From NCBI GenBank assembly GCA_944323675.1, contig CALUTK010000007.1:1-45253 (forward strand): 45,253 nt of DNA. Reading direction: 5' to 3'. A model generated the notes under the pieces. It did no database searches and was not told the DNA's origin. It was given only the letters and a program-made list of their open reading frames with translations. Position numbers and translations under genes: made by a program. Source of the DNA: Candidatus Gastranaerophilales bacterium. Its GTDB lineage: Bacteria; Cyanobacteriota; Vampirovibrionia; Gastranaerophilales; Gastranaerophilaceae. Of the stretch, positions 1 to 45,253 are shown one piece after another. Positions within the stretch are counted from its first letter, which is position 1; each line of letters starts with the position of its first letter.

Positions 1-59
1 CTGGATAGAGCAACCGCCTTCTAAGCGGTAGGTCATGCGTTCGAATCGCATCCAGGGTA
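1..59 (+). tRNA. tRNA-Arg(UCU), 5' end cut off by window edge
   Basis: The anticodon arm ACCGC/GCGGT encloses loop CTTCTAA, giving anticodon TCT (arginine, AGA codon). The T arm ATGCG-TTCGAAT-CGCAT and the 3' acceptor strand CCAGGGT plus discriminator A are intact. The first bases of the D arm and the 5' acceptor strand lie outside the window. No CCA is encoded after the discriminator base. Confidence 0.93.
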
Positions 60-62
60 AAT

Positions 63-93
63 AAAAAGGACGGGTTTATCTCGTCCTTTTTAT
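63..93 (+). terminator. Rho-independent terminator after tRNA-Arg
   Basis: The arms AAAAAGGACG (63-72) and CGTCCTTTTT (82-91) form a 10-bp stem with a 9-nt loop and a U-rich 3' arm. It sits directly behind the tRNA. A hairpin of the same design (A-run, GGA core, T-run) follows tRNA-Glu at 37971. Confidence 0.8.
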
Positions 94-306
94 TTACATT
101 GAATAGCGATGAGAACGCCGCTTGCGTTCGAGCGGATTTTCACTCTGCCGAACAAAACCTAACTAAATGTCCGGTTTTGTGAGAGTGGACGACGCGAGCG
201 TAAGCGAGTTAGTCCGGATAGCGAGAATATTGAGCCTGCTAAGCCGTCAGGCTTAAAGGTGAAACTATTCCAGCGTGGAGGAAATCCAAGACAATCGCAT
301 CCAGGG
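94..306 (+). repeat. tRNA-linked structured repeat element, copy 1
   Basis: This gene-free stretch shares blocks with 38014-38182 and 38266-38350: GCGGATTT, GTCCGGATAGCGA, ATTGAGCC, GCCGTCAGG and AAATCCAAGA. Hairpins visible here are GAACGC/GCGTTC, CACTCT..CAAAAC with GTTTTG..AGAGTG, GGAC/GTCC and AAGCC/GGCTT. GGATTT (134-139) can pair with AAATCC (282-287) and close the whole unit. It ends at 293-306 with AATCGCATCCAGGG, an exact copy of the tRNA-Arg 3' end at 44-57. Either a structured RNA or a small mobile element would fit. Confidence 0.75.
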
Positions 307-309
307 AAT

Positions 310-347
310 TTGTACAATATAAGCGGGTTTTAACCCGCTTTTTTATT
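310..347 (+). terminator. Hairpin between repeat element and fic gene
   Basis: The sequence has an AAGCGGG/CCCGCTT stem around a short TTTTAA loop, followed by a T-run (about 320-345). It lies 3' of the minus-strand fic gene and 3' of the plus-strand tRNA element, so it could terminate transcription from both sides. Confidence 0.6.
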
Positions 348-350
348 TGG

Positions 351-1493
351 TTAAGTCCCCTCTTTTAAAATTTCCAAATACTCTTTATAAGCAAAAGTTC
401 TATTTCTGCTTTGAGTTGAAGTTTGTTCAAGGACGCCGATACTAATCAGGTCTTTGACTATGCTTGACATTGTATTGAATGCTATATCAAGTTCTTTGGC
501 TGTTTTTTGAATTTCAATAATAGGATTTGATTCCAAGTATTCAAATACTCGCATTGCATTTTTAGCTCTGCGTCCCAAGCCTTCAATTTTTAAGCAATAA
601 TTATTATGCAATGATGTCAACTTATCAATCGTTTCAACTGCGTCTTTTGCTGATTCATAAACAGCTTCCAAGAAAAACTTAATCCATTGTTCATAGTTAC
701 CTTTTGAACGCACTTCATTCATTCTGTCATAATATTCAATTCTATTTTTCTTTAAGAAATAAGAAATATACAATGTCGGGGTGCTTAAAACTTTCTTTTC
801 CATTAAAAACAAAGTAATTAAAAGCCGTCCGATTCTACCGTTACCATCTAAAAACGGGTGGATAGTTTCAAATTGATAATGAATTAAGCCTGCTCTAATT
901 AAAACATCAAGTTCATCATCACCGTTAATATATTTTTCTAACTCAGACATTGCCTGTATCATATCTTCAACAGAAGGCGGAATGTAGCGTGCATTTTGCA
1001 AATTGCACCCGGCAGCACCAATCCAGTTTTGAGAATGCCTGAATTCACCAGGGCTTTTATTTTGTCCTCTTACACCTTGCAATAAAACCTCATGTGCTTC
1101 TTTTATTAGGCGATTACACAATGGCAATTCTTTCAATCTATTAATTGCAAAATCTGTTGCTTTAATATAATTTACAACATCTCCAACCGGTCTGTTCGTA
1201 TTTTCTTCTAACATTGGGTCTAAAACATCTTCTAATGTTGCCTGAGTCCCTTCAATTTGTGAGGACATAAGAGCTTCTTTTCTCACATACATTGAAATAA
1301 ACAAATGAATATTAGGAATTCTGCTTGAAATTCCTTCCAGTAAGGCAAGTTGCTTATTAGCTTTTACCAACAAATCTACAATATCCTTATTAAGTTCTAT
1401 TGGCGGATTAGGTGGCAATACAGCTGGCATAAATGATTTGTAAGCCATTTCACCTAATAAATTATTTTTATATATTCCTGCTCTATTATTCAT
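351..1493 (-). CDS. Fic family protein (AMP-transferase) with C-terminal winged helix
   Basis: The 380-residue protein has an N-terminal Fic_N-type region and a Fic core with the catalytic loop HPFLDGNGRIGR at residues 212-223. H212 is the expected catalytic base and N218/R220 the nucleotide-binding residues. A winged-helix-like segment occupies about residues 310-375. An inhibitory motif of class II Fic proteins, S77-x-x-x-E81-G82 (SSQIEG), precedes the core, so AMPylation is probably self-restrained by E81. The family transfers AMP from ATP to a hydroxyl side chain of a target protein; the target here is unknown. SD GGAG lies 5 nt before the ATG. The promoter is overlapped by a long palindrome (1530-1571), suggesting autoregulation through the winged helix. 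The gene sits next to a tRNA-linked repeat, which hints at an acquired locus. Confidence 0.93.
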   Translation of the reverse strand: MNNRAGIYKNNLLGEMAYKSFMPAVLPPNPPIELNKDIVDLLVKANKQLALLEGISSRIPNIHLFISMYVRKEALMSSQIEGTQATLEDVLDPMLEENTNRPVGDVVNYIKATDFAINRLKELPLCNRLIKEAHEVLLQGVRGQNKSPGEFRHSQNWIGAAGCNLQNARYIPPSVEDMIQAMSELEKYINGDDELDVLIRAGLIHYQFETIHPFLDGNGRIGRLLITLFLMEKKVLSTPTLYISYFLKKNRIEYYDRMNEVRSKGNYEQWIKFFLEAVYESAKDAVETIDKLTSLHNNYCLKIEGLGRRAKNAMRVFEYLESNPIIEIQKTAKELDIAFNTMSSIVKDLISIGVLEQTSTQSRNRTFAYKEYLEILKEGT

Positions 1494-1522
1494 AGCAACT
1501 CCGAAATTGAAATAACATGTTT

Positions 1523-1551
1523 ATTATAACACTCTTATTTCAATTCCGCAA
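1523..1551 (-). promoter_or_regulatory. Sigma70-type promoter of fic
   Basis: On the minus strand TTGCGG (plus 1546-1551) and TATAAT (plus 1523-1528) are separated by 17 nt, about 30 nt upstream of the fic start codon. The spacer is filled by one arm of the palindrome at 1530-1571. Confidence 0.75.
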
Positions 1552-1571
1552 CTACAATTGAAATAAGAGTG
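1530..1571. promoter_or_regulatory. Operator-like 16-bp inverted repeat at fic promoter
   Basis: The arms CACTCTTATTTCAATT (1530-1545) and AATTGAAATAAGAGTG (1556-1571) are perfect inverted copies around a 10-nt centre. A third half-site AATTGAAATAA lies at 1505-1515, between the -10 box and the start codon. This placement over the promoter is typical of a repressor binding site. Confidence 0.7.
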
Positions 1572-1736
1572 GGCGATTTGTTACGGTATTTCAATCTCAT
1601 ATCCAGTTCAACTGAATTTTGACAAAAAGCAGAATATTTCTTTTGCTTGTACTTTCAGGTTTTTCATGCAGCATTTTCCAGCAGCCAGGTTCTGAACTCG
1701 TAAACTCTACGGTAAATATTTTCAAAAATGGTTTAA

Positions 1737-3149
1737 TTACCGTTCTCGTTTTTCAAGTGTGTTAATAATACTAATTAATTCCTTTATTTCTGGTGTTTCT
1801 TCTTCCTTTTGTAGTTCACCTATCCATTTATCATAATCATCATTGTATATTCCATAACAATTTCTGTTTTTCTGTTTCGTGATATAAATCTTGATGGTTT
1901 TTAATGCTTCTGTAATTTGTTTATCAAATATGTAAGCTTCTATTAAGTTATAATAATTTGTTGCGCTTGGAGTTATTTTAACTAAATCTTCTAAGAGTTC
2001 AATTGCTTCCTTATATTTATTTGAATATATATAAGCAAGAGCGCAATAACTTTTAACTTGGCTACTCGGATATAATTTAATGGATGAGTCAATGTATTCT
2101 AATGCTTTATCAGTTTTTTTCTGCCTAGAATATAAGAAAGCAAGAGCTGCCTGAAATAGTGCTTTTTCATTATTCTTGTCAGCATTTTGCAATGCTAATT
2201 GTTCATATTTTATTGCTTCGTTAATATTTTTATTTGACTGATGAATAAAGGATAAGTCATGATAATGACCTGCTGTTGGGTTAATAGCAATTGCTTTTTC
2301 TAAACATTCAATTGCTTTAGTAAAATCTTTTTTCTCTCCGTATAAGCATCCTAGTGCGTCAAGGGCATCATCATTTTGCGGATTTAGTTGTATTGCTTCT
2401 TTATAAAAATTTTCAGCTTCTTCTGTCTTATCTTCTCGATCCTTATTCAGACCTTCTGTGTATTTAGCTAAGGACTGAGTCTCATTCACATATTTTTTTA
2501 CGGTGGTCAGATCTTCTTCCATCTTTTTAGATTGGTTATTCACCTCTTGCAGTTGTTCTTCCATTTTTTTAGATTGGCTATTCACCTCTTGCAGTTGTTC
2601 TTCCATTTTTTTAGATTGGCTATTCACCTCTTGCAGTTGTTCTTCCATCTTTTTAGATTGGCTATTCACCTCTTGCAACTGTTCTTCCATTTTTTGTACG
2701 TTTAATTTGGCTTTATCCTTTTGCTGCCGTGCTTCTTCAATAATTTTATCCATTTCGGCTTTTTTATCTTCATATAATTTCATAAAACAGAGCGGTGCAA
2801 TCAAGCCGATAAATGCAAGTGCAATCCCTAAGATTGTAAGCCATGTATTAAGCCAATTTGACTGATTTTCATTGTACTTTATTAAGAAATCATTATATTG
2901 TTCATTTGTTATTTTGTTTAAGGTGTCTGAATCGTTTTGTTTTATTATAATTTCGAAATTTTCATTTTTTGTATTTTTAATTTCGATATTTCTTAAAGTT
3001 TGAGCGATAAGCTGCTGATTATTATGCTGGATACTTTTTATGGAATTGCCGTAACCTATCATACAGATAAGCATTATGAATACCAGTATAAATAATGCGA
3101 TAATCGCTCCTATAAAAATTTTTGATGTTTTTTCGTCAATATTTTTCAT
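1737..3149 (-). CDS. Membrane-anchored coiled-coil TPR protein
   Basis: The 470-residue protein has two hydrophobic segments (about 11-33 and 99-123). A charged coiled coil follows at about 128-230, then tetratricopeptide repeats from about 238 to the end (motifs such as A-L-D-A-L-G-C-L-Y and A-I-x-L-N-P). With two membrane spans, the roughly 65-residue loop between them and the coil/TPR part lie on opposite sides of the membrane, most simply with the TPR part in the cytoplasm. The coil holds about four near-identical 14-residue units (KMEEQLQEVNSQSK, residues 153-212), two heptads each, encoded by a 42-bp tandem repeat. TPR proteins usually scaffold other proteins; no partner is evident. SD AAGAGG precedes the ATG. 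It diverges from ogt. Confidence 0.85.
   Translation of the reverse strand: MKNIDEKTSKIFIGAIIALFILVFIMLICMIGYGNSIKSIQHNNQQLIAQTLRNIEIKNTKNENFEIIIKQNDSDTLNKITNEQYNDFLIKYNENQSNWLNTWLTILGIALAFIGLIAPLCFMKLYEDKKAEMDKIIEEARQQKDKAKLNVQKMEEQLQEVNSQSKKMEEQLQEVNSQSKKMEEQLQEVNSQSKKMEEQLQEVNNQSKKMEEDLTTVKKYVNETQSLAKYTEGLNKDREDKTEEAENFYKEAIQLNPQNDDALDALGCLYGEKKDFTKAIECLEKAIAINPTAGHYHDLSFIHQSNKNINEAIKYEQLALQNADKNNEKALFQAALAFLYSRQKKTDKALEYIDSSIKLYPSSQVKSYCALAYIYSNKYKEAIELLEDLVKITPSATNYYNLIEAYIFDKQITEALKTIKIYITKQKNRNCYGIYNDDYDKWIGELQKEEETPEIKELISIINTLEKRER
2514..2693 (-). repeat. 42-bp in-frame tandem repeat (coiled-coil coding)
   Basis: Roughly four consecutive near-identical 42-bp units encode KMEEQLQEVNSQSK. 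The copies differ by only a few bases, so they are recently expanded and likely to vary in number between strains. Confidence 0.9.
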
Positions 3150-3151
3150 AC

Positions 3152-3179
3152 TTGCCTCTTATACTAATTTAAGTATAAT
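3152..3179 (+). promoter_or_regulatory. Promoter of ogt, start codon close to expected TSS
   Basis: TTGCCT (3152-3157) and a consensus TATAAT (3174-3179) are separated by 16 nt. The ATG at 3189 is only 9 nt beyond the -10 box and has no Shine-Dalgarno sequence, so the mRNA is probably leaderless or nearly so. Confidence 0.65.
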
Positions 3180-3188
3180 AATTTTATC

Positions 3189-3743
3189 ATGAACACTAAA
3201 GAATCAAAATACAAAACGATATACAATTCTCCGCTCGGACGGCTTACTCTTGTAAGTGACGGTGAAAATCTCATAGGAGTATGGCTGGCCGGACAGAAAT
3301 ATTTTTGTGCTACAGTTAATGAACTTTTGAGCGAAAAAGATGATTTGCCAGTTTTTATAAAGGTAAAAAAATGGCTTGAAAGATATTTCAACGGTGAAAA
3401 TCCTTCTATAAAAGAGCTTCCGCTTGCTCCTCAGGGAAATGATTTTCGGCAAAGGGTTTGGGATATTTTATGTAAAATTCCTTACGGAGAAACAGTTACT
3501 TACGGTGATATTGCAAAAGAGATTGCGAACGCTTTAGGGAGAAAATCAATGTCAGCGCAGGCTGTCGGCGGGGCTGTCGGGCATAATCCGATTTCTATAA
3601 TTATTCCGTGTCACAGGGTTGTCGGCTCAGACGGAAGTTTAACAGGTTATGCCGGCGGAATTGATAAAAAGATTAAACTTCTTGAACTTGAAGGGGTAGA
3701 TATCAGTCGCTATAAAATTCCTGTTAAGGGCACGGCTCTTTAA
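3189..3743 (+). CDS. ogt: Methylated-DNA--protein-cysteine methyltransferase
   Basis: The 184-residue protein carries the PCHRVV signature with the acceptor cysteine at residue 141. Upstream is the helix-turn-helix and hinge region (residues about 95-135: PYGETVTYGDIA, then QAVGGAVGHNP). The family removes O6-alkyl groups from guanine by irreversible transfer to this cysteine, a one-shot DNA repair reaction in the cytoplasm. Length and domain order fit the Ogt/AGT type without an Ada N-domain. It is transcribed alone, divergent from the TPR gene, from a promoter so close to the ATG that translation is probably leaderless. Confidence 0.96.
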   Translation: MNTKESKYKTIYNSPLGRLTLVSDGENLIGVWLAGQKYFCATVNELLSEKDDLPVFIKVKKWLERYFNGENPSIKELPLAPQGNDFRQRVWDILCKIPYGETVTYGDIAKEIANALGRKSMSAQAVGGAVGHNPISIIIPCHRVVGSDGSLTGYAGGIDKKIKLLELEGVDISRYKIPVKGTAL

Positions 3744-3751
3744 AAATTTTT

Positions 3752-4465
3752 TTATTCACACTGTTTTTTTATGCATAAATCATCGCAAAGCATAATCATG
3801 ATAGCTTCGCCTGCTTTTGCATGATATTTCAGTCCAGGAGTTATAAGGCCTGTTATTAAACCGACAGTTGTACCGACAGGAATACCGATTGCATAACCCA
3901 CACCGAGTTTTGCAGGGTTTGGGATAAATGCGAAACCTGTGCCTGCTCCTGCTCCGACAATTCCAAGACCTAGAGTCCACGCAATAAGTTTTCCTGCAGT
4001 GTGCCAAGGCCCCTCTTTTAGGGAAGAATCTTTTGTACAGGGCTTTGCGTTCATTGCAATTGCAGTACCGTCAGGTAGTATAAGACATTCAAAATTCAAA
4101 TAGACCCGTGCATTTTTATTCGGAATCCGCTGTTTTTCTATTCTGATTACGGTCGCAACAACTTTTGAACAGGCCGGAATTAGAAGAGTGCCTTCTCTCG
4201 TGTAAATAGCTTCAGGAACATTGAAATTAACTTTATCTCCTGCTTTTGCACATTCAGACCAGAATTTGCAGTCGAAAACTATTTTAAATGCGTTTCCTTT
4301 GCAGATAACATTTTCAAAATTTTTAATTAAAACTTCATCACAGGCCGAACATTTTTCACAGAACATGTGTTCACGGCGGACTATATCATCCGCACACTGA
4401 CAGGTTTCTGCGTATGCATGAAGTCCTAAAAGCATTATAAAAAATATCGCAAGCAATTTTTTCAT
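3752..4465 (-). CDS. Secreted cysteine-rich protein with VirB10/TrbI-like segment
   Basis: The 237-residue protein begins with a clear signal peptide (MKKLLAIFFIMLLGLHAYA, cut before ETCQC). A cysteine-rich stretch follows (C at about 22-51, several CxxC-like pairs). The middle part (A-I-Y-T-R-E-G-T-L-L-I-P-A-C-S to L-I-L-P-D-G-T-A-I) resembles the beta domain of VirB10/TrbI proteins, where a protein surface is set by an 'stable, IP-G-S' strand and a 'L-P-D-G' strand. The C-terminal part is glycine-rich and hydrophobic, possibly membrane-inserting. The protein at 42626-43339 has a comparable middle and glycine-rich region. No conjugation genes are nearby, so a secretion-system role is unsupported. 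Function unknown. Confidence 0.8.
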   Translation of the reverse strand: MKKLLAIFFIMLLGLHAYAETCQCADDIVRREHMFCEKCSACDEVLIKNFENVICKGNAFKIVFDCKFWSECAKAGDKVNFNVPEAIYTREGTLLIPACSKVVATVIRIEKQRIPNKNARVYLNFECLILPDGTAIAMNAKPCTKDSSLKEGPWHTAGKLIAWTLGLGIVGAGAGTGFAFIPNPAKLGVGYAIGIPVGTTVGLITGLITPGLKYHAKAGEAIMIMLCDDLCIKKQCE

Positions 4466-4521
4466 ATAAAAACTTTCTGACAGATTATGAAAATTTTCTA
4501 TTGCCTGTACGGGTAAAATTT

Positions 4522-5568
4522 TTAATTATAAATTGCAATTTTGAGGCAATCTTCCTCTTTTGCTTCAAAAATTTTATAGGCTTTTTCAATTTCCGAAAGC
4601 GGCATTTTTTTTGAAATCAAAAAGTCAGTATTAATTTTTCCTTCTGAGATTAAATGTAAAAGTTTTTCGCAATGAACCGCATCTACTCCGCCGGTTTTAA
4701 AAATTAAATTTTTGCCGTACATATCAGGGAGCGGAAGTATTTGAGATTTCTCATACATAGCGACTACTGCAACGACCGAATTAGGACGCGCAATTTTCCA
4801 GGCGGTTTCAAAAGTATTTTCCCCTCCTGCAGCCTCTATTACTCCGTCGGCTCCGCGATTGTGCGTGAGATTTTTAACAAATTTTTCAACATCTGTTTCG
4901 TTAGGGTTAGCCGTGTAATCTGCAAGGTTTAAATTTTTTGCACATTCAAGCCTTTTATTATCAATATCCAGTGCGATAATTTTTTCTGCACCAAGAATTT
5001 TTGCGCACATCATTGCGCATAATCCCACAGGGCCGCAGCCGATTACAGCTATGGTATCTCCCTTTTGTATTTCACATAATTCGGCGCCGAAATATCCGCT
5101 TGATAAAATATCTCCCGTAAACAGGGCATTTTCATAACTTACATTATCGGGGATTCTGGTAAGTCCTGTATCTGCAAACGGAACCCTTACATATTCTGCC
5201 TGACAGCCGTCAATTTTACATCCGATTTCCCAGCCACCGTTTTCACAGTTGTTTATATAGCCGCGTTTACAGAAATAACATTCTCCGCAAAATGTTATAC
5301 AATTCGCTGCAACTCTGTCGCCTATTTGTAAATTTTTTACAGCACTTCCGGTATCAACAATTTCTCCGACAAATTCATGTCCCAAAACAGTATCCGGAAC
5401 AGCCGCAGGCACACATCCGTGCATTATATGAAGGTCGCTTGTGCATATTGTTGATAAGGTTACTTTTACAACAGCGTCTCTTTCATTTATAATTTGCGGA
5501 ATATCTTTTTCAACTAATTCTATTGACCCGTTTTGCCGGCACACAAGCGCTTTCATTTTTTCAGGCAT
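4522..5568 (-). CDS. Zinc-dependent alcohol dehydrogenase (MDR family)
   Basis: The medium-chain dehydrogenase has the catalytic zinc region (C-T-S-D, then GHEFVGEIVDTG). The structural zinc loop holds four cysteines (CGECYFCKRGYINNC) and the Rossmann motif VIGCGPVGL binds NAD(P). The family oxidises secondary or polyol alcohols or reduces the matching ketones; the substrate cannot be read from sequence. I place the start at 5568 because AAAGGAG lies about 8 nt before it. The frame is open to an ATG at 5592, but this Shine-Dalgarno would then fall inside the coding region. It yields about 348 residues, a normal length. It diverges from the LEA-like gene. Confidence 0.9.
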   Translation of the reverse strand: MPEKMKALVCRQNGSIELVEKDIPQIINERDAVVKVTLSTICTSDLHIMHGCVPAAVPDTVLGHEFVGEIVDTGSAVKNLQIGDRVAANCITFCGECYFCKRGYINNCENGGWEIGCKIDGCQAEYVRVPFADTGLTRIPDNVSYENALFTGDILSSGYFGAELCEIQKGDTIAVIGCGPVGLCAMMCAKILGAEKIIALDIDNKRLECAKNLNLADYTANPNETDVEKFVKNLTHNRGADGVIEAAGGENTFETAWKIARPNSVVAVVAMYEKSQILPLPDMYGKNLIFKTGGVDAVHCEKLLHLISEGKINTDFLISKKMPLSEIEKAYKIFEAKEEDCLKIAIYN

Positions 5569-5698
5569 TACAAAAACTCCTTTATCAGTCAAAAGTATAA
5601 CACGAAATTTTAAAAGTATTACGATTTCGGGGGATTAAAGAGAGATGAAAGATTTGTACAATAAACTTGTGGTAAATAATTTGAAAGGAATTAGAACA

Positions 5699-5941
5699 AT
5701 GGATAAGGAAAAGAAAGAACAAAAAGAAACCATGAAAGAAAAATTACATAATGCGGCGGAAGATGTAAAAGAGAAAGCCGCTCATGTAAAAGAAAACGTA
5801 AAAAACGGAGTAGAAAAAGTTAAAGAAAAAGCACACGACGTAAAAGAAAATGTGAAAGACGATATTCATAAAGCCAAAGAAAAAATGGCCGAGAATAAAA
5901 TAAAGAAGGAACAAGATAAAGAAACTAAAAAGACGGCATAA
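5699..5941 (+). CDS. LEA-like / amphipathic helical repeat protein
   Basis: The 80-residue, very lysine- and glutamate-rich protein lacks cysteine and tryptophan. It consists of 11-residue-like repeats (VKEKAAHVKEN, VKEKAHDVKEN) that give a long amphipathic helix. This resembles group 3 LEA and related stress or envelope-associated proteins, which protect proteins or membranes under stress. The ATG at 5699 is chosen because AAAGGA lies 9 nt upstream; an in-frame ATG at 5645 has no good ribosome site. A strong hairpin follows at 5948. Function is inferred only from composition. Confidence 0.8.
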   Translation: MDKEKKEQKETMKEKLHNAAEDVKEKAAHVKENVKNGVEKVKEKAHDVKENVKDDIHKAKEKMAENKIKKEQDKETKKTA

Positions 5942-5947
5942 AAATAA

Positions 5948-5985
5948 GAATCTGCCGGCTGTTTATTAAAACGGCCGGCAGATTC
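5948..5985. terminator. Strong 12-bp hairpin between convergent genes
   Basis: The arms GAATCTGCCGGC (5948-5959) and GCCGGCAGATTC (5974-5985) pair perfectly. The plus-strand gene ends at 5941 and the minus-strand gene at 6012, so it probably serves as a bidirectional terminator. A long T-run lies farther down, at about 6003-6010. Confidence 0.75.
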
Positions 5986-6011
5986 AATTAAATAGATTAA
6001 TTAAAATTTTT

Positions 6012-6353
6012 TTAATCTTTTTTAACGATGTCGTTATTTCTGATAATCAAAGCTTTATCATATTTCCCGTCAGGTCTTTTTGTAACAATAGCAGTTTCGC
6101 TGTTAGTTGTACCGGTAACCTGACGATGCATCATTTTCAAAAGGCTGCTGTCTTTTGTATCGTAAACTTTAAATGACGACACATAATATTCCTTTGGATA
6201 TGCATTGCCGAGTGAGTCAAGCTTGCTTAGTTCCATATCAATAGTTTTGGAATGATTTCCCGAAGTTTGCAGCACACGTCTTATGCCGTTAGGAATTTTT
6301 TCTTCAAAAACAAGGCTGTTAACCAGTTTTTGGGGTTTAAAATCTATTTTCAT
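6012..6353 (-). CDS. Hypothetical protein, 113 residues
   Basis: I do not recognise this protein. It is soluble-looking, with mixed beta-type composition, no signal peptide and no membrane segment. The start at 6353 (MKIDFKPQKL) is supported by AAAGGAA 6 nt upstream; the longer frame to 6386 has no such site. The upstream stretch to 6428 is short, so it may be in one unit with the next minus-strand gene. Confidence 0.7.
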   Translation of the reverse strand: MKIDFKPQKLVNSLVFEEKIPNGIRRVLQTSGNHSKTIDMELSKLDSLGNAYPKEYYVSSFKVYDTKDSSLLKMMHRQVTGTTNSETAIVTKRPDGKYDKALIIRNNDIVKKD

Positions 6354-6427
6354 AATCCGTTCCTTTATTTGGTGTAAAATGTACACTAATGACTATATTA
6401 TGAAAACATTTTTATGTAAATACCTGA

Positions 6428-6751
6428 CTACTTAATTTTGAAAAACTTCTTCACAGACACGATTACTTTTGCAATTAATTTTGGGAGAGAGAAACCTACA
6501 TCATCATCAAAACCTTTTAAATCATCTAAATCTTTTTGAAAAACGAAGGTGTCATACTCATTTTTTTTGGAGAAGATACTTTCATCAAAGGCGTGTTGTT
6601 TCTTTTCTTCTTCCCTGCCTTCGCCCTGCTGCATATACCCGAGGTTCCCGCCGCCTCCGTCGTTATGCATACTTGCGGCCTCCCTGATAATCGGCTTTGT
6701 GCTTAGTACATTTACGTCGAAACCACTCATTTTCCTTTCCGGTTTACGCAC
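6428..6751 (-). CDS. Hypothetical small protein with amphipathic C-terminus
   Basis: The 107-residue protein has a glycine-rich patch (D-G-G-G-G-N) at about residues 31-36, an acidic middle, and a basic amphipathic C-terminal helix (KLIAKVIVSVKKFFKIK) that could bind a membrane surface. No family recognised. A ribosome site (AAAGG) lies about 10 nt before the ATG at 6751. An alternative ATG at 6730 has GGAAAGGAAA immediately adjacent, which is too close for good initiation. Confidence 0.65.
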   Translation of the reverse strand: MRKPERKMSGFDVNVLSTKPIIREAASMHNDGGGGNLGYMQQGEGREEEKKQHAFDESIFSKKNEYDTFVFQKDLDDLKGFDDDVGFSLPKLIAKVIVSVKKFFKIK

Positions 6752-7138
6752 ATCGCAAACCGCCTTTCATATTTTTCCCTTTCATATATATAAAGTATTT
6801 TTCTTGAAGAAATGTTACAGTTTTTGAGGGTTTATGAAGAGATTGTTACAAATTATTTGTACAGAACAAGCTTCGATTATGCAAAAGCCGTTAAGTGAAA
6901 TTTTACGTCATCCCGGGCTGCGACCCGGGATCGCATTGTCGCTGCGATTTACGGTAATGCGATTCCGCATAGCTTAAAAAACTGGATTTCGACATTCGTC
7001 TAAATCAGTTTTTCTACGCTTCCGGAATGACGCCTATCTCTTTTACTCCTCACCCCAACCCTCCTGCACTACGTGCCACCTCCTTTTACAAGGGAGGCGT
7101 TTTCTATCACCCTTTCACCCTTCAACTAAACTGTCCCT
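6752..7138. other. Gene-free stretch with repeat element
   Basis: It contains the 127-bp inverted-terminal element at 6906-7032 and a 'cctcctttt..aagggagg' type hairpin at about 7079-7100 that resembles sequence near 10570-10730. I see no gene. Confidence 0.7.
6906..7032 (+). repeat. 127-bp MITE-like element, copy A
   Basis: It is bounded by CGTCATCCCGG on the left and CCGGAATGACG on the right, imperfect terminal inverted repeats. The inner sequence has further hairpins (CCCGGGctgcgaCCCGGG). Copies of the same kind occur at 38543-38669 (also 127 bp, same orientation) and in reverse orientation at 10748-10986. Confidence 0.85.
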
Positions 7139-7726
7139 TCATTCCGCAAACTTAATGACAGACTGGCACTTGAATCCGATTTCAAAAAGATCGCGTTTTC
7201 TTACGGCTGATGTTATATCCGGACGGAATTCCGGAGTGTTCGGGGTAAGTATAATTTCAACAATGTTATTTTCTTCATCGTAATTTATTTTTATTTTTTT
7301 TATCAAGGAAAGGTGAGCCCTGTCTAATCCGTCCGAAAGCCGCAAAATTCCACCAAGACGTTTTACTGATTTACGTTCTTTTTTCTCAAATCCGCCATAA
7401 AGTTCGTGCTTATTCTTGTCAGGAAGATTGCCTCGATGATAACGGCAGATTGAGGCTACCATAAGGGTTTCTTTTTCACTAAAACCCGAAAGCCCGTATT
7501 TTATTACCATATCGCGGGAATGTTTGTTATGGGATTTTGAATCCACGTAATAACCTATATCGTGCAAAAGCGCTGCCGCTTCAAGCATTTTACGTTCTGC
7601 ATTAGACATTTCAAAAACTTTCTCATTCATTTCATCGAAAATCATCATGCTCAAACGCCTGACTTCAACAGGATGTTCCGAACTGTTAGCAAACTTTGAT
7701 AAAATATCTTCAGCACTTAATTTCAT
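7139..7726 (-). CDS. HD-domain phosphohydrolase, Ppx/GppA C-terminal type
   Basis: The 195-residue protein carries an HD metal-binding core: H at about 18 (EHPVEVRRL), the HD pair in LLHDIGYYVD at about 53-55, and H/H in SHNKHSRDM and CRYHRGNLPD. This arrangement is that of the HD domain found C-terminal in exopolyphosphatase/GppA enzymes, here standing alone. Such domains hydrolyse phosphate esters, often nucleotides or polyphosphate; the substrate is unknown. It diverges from the diguanylate cyclase, leaving about 75 bp between them. Confidence 0.82.
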   Translation of the reverse strand: MKLSAEDILSKFANSSEHPVEVRRLSMMIFDEMNEKVFEMSNAERKMLEAAALLHDIGYYVDSKSHNKHSRDMVIKYGLSGFSEKETLMVASICRYHRGNLPDKNKHELYGGFEKKERKSVKRLGGILRLSDGLDRAHLSLIKKIKINYDEENNIVEIILTPNTPEFRPDITSAVRKRDLFEIGFKCQSVIKFAE

Positions 7727-7801
7727 TCCATATAAACTTTAGCAAAAAAATTTATTTCACGCAATTTTTATGTTATAATCTGATTGGTGCAGGGAGAGAT
7801 T

Positions 7802-8479
7802 ATGGCAGAAATCAACGAAAATAATTTTGATAGTGTAAATTTTGACCTTCCGCCGGAGGTGCTGGATGAAATTCAAAAAAATATTGAAGAAATCATTTCC
7901 AATTTTCCAGTGCCGGAAAGTAATAAGCTTGATGTCATAAAAAAAATAAATTTTATGTATTCTCACACAAGACACCTGTCTTTAACAGATCCTCTCACTG
8001 GACTTTATAACCGCAGGCATCTGGACAGTAATCTTGAAAGAGAATTTTTAAGAGCCAAACGATATAAAAACAATTTGAGTATTGCGGTTATTGATATAGA
8101 TTTTTTCAAAAAAGTAAACGACACTTACGGTCATCTGTGCGGGGATTATGTGTTGAAAGAGGTTGCATATATGATTATGGACACCCTCAGAAAAACCGAT
8201 TTAGTGTTTAGATACGGGGGAGAAGAGTTTGTTGCAATCCTCACCGAAACGCCTCTTGATAAGGCTGTAATTCCGCTGGAAAGACTCCGCCGCACAATTG
8301 AAACTTATCCTTTTACATATAAAGGGACAGAATTTCAGGTTACGGTGAGTATCGGAGTAAATTCAACAGAATCAGGCGTTGAAACTGCCGGTGAATTTCT
8401 GGATGGCGCGGATAAGGCTCTTTATTCTGCAAAAAATAATGGCAGAAATCAGATTATAACCTTACAGGACAAAGCTTAG
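7802..8479 (+). CDS. Diguanylate cyclase with intact inhibitory site
   Basis: The 225-residue protein has a roughly 60-residue N-terminal helical segment followed by a GGDEF domain. The active site reads GGEEF at about residue 139, preceded five residues earlier by RKTD, the RxxD inhibitory site that binds cyclic di-GMP. It should convert two GTP to c-di-GMP in the cytoplasm with product feedback. The N-terminus is not a known sensor domain. The ATG at 7802 has SD AGGGAGAG; a GTG-type extension to 7784 lacks one. TGTTATAAT at 7771-7779 is a good extended -10 promoter. Confidence 0.93.
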   Translation: MAEINENNFDSVNFDLPPEVLDEIQKNIEEIISNFPVPESNKLDVIKKINFMYSHTRHLSLTDPLTGLYNRRHLDSNLEREFLRAKRYKNNLSIAVIDIDFFKKVNDTYGHLCGDYVLKEVAYMIMDTLRKTDLVFRYGGEEFVAILTETPLDKAVIPLERLRRTIETYPFTYKGTEFQVTVSIGVNSTESGVETAGEFLDGADKALYSAKNNGRNQIITLQDKA

Positions 8480-8496
8480 AGACCTATTGAAAATAT

Positions 8497-8522
8497 ACCC
8501 GAACGGGTAATGGCTTTTTTTT
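8497..8522 (+). terminator. Weak hairpin with T-run after GGDEF gene
   Basis: ACCCG/CGGGT (8497-8501 and 8504-8508) with a short AA loop is followed by a run of eight to nine T from 8514. The stem is short, so it may be only a partial terminator. Confidence 0.5.
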
Positions 8523-8580
8523 ATAACTGCGATTACAATAAAGAAATCTCAGTTAATCATTTTGTAATGGAAGCCGGGTT

Positions 8581-9258
8581 ATGAAAAAAGGAATTTCGAT
8601 TTATATAGTTGAAGATGATAAACTTGCACGCACAACATACAGACATCTGTTTGAAGAAGCGGAAGAGATTGACGTTGCAGGAGTGTTTGAAACTGCGGAA
8701 GAATGTCTTGAAAGCATGAAAACAGTACGTGCCGATGTCATCTTAATGGATATCGGACTGCCTTATATGAACGGGATTGAAGCGACCAAAATTATTAAAA
8801 AGAAATTTCCTAAAACAAAAGTAATTATGCTGACATCACATGACAGGACTGATGAAATATTTGCCTCAATATCTTCGGGAGCAAACGCGTATGCATTGAA
8901 AGACACTGATTTTCCGGCGCTTCTGACAGCAGTAAAAACAGCTGCCGATTCCGCCCTGTGGGTTGATCCGCGTATTGCCGGAGTAGTTTTAAGTATTATT
9001 CCCAAACCTGAATCAACTGACCTTGATAAACTTTACGTTAAAAAGAAACCGAAAAAAACATTAAATATAAAAGTTTCACAACAGGATATTGAAATTCTGA
9101 AACTTATCCAAAAAGGTAAAACCAACAGAGAAATCGGTGAAATTCTGCATATAAGCGAACACACGGTTAAAGCTCATGTATCAAAACTTTTGAGAAAACT
9201 ATCTGTTACGGCAAGAGTTGAAGCCGCTGTGAAAGCTTACGAATACAATTTATTCTAG
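8581..9258 (+). CDS. NarL/FixJ-type response regulator
   Basis: The 225-residue protein has a receiver domain (residues 1-125) with the acidic pocket VEDD, the phospho-acceptor D57 in VILMDIGLP, and T/S and K positions (MLTSH about 82, LKDTD about 108). A LuxR-type helix-turn-helix follows at about 155-220 (ILKLIQKGKTNREIGEILHI, SEHTVKAHV). It is expected to bind DNA after phosphorylation. The histidine kinase follows 11 bp downstream on the same strand, so they form a two-component pair. Confidence 0.94.
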   Translation: MKKGISIYIVEDDKLARTTYRHLFEEAEEIDVAGVFETAEECLESMKTVRADVILMDIGLPYMNGIEATKIIKKKFPKTKVIMLTSHDRTDEIFASISSGANAYALKDTDFPALLTAVKTAADSALWVDPRIAGVVLSIIPKPESTDLDKLYVKKKPKKTLNIKVSQQDIEILKLIQKGKTNREIGEILHISEHTVKAHVSKLLRKLSVTARVEAAVKAYEYNLF

Positions 9259-9269
9259 AAACAGTTTAT

Positions 9270-10556
9270 ATGAAAAACATACTAACAAAAGCAAAAATTT
9301 TATTTTTGGCAATTTTTGCACTCCTATTAGGGATGTGCATCTACGCCGACGCTGTTAAATCAAGTCCGCGCAGTCTTGTGAATATCTGCATACTCGGATT
9401 TATGATGCACGCTTATATGGAAAAAAAATCAAGCCGCGAAATTATAAAAAACAAAAATCTGGAATATTTGTTTAAAGAAAATCCACACGATAAACAAAAA
9501 TATTTAAGGGCAATGATTAATAATATTCCGATGGCTGCATTTTTAATGGATACAAAAGGGAAATATATATGCGGAAATATTGAATTTTTAAATCTTTTAA
9601 ACCTGAATGAGAATGCGGTTTCAGGTTGTAATATATTTTGTAAATTTCTTGGCTGCACCCCTGTAACATTTGACAAAACTCTGGATTTTATAACAAAGGA
9701 AAAACAAACTTTAACCTTTGAACATTTTTATAAATTTCAGCAAAAGAATTCCGGATGGTACAGAATATACCTGGCTCCGTTTTGTAATAAAAAAGGGGAA
9801 GCAGAGGGTGTTACTGTATTTTTACAAGATATAGAAGCCGAGATAGAAGTAAATCGGCAGAAGGAACAATTTGTCGCGGTTTTAAGTCATGACTTAAAAA
9901 CTCCGGTAATTGCGCAAACACGCTCTATTGAACTGCTTTTAAAAGAAATTTTCGGAAAACTTTCTCCTGAACAAAAAGAACTTTTAGAACTCACACTTGA
10001 ATCATGCAATCATCTGTACAACCTTATTTCAACAATTCAATACTCTTATAAATTTGATAATGATGAAATAATTCTCGCGCCTGCAGATGTTAATATTTTG
10101 GATATTATAACTGAATGCTGTGATGAAGTTTCAAAACTCGCGAAAGAAAGACATGTTGAAATTGTTATAAATCCGTTTTTAAAACAGAATGAAATAAAAG
10201 CAGACAAAAAATTCTTAAAAGATGCCATATTATATTTGATTGAAAACAGTATTTCATATGCATACGAAAATACGAAAATATACGTTGAGTTAAGTGATGA
10301 GAATAACGAGCTTTCGTTAAAAATCCATACCAGAAGTCCGTATATACCTGAGAATCTGCTGCATACAATGTTTGATAAATACCTCGGGCAGACGGAGACT
10401 TACAGTAAAATCGGTTTTTGTTTAAAACTGTATTATTCAAGCCAGATAATTCAGGCGCATAACGGGAAAATACTGGCCTACAGCGATCCTTTGAATAAAA
10501 ACACCTTCGGGTTTACCATACCGCAGCTTAGAGAGGAGATTTCTGCAATTGCGTAG
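9270..10556 (+). CDS. Membrane histidine kinase, ATP-lid motifs degenerate
   Basis: The 428-residue protein has a hydrophobic N-terminus with one or two membrane spans (about 8-50), a PAS-like domain (about 75-190), a HisKA helix with H207 in LSHDLKTPV, and an HATPase-like domain with the N box IENSISYAY. The usual G1 (DxGxG) is replaced by HTRSPYIP and G2 (GxGLGL) by IGFCLKLYY. ATP binding is therefore likely altered, although H207 and the N-box asparagine are present. It probably signals to the response regulator 11 bp upstream. Start ATG at 9270 has no strong ribosome site. Confidence 0.9.
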   Translation: MKNILTKAKILFLAIFALLLGMCIYADAVKSSPRSLVNICILGFMMHAYMEKKSSREIIKNKNLEYLFKENPHDKQKYLRAMINNIPMAAFLMDTKGKYICGNIEFLNLLNLNENAVSGCNIFCKFLGCTPVTFDKTLDFITKEKQTLTFEHFYKFQQKNSGWYRIYLAPFCNKKGEAEGVTVFLQDIEAEIEVNRQKEQFVAVLSHDLKTPVIAQTRSIELLLKEIFGKLSPEQKELLELTLESCNHLYNLISTIQYSYKFDNDEIILAPADVNILDIITECCDEVSKLAKERHVEIVINPFLKQNEIKADKKFLKDAILYLIENSISYAYENTKIYVELSDENNELSLKIHTRSPYIPENLLHTMFDKYLGQTETYSKIGFCLKLYYSSQIIQAHNGKILAYSDPLNKNTFGFTIPQLREEISAIA

Positions 10557-11050
10557 AATTTGCGGGAACTTTTCATCAATACCTCTGCCCCTTTTGAAAA
10601 GGAGTTTGTTAACTTTTCATTGATGACCCCTCCTCGAAATTAAAGATTTCGGTCCTCCCTCAAGGGGAGGACAAAATTTATAAAATTTGTTGCTATGAAA
10701 TGTTAACAATCCACTTTACAAGGGGGGGGGGAAGTCAGAAATATAAACGTCATTCCGGAAGTGTAGAAAAACGATTGAGACTTCTGTCGAAATCCAGTTT
10801 TTCAAGCTATGCGGAATCGCATTACCGTAAATCGCAGCGAGAATGCGATACAGGGCACTGTCGGTTGGGCATACTTGCCCAACTATAAGGCAAAAGGCTG
10901 GATTGCTTCGCTGACGCTTGCAATGACGTATTGAAAATCTCCTCTTACCTTCTTTCCGTCATTCAGGGTCGCAGCACGGGATGACGGAAAATTTCACCCC
11001 TCCATTTATAATTGAAGTAATAAAAAATTTTTCTGATATAATTTTTTATT
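10557..11050. other. Gene-free repeat-rich stretch of about 490 bp
   Basis: It holds a 'cctcctc..gaggagg' type hairpin region (10570-10680), a run of ten G (10722-10731), an inverted and interrupted copy of the 127-bp element (10748-10986), and a GTTGGGCA/TGCCCAAC hairpin (10864-10883) also seen at 38453-38479. No gene is supported. The promoter for the next gene is at its end. Confidence 0.7.
10748..10986 (-). repeat. MITE-like element, copy B, reverse orientation and interrupted
   Basis: The left part (CGTCATTCCGGAAG) is the reverse complement of the 6906-7032 right end, followed by close matches to its interior (ATGCGGAATCGCATTACCG). About 110 bp of extra sequence, including the GTTGGGCA hairpin, separates it from the other end GGTCGCAGC..GGGATGACG at 10966-10986. 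This looks like a nested insertion. Confidence 0.75.
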
Positions 11051-11623
11051 ATGACAGAAGAATTATTAATCCAAAAAGAATTGCCTGCCGATATCTTTTC
11101 CGATATGGAAAAACAATTCCCGCCGGAGGAATTAAAAAGCTTTGAAACCTTACGTAAATTTCTGAGTGGAGATTATTATAAATTTGCAATTTTTTACGAC
11201 AATAAGGAACCCGTCGGGTATATTTTATTCCTGCAGAATGATTTTCTCTGGGTAGATTATGTGGCGGTTTTTGAACAGTTTCATTCGAAAGGTTACGGAA
11301 GTAAAATTCTGCGTTCTCTTTTTGAGAAATATTCAAATCTTAAAGGGTGCTTTTTTGAGGTTGAACCTGAAAATCCCGAAATTATCCAAACCGTAAAACG
11401 CTTAAAATTTTATAAAAAACTCGGCTGTGAAATTCTCGATTTTGAATATTATTTTCCAAACGACATCAGAGAATTAAAGATGAAACTTTTATACAAATCT
11501 TTTGATAAAAAAGTTCCTGACAAAAATGAAATCAAAAAACAGGTGAATTTCGTTTTTGAAACCCTGCATTCCGGTGTAAAAAATAAGAATGCGGCACTTG
11601 ATTTAATAAATTTGAAAAACTAA
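11051..11623 (+). CDS. GNAT-family N-acetyltransferase
   Basis: The 190-residue protein carries the GNAT acetyl-CoA loop in FEQFHSKGYGSKILRSLF (residues about 75-92), after the beta strand WVDYVAVF. The family transfers acetyl from acetyl-CoA to an amine; the substrate is unknown. The residues after about 140 are extra and lysine-rich. TATAAT at 11037-11042 lies only 8 nt before the ATG and no SD is present, so translation may be leaderless. Confidence 0.87.
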   Translation: MTEELLIQKELPADIFSDMEKQFPPEELKSFETLRKFLSGDYYKFAIFYDNKEPVGYILFLQNDFLWVDYVAVFEQFHSKGYGSKILRSLFEKYSNLKGCFFEVEPENPEIIQTVKRLKFYKKLGCEILDFEYYFPNDIRELKMKLLYKSFDKKVPDKNEIKKQVNFVFETLHSGVKNKNAALDLINLKN

Positions 11624-11669
11624 AATTCCTCACAATTTTGGCAGCAACAATCCGGATTATTTAAAATTT

Positions 11670-11699
11670 TTGTTCATATTTAATATTTTATGGTAAACT
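11670..11699 (+). promoter_or_regulatory. Promoter of hom, leaderless arrangement
   Basis: TTGTTC (11670-11675) and TAAACT (11694-11699) are 18 nt apart, and the hom ATG follows 6 nt after the -10 box with no SD. Confidence 0.5.
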
Positions 11700-11705
11700 T
11701 GACAT

Positions 11706-12986
11706 ATGGAAAAGAGTAAAAAAATTAAAATCGGGTTAATTGGTCTTGGCACAGTAGGGTCGGGTGTTTACAAGACATTGAAATCATTTGATAATGTAGA
11801 GGTTACTAAAATCGCGGTAAAAAACATAAATAAACCGCGTAATATTGAAGGGTTGGATAATTCTATCCTGACGGATAAACCGTTTGATGTTGTGAATGAC
11901 CCTGATATTGATATTGTAGTAGAACTGATAGGCGGACTTAATCCTGCCGGAGAATTAATTAAAACTGCAATCAAAAACGGCAAACATATTGTGACAGCTA
12001 ATAAGGAACTTCTTGCCAAAAACGGTGAGGAATTATTCAACTTTGCGGAACAACATAACAGAGTTATCCTCTATGAAGCGGCAATTGCGGGCGGAATCCC
12101 TATCATTATGCCGATAAAAACTATTCTTGCCGGAAATAAAATAACACGGATTGAAGCAATCCTGAATGGAACCACAAATTATATTTTGACAAAGATGGAT
12201 GTTCAGGGAGCTTCTTATGAGAGTGTTCTGAAAGAGGCACAGGATTTAGGTTACGCAGAAGCTGATCCGACAGGGGATGTCGAGGGGTTTGACGCGGCAT
12301 ATAAAATTACAACGCTTGCGACCCTTGCATTTAAAAAACGTATAAAGATTGAAAATGTTTACCGTGAAGGGATTACAAAAATCCGCGCGCAGGACATGCA
12401 TGCCGCAAACGATTTAGGATATAAGATAAAACTTATTGCATCAGCCTACCTTGATGAGGAAGGTCGTGCGGATGTGAGGGTTCACCCTATGCTTGTGTCT
12501 AAAAAATCGACGCTGGCACATATTGATTATGTGACGAATGCGGTATCATTAAGCGGTCATCCGATGGGTTCTATAACCTTATCAGGACCGGGGGCGGGGG
12601 AATTCCCGACCGCAAGTTCTGTTGTCGGTGATATTCTTGCAATTGCCGCAGAAGTCGGGACAACCGATTATCTTCTTCCTATGATGAGATGCAACCACAG
12701 CGAAGCGGCTATTCCTGTCAACATTCTTGATACGGAAAACAAATATTACCTTTCAATTAACGCCAAAAACAGTAAAGGTGTTATCGGAAAAATCGGAAAG
12801 GTTTGCGAAGATAACGATATAAGCCTTGCAAGTATTGTCCAGCGCGGGGTGTCAGAAGATAATACCGCGGATATTACTGTTATCACTGAACTCTGCAAAG
12901 AAAAAAATATGCAAAAAGCAATTGAAACCTTTAAAAATGACGAATTTATTAATAAAGTAAACAGCCTGATAAGGGTTCAAATCTAA
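11706..12986 (+). CDS. hom: Homoserine dehydrogenase
   Basis: The 426-residue protein has the NAD(P)-binding motif GLGTVGSGV, the substrate-binding segment with GYAEADPTGDVEGFDAAYK, and a C-terminal ACT domain (about residues 350-426) typical of feedback-regulated Gram-positive/cyanobacterial enzymes. It reduces aspartate semialdehyde to homoserine, a branch point for threonine and methionine. thrC follows after a small membrane protein gene, and the two probably form a threonine unit. thrB is not in the window. Confidence 0.96.
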   Translation: MEKSKKIKIGLIGLGTVGSGVYKTLKSFDNVEVTKIAVKNINKPRNIEGLDNSILTDKPFDVVNDPDIDIVVELIGGLNPAGELIKTAIKNGKHIVTANKELLAKNGEELFNFAEQHNRVILYEAAIAGGIPIIMPIKTILAGNKITRIEAILNGTTNYILTKMDVQGASYESVLKEAQDLGYAEADPTGDVEGFDAAYKITTLATLAFKKRIKIENVYREGITKIRAQDMHAANDLGYKIKLIASAYLDEEGRADVRVHPMLVSKKSTLAHIDYVTNAVSLSGHPMGSITLSGPGAGEFPTASSVVGDILAIAAEVGTTDYLLPMMRCNHSEAAIPVNILDTENKYYLSINAKNSKGVIGKIGKVCEDNDISLASIVQRGVSEDNTADITVITELCKEKNMQKAIETFKNDEFINKVNSLIRVQI

Positions 12987-13024
12987 TATTAGTAAATTCG
13001 CAATAGAGGTTATAATGGAGTGGC

Positions 13025-13414
13025 ATGGCTGAGAAAGAGAAAAAAGGTATTGGCTATTATTTATTTATATTAGGGGCTGTCGCTTGTCTTTGTATTTTTG
13101 TGGTGGAACATTCCGTATTGCAATGCAGCAACGGCGCTTGTGTTATTAAGGAATCAAGCCTTTGGTGTAAAAATTTACGTACAAGATCTGTCGATATGTC
13201 AGAGATACAAGAGTTTTATGTAAAATATGTATATGAGTGGTGGGCAGGTCGCTATCATCATTCACGATATTATATTGTTGCAATTACACAAGACGAAAGG
13301 CAGTTTAAATTTTTCAAGAATTCACTGGAGTCTTATGAAAAATCCAAAGAAAAATGTGAAAAACTTAACACATTGTTGAGATATGGATATGATGATGTTA
13401 CTATTGATTACTGA
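13025..13414 (+). CDS. Small single-pass membrane protein between hom and thrC
   Basis: The 129-residue protein has one hydrophobic helix (about 10-30), a cysteine pair region (C-S-N-G-A-C), and a soluble basic C-terminus with several aromatic residues (Y-V-Y-E-W-W-A-G-R-Y-H-H). I do not recognise the family; it may be a PH-like or DUF-type domain. SD TGGAG lies a few bases before the ATG, and TATAAT occurs at 13009-13016. Its place inside the hom-thrC unit may be incidental. Confidence 0.75.
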   Translation: MAEKEKKGIGYYLFILGAVACLCIFVVEHSVLQCSNGACVIKESSLWCKNLRTRSVDMSEIQEFYVKYVYEWWAGRYHHSRYYIVAITQDERQFKFFKNSLESYEKSKEKCEKLNTLLRYGYDDVTIDY

Positions 13415-13441
13415 TAAATAAAAAGAAGGGAAATAAATAAA

Positions 13442-14494
13442 ATGTACTACCAAGGATTAATTAATACGTTCAGAGAATACCTGCCGGTTACGGATAAAAC
13501 GCCGGTCATCACACTTAACGAAGGAAATACCCCTTTAATTAAGGCTGATAATTTAGCGAAAAAAATCGGGCTTGACGCTGAAATTTATTTGAAGTTTGAA
13601 GGGTGCAACCCGACCGGAAGTTTTAAAGACCGCGGCATGACAATGGCTGTTTCAAAAGCAAAAGAAGCAGGCTCAGGTGCTATCATCTGTGCCTCTACCG
13701 GAAATACATCGGCTTCTGCAGCAGCATACGGCGCAAAGGCCGGCATGAGAACATTTGTATTAATCCCTGACGGGTATATTGCACTCGGAAAATTATCGCA
13801 GGCTATGATGTATGGTGCGGAAATTATTGCTATTAACGGAAACTTTGATCAGGCACTCGAGGCCGTCCGTGCAATAGCAGAAAAATACCCGATTACGCTT
13901 GTAAATTCAGTGAACCCTTATAGAATTGAAGGACAAAAAACCGGTGCGTTTGAAATCTGTAACGCACTCGGACAGGCTCCGGATTACCATTTTATCCCTG
14001 TCGGGAACGCCGGGAATATTACGGCATACTGGAAAGGCTACAAAGAATGGCATACCGCAGGCAAAATTCCGTCACTGCCTAAGATGATGGGATTTGAAGC
14101 CGAAGGTGCTGCCGCAATCGTTAAAGGTGAAAGAATCTTTAAACCAGAAACCCTTGCAACAGCAATCCGCATCGGCAACCCTGCAAGCTGGAAACAGGCA
14201 GAAGCCGCCAGAGATGAAAGCAACGGTATGATTAATTTCGTAACCGATGACGAAATAGTAAAAGCTTATAAACTTATTGCCTCAACTGAAGGTATCCTTG
14301 CAGAACCTGCAAGCGCCGCATCAGTTGCCGGATTAATCAAGTTTAAAGATAAGGTTAAAGAAGGGTCAAAAGTTGTTTGTATTTTAACAGGCAACGGCCT
14401 AAAAGACCCTGATAACGCTATAAAATATTCAAACGCAGACGTTAAAAAAACATCATCCGATTTAACAGATATACTAAAAGTGATGAATGTATAA
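13442..14494 (+). CDS. thrC: Threonine synthase
   Basis: The 350-residue PLP enzyme carries the PLP-lysine motif G-S-F-K-D-R-G (K62) and the glycine-rich phosphate loop [10 protein letters not shown]. It converts O-phosphohomoserine to threonine. The size is that of the shorter (plant/bacterial type I) class. SD: GAAGGGAAATAA precedes the ATG. It follows hom and the small membrane gene on the same strand. Confidence 0.96.
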
Positions 14495-14571
14495 CGAAAA
14501 GATTCATTCATATTTAGATATGTTTGTCATATTATAATAATACGACTTGAAAAGAAAAGGGAGTAAGAATA

Positions 14572-15525
14572 ATGGTTAAAAACAGAATTGGAATTGATGT
14601 CGGCGGTACAAACGTCAAAATAGCACTGGTTGATTCAAACGGCAAAATCGGGTATTCGGATACCATTCCGACACGTGCGGAAATGGGTTACGAGTATACA
14701 GTTAATAATATGAAACAGGCAATCCGTGACTTGCTTACGGAAACGAAATTATCCCCGAAGGATATTGAAGGTATCGGTTTCGGGCTTCCTGGTCAGGTTG
14801 ATTTTAAATCTGGGATTGTGAGATTAATCACGAATATTCCGGGCTGGGTGGAAATTCCTCTTGCAAAAATGATTGAGGATGAATTTCATATTCCGACAAG
14901 AATTGATAACGACGTAAGATGTGCGGCATTAGGCGAATTAAATTTCGGCGCCGGCAAAGGATGCGAAAACTTAATCTGTATTACAGTCGGAACCGGAATC
15001 GGTTCAGGACTAATCGTAAACGGGAAGCTTGTCCGCGGTGCCTCTAACGCTGCAGGCGAAATCGGTCACATAAAACTTCAAATGCAGGATGGTCCTATAT
15101 GCGGCTGTGGAGATACCGGTTGTCTGGAAGCATTTGCGTCAGGCCCTTCCATCGTTGCTATGGCAGAAGAATATATTATGGGCGGGAAATCAACTAAATA
15201 CCGAGAAATGGCTAACGGCAATGACATAACTCCATTTATTGTTGCAGAAGCCGCAAAAGCAGGCGATGCAGTTGCAAGAAGAATTTACACTAAAATGGGT
15301 GAATATATAGGAATCGGACTTGCAAGCGTGGTTAACCTTTTGAACCCTGAAAAGATTATAATCGGGGGCGGTGTTGCTGGTGCAGGAGATATCCTCTTTA
15401 CACCGTTAAAAGAAACCCTTAAAAAGCGCGCAATGAAAATTGCCGGTGACACGGTTGAGGTTGTTCCGGCACAGCTAGGAAACACCGCCGGCGTCATCGG
15501 TGCAAGTTTATTGATAGAAAGTTAA
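14572..15525 (+). CDS. glk: ROK-family glucokinase
   Basis: The 317-residue protein has the N-terminal ATP motif IGIDVGGTNVKIALVD and the ROK signature with the zinc-binding CGCGDTGCLEAFASG (residues about 181-195). The family phosphorylates glucose (or related sugars) at C6 using ATP; without a substrate assay glucokinase is the usual assignment. SD AAGGGAG is 6-8 nt before the ATG. A strong terminator follows at 15524. The gene follows thrC by about 77 bp. Confidence 0.88.
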   Translation: MVKNRIGIDVGGTNVKIALVDSNGKIGYSDTIPTRAEMGYEYTVNNMKQAIRDLLTETKLSPKDIEGIGFGLPGQVDFKSGIVRLITNIPGWVEIPLAKMIEDEFHIPTRIDNDVRCAALGELNFGAGKGCENLICITVGTGIGSGLIVNGKLVRGASNAAGEIGHIKLQMQDGPICGCGDTGCLEAFASGPSIVAMAEEYIMGGKSTKYREMANGNDITPFIVAEAAKAGDAVARRIYTKMGEYIGIGLASVVNLLNPEKIIIGGGVAGAGDILFTPLKETLKKRAMKIAGDTVEVVPAQLGNTAGVIGASLLIES

Positions 15526-15553
15526 AAAAGGAGGCAGTCGCCTCTTTTTTTTT
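15524..15553 (+). terminator. Rho-independent terminator after glk
   Basis: The stem is formed by AAAAAAGGAGGC (15524-15535) and GCCTCTTTTTT (15540-15550) around a short AGTC loop, ending in nine T. It overlaps the glk stop codon. Confidence 0.88.
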
Positions 15554-15589
15554 CGATTACATATATTATGTTTGTAATATAATTTGAAT

Positions 15590-16669
15590 ATGGAAAGATT
15601 TAGATTTTTGACATCAGGTGAAAGCCACGGAAAATGTTTAACAGCTATAATAGAAGGTTTGCCTGCAAACCTTGAAATTGATATCAATTTTATTAATTCA
15701 GAACTTAAGCGCCGGCAAATCGGTTACGGACGCGGCGGCAGGATGAAGATTGAAAGTGATACAGTAGAAATTATGTCAGGCGTCAGATTCGGAAAAACTT
15801 TCGGAGCACCGGTTACTCTTGTTATTAAAAACAAAGATTTTGAAAACTGGAAGAAAATTATGAGTGATAATCCTGATGATCTTAATTTTGATAAATTATT
15901 TTCAACTTACCGCCCTGGACATGCGGATTATGCAGGGAGCGTCAAATATAATCAGAAAGACTTGAGAAATATTCTTGAGCGTTCCAGTGCCAGAAAAACC
16001 GCTATTGAGGTTGCGATAGGCGCTGTTGCAAAATTATTATTAAAACAATTCGGAATTTCCTGTTCATCTGATGTTCTGCAAATCGGAAATGCTAAAACTG
16101 AAGAGGATTTCCGCGCAGAAATCGACAAAGCAAAAGCCGAAGGTGATACTCTCGGCGGAAAAATTAAAGTATTATATAAAAATGTTCCGGTAGGGTTAGG
16201 CTCCTATGTGCACTGGGATAGAGCTCTTGACGGAAGAATTGCACAGGCTGTCATGAGTATTCCTGCCGTAAAATCTGTTGCTATCGGAAATCATCACGCC
16301 TATAAAATGAAAGGCAGTGAATTTCACGATGAAATTTTTACGGAAAACGGTGAAATTGTGCGCAAAACCAACAACGCTGGCGGAATAGAAGGCGGAATTT
16401 CAAACGGAGAAAATATAGTTGTCACTTTAGTGATGAAACCTATACCGACACTTTTGAAACCTCTGCAGTCTGTAAATCTTTTAACAGGAAAACCAGAGGA
16501 AGCACACTTTGAACGTTCGGATACCTGTGCGGTGGAAGCATGCGCTGTGGTTGCGGAAGCCAGAATTGCCTGTGTGCTTGCAAATGAAATTCTTCTTAAA
16601 TACGGCGGCGATTCTATGGAAGAATTATTAAATCATCAAATGCTTGCGTTGTCTCCATTAAAATTTTAG
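15590..16669 (+). CDS. aroC: Chorismate synthase
   Basis: The roughly 359-residue protein has all signatures of the family: GESHGKCLTAIIEG near the N-terminus, RPGHADYAGSVKY in the middle and NAGGIEGGISNGENI near 265. It makes chorismate from EPSP with reduced FMN, the last shared step of aromatic biosynthesis. The first ATG is at 15590; a TTG six nt upstream is in frame but less likely. TATAAT at 15578-15583 ends 6 nt before this ATG and no SD is seen, so the message is probably leaderless. Confidence 0.96.
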   Translation: MERFRFLTSGESHGKCLTAIIEGLPANLEIDINFINSELKRRQIGYGRGGRMKIESDTVEIMSGVRFGKTFGAPVTLVIKNKDFENWKKIMSDNPDDLNFDKLFSTYRPGHADYAGSVKYNQKDLRNILERSSARKTAIEVAIGAVAKLLLKQFGISCSSDVLQIGNAKTEEDFRAEIDKAKAEGDTLGGKIKVLYKNVPVGLGSYVHWDRALDGRIAQAVMSIPAVKSVAIGNHHAYKMKGSEFHDEIFTENGEIVRKTNNAGGIEGGISNGENIVVTLVMKPIPTLLKPLQSVNLLTGKPEEAHFERSDTCAVEACAVVAEARIACVLANEILLKYGGDSMEELLNHQMLALSPLKF

Positions 16670-16693
16670 CAGCATGGACATGGATTAGAGCAT

Positions 16694-17245
16694 CTAGAAC
16701 CAATCAATTAACGGGCGGATTTCACCGCATTCAAGCGAATATTTTTCCGCGGTTTTGCTTCGCAGGATTTTGTCTGTCCTTAAATCTTTTTTTACAGGAT
16801 TATTAAGATATACTGCACCGCCGGATTTATCAAAAACTTCCGCATAATTTAATCCCAGATTCGCACAATTCGGAAGTTTTACAGTATTATCCCCGCGCAG
16901 ATAGGCAAGTCCGAATACCCTGCAGACAATGCCCCTCCTCTCATATAACGCGCATTGCCCGTCGAGCAGAAAAGGACACTTATACAAAAATCTTTCGCCC
17001 TGAAAGTTACTTTTTGCAATCTTTAAGTCCGCAATGTTTTTTCTTATTCTGTCTTTTATATCTTTTGGAAGCTGCAAAAATCCATACATTAAATATTCTG
17101 CCTCCAGACGTGAAAACGGATATTCGCCTTCAATACAACAGTCTGTACAGCCCTTTTTGCACTTTATATATTTTTTTTGTTCGGAAAAATATCCCTGAAG
17201 CTCCCTATCAAATTCCTCAAGAAATTTTTCATACCGGTTAAGCAT
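16694..17245 (-). CDS. YkgJ-type cysteine-cluster protein
   Basis: The 183-residue protein has cysteines in the pattern CKKGCTDCC near residue 27-35, and CPFLLDGQCALYERRGIVC further down, characteristic of YkgJ/UPF0153 proteins that are predicted to chelate zinc or iron-sulfur. The cellular role is not known. Its ATG directly abuts the stop of the upstream ArnT-like gene (TAA then ATG), so the two are co-translated or co-transcribed. Ends converge with aroC. Confidence 0.85.
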   Translation of the reverse strand: MLNRYEKFLEEFDRELQGYFSEQKKYIKCKKGCTDCCIEGEYPFSRLEAEYLMYGFLQLPKDIKDRIRKNIADLKIAKSNFQGERFLYKCPFLLDGQCALYERRGIVCRVFGLAYLRGDNTVKLPNCANLGLNYAEVFDKSGGAVYLNNPVKKDLRTDKILRSKTAEKYSLECGEIRPLIDWF

Positions 17246-18925
17246 TTATTTTCCTCTTATAAGTACATATTTACGGCCTTCCAAAACGGTTTTGTATTTT
17301 AGACCCTGCCCGTATTTTTCAAGGTTCTTTTTCTTTATTGAAATTAAAGCGTCGTTTTGTTCAAGTTCTTCTTCCAGATTATCGCGCGTCATCTCGACAT
17401 CCTCAACATATACGATATGTGCGCCGTAATAATACAGAAGAGAATAACGTCTGTTATCCCCGAAAGATATTAATTGATCCTTTGTGTCACTGGCATATTT
17501 TGCAAATTCCATTAAATCGTTCTGCCCGAATTTGTAATCTATTAAAAAGAATTGTTTTGTGCAGAATGCAGAAACCAGAAGTGTAAAAATTACATATGTA
17601 AAAAATACCCCCCACGGTTTCTTTTTGAGCGCGCATATAATGCTTGAGGCGCCGCAAAATGCAACAAACCCTATACACATCCATTTTGCGCAATAGATAT
17701 CGTTGTACAGCCACTGCGGAAGAAAAAGCGGTGTAAAAAGTGCTGCAAACGACAGTATTAAACAAAATCCGCCCCATATGTATACTGAAATATTAATAGG
17801 TTTTTTGTACCTGCCTTCCTCAATATATCCTATCCACGCAAACGCCAGTATGCACGCTAGATGTACATAAACAGGCAGAATATATGTTATAAGTTTTGTA
17901 CTGGAAGCCGAGAAAAATAATATAGTAAATACAGCCGCAATCCAGTTTAATACTAAATATTTCTGGCTGTCATTCAGTCCGTTAAAATTAAACCTGAAAT
18001 TTTTGAAAATTGCAGGGCGGAAATTTTTAACCTTCACAATAATAAGAGCAATGGCAGACGCAATCCACGGAACCAGCCCCCAGATAAGATTTACGAAATA
18101 ATACCAGAAAGGGGCAGACCTATCAATATCGTTTGAGGTTAAAAACCTTGCAAGATGGTGTTTTATAATATATTCTTCATAAAATTCAGGATTATGGATT
18201 TTCAGCATTAACAAATGCCACGGCAGAACAATCAGCAGAAAAAAGCAAAGTCCGGCGAGAATATATTTAGGTTTAAGAGCGCTTTTGAGTTTATCTGCCG
18301 CCATGAGCGCAAAAAACATCACGCCGAAAGGCAGAACAAACCCCGGAATCCCCTTTGCCATAACAGCAAGTCCCGAAAATATGTAAAAAAGCCACACACA
18401 GAATTTTTTATTTTCCTCTTTGCAGAAGAATGTCAAAAATCCGCACATAATGGAAAATGCGACACAGGTCGATACAACAATATCCAGAATAGCGAACTTT
18501 GCAAGAATAACAAATTCAAAACATGTTGCAAGGATTAGTGAGGAGATTATACCATAGTTTCTAGAGACCACTTTTCTTCCGATAAAATAGGTTAAAAAGC
18601 AGGTCAGAGTGCCATATAAAGCGACAGGAAACCTTGCGGTAAATTCGTTAATTTTTCCGAAAAGTGCAAAAGAAATGCATTCACCCCAGAAAAATAAAGG
18701 CGGCTTTTCAAAGAAAAAATCATCATCCAGAACAAGTGTCATAAAATCTTTTGTATGAAACATATCTCTTGCCATAGAGACATATCTTGTTTCATCGACA
18801 TCCATAAGCGGATAGCTGCCTATATTATGAAAAAAAATAAAATAGAATAATATACTTAAACCCAAAACAGTAAACCATTCCGGGTGTTTTTTTACGAAAT
18901 CCAAACTGCGTGTAAACACATTCAT
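17246..18925 (-). CDS. ArnT-like polyprenyl-linked sugar glycosyltransferase
   Basis: The 559-residue polytopic protein has about eleven hydrophobic segments and the characteristic acidic loop DVDETRYVSMARDM, followed by FFFEKPPLFFWGE, close to the periplasmic entry loop of ArnT (GT83/PMT family). Such enzymes transfer a sugar from undecaprenyl phosphate to a lipid or protein acceptor at the outer face of the inner membrane; the donor is unknown. SD AGGGAGAG precedes the ATG. It is followed on the same strand by the YkgJ-type gene. No other arn gene is present in the window. Confidence 0.85.
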   Translation of the reverse strand: MNVFTRSLDFVKKHPEWFTVLGLSILFYFIFFHNIGSYPLMDVDETRYVSMARDMFHTKDFMTLVLDDDFFFEKPPLFFWGECISFALFGKINEFTARFPVALYGTLTCFLTYFIGRKVVSRNYGIISSLILATCFEFVILAKFAILDIVVSTCVAFSIMCGFLTFFCKEENKKFCVWLFYIFSGLAVMAKGIPGFVLPFGVMFFALMAADKLKSALKPKYILAGLCFFLLIVLPWHLLMLKIHNPEFYEEYIIKHHLARFLTSNDIDRSAPFWYYFVNLIWGLVPWIASAIALIIVKVKNFRPAIFKNFRFNFNGLNDSQKYLVLNWIAAVFTILFFSASSTKLITYILPVYVHLACILAFAWIGYIEEGRYKKPINISVYIWGGFCLILSFAALFTPLFLPQWLYNDIYCAKWMCIGFVAFCGASSIICALKKKPWGVFFTYVIFTLLVSAFCTKQFFLIDYKFGQNDLMEFAKYASDTKDQLISFGDNRRYSLLYYYGAHIVYVEDVEMTRDNLEEELEQNDALISIKKKNLEKYGQGLKYKTVLEGRKYVLIRGK

Positions 18926-19028
18926 TATTTATCTCTCCCTAATCTTACATTCAGGAAAAAATATACCATAAAAATTCTTACGTCGCAAAACAGTCCTTAT
19001 AATAAAAGCCGTAAAAATACAGGTAAAA

Positions 19029-19667
19029 TTAATTTGCTTCTTTTAAGACCGCGATAGTCTGTTCAATTTCATCTTTCAAATACCGGAGCTGTTCATTAAT
19101 ATTGTTTTCATTATAAATATATCCGGTACCGGTATAAGCCAGATATGGACTGTATTTTTCAGCTTCCGTCCGGAGCTGTGCCACGGTATTTGCGTGGAGT
19201 CTCAAATCCATCAGTTTTTGAAAAGAAATATAACTGCTTTCGGGTTTGCCCTCATATTTTTCTCTGAAATAGTCTGCGTTTTTGGTAAAGAAATATACCC
19301 GCGAGGCAAAAAGCTGAACATTTTCATTAGCTTCAATTGAATCGTAAATTTTTTCAAGCATATCAATAAATTCTGTAATATCGTTCAGGTACGGAGAACT
19401 TTTATCCTGTTTAAGTATAATATTTACAAATGCAGGATTGTCGCGCGGAACAGGCTTAATTTCATTTTCGGAATTAAATTTTTTTGTTTTTTCAAAAGTC
19501 GGCTTAACCTGAGAAGCTTCCGACGCGTGAAAACTTTTAGTTACATCAGGAAGGGTTCCGACATAGCCCTGATTTTCAAAGAGTTCCTGATTTTTGTAGT
19601 TAAAAAACGCAAAAGCAGGAGCGTGGAAAAGAGAGATTATTAAACATAAAATCCAAAACTTTTTCAT
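19029..19667 (-). CDS. Secreted helical protein of unknown function
   Basis: The 212-residue protein begins with a signal peptide (MKKFWILCLIISLFHAPAFA) and continues as a soluble mostly helical domain without cysteine. I recognise no family. TATAAT lies 7 nt before the ATG on the minus strand and there is no ribosome site, suggesting leaderless translation. It sits about 100 bp upstream (in transcription order) of the ArnT-like gene, so an envelope role is plausible. Confidence 0.78.
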   Translation of the reverse strand: MKKFWILCLIISLFHAPAFAFFNYKNQELFENQGYVGTLPDVTKSFHASEASQVKPTFEKTKKFNSENEIKPVPRDNPAFVNIILKQDKSSPYLNDITEFIDMLEKIYDSIEANENVQLFASRVYFFTKNADYFREKYEGKPESSYISFQKLMDLRLHANTVAQLRTEAEKYSPYLAYTGTGYIYNENNINEQLRYLKDEIEQTIAVLKEAN

Positions 19668-19864
19668 ACAAATTATTATAATGTTTTATACGCAAAAATC
19701 ATCATTTATAATATGGAAATCTAAGTTTTTTCAGGGGCAGTGGTTGGGGTGAAGCCTAAATTTTTCAGGAAGTATAGGTAAAACTGATTGAGATGTATGT
19801 TAATCAAATTTTAAGCTATGGAGAATTACTGGAGCGACAAAGCAGGCCTTTTCTCAGTTTTTTA

Positions 19865-20278
19865 TTAAGCTATACTTTCCTGTTCAGTTTTATTCATAGG
19901 GTTCCACTCATCAGTGAGGTTATTTTTTATAATATTCTGATAATAATTTTCTTTGTATTCGAGCAAATCAAGCTGTTTTTGTAAATCCTTCATCTGCTGT
20001 TCTGCTTTTGCTTTTGTGTTTTTTATAATATCAAATCTTTCTTGAACCGTTGAATCTCCCATAAGACAAAGGTCTATATATTTTTTTATTGCTTTATTTT
20101 CGGTTCCGACGCTTCTCAAACATTTTACAATCCTTACCCAGCCTAAATCGTTTTCCGAAAACAACCGAACATTATTTTCATTCCTTTTTATAAAAGGGAA
20201 AAGTCCACTTTTTGCCCAAAAGCGTAATGTGTGTTCTGATATATCCATTTTTTCGGCAACTTCTTTTATTGTGTACAT
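19865..20278 (-). CDS. MerR-family transcriptional regulator
   Basis: The 137-residue protein starts with the MerR winged helix (MYTIKEVAEKMDISEHTLRFW, residues 1-40), followed by a coiled-coil linker in about 75-115 and no evident effector domain, as in small MerR regulators. SD AGGAGG lies 5 nt before the ATG at 20278; the frame is open further upstream but without a ribosome site. It lies 30 bp after the stop of the upstream unknown gene, so the two may be co-transcribed. Target and inducer are unknown. Confidence 0.9.
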   Translation of the reverse strand: MYTIKEVAEKMDISEHTLRFWAKSGLFPFIKRNENNVRLFSENDLGWVRIVKCLRSVGTENKAIKKYIDLCLMGDSTVQERFDIIKNTKAKAEQQMKDLQKQLDLLEYKENYYQNIIKNNLTDEWNPMNKTEQESIA

Positions 20279-20309
20279 AACTGCCTCCTGTAGATATTTT
20301 AACACAAAA

Positions 20310-21326
20310 CTATGAATGTTTTTCTATATATTTGTCGACTTTTTCCGCTATGTAGGTTGAGAACATCGGGAGAATTCCGTAATATATTGCGGCAAATATT
20401 AATGCAGGACGAAGTATATTTATACCTTCAATGTATTTATGGAGTTTCGGGTCGTGTTTGTTGATTTCCGAGAAAGTTTTTATAAAGCAGCCTGTTTTAT
20501 TTTTTATTACGAGGTCGATTCCGTAGCCTCCGAAAAGCGTTATTGCGGTTGATATTACGTTATTGTAAATGAGTGCTTTTTTACGGTTTTCTTTTATCCT
20601 GTCGCTCTTTTCGGTGCGCCAGGCAAATGCGGAAGTCAGCAATATATCAGTAGCTGCTGTCATATGTTTTGCTATATCTTTTTCTTTATCGGCATTTCGT
20701 ATGGCAAATTTTTGCAGATATTTGTTATCCAGAATTTTTCCGGCACTTTTGCTCAAACCTTCCTGTAATGCTCCTGAAAACGGAATTTTTTTGCTGTTTA
20801 TAATCTGGATATTGTCAGAATTATTTTTAACACTGAGGGTTTCCTGTATTTTTTGTTTTCTGTTATTAAAGATATTATCCATAATCACAGGAATCAGTGC
20901 GATAGTAAGAACAGATTTTGGAATTGCCATAAAAAAACCTGTTCCGAGTTTAATCATCTGGGAGGCAAGTTTGTAGCTTTTAGATTTTATTAAATTATCC
21001 GCTCCGTTTTTGAGGGTGTTAATGGTTTCTTTTTTTAGATATTTTTCTGGATTTTTATCAATTCTTTTTACGGCGTTTTCTATAGGGAGAGCTATTGCTT
21101 CTACCATCCCGAATTTGATAAGCCCTGAGCAGAGAGAATTTGCGACCGCATATTGTTTATTTTCTTTTTCAACATCGGGCGTTGAAAGAATTGCCAATGG
21201 TCTTACGGTCATTGACATCAAAAGAGAAGTTCCGGCAGCAAACGAGGTTCCGTGCTCGGAAATTTTCTCCAATCCCTTCAAGAGAGTCTTATTATTCAAA
21301 AATCGGCTTACATTTTGTATACGCAT
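20310..21326 (-). CDS. Lineage-specific membrane-associated protein
   Basis: The 338-residue protein has several hydrophobic helices, including about 130-155 and two near the C-terminus (about 240-335). It lacks a signal peptide and any catalytic motif I recognise. A related-looking but shorter protein lies at 41272-41862. On the minus strand TACTAT sits about 6 nt before the ATG with no SD. It is divergent from pnuC with 46 bp between start codons. Confidence 0.75.
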   Translation of the reverse strand: MRIQNVSRFLNNKTLLKGLEKISEHGTSFAAGTSLLMSMTVRPLAILSTPDVEKENKQYAVANSLCSGLIKFGMVEAIALPIENAVKRIDKNPEKYLKKETINTLKNGADNLIKSKSYKLASQMIKLGTGFFMAIPKSVLTIALIPVIMDNIFNNRKQKIQETLSVKNNSDNIQIINSKKIPFSGALQEGLSKSAGKILDNKYLQKFAIRNADKEKDIAKHMTAATDILLTSAFAWRTEKSDRIKENRKKALIYNNVISTAITLFGGYGIDLVIKNKTGCFIKTFSEINKHDPKLHKYIEGINILRPALIFAAIYYGILPMFSTYIAEKVDKYIEKHS

Positions 21327-21372
21327 TTATCTATAGTAGACAACACACAAAGAAAAAAGTAAAATAAATTTA

Positions 21373-22071
21373 ATGAAAGTGAAAGAATTTATAAAAAATG
21401 AACTTAGCGGCTGGGGAAAGTGTGAACGTATAATTTTCCCGCTGGAAATTCTTCTTATAATATGTATATCATTCATAATCGGCGACAGTAAAGTTGCACT
21501 GGTGTCTGCTGTTTGCGGCATTATGTACACAATTTTTGCGGGGAAAGGTAAAATCTCCTGTTATATTTTTGGTCTCACGGGGACTATGTGCTATGCTTTT
21601 ATAGCGTTTCAAAACCATCTTTACGGTAACCTTTTTCTTTATATGTTATATTATTTTCCGATGCAGGTGGTGGGAATTTTTAAATGGAAAAAACACCTTC
21701 AGAAGGAAAAACAGGAAATTATAAAAACTAAATTAAAACCTCTTGAGCGCTGGATATTTTTTGCAATTACCTTTGCAATATCGCTTATTGCGGCATTAGT
21801 CCTGAAAAAGACCGGAGGTGCATCCCCTTTTATGGACGCGTTTACGACAGTATTTTCAATTGCGGGTCTGATACTTACGATAAAACGTGCTATTGAACAG
21901 TGGTACATATGGATAATAGTTAACGGTCTCTCTGCTGTCATGTGGATTAGCGCCTATTTTAACGGTTCAAACTGCTTTGCGACGGTTCTAATGTGGGTGA
22001 CATATTTTGTGCTTGCATTTTATTTTTTATATACGTGGACAAGAGATATTCACGAAAATACAGTAAAATAA
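21373..22071 (+). CDS. pnuC: Nicotinamide riboside transporter PnuC
   Basis: The 232-residue protein has about seven to eight membrane helices and fits the PnuC pattern: YLYMLYYFPMQVVGIFKWKKH in the middle and W-Y-I-W-I-I-V-N near 178, ending in a charged tail (YTWTRDIHE). PnuC proteins move nicotinamide riboside by facilitated diffusion; phosphorylation in the cytoplasm traps it. Possible leaderless start: TAAAAT about 7 nt before the ATG and no SD. A kinase partner (NadR) is not in the window. Confidence 0.87.
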   Translation: MKVKEFIKNELSGWGKCERIIFPLEILLIICISFIIGDSKVALVSAVCGIMYTIFAGKGKISCYIFGLTGTMCYAFIAFQNHLYGNLFLYMLYYFPMQVVGIFKWKKHLQKEKQEIIKTKLKPLERWIFFAITFAISLIAALVLKKTGGASPFMDAFTTVFSIAGLILTIKRAIEQWYIWIIVNGLSAVMWISAYFNGSNCFATVLMWVTYFVLAFYFLYTWTRDIHENTVK

Positions 22072-22101
22072 AATCAAATAGTGGGGGATTTGCTCAATAC
22101 T

Positions 22102-23091
22102 TCAACTTTCACTTTCTATATGACAAGTAATACAAGTCTGTTTTAATGACATAATCTTTTCATAAGATTTCTCTATTTTTTCAAAAAGTTCAACCTCGTT
22201 TTTAGCTTTTTTTGCAATGTATTCAATTGACTCAATCACATCAGGTGTGGAATTTCGGTGGATAAACATATTTAAGCCGGCTCTGATACCTTTTTCAATT
22301 GCTGCAGAAAGCCCGAATTGCGAAACGCCCTTCATCATCATATCGTCTGAAATTATAACGCCTTTGAAACCTAAATCTCCACGCAAATAAGAGATTGCAT
22401 TCCTGCTTAAACTTGCCGGAATAACTTCTTTATCAAAACAGGTACAGTGAAGATGTGCCGCCATAACCATTTCTATCCCGTCTTTTACTGCTGCGGCAAA
22501 CGGAGCGATATGATATTTTTCCATCTCTTCAAGACTTAAATCAATACGCGGAAGTGTCAAATGGCTGTCGGCGTTCGCATCGCCGTGACCGGGGTAGTGT
22601 TTGACGCACGGCATAATCCCGTTTTTGCGGTAAGCTTCACAGACAATTCTGCTGCCCATTATTACATCTTCCGGTTTATCAGAAAAAGCGCGCTCGCCGA
22701 TAATAGGATTTGCAGGATTCGTATTTACATCAATACAGGGGGCAAAGTTAAGATTTATCCCGTAACTTTTCAATTCCCGTGCAATCTCATCCGTCTGCTT
22801 ACGCAAAAAATCTCCCCCTTTTTCAAAGGCAAATTTTGCTGACAAATATTTTTTACCATTATGAATATTTTCTGTCCGCTCAACCCTGCCGCCCTCCTGG
22901 TCAATAGAAAGAAACGGCGGAACCTTTGCAAAAGATTTTATGCCGGACGTCATTTCTCGGAATTGTTCTTCGGATTTTATATCTTTAGTGAAAAAAATTA
23001 TGCCCCCGAGCCCTTCTTTCAGCGCCTTTTTATACCCGCCGCCTTCAAGCCCCAGAATAAACATTTGATAAAGTTTTTCTCTTATCTCCAT
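22102..23091 (-). CDS. nagZ: Beta-N-acetylglucosaminidase (family 3)
   Basis: The 329-residue protein carries the NagZ signature KHYPGHGDANADSHLTLPRI (residues about 163-182) with the catalytic His/Asp pair, plus FLSIDQEGGRVERTE near the N-terminus and ISDDMMMKG around 247-255 holding the nucleophile aspartate. The enzyme releases GlcNAc from muropeptides during peptidoglycan recycling. The ATG follows directly after the stop of the upstream unknown gene (23092), so the two form a translationally coupled pair. Confidence 0.93.
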   Translation of the reverse strand: MEIREKLYQMFILGLEGGGYKKALKEGLGGIIFFTKDIKSEEQFREMTSGIKSFAKVPPFLSIDQEGGRVERTENIHNGKKYLSAKFAFEKGGDFLRKQTDEIARELKSYGINLNFAPCIDVNTNPANPIIGERAFSDKPEDVIMGSRIVCEAYRKNGIMPCVKHYPGHGDANADSHLTLPRIDLSLEEMEKYHIAPFAAAVKDGIEMVMAAHLHCTCFDKEVIPASLSRNAISYLRGDLGFKGVIISDDMMMKGVSQFGLSAAIEKGIRAGLNMFIHRNSTPDVIESIEYIAKKAKNEVELFEKIEKSYEKIMSLKQTCITCHIESES

Positions 23092-23670
23092 TTACAAAAT
23101 CTCACTGTAAAAATCATATAACGCCGGAAGATTTCCGCTCGCAACAACTTCTTCTATCTCTTTAATTATTGCTTCAGGATTTTTTAACTCCTTAAAATTC
23201 GCCGGAAGCTTTATGTCATCCGTCATTTTGAGTTCTGTAAAGCCTTTATTTTCAATAAGAAAAGCCTTGTAATTCCTTAAAATATCCATCTTTTTTTCGT
23301 CTGGAATAAAGTCTTTACCGGTATAATACTTCACATCCCGCGGCAGGTATTCATAATAAGATGATACAAAATTAACCTCAGATACGGTTTCTTCCTCATT
23401 GTATTCAGAGCCGCAGCAGAAATTATTCAAAATAGGTTTGCCTTTGATAGTCTTAACAGCAGCAGCCCAGAGCATACAGCCTAAGTAAAATGCAATATAG
23501 TCATCAAATAATTTTATCAATTTCGGATAAAACATCTTAAAATGATTCTTTTTTTGCCCGAAATTTTTATAACGGTCAATCGAGTCATAAAGATATTCAA
23601 TATTCGGTATGAAAGCAGAAATGTGGGCAACGAACCCCGGATCAAACTGTACTCCTTCTTCAAAATTCAT
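23092..23670 (-). CDS. Hypothetical soluble protein upstream of nagZ
   Basis: The 192-residue protein is not recognised. It is soluble, mostly helical, aromatic-rich and has no signal peptide; two adjacent cysteines (N-F-C-C-G-S) occur around residue 84-88. Its stop directly abuts the nagZ start and it follows the hydrolase gene at 23687 by 16 bp, so all three are likely one transcription unit. Confidence 0.75.
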   Translation of the reverse strand: MNFEEGVQFDPGFVAHISAFIPNIEYLYDSIDRYKNFGQKKNHFKMFYPKLIKLFDDYIAFYLGCMLWAAAVKTIKGKPILNNFCCGSEYNEEETVSEVNFVSSYYEYLPRDVKYYTGKDFIPDEKKMDILRNYKAFLIENKGFTELKMTDDIKLPANFKELKNPEAIIKEIEEVVASGNLPALYDFYSEIL

Positions 23671-23686
23671 TTTTCTTATCTCCTTT

Positions 23687-24853
23687 TTATAAATCTTCTT
23701 TTTCAGTATCGTTATTTAAAGATTGCTGCATAAATTTATATCCGTCAACAAAGGATTTTGCAACTGCTTTAGAGAAAATTTTTCTTGCCGACCAGTATGA
23801 AGTGTGGGCGAGAAGAAATGTTCTCATACTCCATACCGTCGAATTATCGTATACAAAACCTTTCGGATTAATTATATCAATCTTAGCTTTTTCGGAAAGT
23901 TCAGACGGTTTAAGGTTTCTTGTTGTCGGAAATCCCATCGGATCTTCTTTAAAATTAACCGTCAGCATAAAGAAGTCATGTTCCAGTATATATTTGAGCA
24001 TAAACCTGTTATAGTACGTGAGTTCATAATCAGGATCTGCAATATCTGAATAAAAAAGCACCAGAGGACTTGCGAAATTAACAATCCCGCGGACAGCATT
24101 TTCAGGGATACATGCGGCATCAGTATATTCATCAAGTTTAAGATATGCTTTTTTAAATTTTTCTATATCAGGGATAAATCTCAAACGTCCGTCAGAGGTT
24201 ACAGCACCTATTCCGGCCTTTGAAATTGCTGAAATACAGGAATTTTTCCGCGGGTTTTGAAGTATAAAATTCCTGATATTGTCGTCAACTTTTTCAGATT
24301 TCATTAAATCAGGCGCATTAAGATAAGGAAGCTTGTTGAAAAGATATTCGTAAGTAATAAAACTTCCTGCAGAATATCCGAAAAGTACAACCTTATTTCC
24401 CTGTGTATATTCATTCATCACGGTTTTATGCAAATCTTCAACTATAGGCAGCATATGATGGGATTTTTGAACCCAGATTGCATCATGCAAACAGCTTGCA
24501 AGCAGTGAGCGGACTCCATAAGCAATTGTCGGACTGAACGCTTTTGATAAATCAAGCTGCTGTTCAACAAATTCCAAATCAGCCTTACTCTTATCTCCCC
24601 AGAAGAATATTCTTGCATCAGGGTTTATGGCATATTCACCGTTTTTCAAAAATAATGACGCGGCTTCTTCATTATCCTCAAAACTCTTTTTCATAACCGG
24701 ATGAAGTTTCGTAACCCCTTTTTCAAACCAGTTTTTCATTTTTTCATTATTGTTATTGGAACCGTTTATATAAACGAAACTCATGTTCTCCCGTGCAAAA
24801 GAGACTCCCTGTAGCAGTATTAACGCCCCGATTAAAAATAAAATCTTTTTCAT
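23687..24853 (-). CDS. Secreted alpha/beta-hydrolase-like protein
   Basis: The 388-residue protein has a signal peptide (MKKILFLIGALILLQGVSFA) and the nucleophile elbow motif GYSAGS at about residues 160-165. This is the GxSxG signature of alpha/beta hydrolases such as lipases or esterases. A catalytic Asp/His pair is not obvious by eye. The substrate is unknown. TAATAT lies 6 nt before the ATG on the minus strand with no SD, and the divergent HNH gene starts 55 bp away with a comparable arrangement. It is the first gene of the nagZ unit. Confidence 0.82.
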   Translation of the reverse strand: MKKILFLIGALILLQGVSFARENMSFVYINGSNNNNEKMKNWFEKGVTKLHPVMKKSFEDNEEAASLFLKNGEYAINPDARIFFWGDKSKADLEFVEQQLDLSKAFSPTIAYGVRSLLASCLHDAIWVQKSHHMLPIVEDLHKTVMNEYTQGNKVVLFGYSAGSFITYEYLFNKLPYLNAPDLMKSEKVDDNIRNFILQNPRKNSCISAISKAGIGAVTSDGRLRFIPDIEKFKKAYLKLDEYTDAACIPENAVRGIVNFASPLVLFYSDIADPDYELTYYNRFMLKYILEHDFFMLTVNFKEDPMGFPTTRNLKPSELSEKAKIDIINPKGFVYDNSTVWSMRTFLLAHTSYWSARKIFSKAVAKSFVDGYKFMQQSLNNDTEKEDL

Positions 24854-24907
24854 AACAAAATATTACCACAAATAGCAAAAAATTTATTTTCGGGGTTTAA
24901 TAGTTTT

Positions 24908-26869
24908 ATGATAACCCCTGTTCAAATATTTAATTTGCAGAAAAATATTTACCCTGTTCTGAAACAGCCTAAAATAAATTTTGCTGAAAATATACAAGAA
25001 GATGTATTTACGCCATCATTCACCGGGCAAAAACCTGTTTCAGAGTTTGACAACGAATTAAAGAATCTGAACGGGGTAAGATGTGCCCGCTGTAATCAAA
25101 GAATGCTTTCAGAAGAAAAATACCATAACCTTCTGGATAATATATCACAGGTTAAAACCGGTGCCGAATTAGAAAAACTCCTTACTGAAAATAAACAGTA
25201 TCTTAATGACAGCAACTCAATTATACTAAAAGATTTAAAAGAGATAAATGCAAAGTATCCTGATGCTGATATAAATACAGTATTAAAAAAAATAGATGAG
25301 GATGCCCCGAAGATTTACGCCGAAACATGCAAAAATAATATTAATCTCATTAAACTTGTGACAGAAAAACTGTTTATGTCTGAACATAACAAAAAAGAAT
25401 ATCTGAAAGCAGTAGAAAGACTTGAGATACATAAAGATTTTCAGCCGTATGACCTGCATAAATTCACGGAAATAATGAATGATACCCTGCGTGAAACGGA
25501 TTATCCGCGGAAAGAAAAATTATATAAAAAAGTTATGCTTCACCAGAGCAGAGCATATAATTACTATAAAAATATAACATCACGGCATCTTCCCGCACAG
25601 AATACACAGACGGGTCTGCGCTGCCTTGGCAAAGCCCTGTTTAAGCGTTCGGTTTCTGAAATACGTCCGATTACAATTTATGATGACACGAGTAGCCCTG
25701 CAAATAAAATTCTTGTATGCAGAGATTGTGACGTAAAAACACAAAAAGCATCTCGTTATTACAAATTTTCTGATGATTCCGAGATGTTAAAAGATCACCT
25801 GACACAATACTTTCAAGATATAAACAGTGCAATAAACGCCGACAAACTACACGCGGACAGCGATTATATTAATTCTCTAATAAAAAACATCCGAAAAACC
25901 TCTAATCAGAAAATATCACTTAACGGAAATGACAGGAGTTTTCTGGAATATAAGAAGAATTTTACGGATCTGCCTTTTGAAAATATTGAAGGACTTCCAT
26001 GCCCTAAGTGTAATGCAATTATGCTGACGCACGGACAGAGAGAAAAAATTTTCAAAAAAATTAATGAATCTTCTTCTATAAAAGAATTGAGTGATATTAT
26101 CAAAACCCACAGCGGCAATTTTCCTCCTATGACAAAACTTCTTGCAGAGAAATTCCGTGATAATTTTATTCGTGACCCTTATATTACTGATGTTTTGATG
26201 AAAAAAAGCATGACCGTATATGTTAACAAATTATGTCATCACGAAGTAATGACTTTTATAAGATCAGCCTCAAAGAAATTAAATGATCCTTCATATTCAG
26301 AAGCCGAAAAAAATAAACTGGTAAAACTAGTAGAAGCACTTAAAGAATATGACAAAAATACAAAACTGTTCTATAATTCAGCAAAACTTCAATCAATTCT
26401 TCTAAATCCCGAATTTAGAGGAGAGGAAGATAAATTCCGGCTTCAGGAAAGAGGGGACGAACTGCTTGCCAAGCTGGAAATTCTTCAGGGGCCTATATGT
26501 CATTCAACAGCCATCTCCTCAAAGGAAAATTACAGCTGGAGTAAAGTTTTTGCGGAAAGAATTTTCAGGAAATCGGTATTTACAAAAGACCACTTTGTCG
26601 CACGAAACAACGGAGGCACGGATGAGCTTGACAATAAAATAGGACTCCATAGAGAATGCAATCAGCTTAAAGGGCGTCAGAAACCTTCAAGGTGGCTCCG
26701 GAAAAATCCTGAAATAGAAAATTACATGGCAAATTATCTCAGGAAAATTAATGAATATTCAAAAAACGGAATGATTAAAGACTGCGATACCTACGCAAAA
26801 GATATCGCCAATAAAATATACTACCTTTACGGCGGCAGCGACAAATTAAAAAAAGAATTTGACAAGTAG
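24908..26869 (+). CDS. Large internally duplicated HNH-endonuclease-like protein
   Basis: The 653-residue protein begins with a lineage-typical tail containing SFTGQ (residues 37-41). It has two similar halves. Each begins with a zinc-type CxxC (C59/C62 in CARCNQRML; C365/C368 in CPKCNAIML), continues with about 200 helical residues and ends in an HNH-like segment. The second half has an intact motif: D561-H562, N-x-G-G, then H581-x-x-C584-N585 and KG. In the first half the equivalent (FKRSVSEIRPI... CRDC271-274) keeps cysteines but lacks the HNH histidine/asparagine. HNH domains cut or nick DNA or RNA, so only the second copy is likely catalytic. A -10-like TTTAAT lies 6 nt before the ATG. 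Confidence 0.85.
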   Translation: MITPVQIFNLQKNIYPVLKQPKINFAENIQEDVFTPSFTGQKPVSEFDNELKNLNGVRCARCNQRMLSEEKYHNLLDNISQVKTGAELEKLLTENKQYLNDSNSIILKDLKEINAKYPDADINTVLKKIDEDAPKIYAETCKNNINLIKLVTEKLFMSEHNKKEYLKAVERLEIHKDFQPYDLHKFTEIMNDTLRETDYPRKEKLYKKVMLHQSRAYNYYKNITSRHLPAQNTQTGLRCLGKALFKRSVSEIRPITIYDDTSSPANKILVCRDCDVKTQKASRYYKFSDDSEMLKDHLTQYFQDINSAINADKLHADSDYINSLIKNIRKTSNQKISLNGNDRSFLEYKKNFTDLPFENIEGLPCPKCNAIMLTHGQREKIFKKINESSSIKELSDIIKTHSGNFPPMTKLLAEKFRDNFIRDPYITDVLMKKSMTVYVNKLCHHEVMTFIRSASKKLNDPSYSEAEKNKLVKLVEALKEYDKNTKLFYNSAKLQSILLNPEFRGEEDKFRLQERGDELLAKLEILQGPICHSTAISSKENYSWSKVFAERIFRKSVFTKDHFVARNNGGTDELDNKIGLHRECNQLKGRQKPSRWLRKNPEIENYMANYLRKINEYSKNGMIKDCDTYAKDIANKIYYLYGGSDKLKKEFDK

Positions 26870-26999
26870 CTTGGAGGATTTACTTTAAAGAAGTTCCGTT
26901 TCTGCTGAAGCGCTTTGCTGCTAAATTTTAACAGTTTACGGGAGACCGCTATCCTTTTTTAACTATGACAAAGGTTAATAAATATAAAAACCTAGCAAT
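26870..26999. other. Short gene-free stretch
   Basis: About 130 bp separate the HNH gene and the lipoprotein gene; both end here (convergent). No hairpin with a clear T-run is visible. Confidence 0.5.
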
Positions 27000-27416
27000 T
27001 TATTCCCGTACAAAAAACTGAGCCATAGTTAACGGTTCTGTCGGCCGGTCTTTTGAATAAACTTTCATCACATAAGCGCCCGGTTCCCCAATGACTATAT
27101 AATCATCATAATAGTAAACTTCTTCATCCTTTAATCTTACCGTATTTGCCCAGTATAATTTGTAACCGAGCCGCTCCATGTCATTATCCTTTTTTATTAT
27201 CTGGATGTAGATGTATCTGGAGTGAACTTTTTTCGGCATTAATATTAAATAATAAATCCTCACATTTGGTTTAAACACTGAGGAATAATCCATTACATTC
27301 TCTTTTGTAATCGGGTTTTTGTTAAAGAGAATTGCAGGTTTGTCGCCCATGTCTATGCAGGCGGTAGTTGTTATCAATGTTATTAGTGCTGTAAGAATTA
27401 ATATTAATTTTTTCAT
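27000..27416 (-). CDS. Putative lipoprotein, 138 residues
   Basis: The protein begins with a signal peptide ending in a possible lipobox (T-T-A-C, residues 17-20; the last residue would be lipidated), followed by a soluble beta-rich domain. No family recognised. Its ATG overlaps the stop of the upstream TPR gene (TAATG), so they are translationally coupled and likely act together at the cell envelope. Confidence 0.78.
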   Translation of the reverse strand: MKKLILILTALITLITTTACIDMGDKPAILFNKNPITKENVMDYSSVFKPNVRIYYLILMPKKVHSRYIYIQIIKKDNDMERLGYKLYWANTVRLKDEEVYYYDDYIVIGEPGAYVMKVYSKDRPTEPLTMAQFFVRE

Positions 27417-29476
27417 TATTGTAATTTCTTGAGTTTATCCTGAACATCCTGAATTGCTTTCTGGTCTTTTGTGTATTTCAGGAACAGGTTGTAATTTTTC
27501 AGTGCTTCTTCTTTATTTTTTTCGGTTTCGTAAGCAAGACCGAGTGCGTAGTAGGCATAAGCATATTGCGGGTCGATTTTTATTACCTGCTCAAAACATT
27601 TTTTGCTTTCCGCAACATTTTTCTGTGATGCGTAAACAAGTCCTAAATTGAACCAGCCGTCAGTGTATGACGGATTTACAAAGATTGCTTTTTTGTAGAA
27701 ATCAACGGCGTTTGTTTCGTCATCCTGCAGCTTATAAATATTCCCGATTTTTAAAAGCGTAACTTCATCGGATGGATTCAGTGCAAGTGCTTCTTTGTAA
27801 TTTTTTATTGAATCCTCGTACTGCTTTGATTTGTAATTTTCATCTGCAATTGCAATAAATTCTTTGCTTTTTGCGATTTTTTCTTTTTCTGCATCAGCGG
27901 CTTGCTGTTCCTGAACTTTTTCCGAAGATTCTTCATCTTTGATTACAACGGATGGAAGTTCTCCTGCGGTTTCAGCTGATGATGTCTGGTCTAAAGTTTG
28001 GGCGGCAGGTGCGGTTTCTGCTATGAATTCTGCAAGTTCGTCGCTGTAGAGCTTTTTCTCAGGATCCATCGCGATTGCTTTTTCGTAATATTCGGTTGCT
28101 TTATCGTTAAGCTTGCAGCCGCGGTATGCTTTTGCAAGTCCATAATATGCGAAACTGTCTTTGGTTCCGCGGGAGATTGCTTTTATAAATTCTTCCGTTG
28201 CTTTTGAGTAATTATGAATTTTTAAATCTTCATGTCCTTGTGCAACGAGCGCTTCTGTTAAATTGTTCTCTACAACATCACTGCTTTTTACTGTTAATAA
28301 ATCATTGTAAAGTGCGATTGCTTCGTCGTATTTTTTTAAAGCATGAAGGGCGATTGCCTTATTTACTTTTACGTCATAGTTGTCTTTATCAACCGCGAGA
28401 ACTTCATCGTAATATTTAATTGCATTTGTATAATCTTTTGTTAAATGATAGCAGCTTGCAAGGTCTTTTTTCATATCGGTATCGCTTGTATTCAGGCTGA
28501 TTGCTTTTTCATAATTCTGGATAGCGAGCGGATAATTTTTCATCCGTTTATAAACAATCCCCATATTTTTATATGCTCTGCCGTCATTTGGAAAGCTTGT
28601 GATGTATTTATTATACTGTTCAATCGCTTCGGTATTTTTATCCATATCTGCAAGCAGGTTTGCGTAATCGAATCTCAAAGACTGCAGATTTGGTTTTTGT
28701 TTAAAAATGACTTCATACTGGGCAAGCGCAAGATCATTCTTTTCAAGCTCCTGATAAGATAGCGCAAGACTTACATGAGCCGCTGTATTTTCGTTATCTT
28801 TTTCCACCGCTTTTTCAAGCATCGCTGCTGCTTTTTCATAGTCTTTTGTTTCAAAAAGCGCGGTTCCAAAATTATAGTAGCTGTCAAATCCTTGCGGATT
28901 TTTTTCATAGAGAATTTCGTATTCTGCGGCCGCTTTATCTGGGCAGTTGTCAGCAAGGTATGTTGCCGCTAAGTTTCTGCGAGCTTCTGCGTGCTGGGAA
29001 TATGTTCCCAAAAACATATTGTAATTTTCGATTGCGCTTTTGTAATCTTTCAACTGGTACTGAACGTTTGCAATATTAAGGTAATTAAATTTATACTCCG
29101 GAAAAATTTGGAGGGCACTTTTATATGCGCCGAGGGCTTCTTGATATTTCCCTTGAGTTTCATAGATATTACCTAAGCTTATGTAGACAAAAGCGTCATC
29201 AGGACGGAGTTTTATAACTTTTTCGTAAGCGGCTATTGCTTCATCATACTTATCCATATCAGTATAAATTCCGGCGAGTTTTGTATAAAGCATAGGGTTA
29301 TCGCCGTTGACTTTAACGGCTTCCAGAAGTTTATTCACGGCGCCCTGCAGATCTTTTTGGTATTCAAGGGTGCACGCCTGCTGGTAGAGCATATTTGCCT
29401 GAGGCGTCATTGCCGCATAGTTAGGTAAAACTGTTGAACAAAGTAATAATGCCGATAAAATTAAACGCTTATTAAT
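27416..29476 (-). CDS. Periplasmic TPR protein, probable ATT start codon
   Basis: The protein is built from about 14 tetratricopeptide repeats in two blocks (about residues 20-465 and 535-685), separated by a glutamate-rich linker. The best ATG at 29410 gives a protein that lacks a signal peptide. In frame upstream, codons from an ATT at 29474-29476 read I-N-K-R-L-I-L-S-A-L-L-L-C-S-T-V-L-P-N-Y-A-A, a textbook signal peptide, and the SD-like GAGGGGG lies about 8 nt before this ATT. There is no ATG, GTG, TTG or CTG in that stretch, and a TAA precedes it. I therefore propose an ATT start. The role is presumably scaffolding at the envelope with the following lipoprotein. If wrong, the start is 29410. 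Confidence 0.8.
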   Translation of the reverse strand: MNKRLILSALLLCSTVLPNYAAMTPQANMLYQQACTLEYQKDLQGAVNKLLEAVKVNGDNPMLYTKLAGIYTDMDKYDEAIAAYEKVIKLRPDDAFVYISLGNIYETQGKYQEALGAYKSALQIFPEYKFNYLNIANVQYQLKDYKSAIENYNMFLGTYSQHAEARRNLAATYLADNCPDKAAAEYEILYEKNPQGFDSYYNFGTALFETKDYEKAAAMLEKAVEKDNENTAAHVSLALSYQELEKNDLALAQYEVIFKQKPNLQSLRFDYANLLADMDKNTEAIEQYNKYITSFPNDGRAYKNMGIVYKRMKNYPLAIQNYEKAISLNTSDTDMKKDLASCYHLTKDYTNAIKYYDEVLAVDKDNYDVKVNKAIALHALKKYDEAIALYNDLLTVKSSDVVENNLTEALVAQGHEDLKIHNYSKATEEFIKAISRGTKDSFAYYGLAKAYRGCKLNDKATEYYEKAIAMDPEKKLYSDELAEFIAETAPAAQTLDQTSSAETAGELPSVVIKDEESSEKVQEQQAADAEKEKIAKSKEFIAIADENYKSKQYEDSIKNYKEALALNPSDEVTLLKIGNIYKLQDDETNAVDFYKKAIFVNPSYTDGWFNLGLVYASQKNVAESKKCFEQVIKIDPQYAYAYYALGLAYETEKNKEEALKNYNLFLKYTKDQKAIQDVQDKLKKLQ

Positions 29477-29519
29477 GATAATTACCCCCTCTGACTTTTA
29501 ACAGTATATTAGCAAAAAA

Positions 29520-30440
29520 TTATATTTGTGTAAAGCTGTGAGAGTATATTTTTTTGCCTGTCAGGATATCAGCCGTCTTGATTATGAGGGATTGTTCTTC
29601 ATTATTTTTATCGTAGTCAATTGAATCTGTTTCAGAAAAATCTCTTATCATACCGGATAATTTTATATATAATTCGTCAACAGGATTTTGCGGGTTGTTT
29701 TCTGAAAGCATTTTTAAAACTCGAATGAGTTCTGTATCTTTTGCATCGACTATTGCGGCATCAAGTCCTGCACCATAAGCAAGCACTGCAAACACTCTGT
29801 TTATTAAAGGCCTTAATTCTTTCGGCGAGCCGTTTGAGATGTTTGATAATCCGATAACAGTATTTACAGGCGGGTCAAAACTTTCTTTTATCATTTTTAT
29901 TGTATTAATTGCTTCCATTGCCTGAGATTGTTCCACGCTCACAGGTAAAATCAGCGGGTCAAAATATATTTTGGAATTTTCGATTCCTTTTTCCATACAT
30001 TTTTCGTAAATTTCAAAAGCGATTTCCAATCTGCCGTCTGCGGTTTTCGGAATCCCTGTTTCTTTTCCCATAGTGAGTGCTATTAAATTACAAGCGTATT
30101 CTGCCGCCATATCCGTCATATCACCGAGGCGCGGTTCATCTTTTCCGGTGCTGTTTAAGAATGCATTTCCGGCATTTTTGCAAACCTTAAGTCCGCTTCT
30201 CATCTCAGATGAATTTGTTGTATCAAATGAAATTTTTAATTCGGAATTTTCTTCAACAAGTTTGCATAACCATGGCAAGATTCCCTCAAGTTTTCCTCTT
30301 GCCGGCCCGACGTTTAAATCCGCATAATCCATGTTATTTTGTATCCGGATTAAATCTTTTATAAAATCTTCGTTACGTAATTCGACAGCTTCTCTTACGG
30401 ATTTGGAAATTATATGAATATTTTCGCCGATTAAAATCAT
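29520..30440 (-). CDS. Pterin-binding methyltransferase-like protein (DHPS superfamily)
   Basis: The 307-residue TIM-barrel-type protein has the pterin-binding signatures M-D-Y-A-D-L-N-V-G-P-A, S-F-D-T-T-N-S and the loop V-I-G-L-S-N-I-S-N-G. This is the layout of AcsE-like methyltetrahydrofolate:corrinoid methyltransferases and their relatives, distinct from true dihydropteroate synthase (no sulfonamide-binding end motif seen). It likely moves methyl groups from methyl-H4folate. Partner corrinoid proteins are not in the window. The start at 30440 (MILIGENIH) is chosen over the frame-open ATG at 30566 because the extra 42 residues are not part of the family and TATATT lies 6 nt upstream of 30440. 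Confidence 0.82.
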   Translation of the reverse strand: MILIGENIHIISKSVREAVELRNEDFIKDLIRIQNNMDYADLNVGPARGKLEGILPWLCKLVEENSELKISFDTTNSSEMRSGLKVCKNAGNAFLNSTGKDEPRLGDMTDMAAEYACNLIALTMGKETGIPKTADGRLEIAFEIYEKCMEKGIENSKIYFDPLILPVSVEQSQAMEAINTIKMIKESFDPPVNTVIGLSNISNGSPKELRPLINRVFAVLAYGAGLDAAIVDAKDTELIRVLKMLSENNPQNPVDELYIKLSGMIRDFSETDSIDYDKNNEEQSLIIKTADILTGKKIYSHSFTQI

Positions 30441-30568
30441 ATTTAAAATATACCATAAAACAAAAAAATATGTAAAATTTACAAAATTTAACACCCGAAA
30501 CTCAATCCTGGAGAATAAAACAGGGAAACTAATTCTTTTAGGTAGTAGTAAAATTTTAAATAACACGT

Positions 30569-30574
30569 TATAAT
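30569..30574 (+). promoter_or_regulatory. -10 box upstream of small gene 30635
   Basis: A consensus TATAAT (with a preceding T) lies about 60 nt before the ATG of the 51-residue gene. The -35 region is not clear. Confidence 0.5.
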
Positions 30575-30634
30575 ATTTACATTAGATAGGGGTGTAAGTA
30601 TCTTTTACTAATGGAAACAGAAGGAGAAGGTTCT

Positions 30635-30790
30635 ATGGAAACAATGACGAAAACAGAGAACAAAAAAACTAAATCGAAATTCAATGATGAATTTGAAAAT
30701 TACTTGAAAAAACAATGCTTAAAGACAACATTTAATGGGATTGAACTTGAAACATTCAGCTGGTACAAAAAGGTTTTAGGACTTGCATAA
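30635..30790 (+). CDS. Small 51-residue protein
   Basis: The frame runs METMTKTENKKTKSKF..., ending in ELETFSWYKKVLGLA, with no signal peptide. A very good SD (AGGAGAAGG) lies 6-10 nt before the ATG at 30635, whereas an in-frame ATG at 30611 has no ribosome site. A terminator hairpin follows immediately (30796). Promoter, SD, frame and terminator together make this a real gene despite its size. I do not recognise it. Confidence 0.75.
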   Translation: METMTKTENKKTKSKFNDEFENYLKKQCLKTTFNGIELETFSWYKKVLGLA

Positions 30791-30795
30791 GAATT

Positions 30796-30824
30796 AAAAA
30801 GCGGGATTTTACCCCGCCTTTTTT
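30796..30824 (+). terminator. Terminator after the 51-residue gene
   Basis: AAAAAGCGGG (30796-30805) pairs with CCCGC-C-TTTTTT (30813-30824), with one extra C before the T-run. It lies between this gene and the 3' end of the aminopeptidase gene, so it could act in both directions. Confidence 0.8.
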
Positions 30825-31980
30825 ATATCAGCATTTTGCCGTTTTCGTAAATCAGAATATTGTCGGCGTAAATTTTTCCGCCGGAACATTCCTTCGCCCC
30901 TTCCGGGAGAAGGTTACCGGAGGCCGGATGAGGGGTTGGTTTCATATTTTTTATTAAATCCCAGTGGAGTCCGGATACGTTTTTCCCGCCGGTTTCGGGA
31001 TAAGAGGCGCCTGCTGCCATGTGGATTGCTCCGCCGATTTTTTCATCAAAGAGAATGTTTCCTGTAATCTCCTGAATTTCTTCGTTTGTACCGATTGCAA
31101 TCTCGCCTATGTATCTGGAACCTTCATCCATATCAAGCATAGCGTTTAAAAATTCTTCCCCTTTTTCTGCAGTTGCTTTTATAATTTTTCCGTTTTCGAT
31201 TGTGAGGTGGACACCCTGCGCTTCGTTTCCGCGATAGATTTGCGGGAAATCAAAATAGATTTCGCCATTGATGTCATCTTCCACAGGTGAGGTGAAAATT
31301 TCTCCGTCAGGATAGTTGTTTAAGCCCGAACAGCTTATCCATTTTCGGCCTTCAACGCCAAATGTTATATCTGTTTTTTCGCCGACTATGTGAAGCTTTT
31401 TCACGTTGTTTAAATAGTTTGCCCATTTTGTTTGTTTTTCGTCGAGTTCTTTTAGTTTTGCAACAGGGTTGTCCAAATCCAGATAGCAGGATTTGAAAAG
31501 AAATTCCGAATACTCATCAAAAGACATTTTGGCTTCCTGCGCAAGTGCGTGGGTAGGAACATCTGCGATAACCCATTTTGCAGTGCCTTCTGCGGAGCGT
31601 TTCATTAGAAGTTCTGATAATGCTTTTGTTGCTTTTCCGCGGCGGGCAAGTTTCTGCATATCAGCGTGAGCCATTGTTTTTGTATTCATAGGGCCGCCGA
31701 TTGCGATGAATTTATCTACTTTTTCGTATTCAAGTTTTGTCACAGGGTCAACGTAATCCAGCTGCTCGTCGTTTGCAAGCTTGATAAAGGTATCGGACAA
31801 ATCTTCTATTGAAGTTCTGACAAGCGGATGACCGCCGCGTTCAAGAACTCTTTTATAAACAGCTTTTACCAAATCTTTTGTGTAGACGCTTGTGCCTCTG
31901 ATTTGGACAAGGTCTCCTTTTTGCACGTCAACTGAATAGTCAACAAGAACTTCAGCGTATTTATCCCAGATTGTTTTCAT
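30823..31980 (-). CDS. M29-type aminopeptidase with a repeat-derived insert
   Basis: The 385-residue protein matches the thermophilic aminopeptidase family M29 (AmpS/PepS): N-terminal EVLVDYSVDVQKGDLVQIRG, metal ligands in the central beta sheet, and the conserved C-terminal G-L-H-W-D-L-I. It is a cytoplasmic metalloenzyme removing N-terminal residues. Between the H-W-D motif and the last strand lies PTPHPASGNLLPEGAKE, about 17 residues that look foreign to the family and are encoded by a GC-rich palindromic block (30891-30937). SD AGGAGAG is present before the ATG. The 32019-32088 hairpin lies upstream of the gene. Confidence 0.9.
   Translation of the reverse strand: MKTIWDKYAEVLVDYSVDVQKGDLVQIRGTSVYTKDLVKAVYKRVLERGGHPLVRTSIEDLSDTFIKLANDEQLDYVDPVTKLEYEKVDKFIAIGGPMNTKTMAHADMQKLARRGKATKALSELLMKRSAEGTAKWVIADVPTHALAQEAKMSFDEYSEFLFKSCYLDLDNPVAKLKELDEKQTKWANYLNNVKKLHIVGEKTDITFGVEGRKWISCSGLNNYPDGEIFTSPVEDDINGEIYFDFPQIYRGNEAQGVHLTIENGKIIKATAEKGEEFLNAMLDMDEGSRYIGEIAIGTNEEIQEITGNILFDEKIGGAIHMAAGASYPETGGKNVSGLHWDLIKNMKPTPHPASGNLLPEGAKECSGGKIYADNILIYENGKMLI
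30891..30937. repeat. Palindromic repeat embedded in the aminopeptidase gene
   Basis: The block CCTTCGCCCCTTCCGGGAG...TTACCGGAGGCCGGATGAGGGG matches the general form of intergenic REP-like palindromes seen in many bacteria, 'cccctcatccgg..gggagaagg'. Here it lies inside a reading frame, without disrupting it. Confidence 0.7.
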
Positions 31981-32018
31981 AAAATCTCTCCTGTAATTTA
32001 ATAACTTTAATTCGTGTG

Positions 32019-32088
32019 AATAAGATTTTTATTTCGAGACGATAGCGGGAGCAGAGCGGGAGCGTGTTCGAGAAATGAAAATCTTATT
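32019..32088. repeat. Long hairpin upstream of aminopeptidase gene
   Basis: The arms AATAAGATTTTTATTTC (32019-32035) and GAAATGAAAATCTTATT (32072-32088) are complementary with one G-T position. The 36-nt loop holds two copies of GCGGGAGC (32045-32052 and 32056-32063). It lies in the leader of the aminopeptidase (minus) and 3' of lpxA, so it may be a transcribed structure or a remnant of an insertion. Confidence 0.7.
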
Positions 32089-32111
32089 TGCATATAATAT
32101 AATAATTAAAA

Positions 32112-32143
32112 ACTCCCTTTTTCTGCAATCGGAAAAAGGGAGT
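32112..32143 (-). terminator. Terminator after lpxA
   Basis: ACTCCCTTTTTC (32112-32123) and GAAAAAGGGAGT (32132-32143) form a 12-bp perfect stem with an 8-nt loop, followed on the minus strand by a T-rich stretch. Confidence 0.85.
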
Positions 32144-32148
32144 AATTT

Positions 32149-32958
32149 TTATTCTTCACTTTCAAGTGATTCGTGACCTGATTTGTGCGATTTGAGAAGC
32201 ACTCCGCGTTTTGATGTCTTGATAAAGTCAATCATTTTTTCAATGTATTCGTTCATCGGAATTTCCGCTTTAATTTTTTCAATCGCCTGAGTTGTGTTGT
32301 ATTCTTCAGAAATCAAAAGTTTGAAGGCTTCATTTGTTGCAGTTCTGATTTCCTGCGGAACTCCTCTGCGTTTCATTGCAACTACATTTAATCCGCGAGG
32401 AACAGGAGGCCTGCCTTCGCCTTTTGAATAAGGTAATATATCCTGACGGGAAGCTGAAAATCCGCTTATGATAGCCATATCGCCAATTCTGATGTTCTGG
32501 TGGAATACGCTCATCCCGCCGACAAAAGCACCGAAACCTACATGAACGTGCCCGCCCAATGTTACGAGGTTTGCTAAAATAACCTGATCTGCGAGAACAC
32601 AGTTATGTGCAACGTGAGAACCTACCATTAAAAGGCATTTGTTGCCTATTCTTGTGGTAAAATCACCGCAGGCAGCCCCTCTATGGATTGTGACGTTTTC
32701 TTTAATAATTGTGTCATCGCCTATAACGACTTTTGTCGGTTCGCCCTTGTAACCCAGATCCTGCGGTTCGGAGCCGATTGTCGCAAATGGCGAAATTGTA
32801 CATCTTTCGCCGATTTCAGCATATTCAATATATGCATTTGAAATCACTCTTGTTTTGCTTCCGATTTTTACGTTTTCGCCTATGACTACGTAAGGCCCGA
32901 TGATTGCATCATCCGCAATTTGTGCTGACGGATGGATTACGGCTGTTTTGTCTATCAT
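32149..32958 (-). CDS. lpxA: UDP-N-acetylglucosamine acyltransferase
   Basis: The 269-residue protein is a left-handed beta-helix with hexapeptide repeats (residues about 1-190), then a C-terminal helical domain. The catalytic histidine is in GSHVAHNC and the later loops HQNIRIGDMA and the basic segment KRRGVPQEIR are family-typical. It transfers a 3-hydroxyacyl group from ACP to UDP-GlcNAc, the first step of lipid A synthesis. The start at 32958 is supported by SD AGAGAGG and by the family start; the frame is open to 33021 but that extension has no ribosome site. It stands outside any lpx cluster here. Confidence 0.95.
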   Translation of the reverse strand: MIDKTAVIHPSAQIADDAIIGPYVVIGENVKIGSKTRVISNAYIEYAEIGERCTISPFATIGSEPQDLGYKGEPTKVVIGDDTIIKENVTIHRGAACGDFTTRIGNKCLLMVGSHVAHNCVLADQVILANLVTLGGHVHVGFGAFVGGMSVFHQNIRIGDMAIISGFSASRQDILPYSKGEGRPPVPRGLNVVAMKRRGVPQEIRTATNEAFKLLISEEYNTTQAIEKIKAEIPMNEYIEKMIDFIKTSKRGVLLKSHKSGHESLESEE

Positions 32959-33142
32959 AAAAGTACCTCTCTTTTCTCTGTTTAATAGGTTAATTATAGT
33001 ACAAACAGGCGCCGGCCTCAAAATTTTAATATAATTTTAATTTAAAGTTGAAATGTTTTATTAATTTATATATAATTACATTAATAATGAATAAGGTTTG
33101 ATATTACTGTGCCTAGCCGCAGATGAAGCAGAGGAGAGAGTG

Positions 33143-33826
33143 GTGAAATCTGGTATATTTGGATTTATTTTGGGAATTTTAACGGTCGGAATTGTACTTG
33201 CTGTACTGGCTTATTCGTCAGGCGGTGATATCGCAAAAGGGGATTTTGTTAAATATAAACTAACAAAAATTACACCGCATTCTGAGGAAACTCTGTTTGA
33301 ATTTGATATAAAAAATTCTCCTAAAAAATCTAAAAAGAATAGTGTTACAATAAGTGCAGCTCCTCTCGGCGGAAAATGTGTTATTAAACTGGGTAAGAGA
33401 AAATGTTTTACGGCGCCATTCAAGCCGAAACCGCTGACACTTGCCCAGTGTGAAAAACAAAAATCAAAACTCGGGATTAAAAATTGTTATTACTCTGTGG
33501 ATTACTGGGCAGGTGCTGTAAGTAAATGCGGCGGTGTAAAAAATATGCCTTCTATGGAGGAATTAGGATTGATTGCCGGTGCTTTTTATCAGGGAAATCC
33601 TTATATCGGTGAAAAAAGATCCGTTGAACTATTGAAATACAATCCGGAAGTTGTAAATCTATTGGGCTTAAAAGATGACAATTTCTGTCTCTGGTCGAAT
33701 GAGGAGTACGGTACTATAGGTGTAAGTGCCTCCGGAAGATGTTTCTTCCCTTCATATACGCATTTCTTTGTTGATTACTACAGAAAATTCAATAGCATTT
33801 CGGCAGTTTGTTTGACTGAGGAGTAG
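33143..33826 (+). CDS. Single-pass anchored protein with Lcl/DUF1566-like C-terminus
   Basis: The protein (about 227 residues) starts with a hydrophobic helix (SGIFGFILGILTVGIVLAVLAY), then an extracytoplasmic domain with several cysteines. The C-terminal part has the sequence pattern P-S-M-E-E-L-G-L-I, then L-W-S-N-E-E-Y and C-L-T-E-E, which resembles the DUF1566/Lcl-type domains of surface proteins. Start choice: GTG at 33143 with SD AGGAG 6 nt upstream. An upstream TTG at 33098 has none. It could be a pilin-like or tip protein. Not confirmed. Confidence 0.7.
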   Translation: MKSGIFGFILGILTVGIVLAVLAYSSGGDIAKGDFVKYKLTKITPHSEETLFEFDIKNSPKKSKKNSVTISAAPLGGKCVIKLGKRKCFTAPFKPKPLTLAQCEKQKSKLGIKNCYYSVDYWAGAVSKCGGVKNMPSMEELGLIAGAFYQGNPYIGEKRSVELLKYNPEVVNLLGLKDDNFCLWSNEEYGTIGVSASGRCFFPSYTHFFVDYYRKFNSISAVCLTEE

Positions 33827-33978
33827 GTATTAGCGGAACATCTGGTGGTCTTTTGCCGGCATTAAAACTTTGTTTAATATGAGCAGCAAGGCACAAAACC
33901 CCACAGAATCCAAAGGATTTTCAGGTTCAGCCACTTTACATTCTTGAAATAATTAATTAATTTTTATATAATTAATCT
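33827..33978. other. Short non-coding stretch before the permeases
   Basis: About 150 bp; no gene. The promoter of the ABC permeases is at its 3' end (33944-33972). Confidence 0.6.
33944..33972 (+). promoter_or_regulatory. Strong promoter of ABC permease genes
   Basis: TTGAAA (33944-33949), a 17-nt spacer and TATAAT (33967-33972) form a near-ideal sigma70 promoter. The start codon at 33979 follows the -10 box by 6 nt and no SD exists, so the message should be leaderless. Confidence 0.8.
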
Positions 33979-34851
33979 ATGTTTAAATATTACGGGAAAT
34001 ACGCACCTTATTTGTTTCTACTGCCTGCCGGAATTGTGCTTTTAATATTCTTTTTTATCCCGTTTTTTGATACATTTGTTCTGAGTTTTCAGGATTATTC
34101 TTCAAGTATCTATAATCCTGTCTGGATTGGCTTAGAAAATTATATAAAACTTTTTCAGAGCCCCGTATTTTATAAAGTTATGCTGAATACCTTTATTTAC
34201 CTGATTGTGGCAGTGCCTGTACTTGTTATATTCCCTTTGTTTGTGGCAATCCTGATAAATCAAAAAATCCGCGGGGTGACTCTATATAAAATACTTATTT
34301 ATCTGCCTGTAATTGTGTCTATTGTAGTTGCCGCAATTGCTTTTAAGTGGCTGTATGCAGATCAGGGAATTTTAAATTATATAGTTACATCGCTCGGGCT
34401 TCAATCTATCGGGTGGCTTACAGACCCTGACTGGGCTTTGTATTCCGTCATATGGGTTACTATATGGAAAGGTATCGGTTATTATATGATAATATATCTT
34501 GCTGCGCTGATGAGTGTTCCGAAAGAACTCTATGAAGCCAGTGATATTGATGGCGCTAATTTTTTAACAAAACACCTGACTGTCACAATCCCTCATATAA
34601 TGCCGACTATTGCACTTGTCTCTACTATAAGCGCGATTTCTGCTATGAAAGTTTTTGCGGAAATTTATGTTATGACAAAGGGCGGGCCTTTAAATTCCAG
34701 CAAGACAATCGTTTATTATATTTATGAAAGAGCATTTGAAAATCTGGATCTTGGTTATGCCTCTGCCATGGCGGTTGTTCTGCTTGCGGTTGTAATGGTG
34801 TTTTCTCTCATAAATATTTTCTGCTTTGAGCGGAATAAGTATCAAATTTAG
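33979..34851 (+). CDS. ABC sugar transporter permease, MalF/UgpA type
   Basis: The 290-residue protein has about six membrane helices and the EAA loop motif EASDIDGANFLTKHLTVTIPHIMP (cytoplasmic loop that contacts the ATPase). This is typical of CUT1 carbohydrate importers. The second permease follows 16 bp downstream. No ATPase or binding protein is in the window, so the substrate cannot be predicted. It is preceded by a strong leaderless-type promoter. Confidence 0.93.
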   Translation: MFKYYGKYAPYLFLLPAGIVLLIFFFIPFFDTFVLSFQDYSSSIYNPVWIGLENYIKLFQSPVFYKVMLNTFIYLIVAVPVLVIFPLFVAILINQKIRGVTLYKILIYLPVIVSIVVAAIAFKWLYADQGILNYIVTSLGLQSIGWLTDPDWALYSVIWVTIWKGIGYYMIIYLAALMSVPKELYEASDIDGANFLTKHLTVTIPHIMPTIALVSTISAISAMKVFAEIYVMTKGGPLNSSKTIVYYIYERAFENLDLGYASAMAVVLLAVVMVFSLINIFCFERNKYQI

Positions 34852-34867
34852 GTGAAAGGTTGAACAG

Positions 34868-35713
34868 TTGAAAAGTTTAAAAATTAAAAATATATATATT
34901 CATATAATACTTATTGCAGTCTCTTTATTATCAATATTTCCTTTTATCTGGCTGATATCTACATCCTTAAAAGGCCCTGATGAAAATATTTTTGCCTATC
35001 CGCCTTCTATAATTCCTTCTGATTTTACGTGGGCGAATTATACCGGAGTGTGGGATAAGGTAGATTTTATCGGATATTTTGTAAACAGTATGATTGTCGC
35101 GGGCGGTACGGTTTTGCTTAATCTTGTTCTTTCCGCAATGGCAGGGTACCCGCTTGCAAGGATGGAATTTAAAGGCAAAAAGATTGCGTTCTTTTCAATT
35201 CTTGCGACTATAATGATACCGTTTCAGGCAATTATGCTGCCTGTGTATCTTATAACTTTGAAACTTCACCTTGTGGACAGCGTGAATAATTTTGCGGGTT
35301 ATGTCGGCTTAATAATGCCGTTTGCGGTTAGTGCTTTTGGAATATTCCTTATGCGTCAGGCATTTCTTGGAATTCCGCGGGAAATGGAGGAGGCGGCAAT
35401 TGTGGATGGCTGTACTGTCTGGCAGTTGTTTACAAAAGTTTTGATTCCTATGGTAAAGCCATCGCTTGCTGTTCTTGCTATCTTTACTTTTATTGGTTCG
35501 TGGGGCGAATTCCTGTGGCCGAGCATTGTTTTGACAAAAGAAGCTATGTACACTCTCCCTGTCGGGGTAAATAACTTACAGGGAATGTTTAGTTCAAACT
35601 GGCGCTTTATTGCAGCTGGATCCATACTTTCTACTATCCCGATTTTAATATTTTTCTTATGTATGCAAAGATATTTTATCTCAGGTGAAAACGAAGGAGC
35701 TGTTAAAGGCTAA
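34868..35713 (+). CDS. ABC sugar transporter permease, MalG/UgpE type
   Basis: The 281-residue partner permease has six membrane helices and the EAA loop EEAAIVDGCTVWQLFTKVLIPM. It begins with TTG at 34868, with SD AAAGG about 8 nt before. The gene is 16 bp after the first permease; the two form the membrane channel of a CUT1 importer. Confidence 0.93.
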   Translation: MKSLKIKNIYIHIILIAVSLLSIFPFIWLISTSLKGPDENIFAYPPSIIPSDFTWANYTGVWDKVDFIGYFVNSMIVAGGTVLLNLVLSAMAGYPLARMEFKGKKIAFFSILATIMIPFQAIMLPVYLITLKLHLVDSVNNFAGYVGLIMPFAVSAFGIFLMRQAFLGIPREMEEAAIVDGCTVWQLFTKVLIPMVKPSLAVLAIFTFIGSWGEFLWPSIVLTKEAMYTLPVGVNNLQGMFSSNWRFIAAGSILSTIPILIFFLCMQRYFISGENEGAVKG

Positions 35714-35846
35714 AGTGTCTATTTTACTTCAATAAAGTTTCGAAATTTCGGGAGAATTTTGCGATAATGGACGTGAGTTAAATTTTTGAGTGGCTTTCAA
35801 AAGGTCAGCCGCTTTAGCTTTTATTCCGGTAAAAATCTAAAAGCCG
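35714..35846. other. Short non-coding stretch
   Basis: About 130 bp lie between convergent genes (permease and MarR regulator). No clear terminator hairpin is visible. Confidence 0.5.
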
Positions 35847-36311
35847 TTAGTATTCAGTGTCAGAAAGGGAAATCAGGATATTTCTCACCTTCAAAAGTGT
35901 TCTGGTAAATGTTACAAGTTCGCTTTCTGTCAGAAATTTCGTCAGAATGCCCACCATTTTGTCGTTTTTCGGCGCTATGTCCTGATACACTCTGCTCCCG
36001 TCTTTTGTAAGTTCGTAATGATTTACCTGAATGTCCTTGCCGTTATTTTTAACTTCTTTTATAAGCCGTTTTTTAATAAGTTTTGACAGAAGCTTTTCAA
36101 TGTAACCCCGTTCTTTAAAAAGAGTCTTAGCAAGCGTGTTTTTGTCAATATGCGGATAACATATAAGAGTATCAAGCAGAATATACTCCGCCAGTGTAAT
36201 GCGATTTTTTACTTCCCGATTAAAATAATTTTCCGCAAGCGCGTTGAAAATTTTAGCGGTGATTTCAAGCTGAAACGTCAAACTGTTGATAAAACGTACT
36301 AATCTGTTCAT
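35847..36311 (-). CDS. MarR-type winged-helix regulator 1
   Basis: The 154-residue protein has the MarR layout: dimer helices at both ends and a winged helix at about 38-115 with I-D-K-N-T-L-A-K-T-L, R-G-Y-I-E-K-L-L-S-K-L and the wing K-N-N-G-K-D-I-Q-V. These regulators usually repress genes and respond to small ligands. SD AGAGG precedes the ATG. A second MarR gene lies 98 bp upstream on the same strand, so the two could have arisen by duplication, though sequence identity is not high. Confidence 0.87.
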   Translation of the reverse strand: MNRLVRFINSLTFQLEITAKIFNALAENYFNREVKNRITLAEYILLDTLICYPHIDKNTLAKTLFKERGYIEKLLSKLIKKRLIKEVKNNGKDIQVNHYELTKDGSRVYQDIAPKNDKMVGILTKFLTESELVTFTRTLLKVRNILISLSDTEY

Positions 36312-36409
36312 AGGTAACCTCTAATCTCGTGTTTAAGTAAGGCTGTATAATTTTCTACCTATTGAATTTAATACTATTTTTTCAAAAGTCAACAAAAATT
36401 GAAAATTTT

Positions 36410-36886
36410 TTAAAAAATAATTTCATTATTTTCGAGTATTTTATTTTTTAATTTTTCTAAAAGATACAGAAAATCATCCATTTCCTTGTCGGAAAATTCG
36501 GCTAAAACCTTTGTTCCGAGCTGACGGAAAGCCTCATCGGTTTCTGCGTACAGCTTTTTCCCCTGTTCAGTTAATGCTGTGCGTTTCACCATCATATTGT
36601 TATGAGTGTTCACAGTACGCGTTATAAGACCTTTTTGCTCCATTTCGTTAAGAATTTTGCCAATATGTGCTTTTCCTTTATAAACAAGCTTTGCAAGGTC
36701 ACTCTGCGAAAGCGACGGGTCTGCTATAATATGGCTAAGAATACGGAATTCGTCTAAATCAAGAATGCTTGTCACATAATTTTTATAATAGTTTCTTGCC
36801 ATCAATTCTGAAATTCTGGCGGTTTCTGCAAGCTTGAAAGGGAGACCTTCAATAAAAGGAATACCTTTAGTCCTGTCTTTATCCAT
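36410..36886 (-). CDS. MarR-type winged-helix regulator 2
   Basis: The 158-residue protein has the MarR pattern (L-S-Q-S-D-L-A-K-L-V, K-A-H-I-G-K-I-L-N-E-M-E-Q-K-G-L-I, the wing N-T-H-N-N-M-M-V-K-R-T-A-L-T). The ATG at 36886 is preceded by AAAGGTG; a TTG nine nt upstream is too close to it. It is the promoter-proximal gene of the two. Confidence 0.88.
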   Translation of the reverse strand: MDKDRTKGIPFIEGLPFKLAETARISELMARNYYKNYVTSILDLDEFRILSHIIADPSLSQSDLAKLVYKGKAHIGKILNEMEQKGLITRTVNTHNNMMVKRTALTEQGKKLYAETDEAFRQLGTKVLAEFSDKEMDDFLYLLEKLKNKILENNEIIF

Positions 36887-37080
36887 AATAATCAATCACC
36901 TTTCAATCCATAATAATAACATTGAGACCATCTTTTTACAATATTGGTAGAAATTTCTACATGTAAATTTTTCTTCATATTAGATTGAATTGACTAAAGA
37001 TTTGAATAAAAAGTTCCGACAAAGGGACTTGATTTAAGTGTTAGGTTTAACATAAACTCACCTCACTACGACATTGGGTC

Positions 37081-37114
37081 AAAGCACTTCAAAAATCTTA
37101 TTTGGAGTGCTTTT
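37081..37114 (-). terminator. Terminator after the DedA gene
   Basis: AAAGCACTTC (37081-37090) pairs with GGAGTGCTTT (37104-37113), leaving a loop of about 13 nt. It lies just 3' of the minus-strand DedA gene. Confidence 0.65.
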
Positions 37115-37117
37115 TAT

Positions 37118-37744
37118 TTAAGATTCCCTGAGGTGTTTGATGTGTTTATAGATGTAAATTGCACCCAAAATACCAAAAATCAGGACAATTGCAATATCAA
37201 ATTTATGCCAGATGTGTTTGAAAGCTTCCATATTCTGCCCCATTTTTACGCCGACATAAACAAGCGCATAACTCCACACAAGGGAACCTAAAAACGTAAG
37301 GGTAAAAAAGACTCTCTTTCTTGCCCTTAAAATTCCGGCAGGAAGCGAGATGAAAGTTCTTACAACCGGAAGCATTCTGCATAAGAAAAATGCCCAGTCA
37401 CCGTATTTTTCAACCCATTTGTCGGCTTCTTCCAGGTCTTTTCTTGACACAAGGAAGTATTTTCCGTATTTTTCAACGAATTTTCTTCCGCCGAAATACC
37501 CGAGGTAATAAGAAGGGATTGACCCGAGCACGCACCCGAAAGCACCTGCCAGTGCTGCGACATGGAAATTCATTTCTCCCTTGCTCACAATATATCCTGC
37601 AAAAGGCAAGACGGCTTCGCTTGGAAGCGGGATGTTACACGATTCTATAGCCATTAAAAGGCTTATACCCCAAGGTCCCATATGAGTTATTACGTGTTCT
37701 ATAAAATCTATTAGAAATCCCAGTATTGAATTAATGAATTCCAT
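37118..37744 (-). CDS. DedA-family membrane protein
   Basis: The 208-residue protein has the DedA/SNARE-associated pattern: E-S-C-N-I-P-L-P-S-E near 34-43, the central F-G-C-V-L-G-S-I-P-S-Y-Y-L-G-Y-F-G-G-R region, and a conserved RMLPVVRTFISLPAG loop with functional arginines. DedA proteins are membrane transporters/flippases linked to undecaprenyl phosphate or lipid movement and envelope integrity. SD AGGAGGAG precedes the ATG. A terminator follows. Confidence 0.93.
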   Translation of the reverse strand: MEFINSILGFLIDFIEHVITHMGPWGISLLMAIESCNIPLPSEAVLPFAGYIVSKGEMNFHVAALAGAFGCVLGSIPSYYLGYFGGRKFVEKYGKYFLVSRKDLEEADKWVEKYGDWAFFLCRMLPVVRTFISLPAGILRARKRVFFTLTFLGSLVWSYALVYVGVKMGQNMEAFKHIWHKFDIAIVLIFGILGAIYIYKHIKHLRES

Positions 37745-37856
37745 GCTCTCCTCCTAGTTAACCAGTTCATTATACCAAAAGCAAAAGGATTATTAGGAGT
37801 TTGTAAAGTTTTTTATTGTTTGTGATTATTGAGATACTGCAGAAATTTTTATACGC

Positions 37857-37885
37857 TTGTAAAATGTAATCTTCAGTGCTAGAAT
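37857..37885 (+). promoter_or_regulatory. Promoter of tRNA-Glu
   Basis: TTGTAA (37857-37862), 17 nt, TAGAAT (37880-37885); the tRNA begins 11 nt later. Confidence 0.7.
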
Positions 37886-37895
37886 AAAGTTACAA

Positions 37896-37967
37896 AGCGG
37901 TATCGTCTAGTGGTTAGGACGGGAGATTCTCATTCTCCAAACAGGGGTTCAATTCCCCTTACCGCCG
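37896..37967 (+). tRNA. tRNA-Glu(CUC)
   Basis: The anticodon arm GGAGA/TCTCC encloses loop TTCTCAT, giving CTC (glutamate, GAG codon). The D arm CGTCTAGTGGTTAGGAC and T arm AGGGG-TTCAATT-CCCCT are standard. The acceptor AGCGGTA pairs with TACCGCC except at the terminal position (A1 against C72). The usual pair in tRNA-Glu is G1-C72. No CCA encoded. Confidence 0.92.
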
Positions 37968-37970
37968 AAT

Positions 37971-38005
37971 AAAAAGGAGAATGCACCTGTTGTATTCTCC
38001 TTTTT
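37971..38005 (+). terminator. Terminator after tRNA-Glu
   Basis: AAAAAGGAGAAT (37971-37982) pairs with ATTCTCCTTTTT (37994-38005); a T-rich right arm provides the U tract. Confidence 0.85.
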
Positions 38006-38009
38006 ATTT

Positions 38010-38182
38010 AGGATAAATGGCGCATCGGAACCCCACAAGTCAGAGACTTGTCAGGGGTTCAGCGGATTTGCGGACGGACGTCAGTCCGGATAGCGAACGG
38101 ATTGAGCCGTCAGGAGCTATGCTCCGAAGGCGAAACTCCGTGAGCATGGAGCAAATCCAAGAAAATTTCCCTTACCGCCGAA
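38010..38182 (+). repeat. tRNA-linked structured repeat element, copy 2
   Basis: The stretch shares the blocks GCGGATTT, GTCCGGATAGCGA, ATTGAGCC, GCCGTCAGG and AAATCCAAGA with copy 1. Hairpins: GAACCCC/GGGGTTC, GGAC/GTCC, GGAGC/GCTCC, CTCC/GGAG. GGATTT (38064-38069) can pair with AAATCC (38153-38158). The element ends with ATTTCCCTTACCGCCGAA (38165-38182), matching the tRNA-Glu 3' end (37952-37969) at 17 of 18 positions. Same architecture, different stem sequences from copy 1. Confidence 0.8.
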
Positions 38183-38213
38183 AACTTTCTTTTTAACCCA
38201 AAAAGAAAGTTTT
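38181..38213. terminator. Strong AT-rich hairpin
   Basis: AAAACTTTCTTTTT (38181-38194) and AAAAAGAAAGTTTT (38200-38213) form a 14-bp stem around ACCC-type loop. It follows the tRNA-linked element. Confidence 0.75.
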
Positions 38214-38265
38214 ACAAAGAAAAAGTAACACCAGGGTTTTGTATATTTTTAACGGAATTGAACTT

Positions 38266-38350
38266 AGGGGTTCCGCGGATTTGCACTTTGCCGAACAAAA
38301 CAATCCGGTGAATTGTTTTGTGAAATGGGACTTAAGTCCGGATGGTAAGT
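38266..38350 (+). repeat. tRNA-linked element, partial copy 3
   Basis: AGGGGTTCCGCGGATTTGC matches the corresponding part of copy 2 at almost all positions, and GCACTTTGCCGAACAAAAC matches copy 1. Hairpins CACTTT..CAAAACAATT/AATTGTTTTG..AAATGG and GGACTT/AAGTCC are present. GTCCGGAT remains, but the 3' blocks (ATTGAGCC and AAATCC) and a tRNA 3' end are missing. Confidence 0.7.
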
Positions 38351-38542
38351 GGTCGATTAAATTATATAGTCTTTATACATGTAACTAATGCAATTATTTA
38401 ACGGCATCCTGTACTACTTATTTTAAGTTTGTTGTTTGTATAATAGCTGTTGGTTGGGCACATTTTATACTTGCCCAACAACAATTTCCTTTCCGGCAGG
38501 GAGATTGAAGAAAGCTTGCCACCATAAAGTTTCTCCCATTGC

Positions 38543-38669
38543 CGTCATTCCTGGCTCCGACCCGGAATCGTATTATTGTTGCAGGCGTCGGTCCTGCGAT
38601 TCCGGATAGCCAGAAAAACAAGATTTCAGCATTTGCTTCAATCTGTTTTTCTAAGCTTCCGGAATGACG
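38543..38669 (+). repeat. 127-bp MITE-like element, copy C
   Basis: Bounded by CGTCATTCCTGG and TTCCGGAATGACG, the same outer bases as copy A at 6906 and of identical length; the interior is more diverged (GCGATTCCGGATAGCCAGAAAAAC). Confidence 0.8.
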
Positions 38670-38706
38670 TGACCTTTTATAGGGTATACTACACCGCTAA
38701 AAAAAA

Positions 38707-39120
38707 TTATATAGACCTGTAGTACCCTCTTACTTCAGTACCGTCGCTTCTGGTGTAAGGTTTAACGTAGATAGTTTTACCGGTAAGGCTTGCTCCCAAT
38801 GAGTGACCTCCTAATGTTATATTAGCCTTTGGAAACATTTTTTTAGCATCCATATACAAGTTGTGAGCTTCTGTTTGTTGATTTGGGATAGATACAAATC
38901 CCATTTGAATATCATCTTTCAAAAAGTCTTTTAGCTGGTTTGTTCCTGCATATATGACAGCTACTTCATTTCCGTTTTTATAAATAGCCCCTTGAAAACC
39001 GGTCTTTGAATTTGGGACATATTTTATAAGTTGCCACCCGTTTGTTGTTTTATGTTTGTCAGGTGCATATACATTTTCTGATAACATTTTAATATCTTCG
39101 TGTAATTTATATTTTTCCAT
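38707..39120 (-). CDS. Short lipase-like protein with a foreign C-terminal tail
   Basis: The 137-residue protein resembles the first half of class 3 lipases / Mbeg1-type hydrolases: a start region with N-G-W-Q-L-I-K-Y, the segment A-V-I-Y-A-G-T-N, and the nucleophile elbow GGHSLGAS at 104-111 with S107. The domain then stops: no catalytic Asp or His follows, and the last 20 residues (KTIYVKPYTRSDGTEVRGYY, then RSI) are a tail seen in unrelated proteins of bacteria and phages ('Y-x-R-x-D-G-T-x-V-x-x-Y-x-R-S'). Catalysis therefore looks impossible, unless the partner half is elsewhere. SD AAAGGAG is good. It is divergent from a small membrane gene. A toxin-immunity remnant is one possibility. 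Confidence 0.72.
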   Translation of the reverse strand: MEKYKLHEDIKMLSENVYAPDKHKTTNGWQLIKYVPNSKTGFQGAIYKNGNEVAVIYAGTNQLKDFLKDDIQMGFVSIPNQQTEAHNLYMDAKKMFPKANITLGGHSLGASLTGKTIYVKPYTRSDGTEVRGYYRSI

Positions 39121-39150
39121 ATTTTTCTCCTTTTATGTTAAATTTAAAGT

Positions 39151-39516
39151 ATGAATATTTTTAAAATCAGTAAAAATATGTCTTTGAATATTTTTTCAAT
39201 AGTTGGTTATGTTAATATAATCTGGCAAATAATTTTTGTTAAGCAAGTTGTGGAAAATTTCAATATTCTTCAAACAGATGCTTCTGCTATAACCGGCAGG
39301 GTAATGCTTACCGGTTGTAATATAATCATAGGGTCAATTATTATTTTATTCTTTAGTATTGCATCATTGACTGAACGCATGATAAGTACGCATGCGTTTT
39401 TTAAAATAAATGAGGAATATAAGAGGAATAAGTTTGCTATTATATATTTTTACTGCGGCATAGCAGGGAACATTTTGCCATTTATATTATCTTTTGTTGT
39501 TCTTAAATTTTCATAG
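39151..39516 (+). CDS. Small membrane protein A (three helices)
   Basis: The 121-residue protein has three hydrophobic helices (about 15-33, 50-73, 95-118). No family recognised. TTAAAT lies 7 nt before the ATG and no SD exists, so it could be leaderless. It is divergent from the lipase-like gene (31 bp) and followed by a 70-bp repeat with a leftward promoter. Such a small membrane protein next to a truncated hydrolase fits an immunity role, but this is a guess. Confidence 0.6.
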   Translation: MNIFKISKNMSLNIFSIVGYVNIIWQIIFVKQVVENFNILQTDASAITGRVMLTGCNIIIGSIIILFFSIASLTERMISTHAFFKINEEYKRNKFAIIYFYCGIAGNILPFILSFVVLKFS

Positions 39517-39543
39517 GCATCACTCCTTTAGCAGGTTGAACTG

Positions 39544-39561
39544 TGATACGATGACGTATCA
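39544..39561. repeat. Small perfect palindrome
   Basis: TGATACG, a 4-nt loop, CGTATCA. It is located just 3' of small membrane gene A; no T-run, so it is not a typical terminator. Confidence 0.5.
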
Positions 39562-39566
39562 AAATG

Positions 39567-39636
39567 TACAAAACTAAAAATGAGTGGTGTTAGATGTATT
39601 ATACCATTAGGTTTCAAAAACCGTCAATGTTGTGAG
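39567..39636. repeat. 70-bp perfect direct repeat, copy 1
   Basis: The 70 bp are identical to 40175-40244. On the minus strand each contains TTGACG, 18 nt and TATAAT, a strong promoter pointing left. It is separated from the second copy by 538 bp carrying small membrane gene B. Confidence 0.95.
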
Positions 39637-39713
39637 TTTAGTTTTAATTTCATCATTTAACTTTTTCATAATATTTCCTTTCATTTTGTAAGTAAATGTG
39701 TTAAAATTTGGCT

Positions 39714-40118
39714 ATGAAAATTCCAAATTTAAGAAAATATTTTTTTCTAAACGTAGCTGCAATACTAAGTGTATTCTTCTGGAACTCTATTTATGCATTT
39801 AGAACAGCCAACATTCCGCCGGTATATGGTTGGGAAGATCCAATTATAACACCAGGATTGGAATACAGGGCAGCTATATTTCTCTGGGGAATTCTTCTTC
39901 TGGCTAGTTTAGGTTTAGCTGTAGTTGAAATCCTAATCAGACACTTCGTTATAAAAAAATATTTTCATTTTAGAATAAACTTGACTTTAACACTGCCGAA
40001 AATTATAGATATACTATATTCCTTTGTATTTTATATCGGACTTTTCTGTGCAGTTTTACCGGCAGTATTGCTAGGATATTTTTTAATTGTTATGCAACTT
40101 GAATTTTTGTTTAGTTAA
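39714..40118 (+). CDS. Small membrane protein B (three helices)
   Basis: The 134-residue protein has three hydrophobic helices (about 9-25, 50-75, 100-130) and is not recognised. ATG at 39714 has TAAAAT about 6 nt upstream and no SD; TTG six bases further up is unlikely. The gene is flanked by 70-bp direct repeats. Sequence similarity to gene A is limited, but both have three helices, similar size and a leftward promoter repeat behind them. Confidence 0.6.
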   Translation: MKIPNLRKYFFLNVAAILSVFFWNSIYAFRTANIPPVYGWEDPIITPGLEYRAAIFLWGILLLASLGLAVVEILIRHFVIKKYFHFRINLTLTLPKIIDILYSFVFYIGLFCAVLPAVLLGYFLIVMQLEFLFS

Positions 40119-40174
40119 TTTACTGTAGAGTTAACATGTTTTCATAATCATAGTAATTTCTCCTTTAGTTAAGA

Positions 40175-40244
40175 TACAAAACTAAAAATGAGTGGTGTTA
40201 GATGTATTATACCATTAGGTTTCAAAAACCGTCAATGTTGTGAG
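40175..40244. repeat. 70-bp perfect direct repeat, copy 2
   Basis: Identical to 39567-39636; see there. The leftward promoter (TATAAT at plus 40206-40211, TTGACG at 40230-40235) is 55-60 nt from an SD (AAAGGAG) and an ATG at 40151 followed by a stop after six codons. Confidence 0.95.
40206..40235 (-). promoter_or_regulatory. Leftward promoter within 70-bp repeat copy 2
   Basis: TTGACG, 18-nt spacer, TATAAT on the minus strand. The same motif in copy 1 is at 39598-39627. Confidence 0.7.
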
Positions 40245-40259
40245 AGAATTTCTAAAATA

Positions 40260-40289
40260 TTGACAAGGGAAATATTTCAGGGGTATAAT
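40260..40289 (+). promoter_or_regulatory. Consensus promoter for the tRNA-Thr unit
   Basis: Perfect TTGACA (40260-40265) and TATAAT (40284-40289) with an 18-nt spacer. The tRNA-Thr gene is 180 nt downstream, behind two partial tRNA copies. Confidence 0.85.
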
Positions 40290-40313
40290 TAAGCTACCGT
40301 TAAAACAGAAAAG

Positions 40314-40441
40314 AAGCTGATGTAGTTTCTCCGGTGGAGTGAAAACGGAACGGAGTTATTAATAAGTATAGAAAAAGCCGATGTAGCTCCCCCAGTGGAG
40401 TGAAAACGGAACGGAGTTAATAATAAGTAGAGCTTGCTCTA
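40314..40441 (+). repeat. Tandem partial copies of the tRNA-Thr 5' end
   Basis: Units starting at 40314 (AGCTGATGTAG) and 40377 (GCCGATGTAGCTC) repeat with a 61-bp offset (GTGGAGTGAAAACGGAACGG is in both). The second begins with exactly the first 13 nt of the tRNA-Thr gene at 40472. CTACCGTTAAAA (40294 and 40450) lies before the first copy and before the true tRNA. None has a T arm or anticodon arm, so they are remnants or processed leader structures. Confidence 0.75.
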
Positions 40442-40471
40442 CCAACAAACTACCGTTAAAATAGAAAAAAA

Positions 40472-40544
40472 GCCGATGTAGCTCAGTTGGTAGAGCAACT
40501 CATTCGTAATGAGTAGGTCAAGGGTTCAAGTCCCTTTATCGGCT
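40472..40544 (+). tRNA. tRNA-Thr(CGU)
   Basis: The acceptor GCCGATG pairs with TATCGGC, the D arm is GCTCAGTTGGTAGAGC, the anticodon arm ACTCA/TGAGT encloses TTCGTAA, giving anticodon CGT (threonine, ACG). The T arm AAGGG-TTCAAGT-CCCTT is canonical. It is preceded by a consensus promoter at 40260 and by partial copies of its 5' end. Confidence 0.94.
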
Positions 40545-40675
40545 TTGTTTTTTGCTATTTCTCATTAATGTAGGTTAAGTAGAAACTTTCGGAATTATCT
40601 GCTTCATTTATCCTTTGTAAGGAAGAGTGTAATAAATGCGTTGCAGGCATGATTTCATACAATTCAAAAATGGTA

Positions 40676-41095
40676 CTATTTTGCAGTACAATATTCAGGG
40701 TTGTTATGGATTTTATCCATAAAATCACCTTCTGCCGTGTTTGTTTCAAAATTACCGTCAGCAATCTGTTCAAGACTCTTAATCCCTGCTGCAGCATACT
40801 GTTTTGTAATATCAGGCGGTAAAGCGCATTCGTACTTTACATGTTTAAACTGGCAGCGTCCGTCAGCAGCGGTTCCTATGATTTCTAAAACTCCATCGGA
40901 AGTTCTGTCAGGAGTGCAGGTGTAAAGCTTTTCCCAGACAGGTTTATGTACAAGTGCCCTTGCAGAAGCTCCTTCCAGTAATAAATTCTGCATGTTAGGG
41001 GTGAATAAATCCTCTCCATTTGCCTGTGCAATACCGAAACTTCCGCAAATGACCGCTACTATGCCCGCTATAACCATAAATAACATCTTTTTCAT
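40676..41095 (-). CDS. Secreted cysteine-containing protein
   Basis: The 139-residue protein starts with a signal peptide (MKKMLFMVIAGIVAVICGSF, cut after GIAQA) and a mature domain with four cysteines (C-T-P-D, G-R-C-Q-F, Y-E-C-A, E-Y-C-T) likely to form disulfides. No family recognised. SD AGGAG precedes the ATG. It ends 131 bp from the tRNA-Thr gene. Confidence 0.82.
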   Translation of the reverse strand: MKKMLFMVIAGIVAVICGSFGIAQANGEDLFTPNMQNLLLEGASARALVHKPVWEKLYTCTPDRTSDGVLEIIGTAADGRCQFKHVKYECALPPDITKQYAAAGIKSLEQIADGNFETNTAEGDFMDKIHNNPEYCTAK

Positions 41096-41271
41096 AAATA
41101 AATCTCCTAAACTCTTAATATCGCTATGTAATTATATTACATTATACGGCATATTTATGATAAATCTTTAATTTTTGTTAAAAATAGAATTGACAACAAA
41201 AAATTAAGTGTTTAAATGTTTAGAGTAAATAATAAATGTTCAAAATACACTTTTTAAAAAGGTGTTGAGAA

Positions 41272-41862
41272 ATGATTAGTGCGATATCAAATAATAATAT
41301 AAATAATACTTATAATAACAAAATTCAATATTTATCAAACGATACGAAAAATTTTACCGCCCATATTCCGAAGGTCATGTATAAGCAGGTGGAAAAACAA
41401 AACATCTGGCATAAGTACCCTTTGAAATATATAGTATACAGTAATGATTTCGGCGAGGCCGTGAGACCTGTCATAGGGAATATGATGGCGCGTCTTTCGT
41501 GGATTCCGTCGGTATCATATACACTATTGGCACTCAATAGCAGCGGTAAAAAAGATAATCTTGCAAAAGAACTGGCATTTCAGGGAATTGCAAGTTTTTT
41601 ATTGCCCTATCTAACTCTCAGAACAACCCGGCATTGCGCCTCAAAAGCTATTGACAATCTTCCTAGGGACTGGAAAACCTCTTTTAAACAAAAAACTCAG
41701 GATTTTCCGAAATTAGATAAATTTGTTAAAAAGTTTGCGAAAAACAATAAAAGCGGTTATAAAAATATTGCTGTTTCGACTGCCGGAATAGGTGTGCTGC
41801 TTGCCTGCGTAAAGCCTATTGATGAAGCTGTTATGAAGCTTTTGAATAAACATTTCGGTTAA
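41272..41862 (+). CDS. Lineage-specific membrane-associated protein with Asn-rich N-terminus
   Basis: The 196-residue protein has an asparagine/tyrosine-rich start, an NFTAH motif near residue 28 similar in style to SFTGQ in the HNH protein, and two to three hydrophobic helices (about 68-86, 100-120, 165-185). It resembles the longer protein at 20310-21326 in general style, with a short similar end (A-G-I-G-V-L-L-A... I-D-E-A-V). I do not recognise the family. SD AAGGTG is about 8 nt before the ATG. Confidence 0.72.
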   Translation: MISAISNNNINNTYNNKIQYLSNDTKNFTAHIPKVMYKQVEKQNIWHKYPLKYIVYSNDFGEAVRPVIGNMMARLSWIPSVSYTLLALNSSGKKDNLAKELAFQGIASFLLPYLTLRTTRHCASKAIDNLPRDWKTSFKQKTQDFPKLDKFVKKFAKNNKSGYKNIAVSTAGIGVLLACVKPIDEAVMKLLNKHFG

Positions 41863-41934
41863 ATATTTGCATTTTAAAAATTTTTTCTGATAGAATTGTA
41901 GTATGAATTAAGATAGTTGATTAGAGGGAATTTT

Positions 41935-42633
41935 ATGAAAAAGATTTTAGTGAGTATTATATGCGCGGTGTTGTTGGGAGTATTGCCGGCTGCAGCTGCT
42001 CAAGATGTGTTTGTAAACAGATTTCAAAACCTGCAGGAAAAACAGGAAACTATCAGCCGTATTGGTTTTCGGCTTTTGAACGCCAATAGAATTCCCCAGA
42101 GAATGGTGTTTCAATACAGTGATAAAAATATAATTAATGCTGTGACTTACCATACCGGCAGAAGAATAGTATTTTATCAGGGGCTTATGGCATATACGAC
42201 CGATGAAGATCAGGTTGCTGCTGTTCTGGCGCATGAAATCTCGCACGGTATAGATTCATATCACGGGATTTTTCGTGGTACATTTTCATTTTTAGCGTCT
42301 ATGTTCACACCGCGTAAGTATGAGAAAAAGGCAGATAAAAGAGCGATTGATTTTATGGTGAACGCCGGCTATAACCCTGTTGCCATGATTGTTATGATGA
42401 ATAAAACTTTTGCACAGGATAGATATGAATTTCTTGCAACACATCCGCTTGCCTCAAGAAGAATGGCTTACGTATATGAATACATCTTTTTTAAGTATCC
42501 TGAATTCCTGAAAAATAACAAATATCAGGACAATATTTATTATCAGAATTTCCTTTTAACTTCTCAGGAGAATAGACGAAAACTTCAGCGCAAAGTGGAA
42601 ACCCGTTCAAAGAGTAATGTAAACTATGATTAG
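41935..42633 (+). CDS. Secreted M48-type metalloprotease
   Basis: The 232-residue protein has a signal peptide (about 1-22, ending VLPAAAAQ) and the zinc motif H100-E101-I-S-H104 in VAAVLAHEISHGIDSYHGIF; the third ligand is the glutamate in YEKKADKRAIDFM (the ExxAD pattern of M48). Short M48 proteases of this type act in the periplasm in protein quality control (relatives of BepA/LoiP). ATG at 41935 has SD AGAGGG; a TTG at 41917 is in frame but less likely. The next gene overlaps its stop by 8 nt. Confidence 0.9.
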   Translation: MKKILVSIICAVLLGVLPAAAAQDVFVNRFQNLQEKQETISRIGFRLLNANRIPQRMVFQYSDKNIINAVTYHTGRRIVFYQGLMAYTTDEDQVAAVLAHEISHGIDSYHGIFRGTFSFLASMFTPRKYEKKADKRAIDFMVNAGYNPVAMIVMMNKTFAQDRYEFLATHPLASRRMAYVYEYIFFKYPEFLKNNKYQDNIYYQNFLLTSQENRRKLQRKVETRSKSNVNYD

Positions 42634-43339
42634 ATTTATTCTGATTGCATGTATACTGGGACTGCTGCCGTGTTATGCGGCGGGGTACACTCCGGAACTT
42701 ATAAAAGACGAACTTGTAGAAAAGACGCTTTCCGGTGTTAGTGATGTGTATCCGGAGCCGAACTTGGATTATGACTATTCTGATAAGAATATAAAATATC
42801 CTGTTGTGCCGCGGGTTCGACCTTATAGAACGTTACATTACGAGGATAAGCTTGTAAAACTCTACCTGCGGGATGTCAGTAGTGATTATCCTGAGGCAAA
42901 TTTGAAGTATGATTATACAAAAGTGAAATTTTTGCCTCTCCATATAAGGTTTGTGGAGGAAATCTATTCCCATGGGGATAAAAACGAAGAAGGCGAGATT
43001 GTTAAATTCAAAGTAATCCGTGATGTTAAAGATGGCGGGCGTGTTATCGTGCCTCAGGGAACAATCGGGACAGCAAAGATTGAAACCATTTCCCCGAACG
43101 GATTTATGGGGGTTCCGGCAGAGGTTATCGTTGCACATTTTAATGTTCCGGGGCTTGACCGAAAAAAGATTGAGGGGGAAGTTGATAAAACCGGTATGAA
43201 TTTTATGGGGCTTGCAGGTGCTTTAAAATATTCAATCGGGACGTTTATACCGGGGACAGGGTATCTTTTTATGCTCATAAAAGGCGGGCATGTAAAAATA
43301 AATACATATGATGTTTATGAAATTAAATATGTACCTTAA
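42626..43339 (+). CDS. Secreted protein with VirB10/TrbI-like domain
   Basis: The 237-residue protein starts with a signal peptide (MIRFILIACILGLLPCYAA). It has two similar stretches with Y-P-E-P/A-N-L-D/K-Y-D-Y-S/T at about residues 37-50 and 83-96, then a segment V-I-V-P-Q-G-T-I-G-T-A-K-I and a final G-T-F-I-P-G-T-G-Y-L-F region, similar in style to the protein at 3752-4465. This resembles the VirB10/TrbI beta domain but no conjugation genes are nearby. The start overlaps the stop of the M48 protease gene (translational coupling). Its 3' end overlaps that of the convergent ketosynthase gene by 17 bp. Confidence 0.8.
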   Translation: MIRFILIACILGLLPCYAAGYTPELIKDELVEKTLSGVSDVYPEPNLDYDYSDKNIKYPVVPRVRPYRTLHYEDKLVKLYLRDVSSDYPEANLKYDYTKVKFLPLHIRFVEEIYSHGDKNEEGEIVKFKVIRDVKDGGRVIVPQGTIGTAKIETISPNGFMGVPAEVIVAHFNVPGLDRKKIEGEVDKTGMNFMGLAGALKYSIGTFIPGTGYLFMLIKGGHVKINTYDVYEIKYVP

Positions 43340-44549
43340 AAATCAGGGAAGTATTTATTCCGCCGAAGGCAAAATTGTTTGACATGACAATAGGAGTGTC
43401 GATTTCGCGTCCCTGACCTTTTATGTAGTCAAGTTTTCCGCATTCTTCATCTACGTTATGGAGGTTAATTGTCGGACAGAACCATTTTTTGCGCGCCATA
43501 TCAATTGTCAAAACCGCTTCCACCGCGCCGCAGGCTCCGAGAGTGTGACCTGTGTAGCTTTTGAGAGAACTTGTCGGAACAGCGCGTTTAAAAATATCAT
43601 AAGTTGCGTTGGTTTCGGCTAAATCCCCCTGAATTGTTGCCGTACCGTGGGCATTTACATAGCCTATATCGTCCGGCGAAATTCCTGCATCTTTCAGGGC
43701 GAGCGCAAGTGCTGATTTCATGGTATCGCGGTTCGGGCTTGTAATATGGGTTCCGTCGGTTGAGGTGCCGAAACCGATGATTTCTGCATAAATTTTTGCG
43801 CCGCGTTTTCTAGCATGTTCATATTCTTCCAGAATCATTGTGGCAGCGCCTTCTCCTATTACAAGTCCGTCCCTGTCTTTGTCAAACGGAGCCGGTGTAA
43901 TGTCAGGCGTCGAATTCTTCTGGCTGGTTGCGTATAAAGTGTCAAAGATTGCAATCTGTGTCGGGTGGAGTTCTTCTGCGCCGCCTGCAATCATAACTGT
44001 CTGATAGCCGTTTTTAATGGCTTCATAGGCTGAACCTATTCCCATAGAACCTGATGTGCAGGCAGTTGAGGTTGTGATGAGCCGTCCTGTAGTTTTAAAG
44101 TAGAGCGAAATATTAACCGCTGTTGTCTGCGGCATCATTTTGACGTAGCTTCCGGAGGTTACGCATTTAACCTCTTTATCCACCATCATTGAATAGAAAT
44201 CTATGAGGGTATCAAGAGATCCTGTAGAGGAGCCGTGGCTTACGCCGGTTTCGCCGTTTGTGATAATAGCATCACCAAGTAATCCGGCATCTTCTAAAGC
44301 TTCTTCCGCGCTCACAACGCTCATAACGCCTACTCTGCCCATTGTGCGCATAACTTTTCTCGTATAATGCGGCGGGATTACAAAATCTTCTACAGGCGCG
44401 CCGAGGCGTGTGTTTAACCTTGTATACTGCTCAAGTTCCGGAAGGTATTTTACGCAGTTTTTGAAGGTTAAAAGTTTTTCAAAAGCTTTTTCTCTTGTGA
44501 CGCCGAGAGGGCTTATTTGCGACATCCCTGTAACAACGACTCTTTTCAT
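43323..44549 (-). CDS. Beta-ketoacyl-ACP synthase, aryl-polyene cluster type
   Basis: The 408-residue protein has the KAS triad: C164 in TSTACTSGS, H301 in VNAHGTAT, H335 in YTGHTLGACGAVE. Signature stretches (HYTRKVMRTMGRVG, GVSHGSSTGS, MMPQTTAVN, GGAEELHPTQ, NNFAFGGINTS) match, from memory, ketosynthases of aryl-polyene clusters (ApeO/ApeR-like) better than housekeeping FabF, which usually has different sequences at these places. It extends a polyene chain on ACP with malonyl-ACP. Its start overlaps the ketoreductase stop by 4 bp (ATGA), so the two are translationally coupled. Confidence 0.9.
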   Translation of the reverse strand: MKRVVVTGMSQISPLGVTREKAFEKLLTFKNCVKYLPELEQYTRLNTRLGAPVEDFVIPPHYTRKVMRTMGRVGVMSVVSAEEALEDAGLLGDAIITNGETGVSHGSSTGSLDTLIDFYSMMVDKEVKCVTSGSYVKMMPQTTAVNISLYFKTTGRLITTSTACTSGSMGIGSAYEAIKNGYQTVMIAGGAEELHPTQIAIFDTLYATSQKNSTPDITPAPFDKDRDGLVIGEGAATMILEEYEHARKRGAKIYAEIIGFGTSTDGTHITSPNRDTMKSALALALKDAGISPDDIGYVNAHGTATIQGDLAETNATYDIFKRAVPTSSLKSYTGHTLGACGAVEAVLTIDMARKKWFCPTINLHNVDEECGKLDYIKGQGREIDTPIVMSNNFAFGGINTSLIFKVHI

Positions 44550-45253
44550 AGGTAAAGTCCTCCGTTGACGGAGATTACCTGACCTGTAATATAGGAGGAA
44601 TCTTCACTCATAAGGTAATTTACAAGGCTTGCGACTTCTTCGGGTTTTCCTGCGCGCTTCATCGGGATGAGTTTTTTCATTTCATCCACCGGCAAATCTT
44701 TAATCATATCGGTTTCAATCACCCCGGGCGCAATACAGTTAACAGTAATTCCGCGTTTTGCAAGTTCTAAGCTTAATGCCTTAACCGCTCCGATAATCCC
44801 TGCTTTTGAGGCGCTGTAGTTTACCTGCCCGCGGTTTCCGGATAGCCCTGAAATTGAGGACATTGCAATAATTCTTCCCTTAACCCTGTTTTGAATCATC
44901 GGCATGACAACGGGTTTGAGGACATTATAAAAACCGCCGAGGTTTGTTCCGATAACGTCGTCCCACTCATTATCTTCCATTGCAGGGAAAACGTTATCTC
45001 TTGCGATTCCTGCATTCAAAACAACACCGTAATAAATCCCATTTTTTTCTATATCTTCCGTCAGAATTTGCCTGCATTCTTCGCGGTCTTTCACATTGAA
45101 CTGCAATATTCTTGCATTCACGCCGTAAGTTTCAATTTCTTTTTGAACTTCAAGGGCTTTTTCCATATTTTTGTTACAGTGTAATACTATATTATAACCG
45201 TTTTTTGCAAGATATAAGGCGGAAGCTTTTCCTATTCCGCGGCTTGAACCGGT
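44546..45253 (-). CDS. 3-oxoacyl-ACP reductase, 5' end beyond the window
   Basis: The frame is open to the right edge. Reading from there it begins T-G-S-S-R-G-I-G, the NAD(P)-binding TGxxxGIG motif, then ALYLAKNGYNIVLHCNK, and continues to SGLSGNRGQVNYSASKAG (catalytic Ser-Tyr-Lys) and GQVISVNGGLYL at the end. An internal ATG at 45166 would drop the nucleotide-binding strand, so it is not the start. This is a short-chain reductase reducing 3-oxoacyl-ACP. The segments N-A-G-I-A-R-D-N, N-L-G-G-F-Y-N-V and P-M-I-Q-N-R resemble the ketoreductases of aryl-polyene clusters. It is the upstream partner of the ketosynthase, with at least 1-5 codons missing before the motif. Confidence 0.92.
   Translation of the reverse strand, partial: TGSSRGIGKASALYLAKNGYNIVLHCNKNMEKALEVQKEIETYGVNARILQFNVKDREECRQILTEDIEKNGIYYGVVLNAGIARDNVFPAMEDNEWDDVIGTNLGGFYNVLKPVVMPMIQNRVKGRIIAMSSISGLSGNRGQVNYSASKAGIIGAVKALSLELAKRGITVNCIAPGVIETDMIKDLPVDEMKKLIPMKRAGKPEEVASLVNYLMSEDSSYITGQVISVNGGLYL

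Follow-up and report, generated by a model that had tools for sequence, protein, structure and literature searches.

Why should two tRNA genes with unrelated anticodons each be followed by a second copy of their own 3' end, with a similar block of foldable sequence in between? This question is raised by the window, i.e., the whole stretch of 45,253 nucleotides analysed here (contig CALUTK010000007.1), which belongs to a 1.81-Mb metagenome-assembled genome (MAG) of a Candidatus Gastranaerophilales bacterium, hereafter G000. Integration into tRNA genes that leaves a displaced gene fragment is an established process, known from the islands and satellites of tRNA and tmRNA genes, associated with integrases of the tyrosine class and catalogued in the Islander database (PMC4383910).

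Anatomy of the two units in the window

An initial annotation, made from the letters of the window, described two tRNA-linked copies of one unit, and both proved to be real, as the shared islands, the named stems and the copies of the tRNA ends (14/14 in one, one mismatch in the other) are all present in the sequence. In each, the order is tRNA, terminator-like hairpin, second hairpin (P0), folded body and 3'-end copy of that tRNA. The unit as annotated stands but its extent has been redrawn, since the body proper occupies 132-293 and 38062-38164, and a third copy, consisting of the 5' part only, lies at 38275-38344. The features are as follows (coordinates, strand, feature and basis).

1..57, +, 3' part of a tRNA-Arg gene, within which the contig begins (Rfam tRNA match cut at its 5' end; sequence)
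59..95, +, terminator-like hairpin of unit 1, AAATAAAAAGGACG / CGTCCTTTTTATTT (sequence; such a hairpin lies inside the inserted DNA of filled/empty pairs)
113..129, +, P0 hairpin of unit 1, GAACGC-CGCTT-GCGTTC (sequence; tRNA-Arg T-arm 5' strand copied in the 3' arm)
132..293, +, body of unit 1, type A core, GCGGATTT...AAATCCAAGACA, within the T-loop of the tRNA-Arg copy (cmsearch match L002 171-291; family)
141..187, no strand, nested palindromic repeat CACTCTGCC...AGAGTG inside body 1 (missing from copy 2; recurs in other copies)
294..306, +, tRNA-Arg 3'-end copy, ATCGCATCCAGGG (sequence)
321..346, +, hairpin and T-run after the tRNA-Arg copy, probably the original tRNA-Arg terminator (sequence; the same downstream sequence follows the second copy in genome G060)
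37896..37967, +, complete tRNA-Glu (CTC) (ARAGORN and Rfam)
37968..38009, +, terminator-like hairpin of unit 2 (sequence)
38028..38060, +, P0 hairpin of unit 2, GAACCCC ... GGGGTTC, its 3' arm copying the tRNA-Glu T-arm 5' strand (sequence)
38062..38164, +, body of unit 2, type A core, within the T-loop of the tRNA-Glu copy (genome match C7:38062-38162)
38165..38182, +, copy of the T-arm 3' strand and acceptor 3' strand of tRNA-Glu, one mismatch (sequence)
38275..38344, +, third body, truncated to its 5' half, with the nested palindrome (sequence)

The 3' end of tRNA-Arg, AATCGCATCCAGGG at 44-57, is found again at 293-306 (14/14), and that of tRNA-Glu, apart from one mismatch, at 38165-38182. 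The islands GCGGATTT, GTCCGGATAGCGA, ATTGAGCC and AAATCC stand at about 132, 212, 229 and 282 in copy 1, and the same series runs from 38062 onward in copy 2; both copies were also among the covariance-model (cmsearch) matches, copy 2 as C7:38062-38162 and copy 1 as 171-291 of locus L002. In the P0 hairpins (GAACGC/GCGTTC and GAACCCC/GGGGTTC) the 3' arm repeats the 5' strand of the T-arm of the same tRNA, so the duplicated tRNA segment measures about 25-30 nt and is split by the body. The same relation between P0 and T-arm was seen at other tRNAs. The units, of about 200 bp, lie outside called genes and leave no room for a recombinase gene. Many bodies of the genus also enclose a second dispersed palindrome (CACTCTGCCGAACAAAACAATCC...), which occurs in the window at 141-187 and about 38285-38330.

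Fold and distribution of the body

The body was aligned and folded from 48 copies, and a covariance model was built on that alignment. Bodies are usually about 103-127 bp long, with the ends GCGGATTT...AAATCCAAGACA. Twelve full copies were found in G000 by exact or near-exact pattern and 14 by the covariance model, and pattern matches were many in Candidatus Gastranaerophilales MAGs. The model matched 125 of the 192 genomes in a sample of the order Gastranaerophilales and 82 of the 244 in a sample of the phylum, where no body match was observed beyond the order and all matching genomes listed belong to family f1; two matching genomes of family f6 come in addition from the order sample. With further candidates scored, the matches numbered 35 and 43 in two high-copy genomes and one or two in each of twenty few-copy genomes. 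Copy number thus ranges from 0 to 43 between relatives, with some sister species lacking any body copy. Among viral contigs, a first pattern gave one genuine copy, at 6384-6494 of an IMG/VR contig (L143) between phage-like genes (terminase-like by reading), and a second pattern gave an end match in two more contigs. Many bodies on G000 contigs C3, C7, C8, C50, C62 and C66 lie close to contig ends, at a distance of no more than a few hundred bases, and the repeat therefore probably breaks assemblies. Set against GC skew, strand gave 11/17 for type A matches and 5/8 for type C pattern hits in the relative G064, ratios that are uninformative as to strand bias.

A conserved structure of several helices, formed by the body on its own strand, is well supported. 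Across 110 distinct copies, 96.8% of cells pair and two-sided changes occur in 20 of 29 pairs, which bears out the conserved folded unit with compensatory stems proposed from the window. Covariation reached 0.444 in these copies, as compared with 0.140 in shuffles and values up to 0.056 when the partners of the structure were slid, in an alignment fitted to the covariance model and so biased towards it; an independent MAFFT alignment showed two-sided changes in 15 of the 29 pairs. Type C bodies covary as well (17/23 pairs, 15 sequences). As the outer stem joins both ends of the body, its covariation could equally arise because a recombination site is symmetrical. On the given strand G-T cells are more frequent than A-C cells (65 and 21), and this strand is therefore probably the folding one.

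Strong covariation and a G-T excess that points to one folded strand are also what a structured non-coding RNA would offer, made by read-through from the tRNA or from a promoter of its own, with the tRNA 3' copy as a leftover or processing signal. The body is, furthermore, oriented like the upstream tRNA in the 21 cases linked to one (see below). However, only 2.1% of the paired cells in the bodies are G-T, as against 7.3% in the tRNAs of G064, a low share that is no less compatible with folded single-stranded DNA than with RNA. The lack of a tRNA neighbour at most copies, the variation in copy number among relatives (0 to 43), the head-to-tail arrays and the nesting of copies also speak against an RNA gene, which we consider quite unlikely.

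Insertion at tRNA genes and at other sites

A same-strand tRNA lies upstream, 72-95 nt away, at 21 of the 127 distinct body sites in the examined loci, and ten anticodons are represented among these. That the unit is essentially tRNA-linked, as had been supposed, is thus not supported; the covariance-model search of relatives that the initial annotation called for did yield many copies with covarying stems, but most of them without a tRNA upstream. At 19 of the 21 linked sites, once the body is taken out together with two bases (usually CA), the flanks reconstitute the T-arm and acceptor of the tRNA concerned, be it Asp, Gly, Leu (two kinds), Arg (two kinds), Glu, Met or Ser. The two exceptions, one Lys and one Leu site, have altered right flanks. 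The body sits in the T-loop, after TTCR or TTCRA; in two further tRNA-Asp cases it has the opposite orientation. Simple target-site duplication of the body was ruled out, as the flanks rejoin cleanly after removal of the body and 2 nt.

We also examined one relative, G064 (12 contigs), as a whole. A 12-mer of the tRNA 3' end is repeated within 300 bp downstream at 7 of its 41 tRNAs and upstream at none (0/41), so the repeated ends are not due to chance. Cassettes stand at 7 of the 41 tRNAs, with type A bodies at Asn, Glu and Asp and type C bodies at Lys, Tyr, Gly and Leu; at tRNA-Asn the break falls in the T-stem 3' strand, not the T-loop.

Insertion can be followed at tRNA-Asp, where a survey of 3' ends found a single end in some species and two or three ends, 183-387 bp apart, in others. 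Between the empty site of G050 and the filled site of G096 the difference is an exact insertion of 229 bp with a type B body, and the flanks are identical (54/54 and 138/138, i.e., 192/192). Between the empty site on G000 contig C31 and the filled site of G064 it is 203 bp with a type A body, with flanks of 53/53 and 87/103. The inserted piece starts with the tRNA 3'-end copy, holds a new terminator and P0 hairpin, and finishes with the body. This clean type A pair concerns tRNA-Asp, not the tRNA-Arg or tRNA-Glu of the window. A third pair, G072/G051, aligns ambiguously, and G000 contig C58 has a second, partial tRNA-Asp end carrying a cassette. Precise insertions and the restored T-arm at 19 of 21 sites support the initial suggestion that a mini element enters tRNA genes at their 3' end and duplicates that end.

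The survey also returned larger intervals of 1.1 kb (with a Clp-N-like gene, by reading), 1.7, 13.4 and 38 kb. At loci L186, L294 and L295 (G031, G074 and G085) a gene that reads as Clp-N-domain-like lies between tRNA-Asp and the next, degenerate tRNA end, an interval that resembles a gene cassette in the same array. The 13.4-kb tRNA-Asp island (L304, G046:C7:41500-55800) has recombinases and a type C cassette at its far end and encodes, by reading, a DNA methyltransferase plus a helicase/restriction pair. In the 38-kb region between two tRNA-Asp ends (L284/L285, G067:C1:91400-130600) an integrase gene stands beside the tRNA and the repeat reaches the anticodon arm. At G064:C3:121163-146113 a tmRNA gene and a copy of its 3' end are separated by about 24.5 kb, and a type C cassette stands at the far end; this is probably an island.

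Could the units be scars of such islands, the tRNA copy being an old attR and the body a repeat that landed there later? tRNA-Asp does host islands, i.e., those of G067 (38 kb, with an integrase gene near the tRNA) and G046 (13.4 kb), and the tmRNA copy of G064, some 24.5 kb from its gene, points the same way. The empty/filled pairs, however, insert the tRNA end, terminator, P0 and body in one piece; neither the tRNA-Asp survey nor the tRNAs of G064 yielded a short-spaced tRNA copy without a body; and the repeat of the G067 island is longer, reaching the anticodon arm. We therefore regard an origin as scars as improbable.

Bodies are interchangeable. Near-identical left parts (TTAAAAGAAGCCACCTTGTGTGGC...GATAGTGG) precede different bodies at tRNA-Asp in G070, G096 and G055, and no left part without a body was seen. 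All body types finish in CAAGACA or a near variant, and other short modules with the same ends exist. At three loci bodies stand head to tail with the junction AAATCC-AAGACA-GCGGATTT, joined between CCAAGACA and GCGGATTT. The layout of the array junction, GCAAATCC-AAGACAGC-GGATTTGC, is one of 8-bp arms flanking 8 bp and resembles sites such as loxP and FRT, a likeness that we take as a lead only.

The copies that are not tRNA-linked occur within inverted repeats of other kinds, at the ends of genes, in tandem or within further repeats, and their target sites are heterogeneous. Inverted-repeat sites include CCTGAACT[body]TTTCAGG in G039 and GTTGC-type stems in G151, and some bodies lie, by reading, at the ends of reading frames. 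Flanking stems at these sites scored 5.29 against 4.58 in re-paired flanks (sd 0.16), a clear but small excess, so hairpin targeting is a tendency and not a rule. A further reading is structure-guided recombination, unrelated to integrons, in which interchangeable, folded, gene-free modules would enter the T-arms of many tRNAs, as well as other hairpins, through an enzyme that reads hairpin shape and tolerates different target sequences; we consider it rather unlikely.

Passive spread of a REP/BIME-like palindromic repeat by template switching and gene conversion, with the hairpins of tRNA arms as hot spots, would be in keeping with copies that are nested in, or hold, other palindromes, with flanks that form stems somewhat oftener than re-paired flanks, and with a left part in which the tRNA 3' end seems, by reading, to recur inverted and imperfectly. 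Nevertheless, it is unlikely in our judgement, as the exact ends, the 203- and 229-bp insertions, the 3' end common to several different bodies and the array junctions are hard to obtain without a site-specific enzyme.

Candidate mechanism and relation to known elements

The mobile-element nature of the units is well supported. We think it fairly probable that they are gene-less, non-autonomous, site-specific cassettes, moved in trans by a recombinase whose role we infer. The anatomy is that of site-specific tRNA integration, since the target is restored, a fragment is displaced, the ends are exact and there is no duplication from a staggered cut. At tRNA sites a unit of about 200 bp, made up of tRNA 3' end, terminator, P0 hairpin and body, would be inserted whole. 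It would enter at the T-loop, where its own 3'-end copy and new terminator would restore the tRNA, and the original 3' end would be pushed downstream, as by integrase-driven islands. The putative recombinase would act on the inverted-repeat ends of the cassette and on the T-arm, which is likewise an inverted repeat; both might serve as substrates in single-stranded, folded form. One recombinase for tRNAs of ten anticodons would be unusual, and this counts against the cassette reading, as do the heterogeneous targets and the modest stem excess away from tRNAs and the negative results, given below, on a linked recombinase gene, an autonomous version and a circular form.

A tyrosine recombinase acting in trans is a possible driver. 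Phage_integrase-family matches occur in all 30 genomes tested, with and without cores, and are uninformative because they are found in every genome. G000 has two such genes close together, which we take from their length to be XerC/XerD-like. Many Gastranaerophilales genomes hold, besides two longer ones, several stand-alone tyrosine-recombinase domains of ~180-220 aa. No recombinase gene tied to the cassettes was found, and the units themselves carry no gene. No convincing larger autonomous element with the same ends was seen in the 1.53 Mb of examined loci, and no circular cassette form was observed.

Other drivers were searched for as well. Y1 transposases (REP/RAYT, IS200/IS605) gave no match in G000, G039, G151 and others; DEDD transposases (IS110/IS1111) were not found in G000 or in any of 12 core-rich genomes tested (0/12); and reverse transcriptases (group II intron or retroelement) gave no match in G000, G064, G055, G056, G058, G117, G118 or G150. 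IS200/IS605/RAYT, IS110 and reverse transcriptase were rejected as drivers, as none was found in G000 and they are inconsistent or absent in core-rich genomes.

The initial annotation knew of no described family of this form, and neither Rfam nor the literature searched has supplied one. At the gathering score Rfam matched only tRNAs in the window, and a permissive threshold over 1-400 gave weak chance matches. No description was found in literature on Gastranaerophilales or Melainabacteria, or on such elements generally, in a search that covered only a minority of subscription journals.

Several known systems share part of this anatomy. Like tRNA/tmRNA islands, the cassettes split the target tRNA, restore it with an element-borne 3' end and leave a displaced fragment that marks the far end (PMC4383910). 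Unlike those islands, they measure about 200 bp, contain no gene and no integrase, and have interchangeable bodies, and one body family uses many tRNA kinds. They resemble MITEs and REP/BIME in being short, non-coding and dispersed, with inverted ends and high copy number in some genomes, but differ in their T-loop precision and lack of target-site duplication and, from REP, in that no Y1 transposase was found in G000 or two high-copy genomes. Head-to-tail units and folded sites conserved in structure recall integron cassettes and attC clusters without integrase (CALIN), whereas here the units carry no gene and the target is the tRNA T-arm; by reading, the cassette ends GCGGATTT / ATCCAAGACA presumably differ from the attC core sites of integrons. 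IS110/IS1111 elements, with their bridge or seek RNA (PMC11208160, PMC11187229), likewise combine site-specific mobility with a structured non-coding segment, but the DEDD transposase of that family was found in 0/12 core-rich genomes tested. What sets the cassettes apart is the small size, the absence of genes, the many tRNA kinds per body family and the exchange of bodies.

If this reading is true, few tRNA-integrating units would be as small as these cassettes, which are entirely non-coding and common in a group of uncultured gut bacteria. It would explain the repeated tRNA ends and probably many assembly breaks, the contig of the window itself starting inside such a tRNA, and it makes testable whether one recombinase uses the T-arms of many tRNAs by shape. 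The bodies would furthermore be new structured families for libraries such as Rfam.
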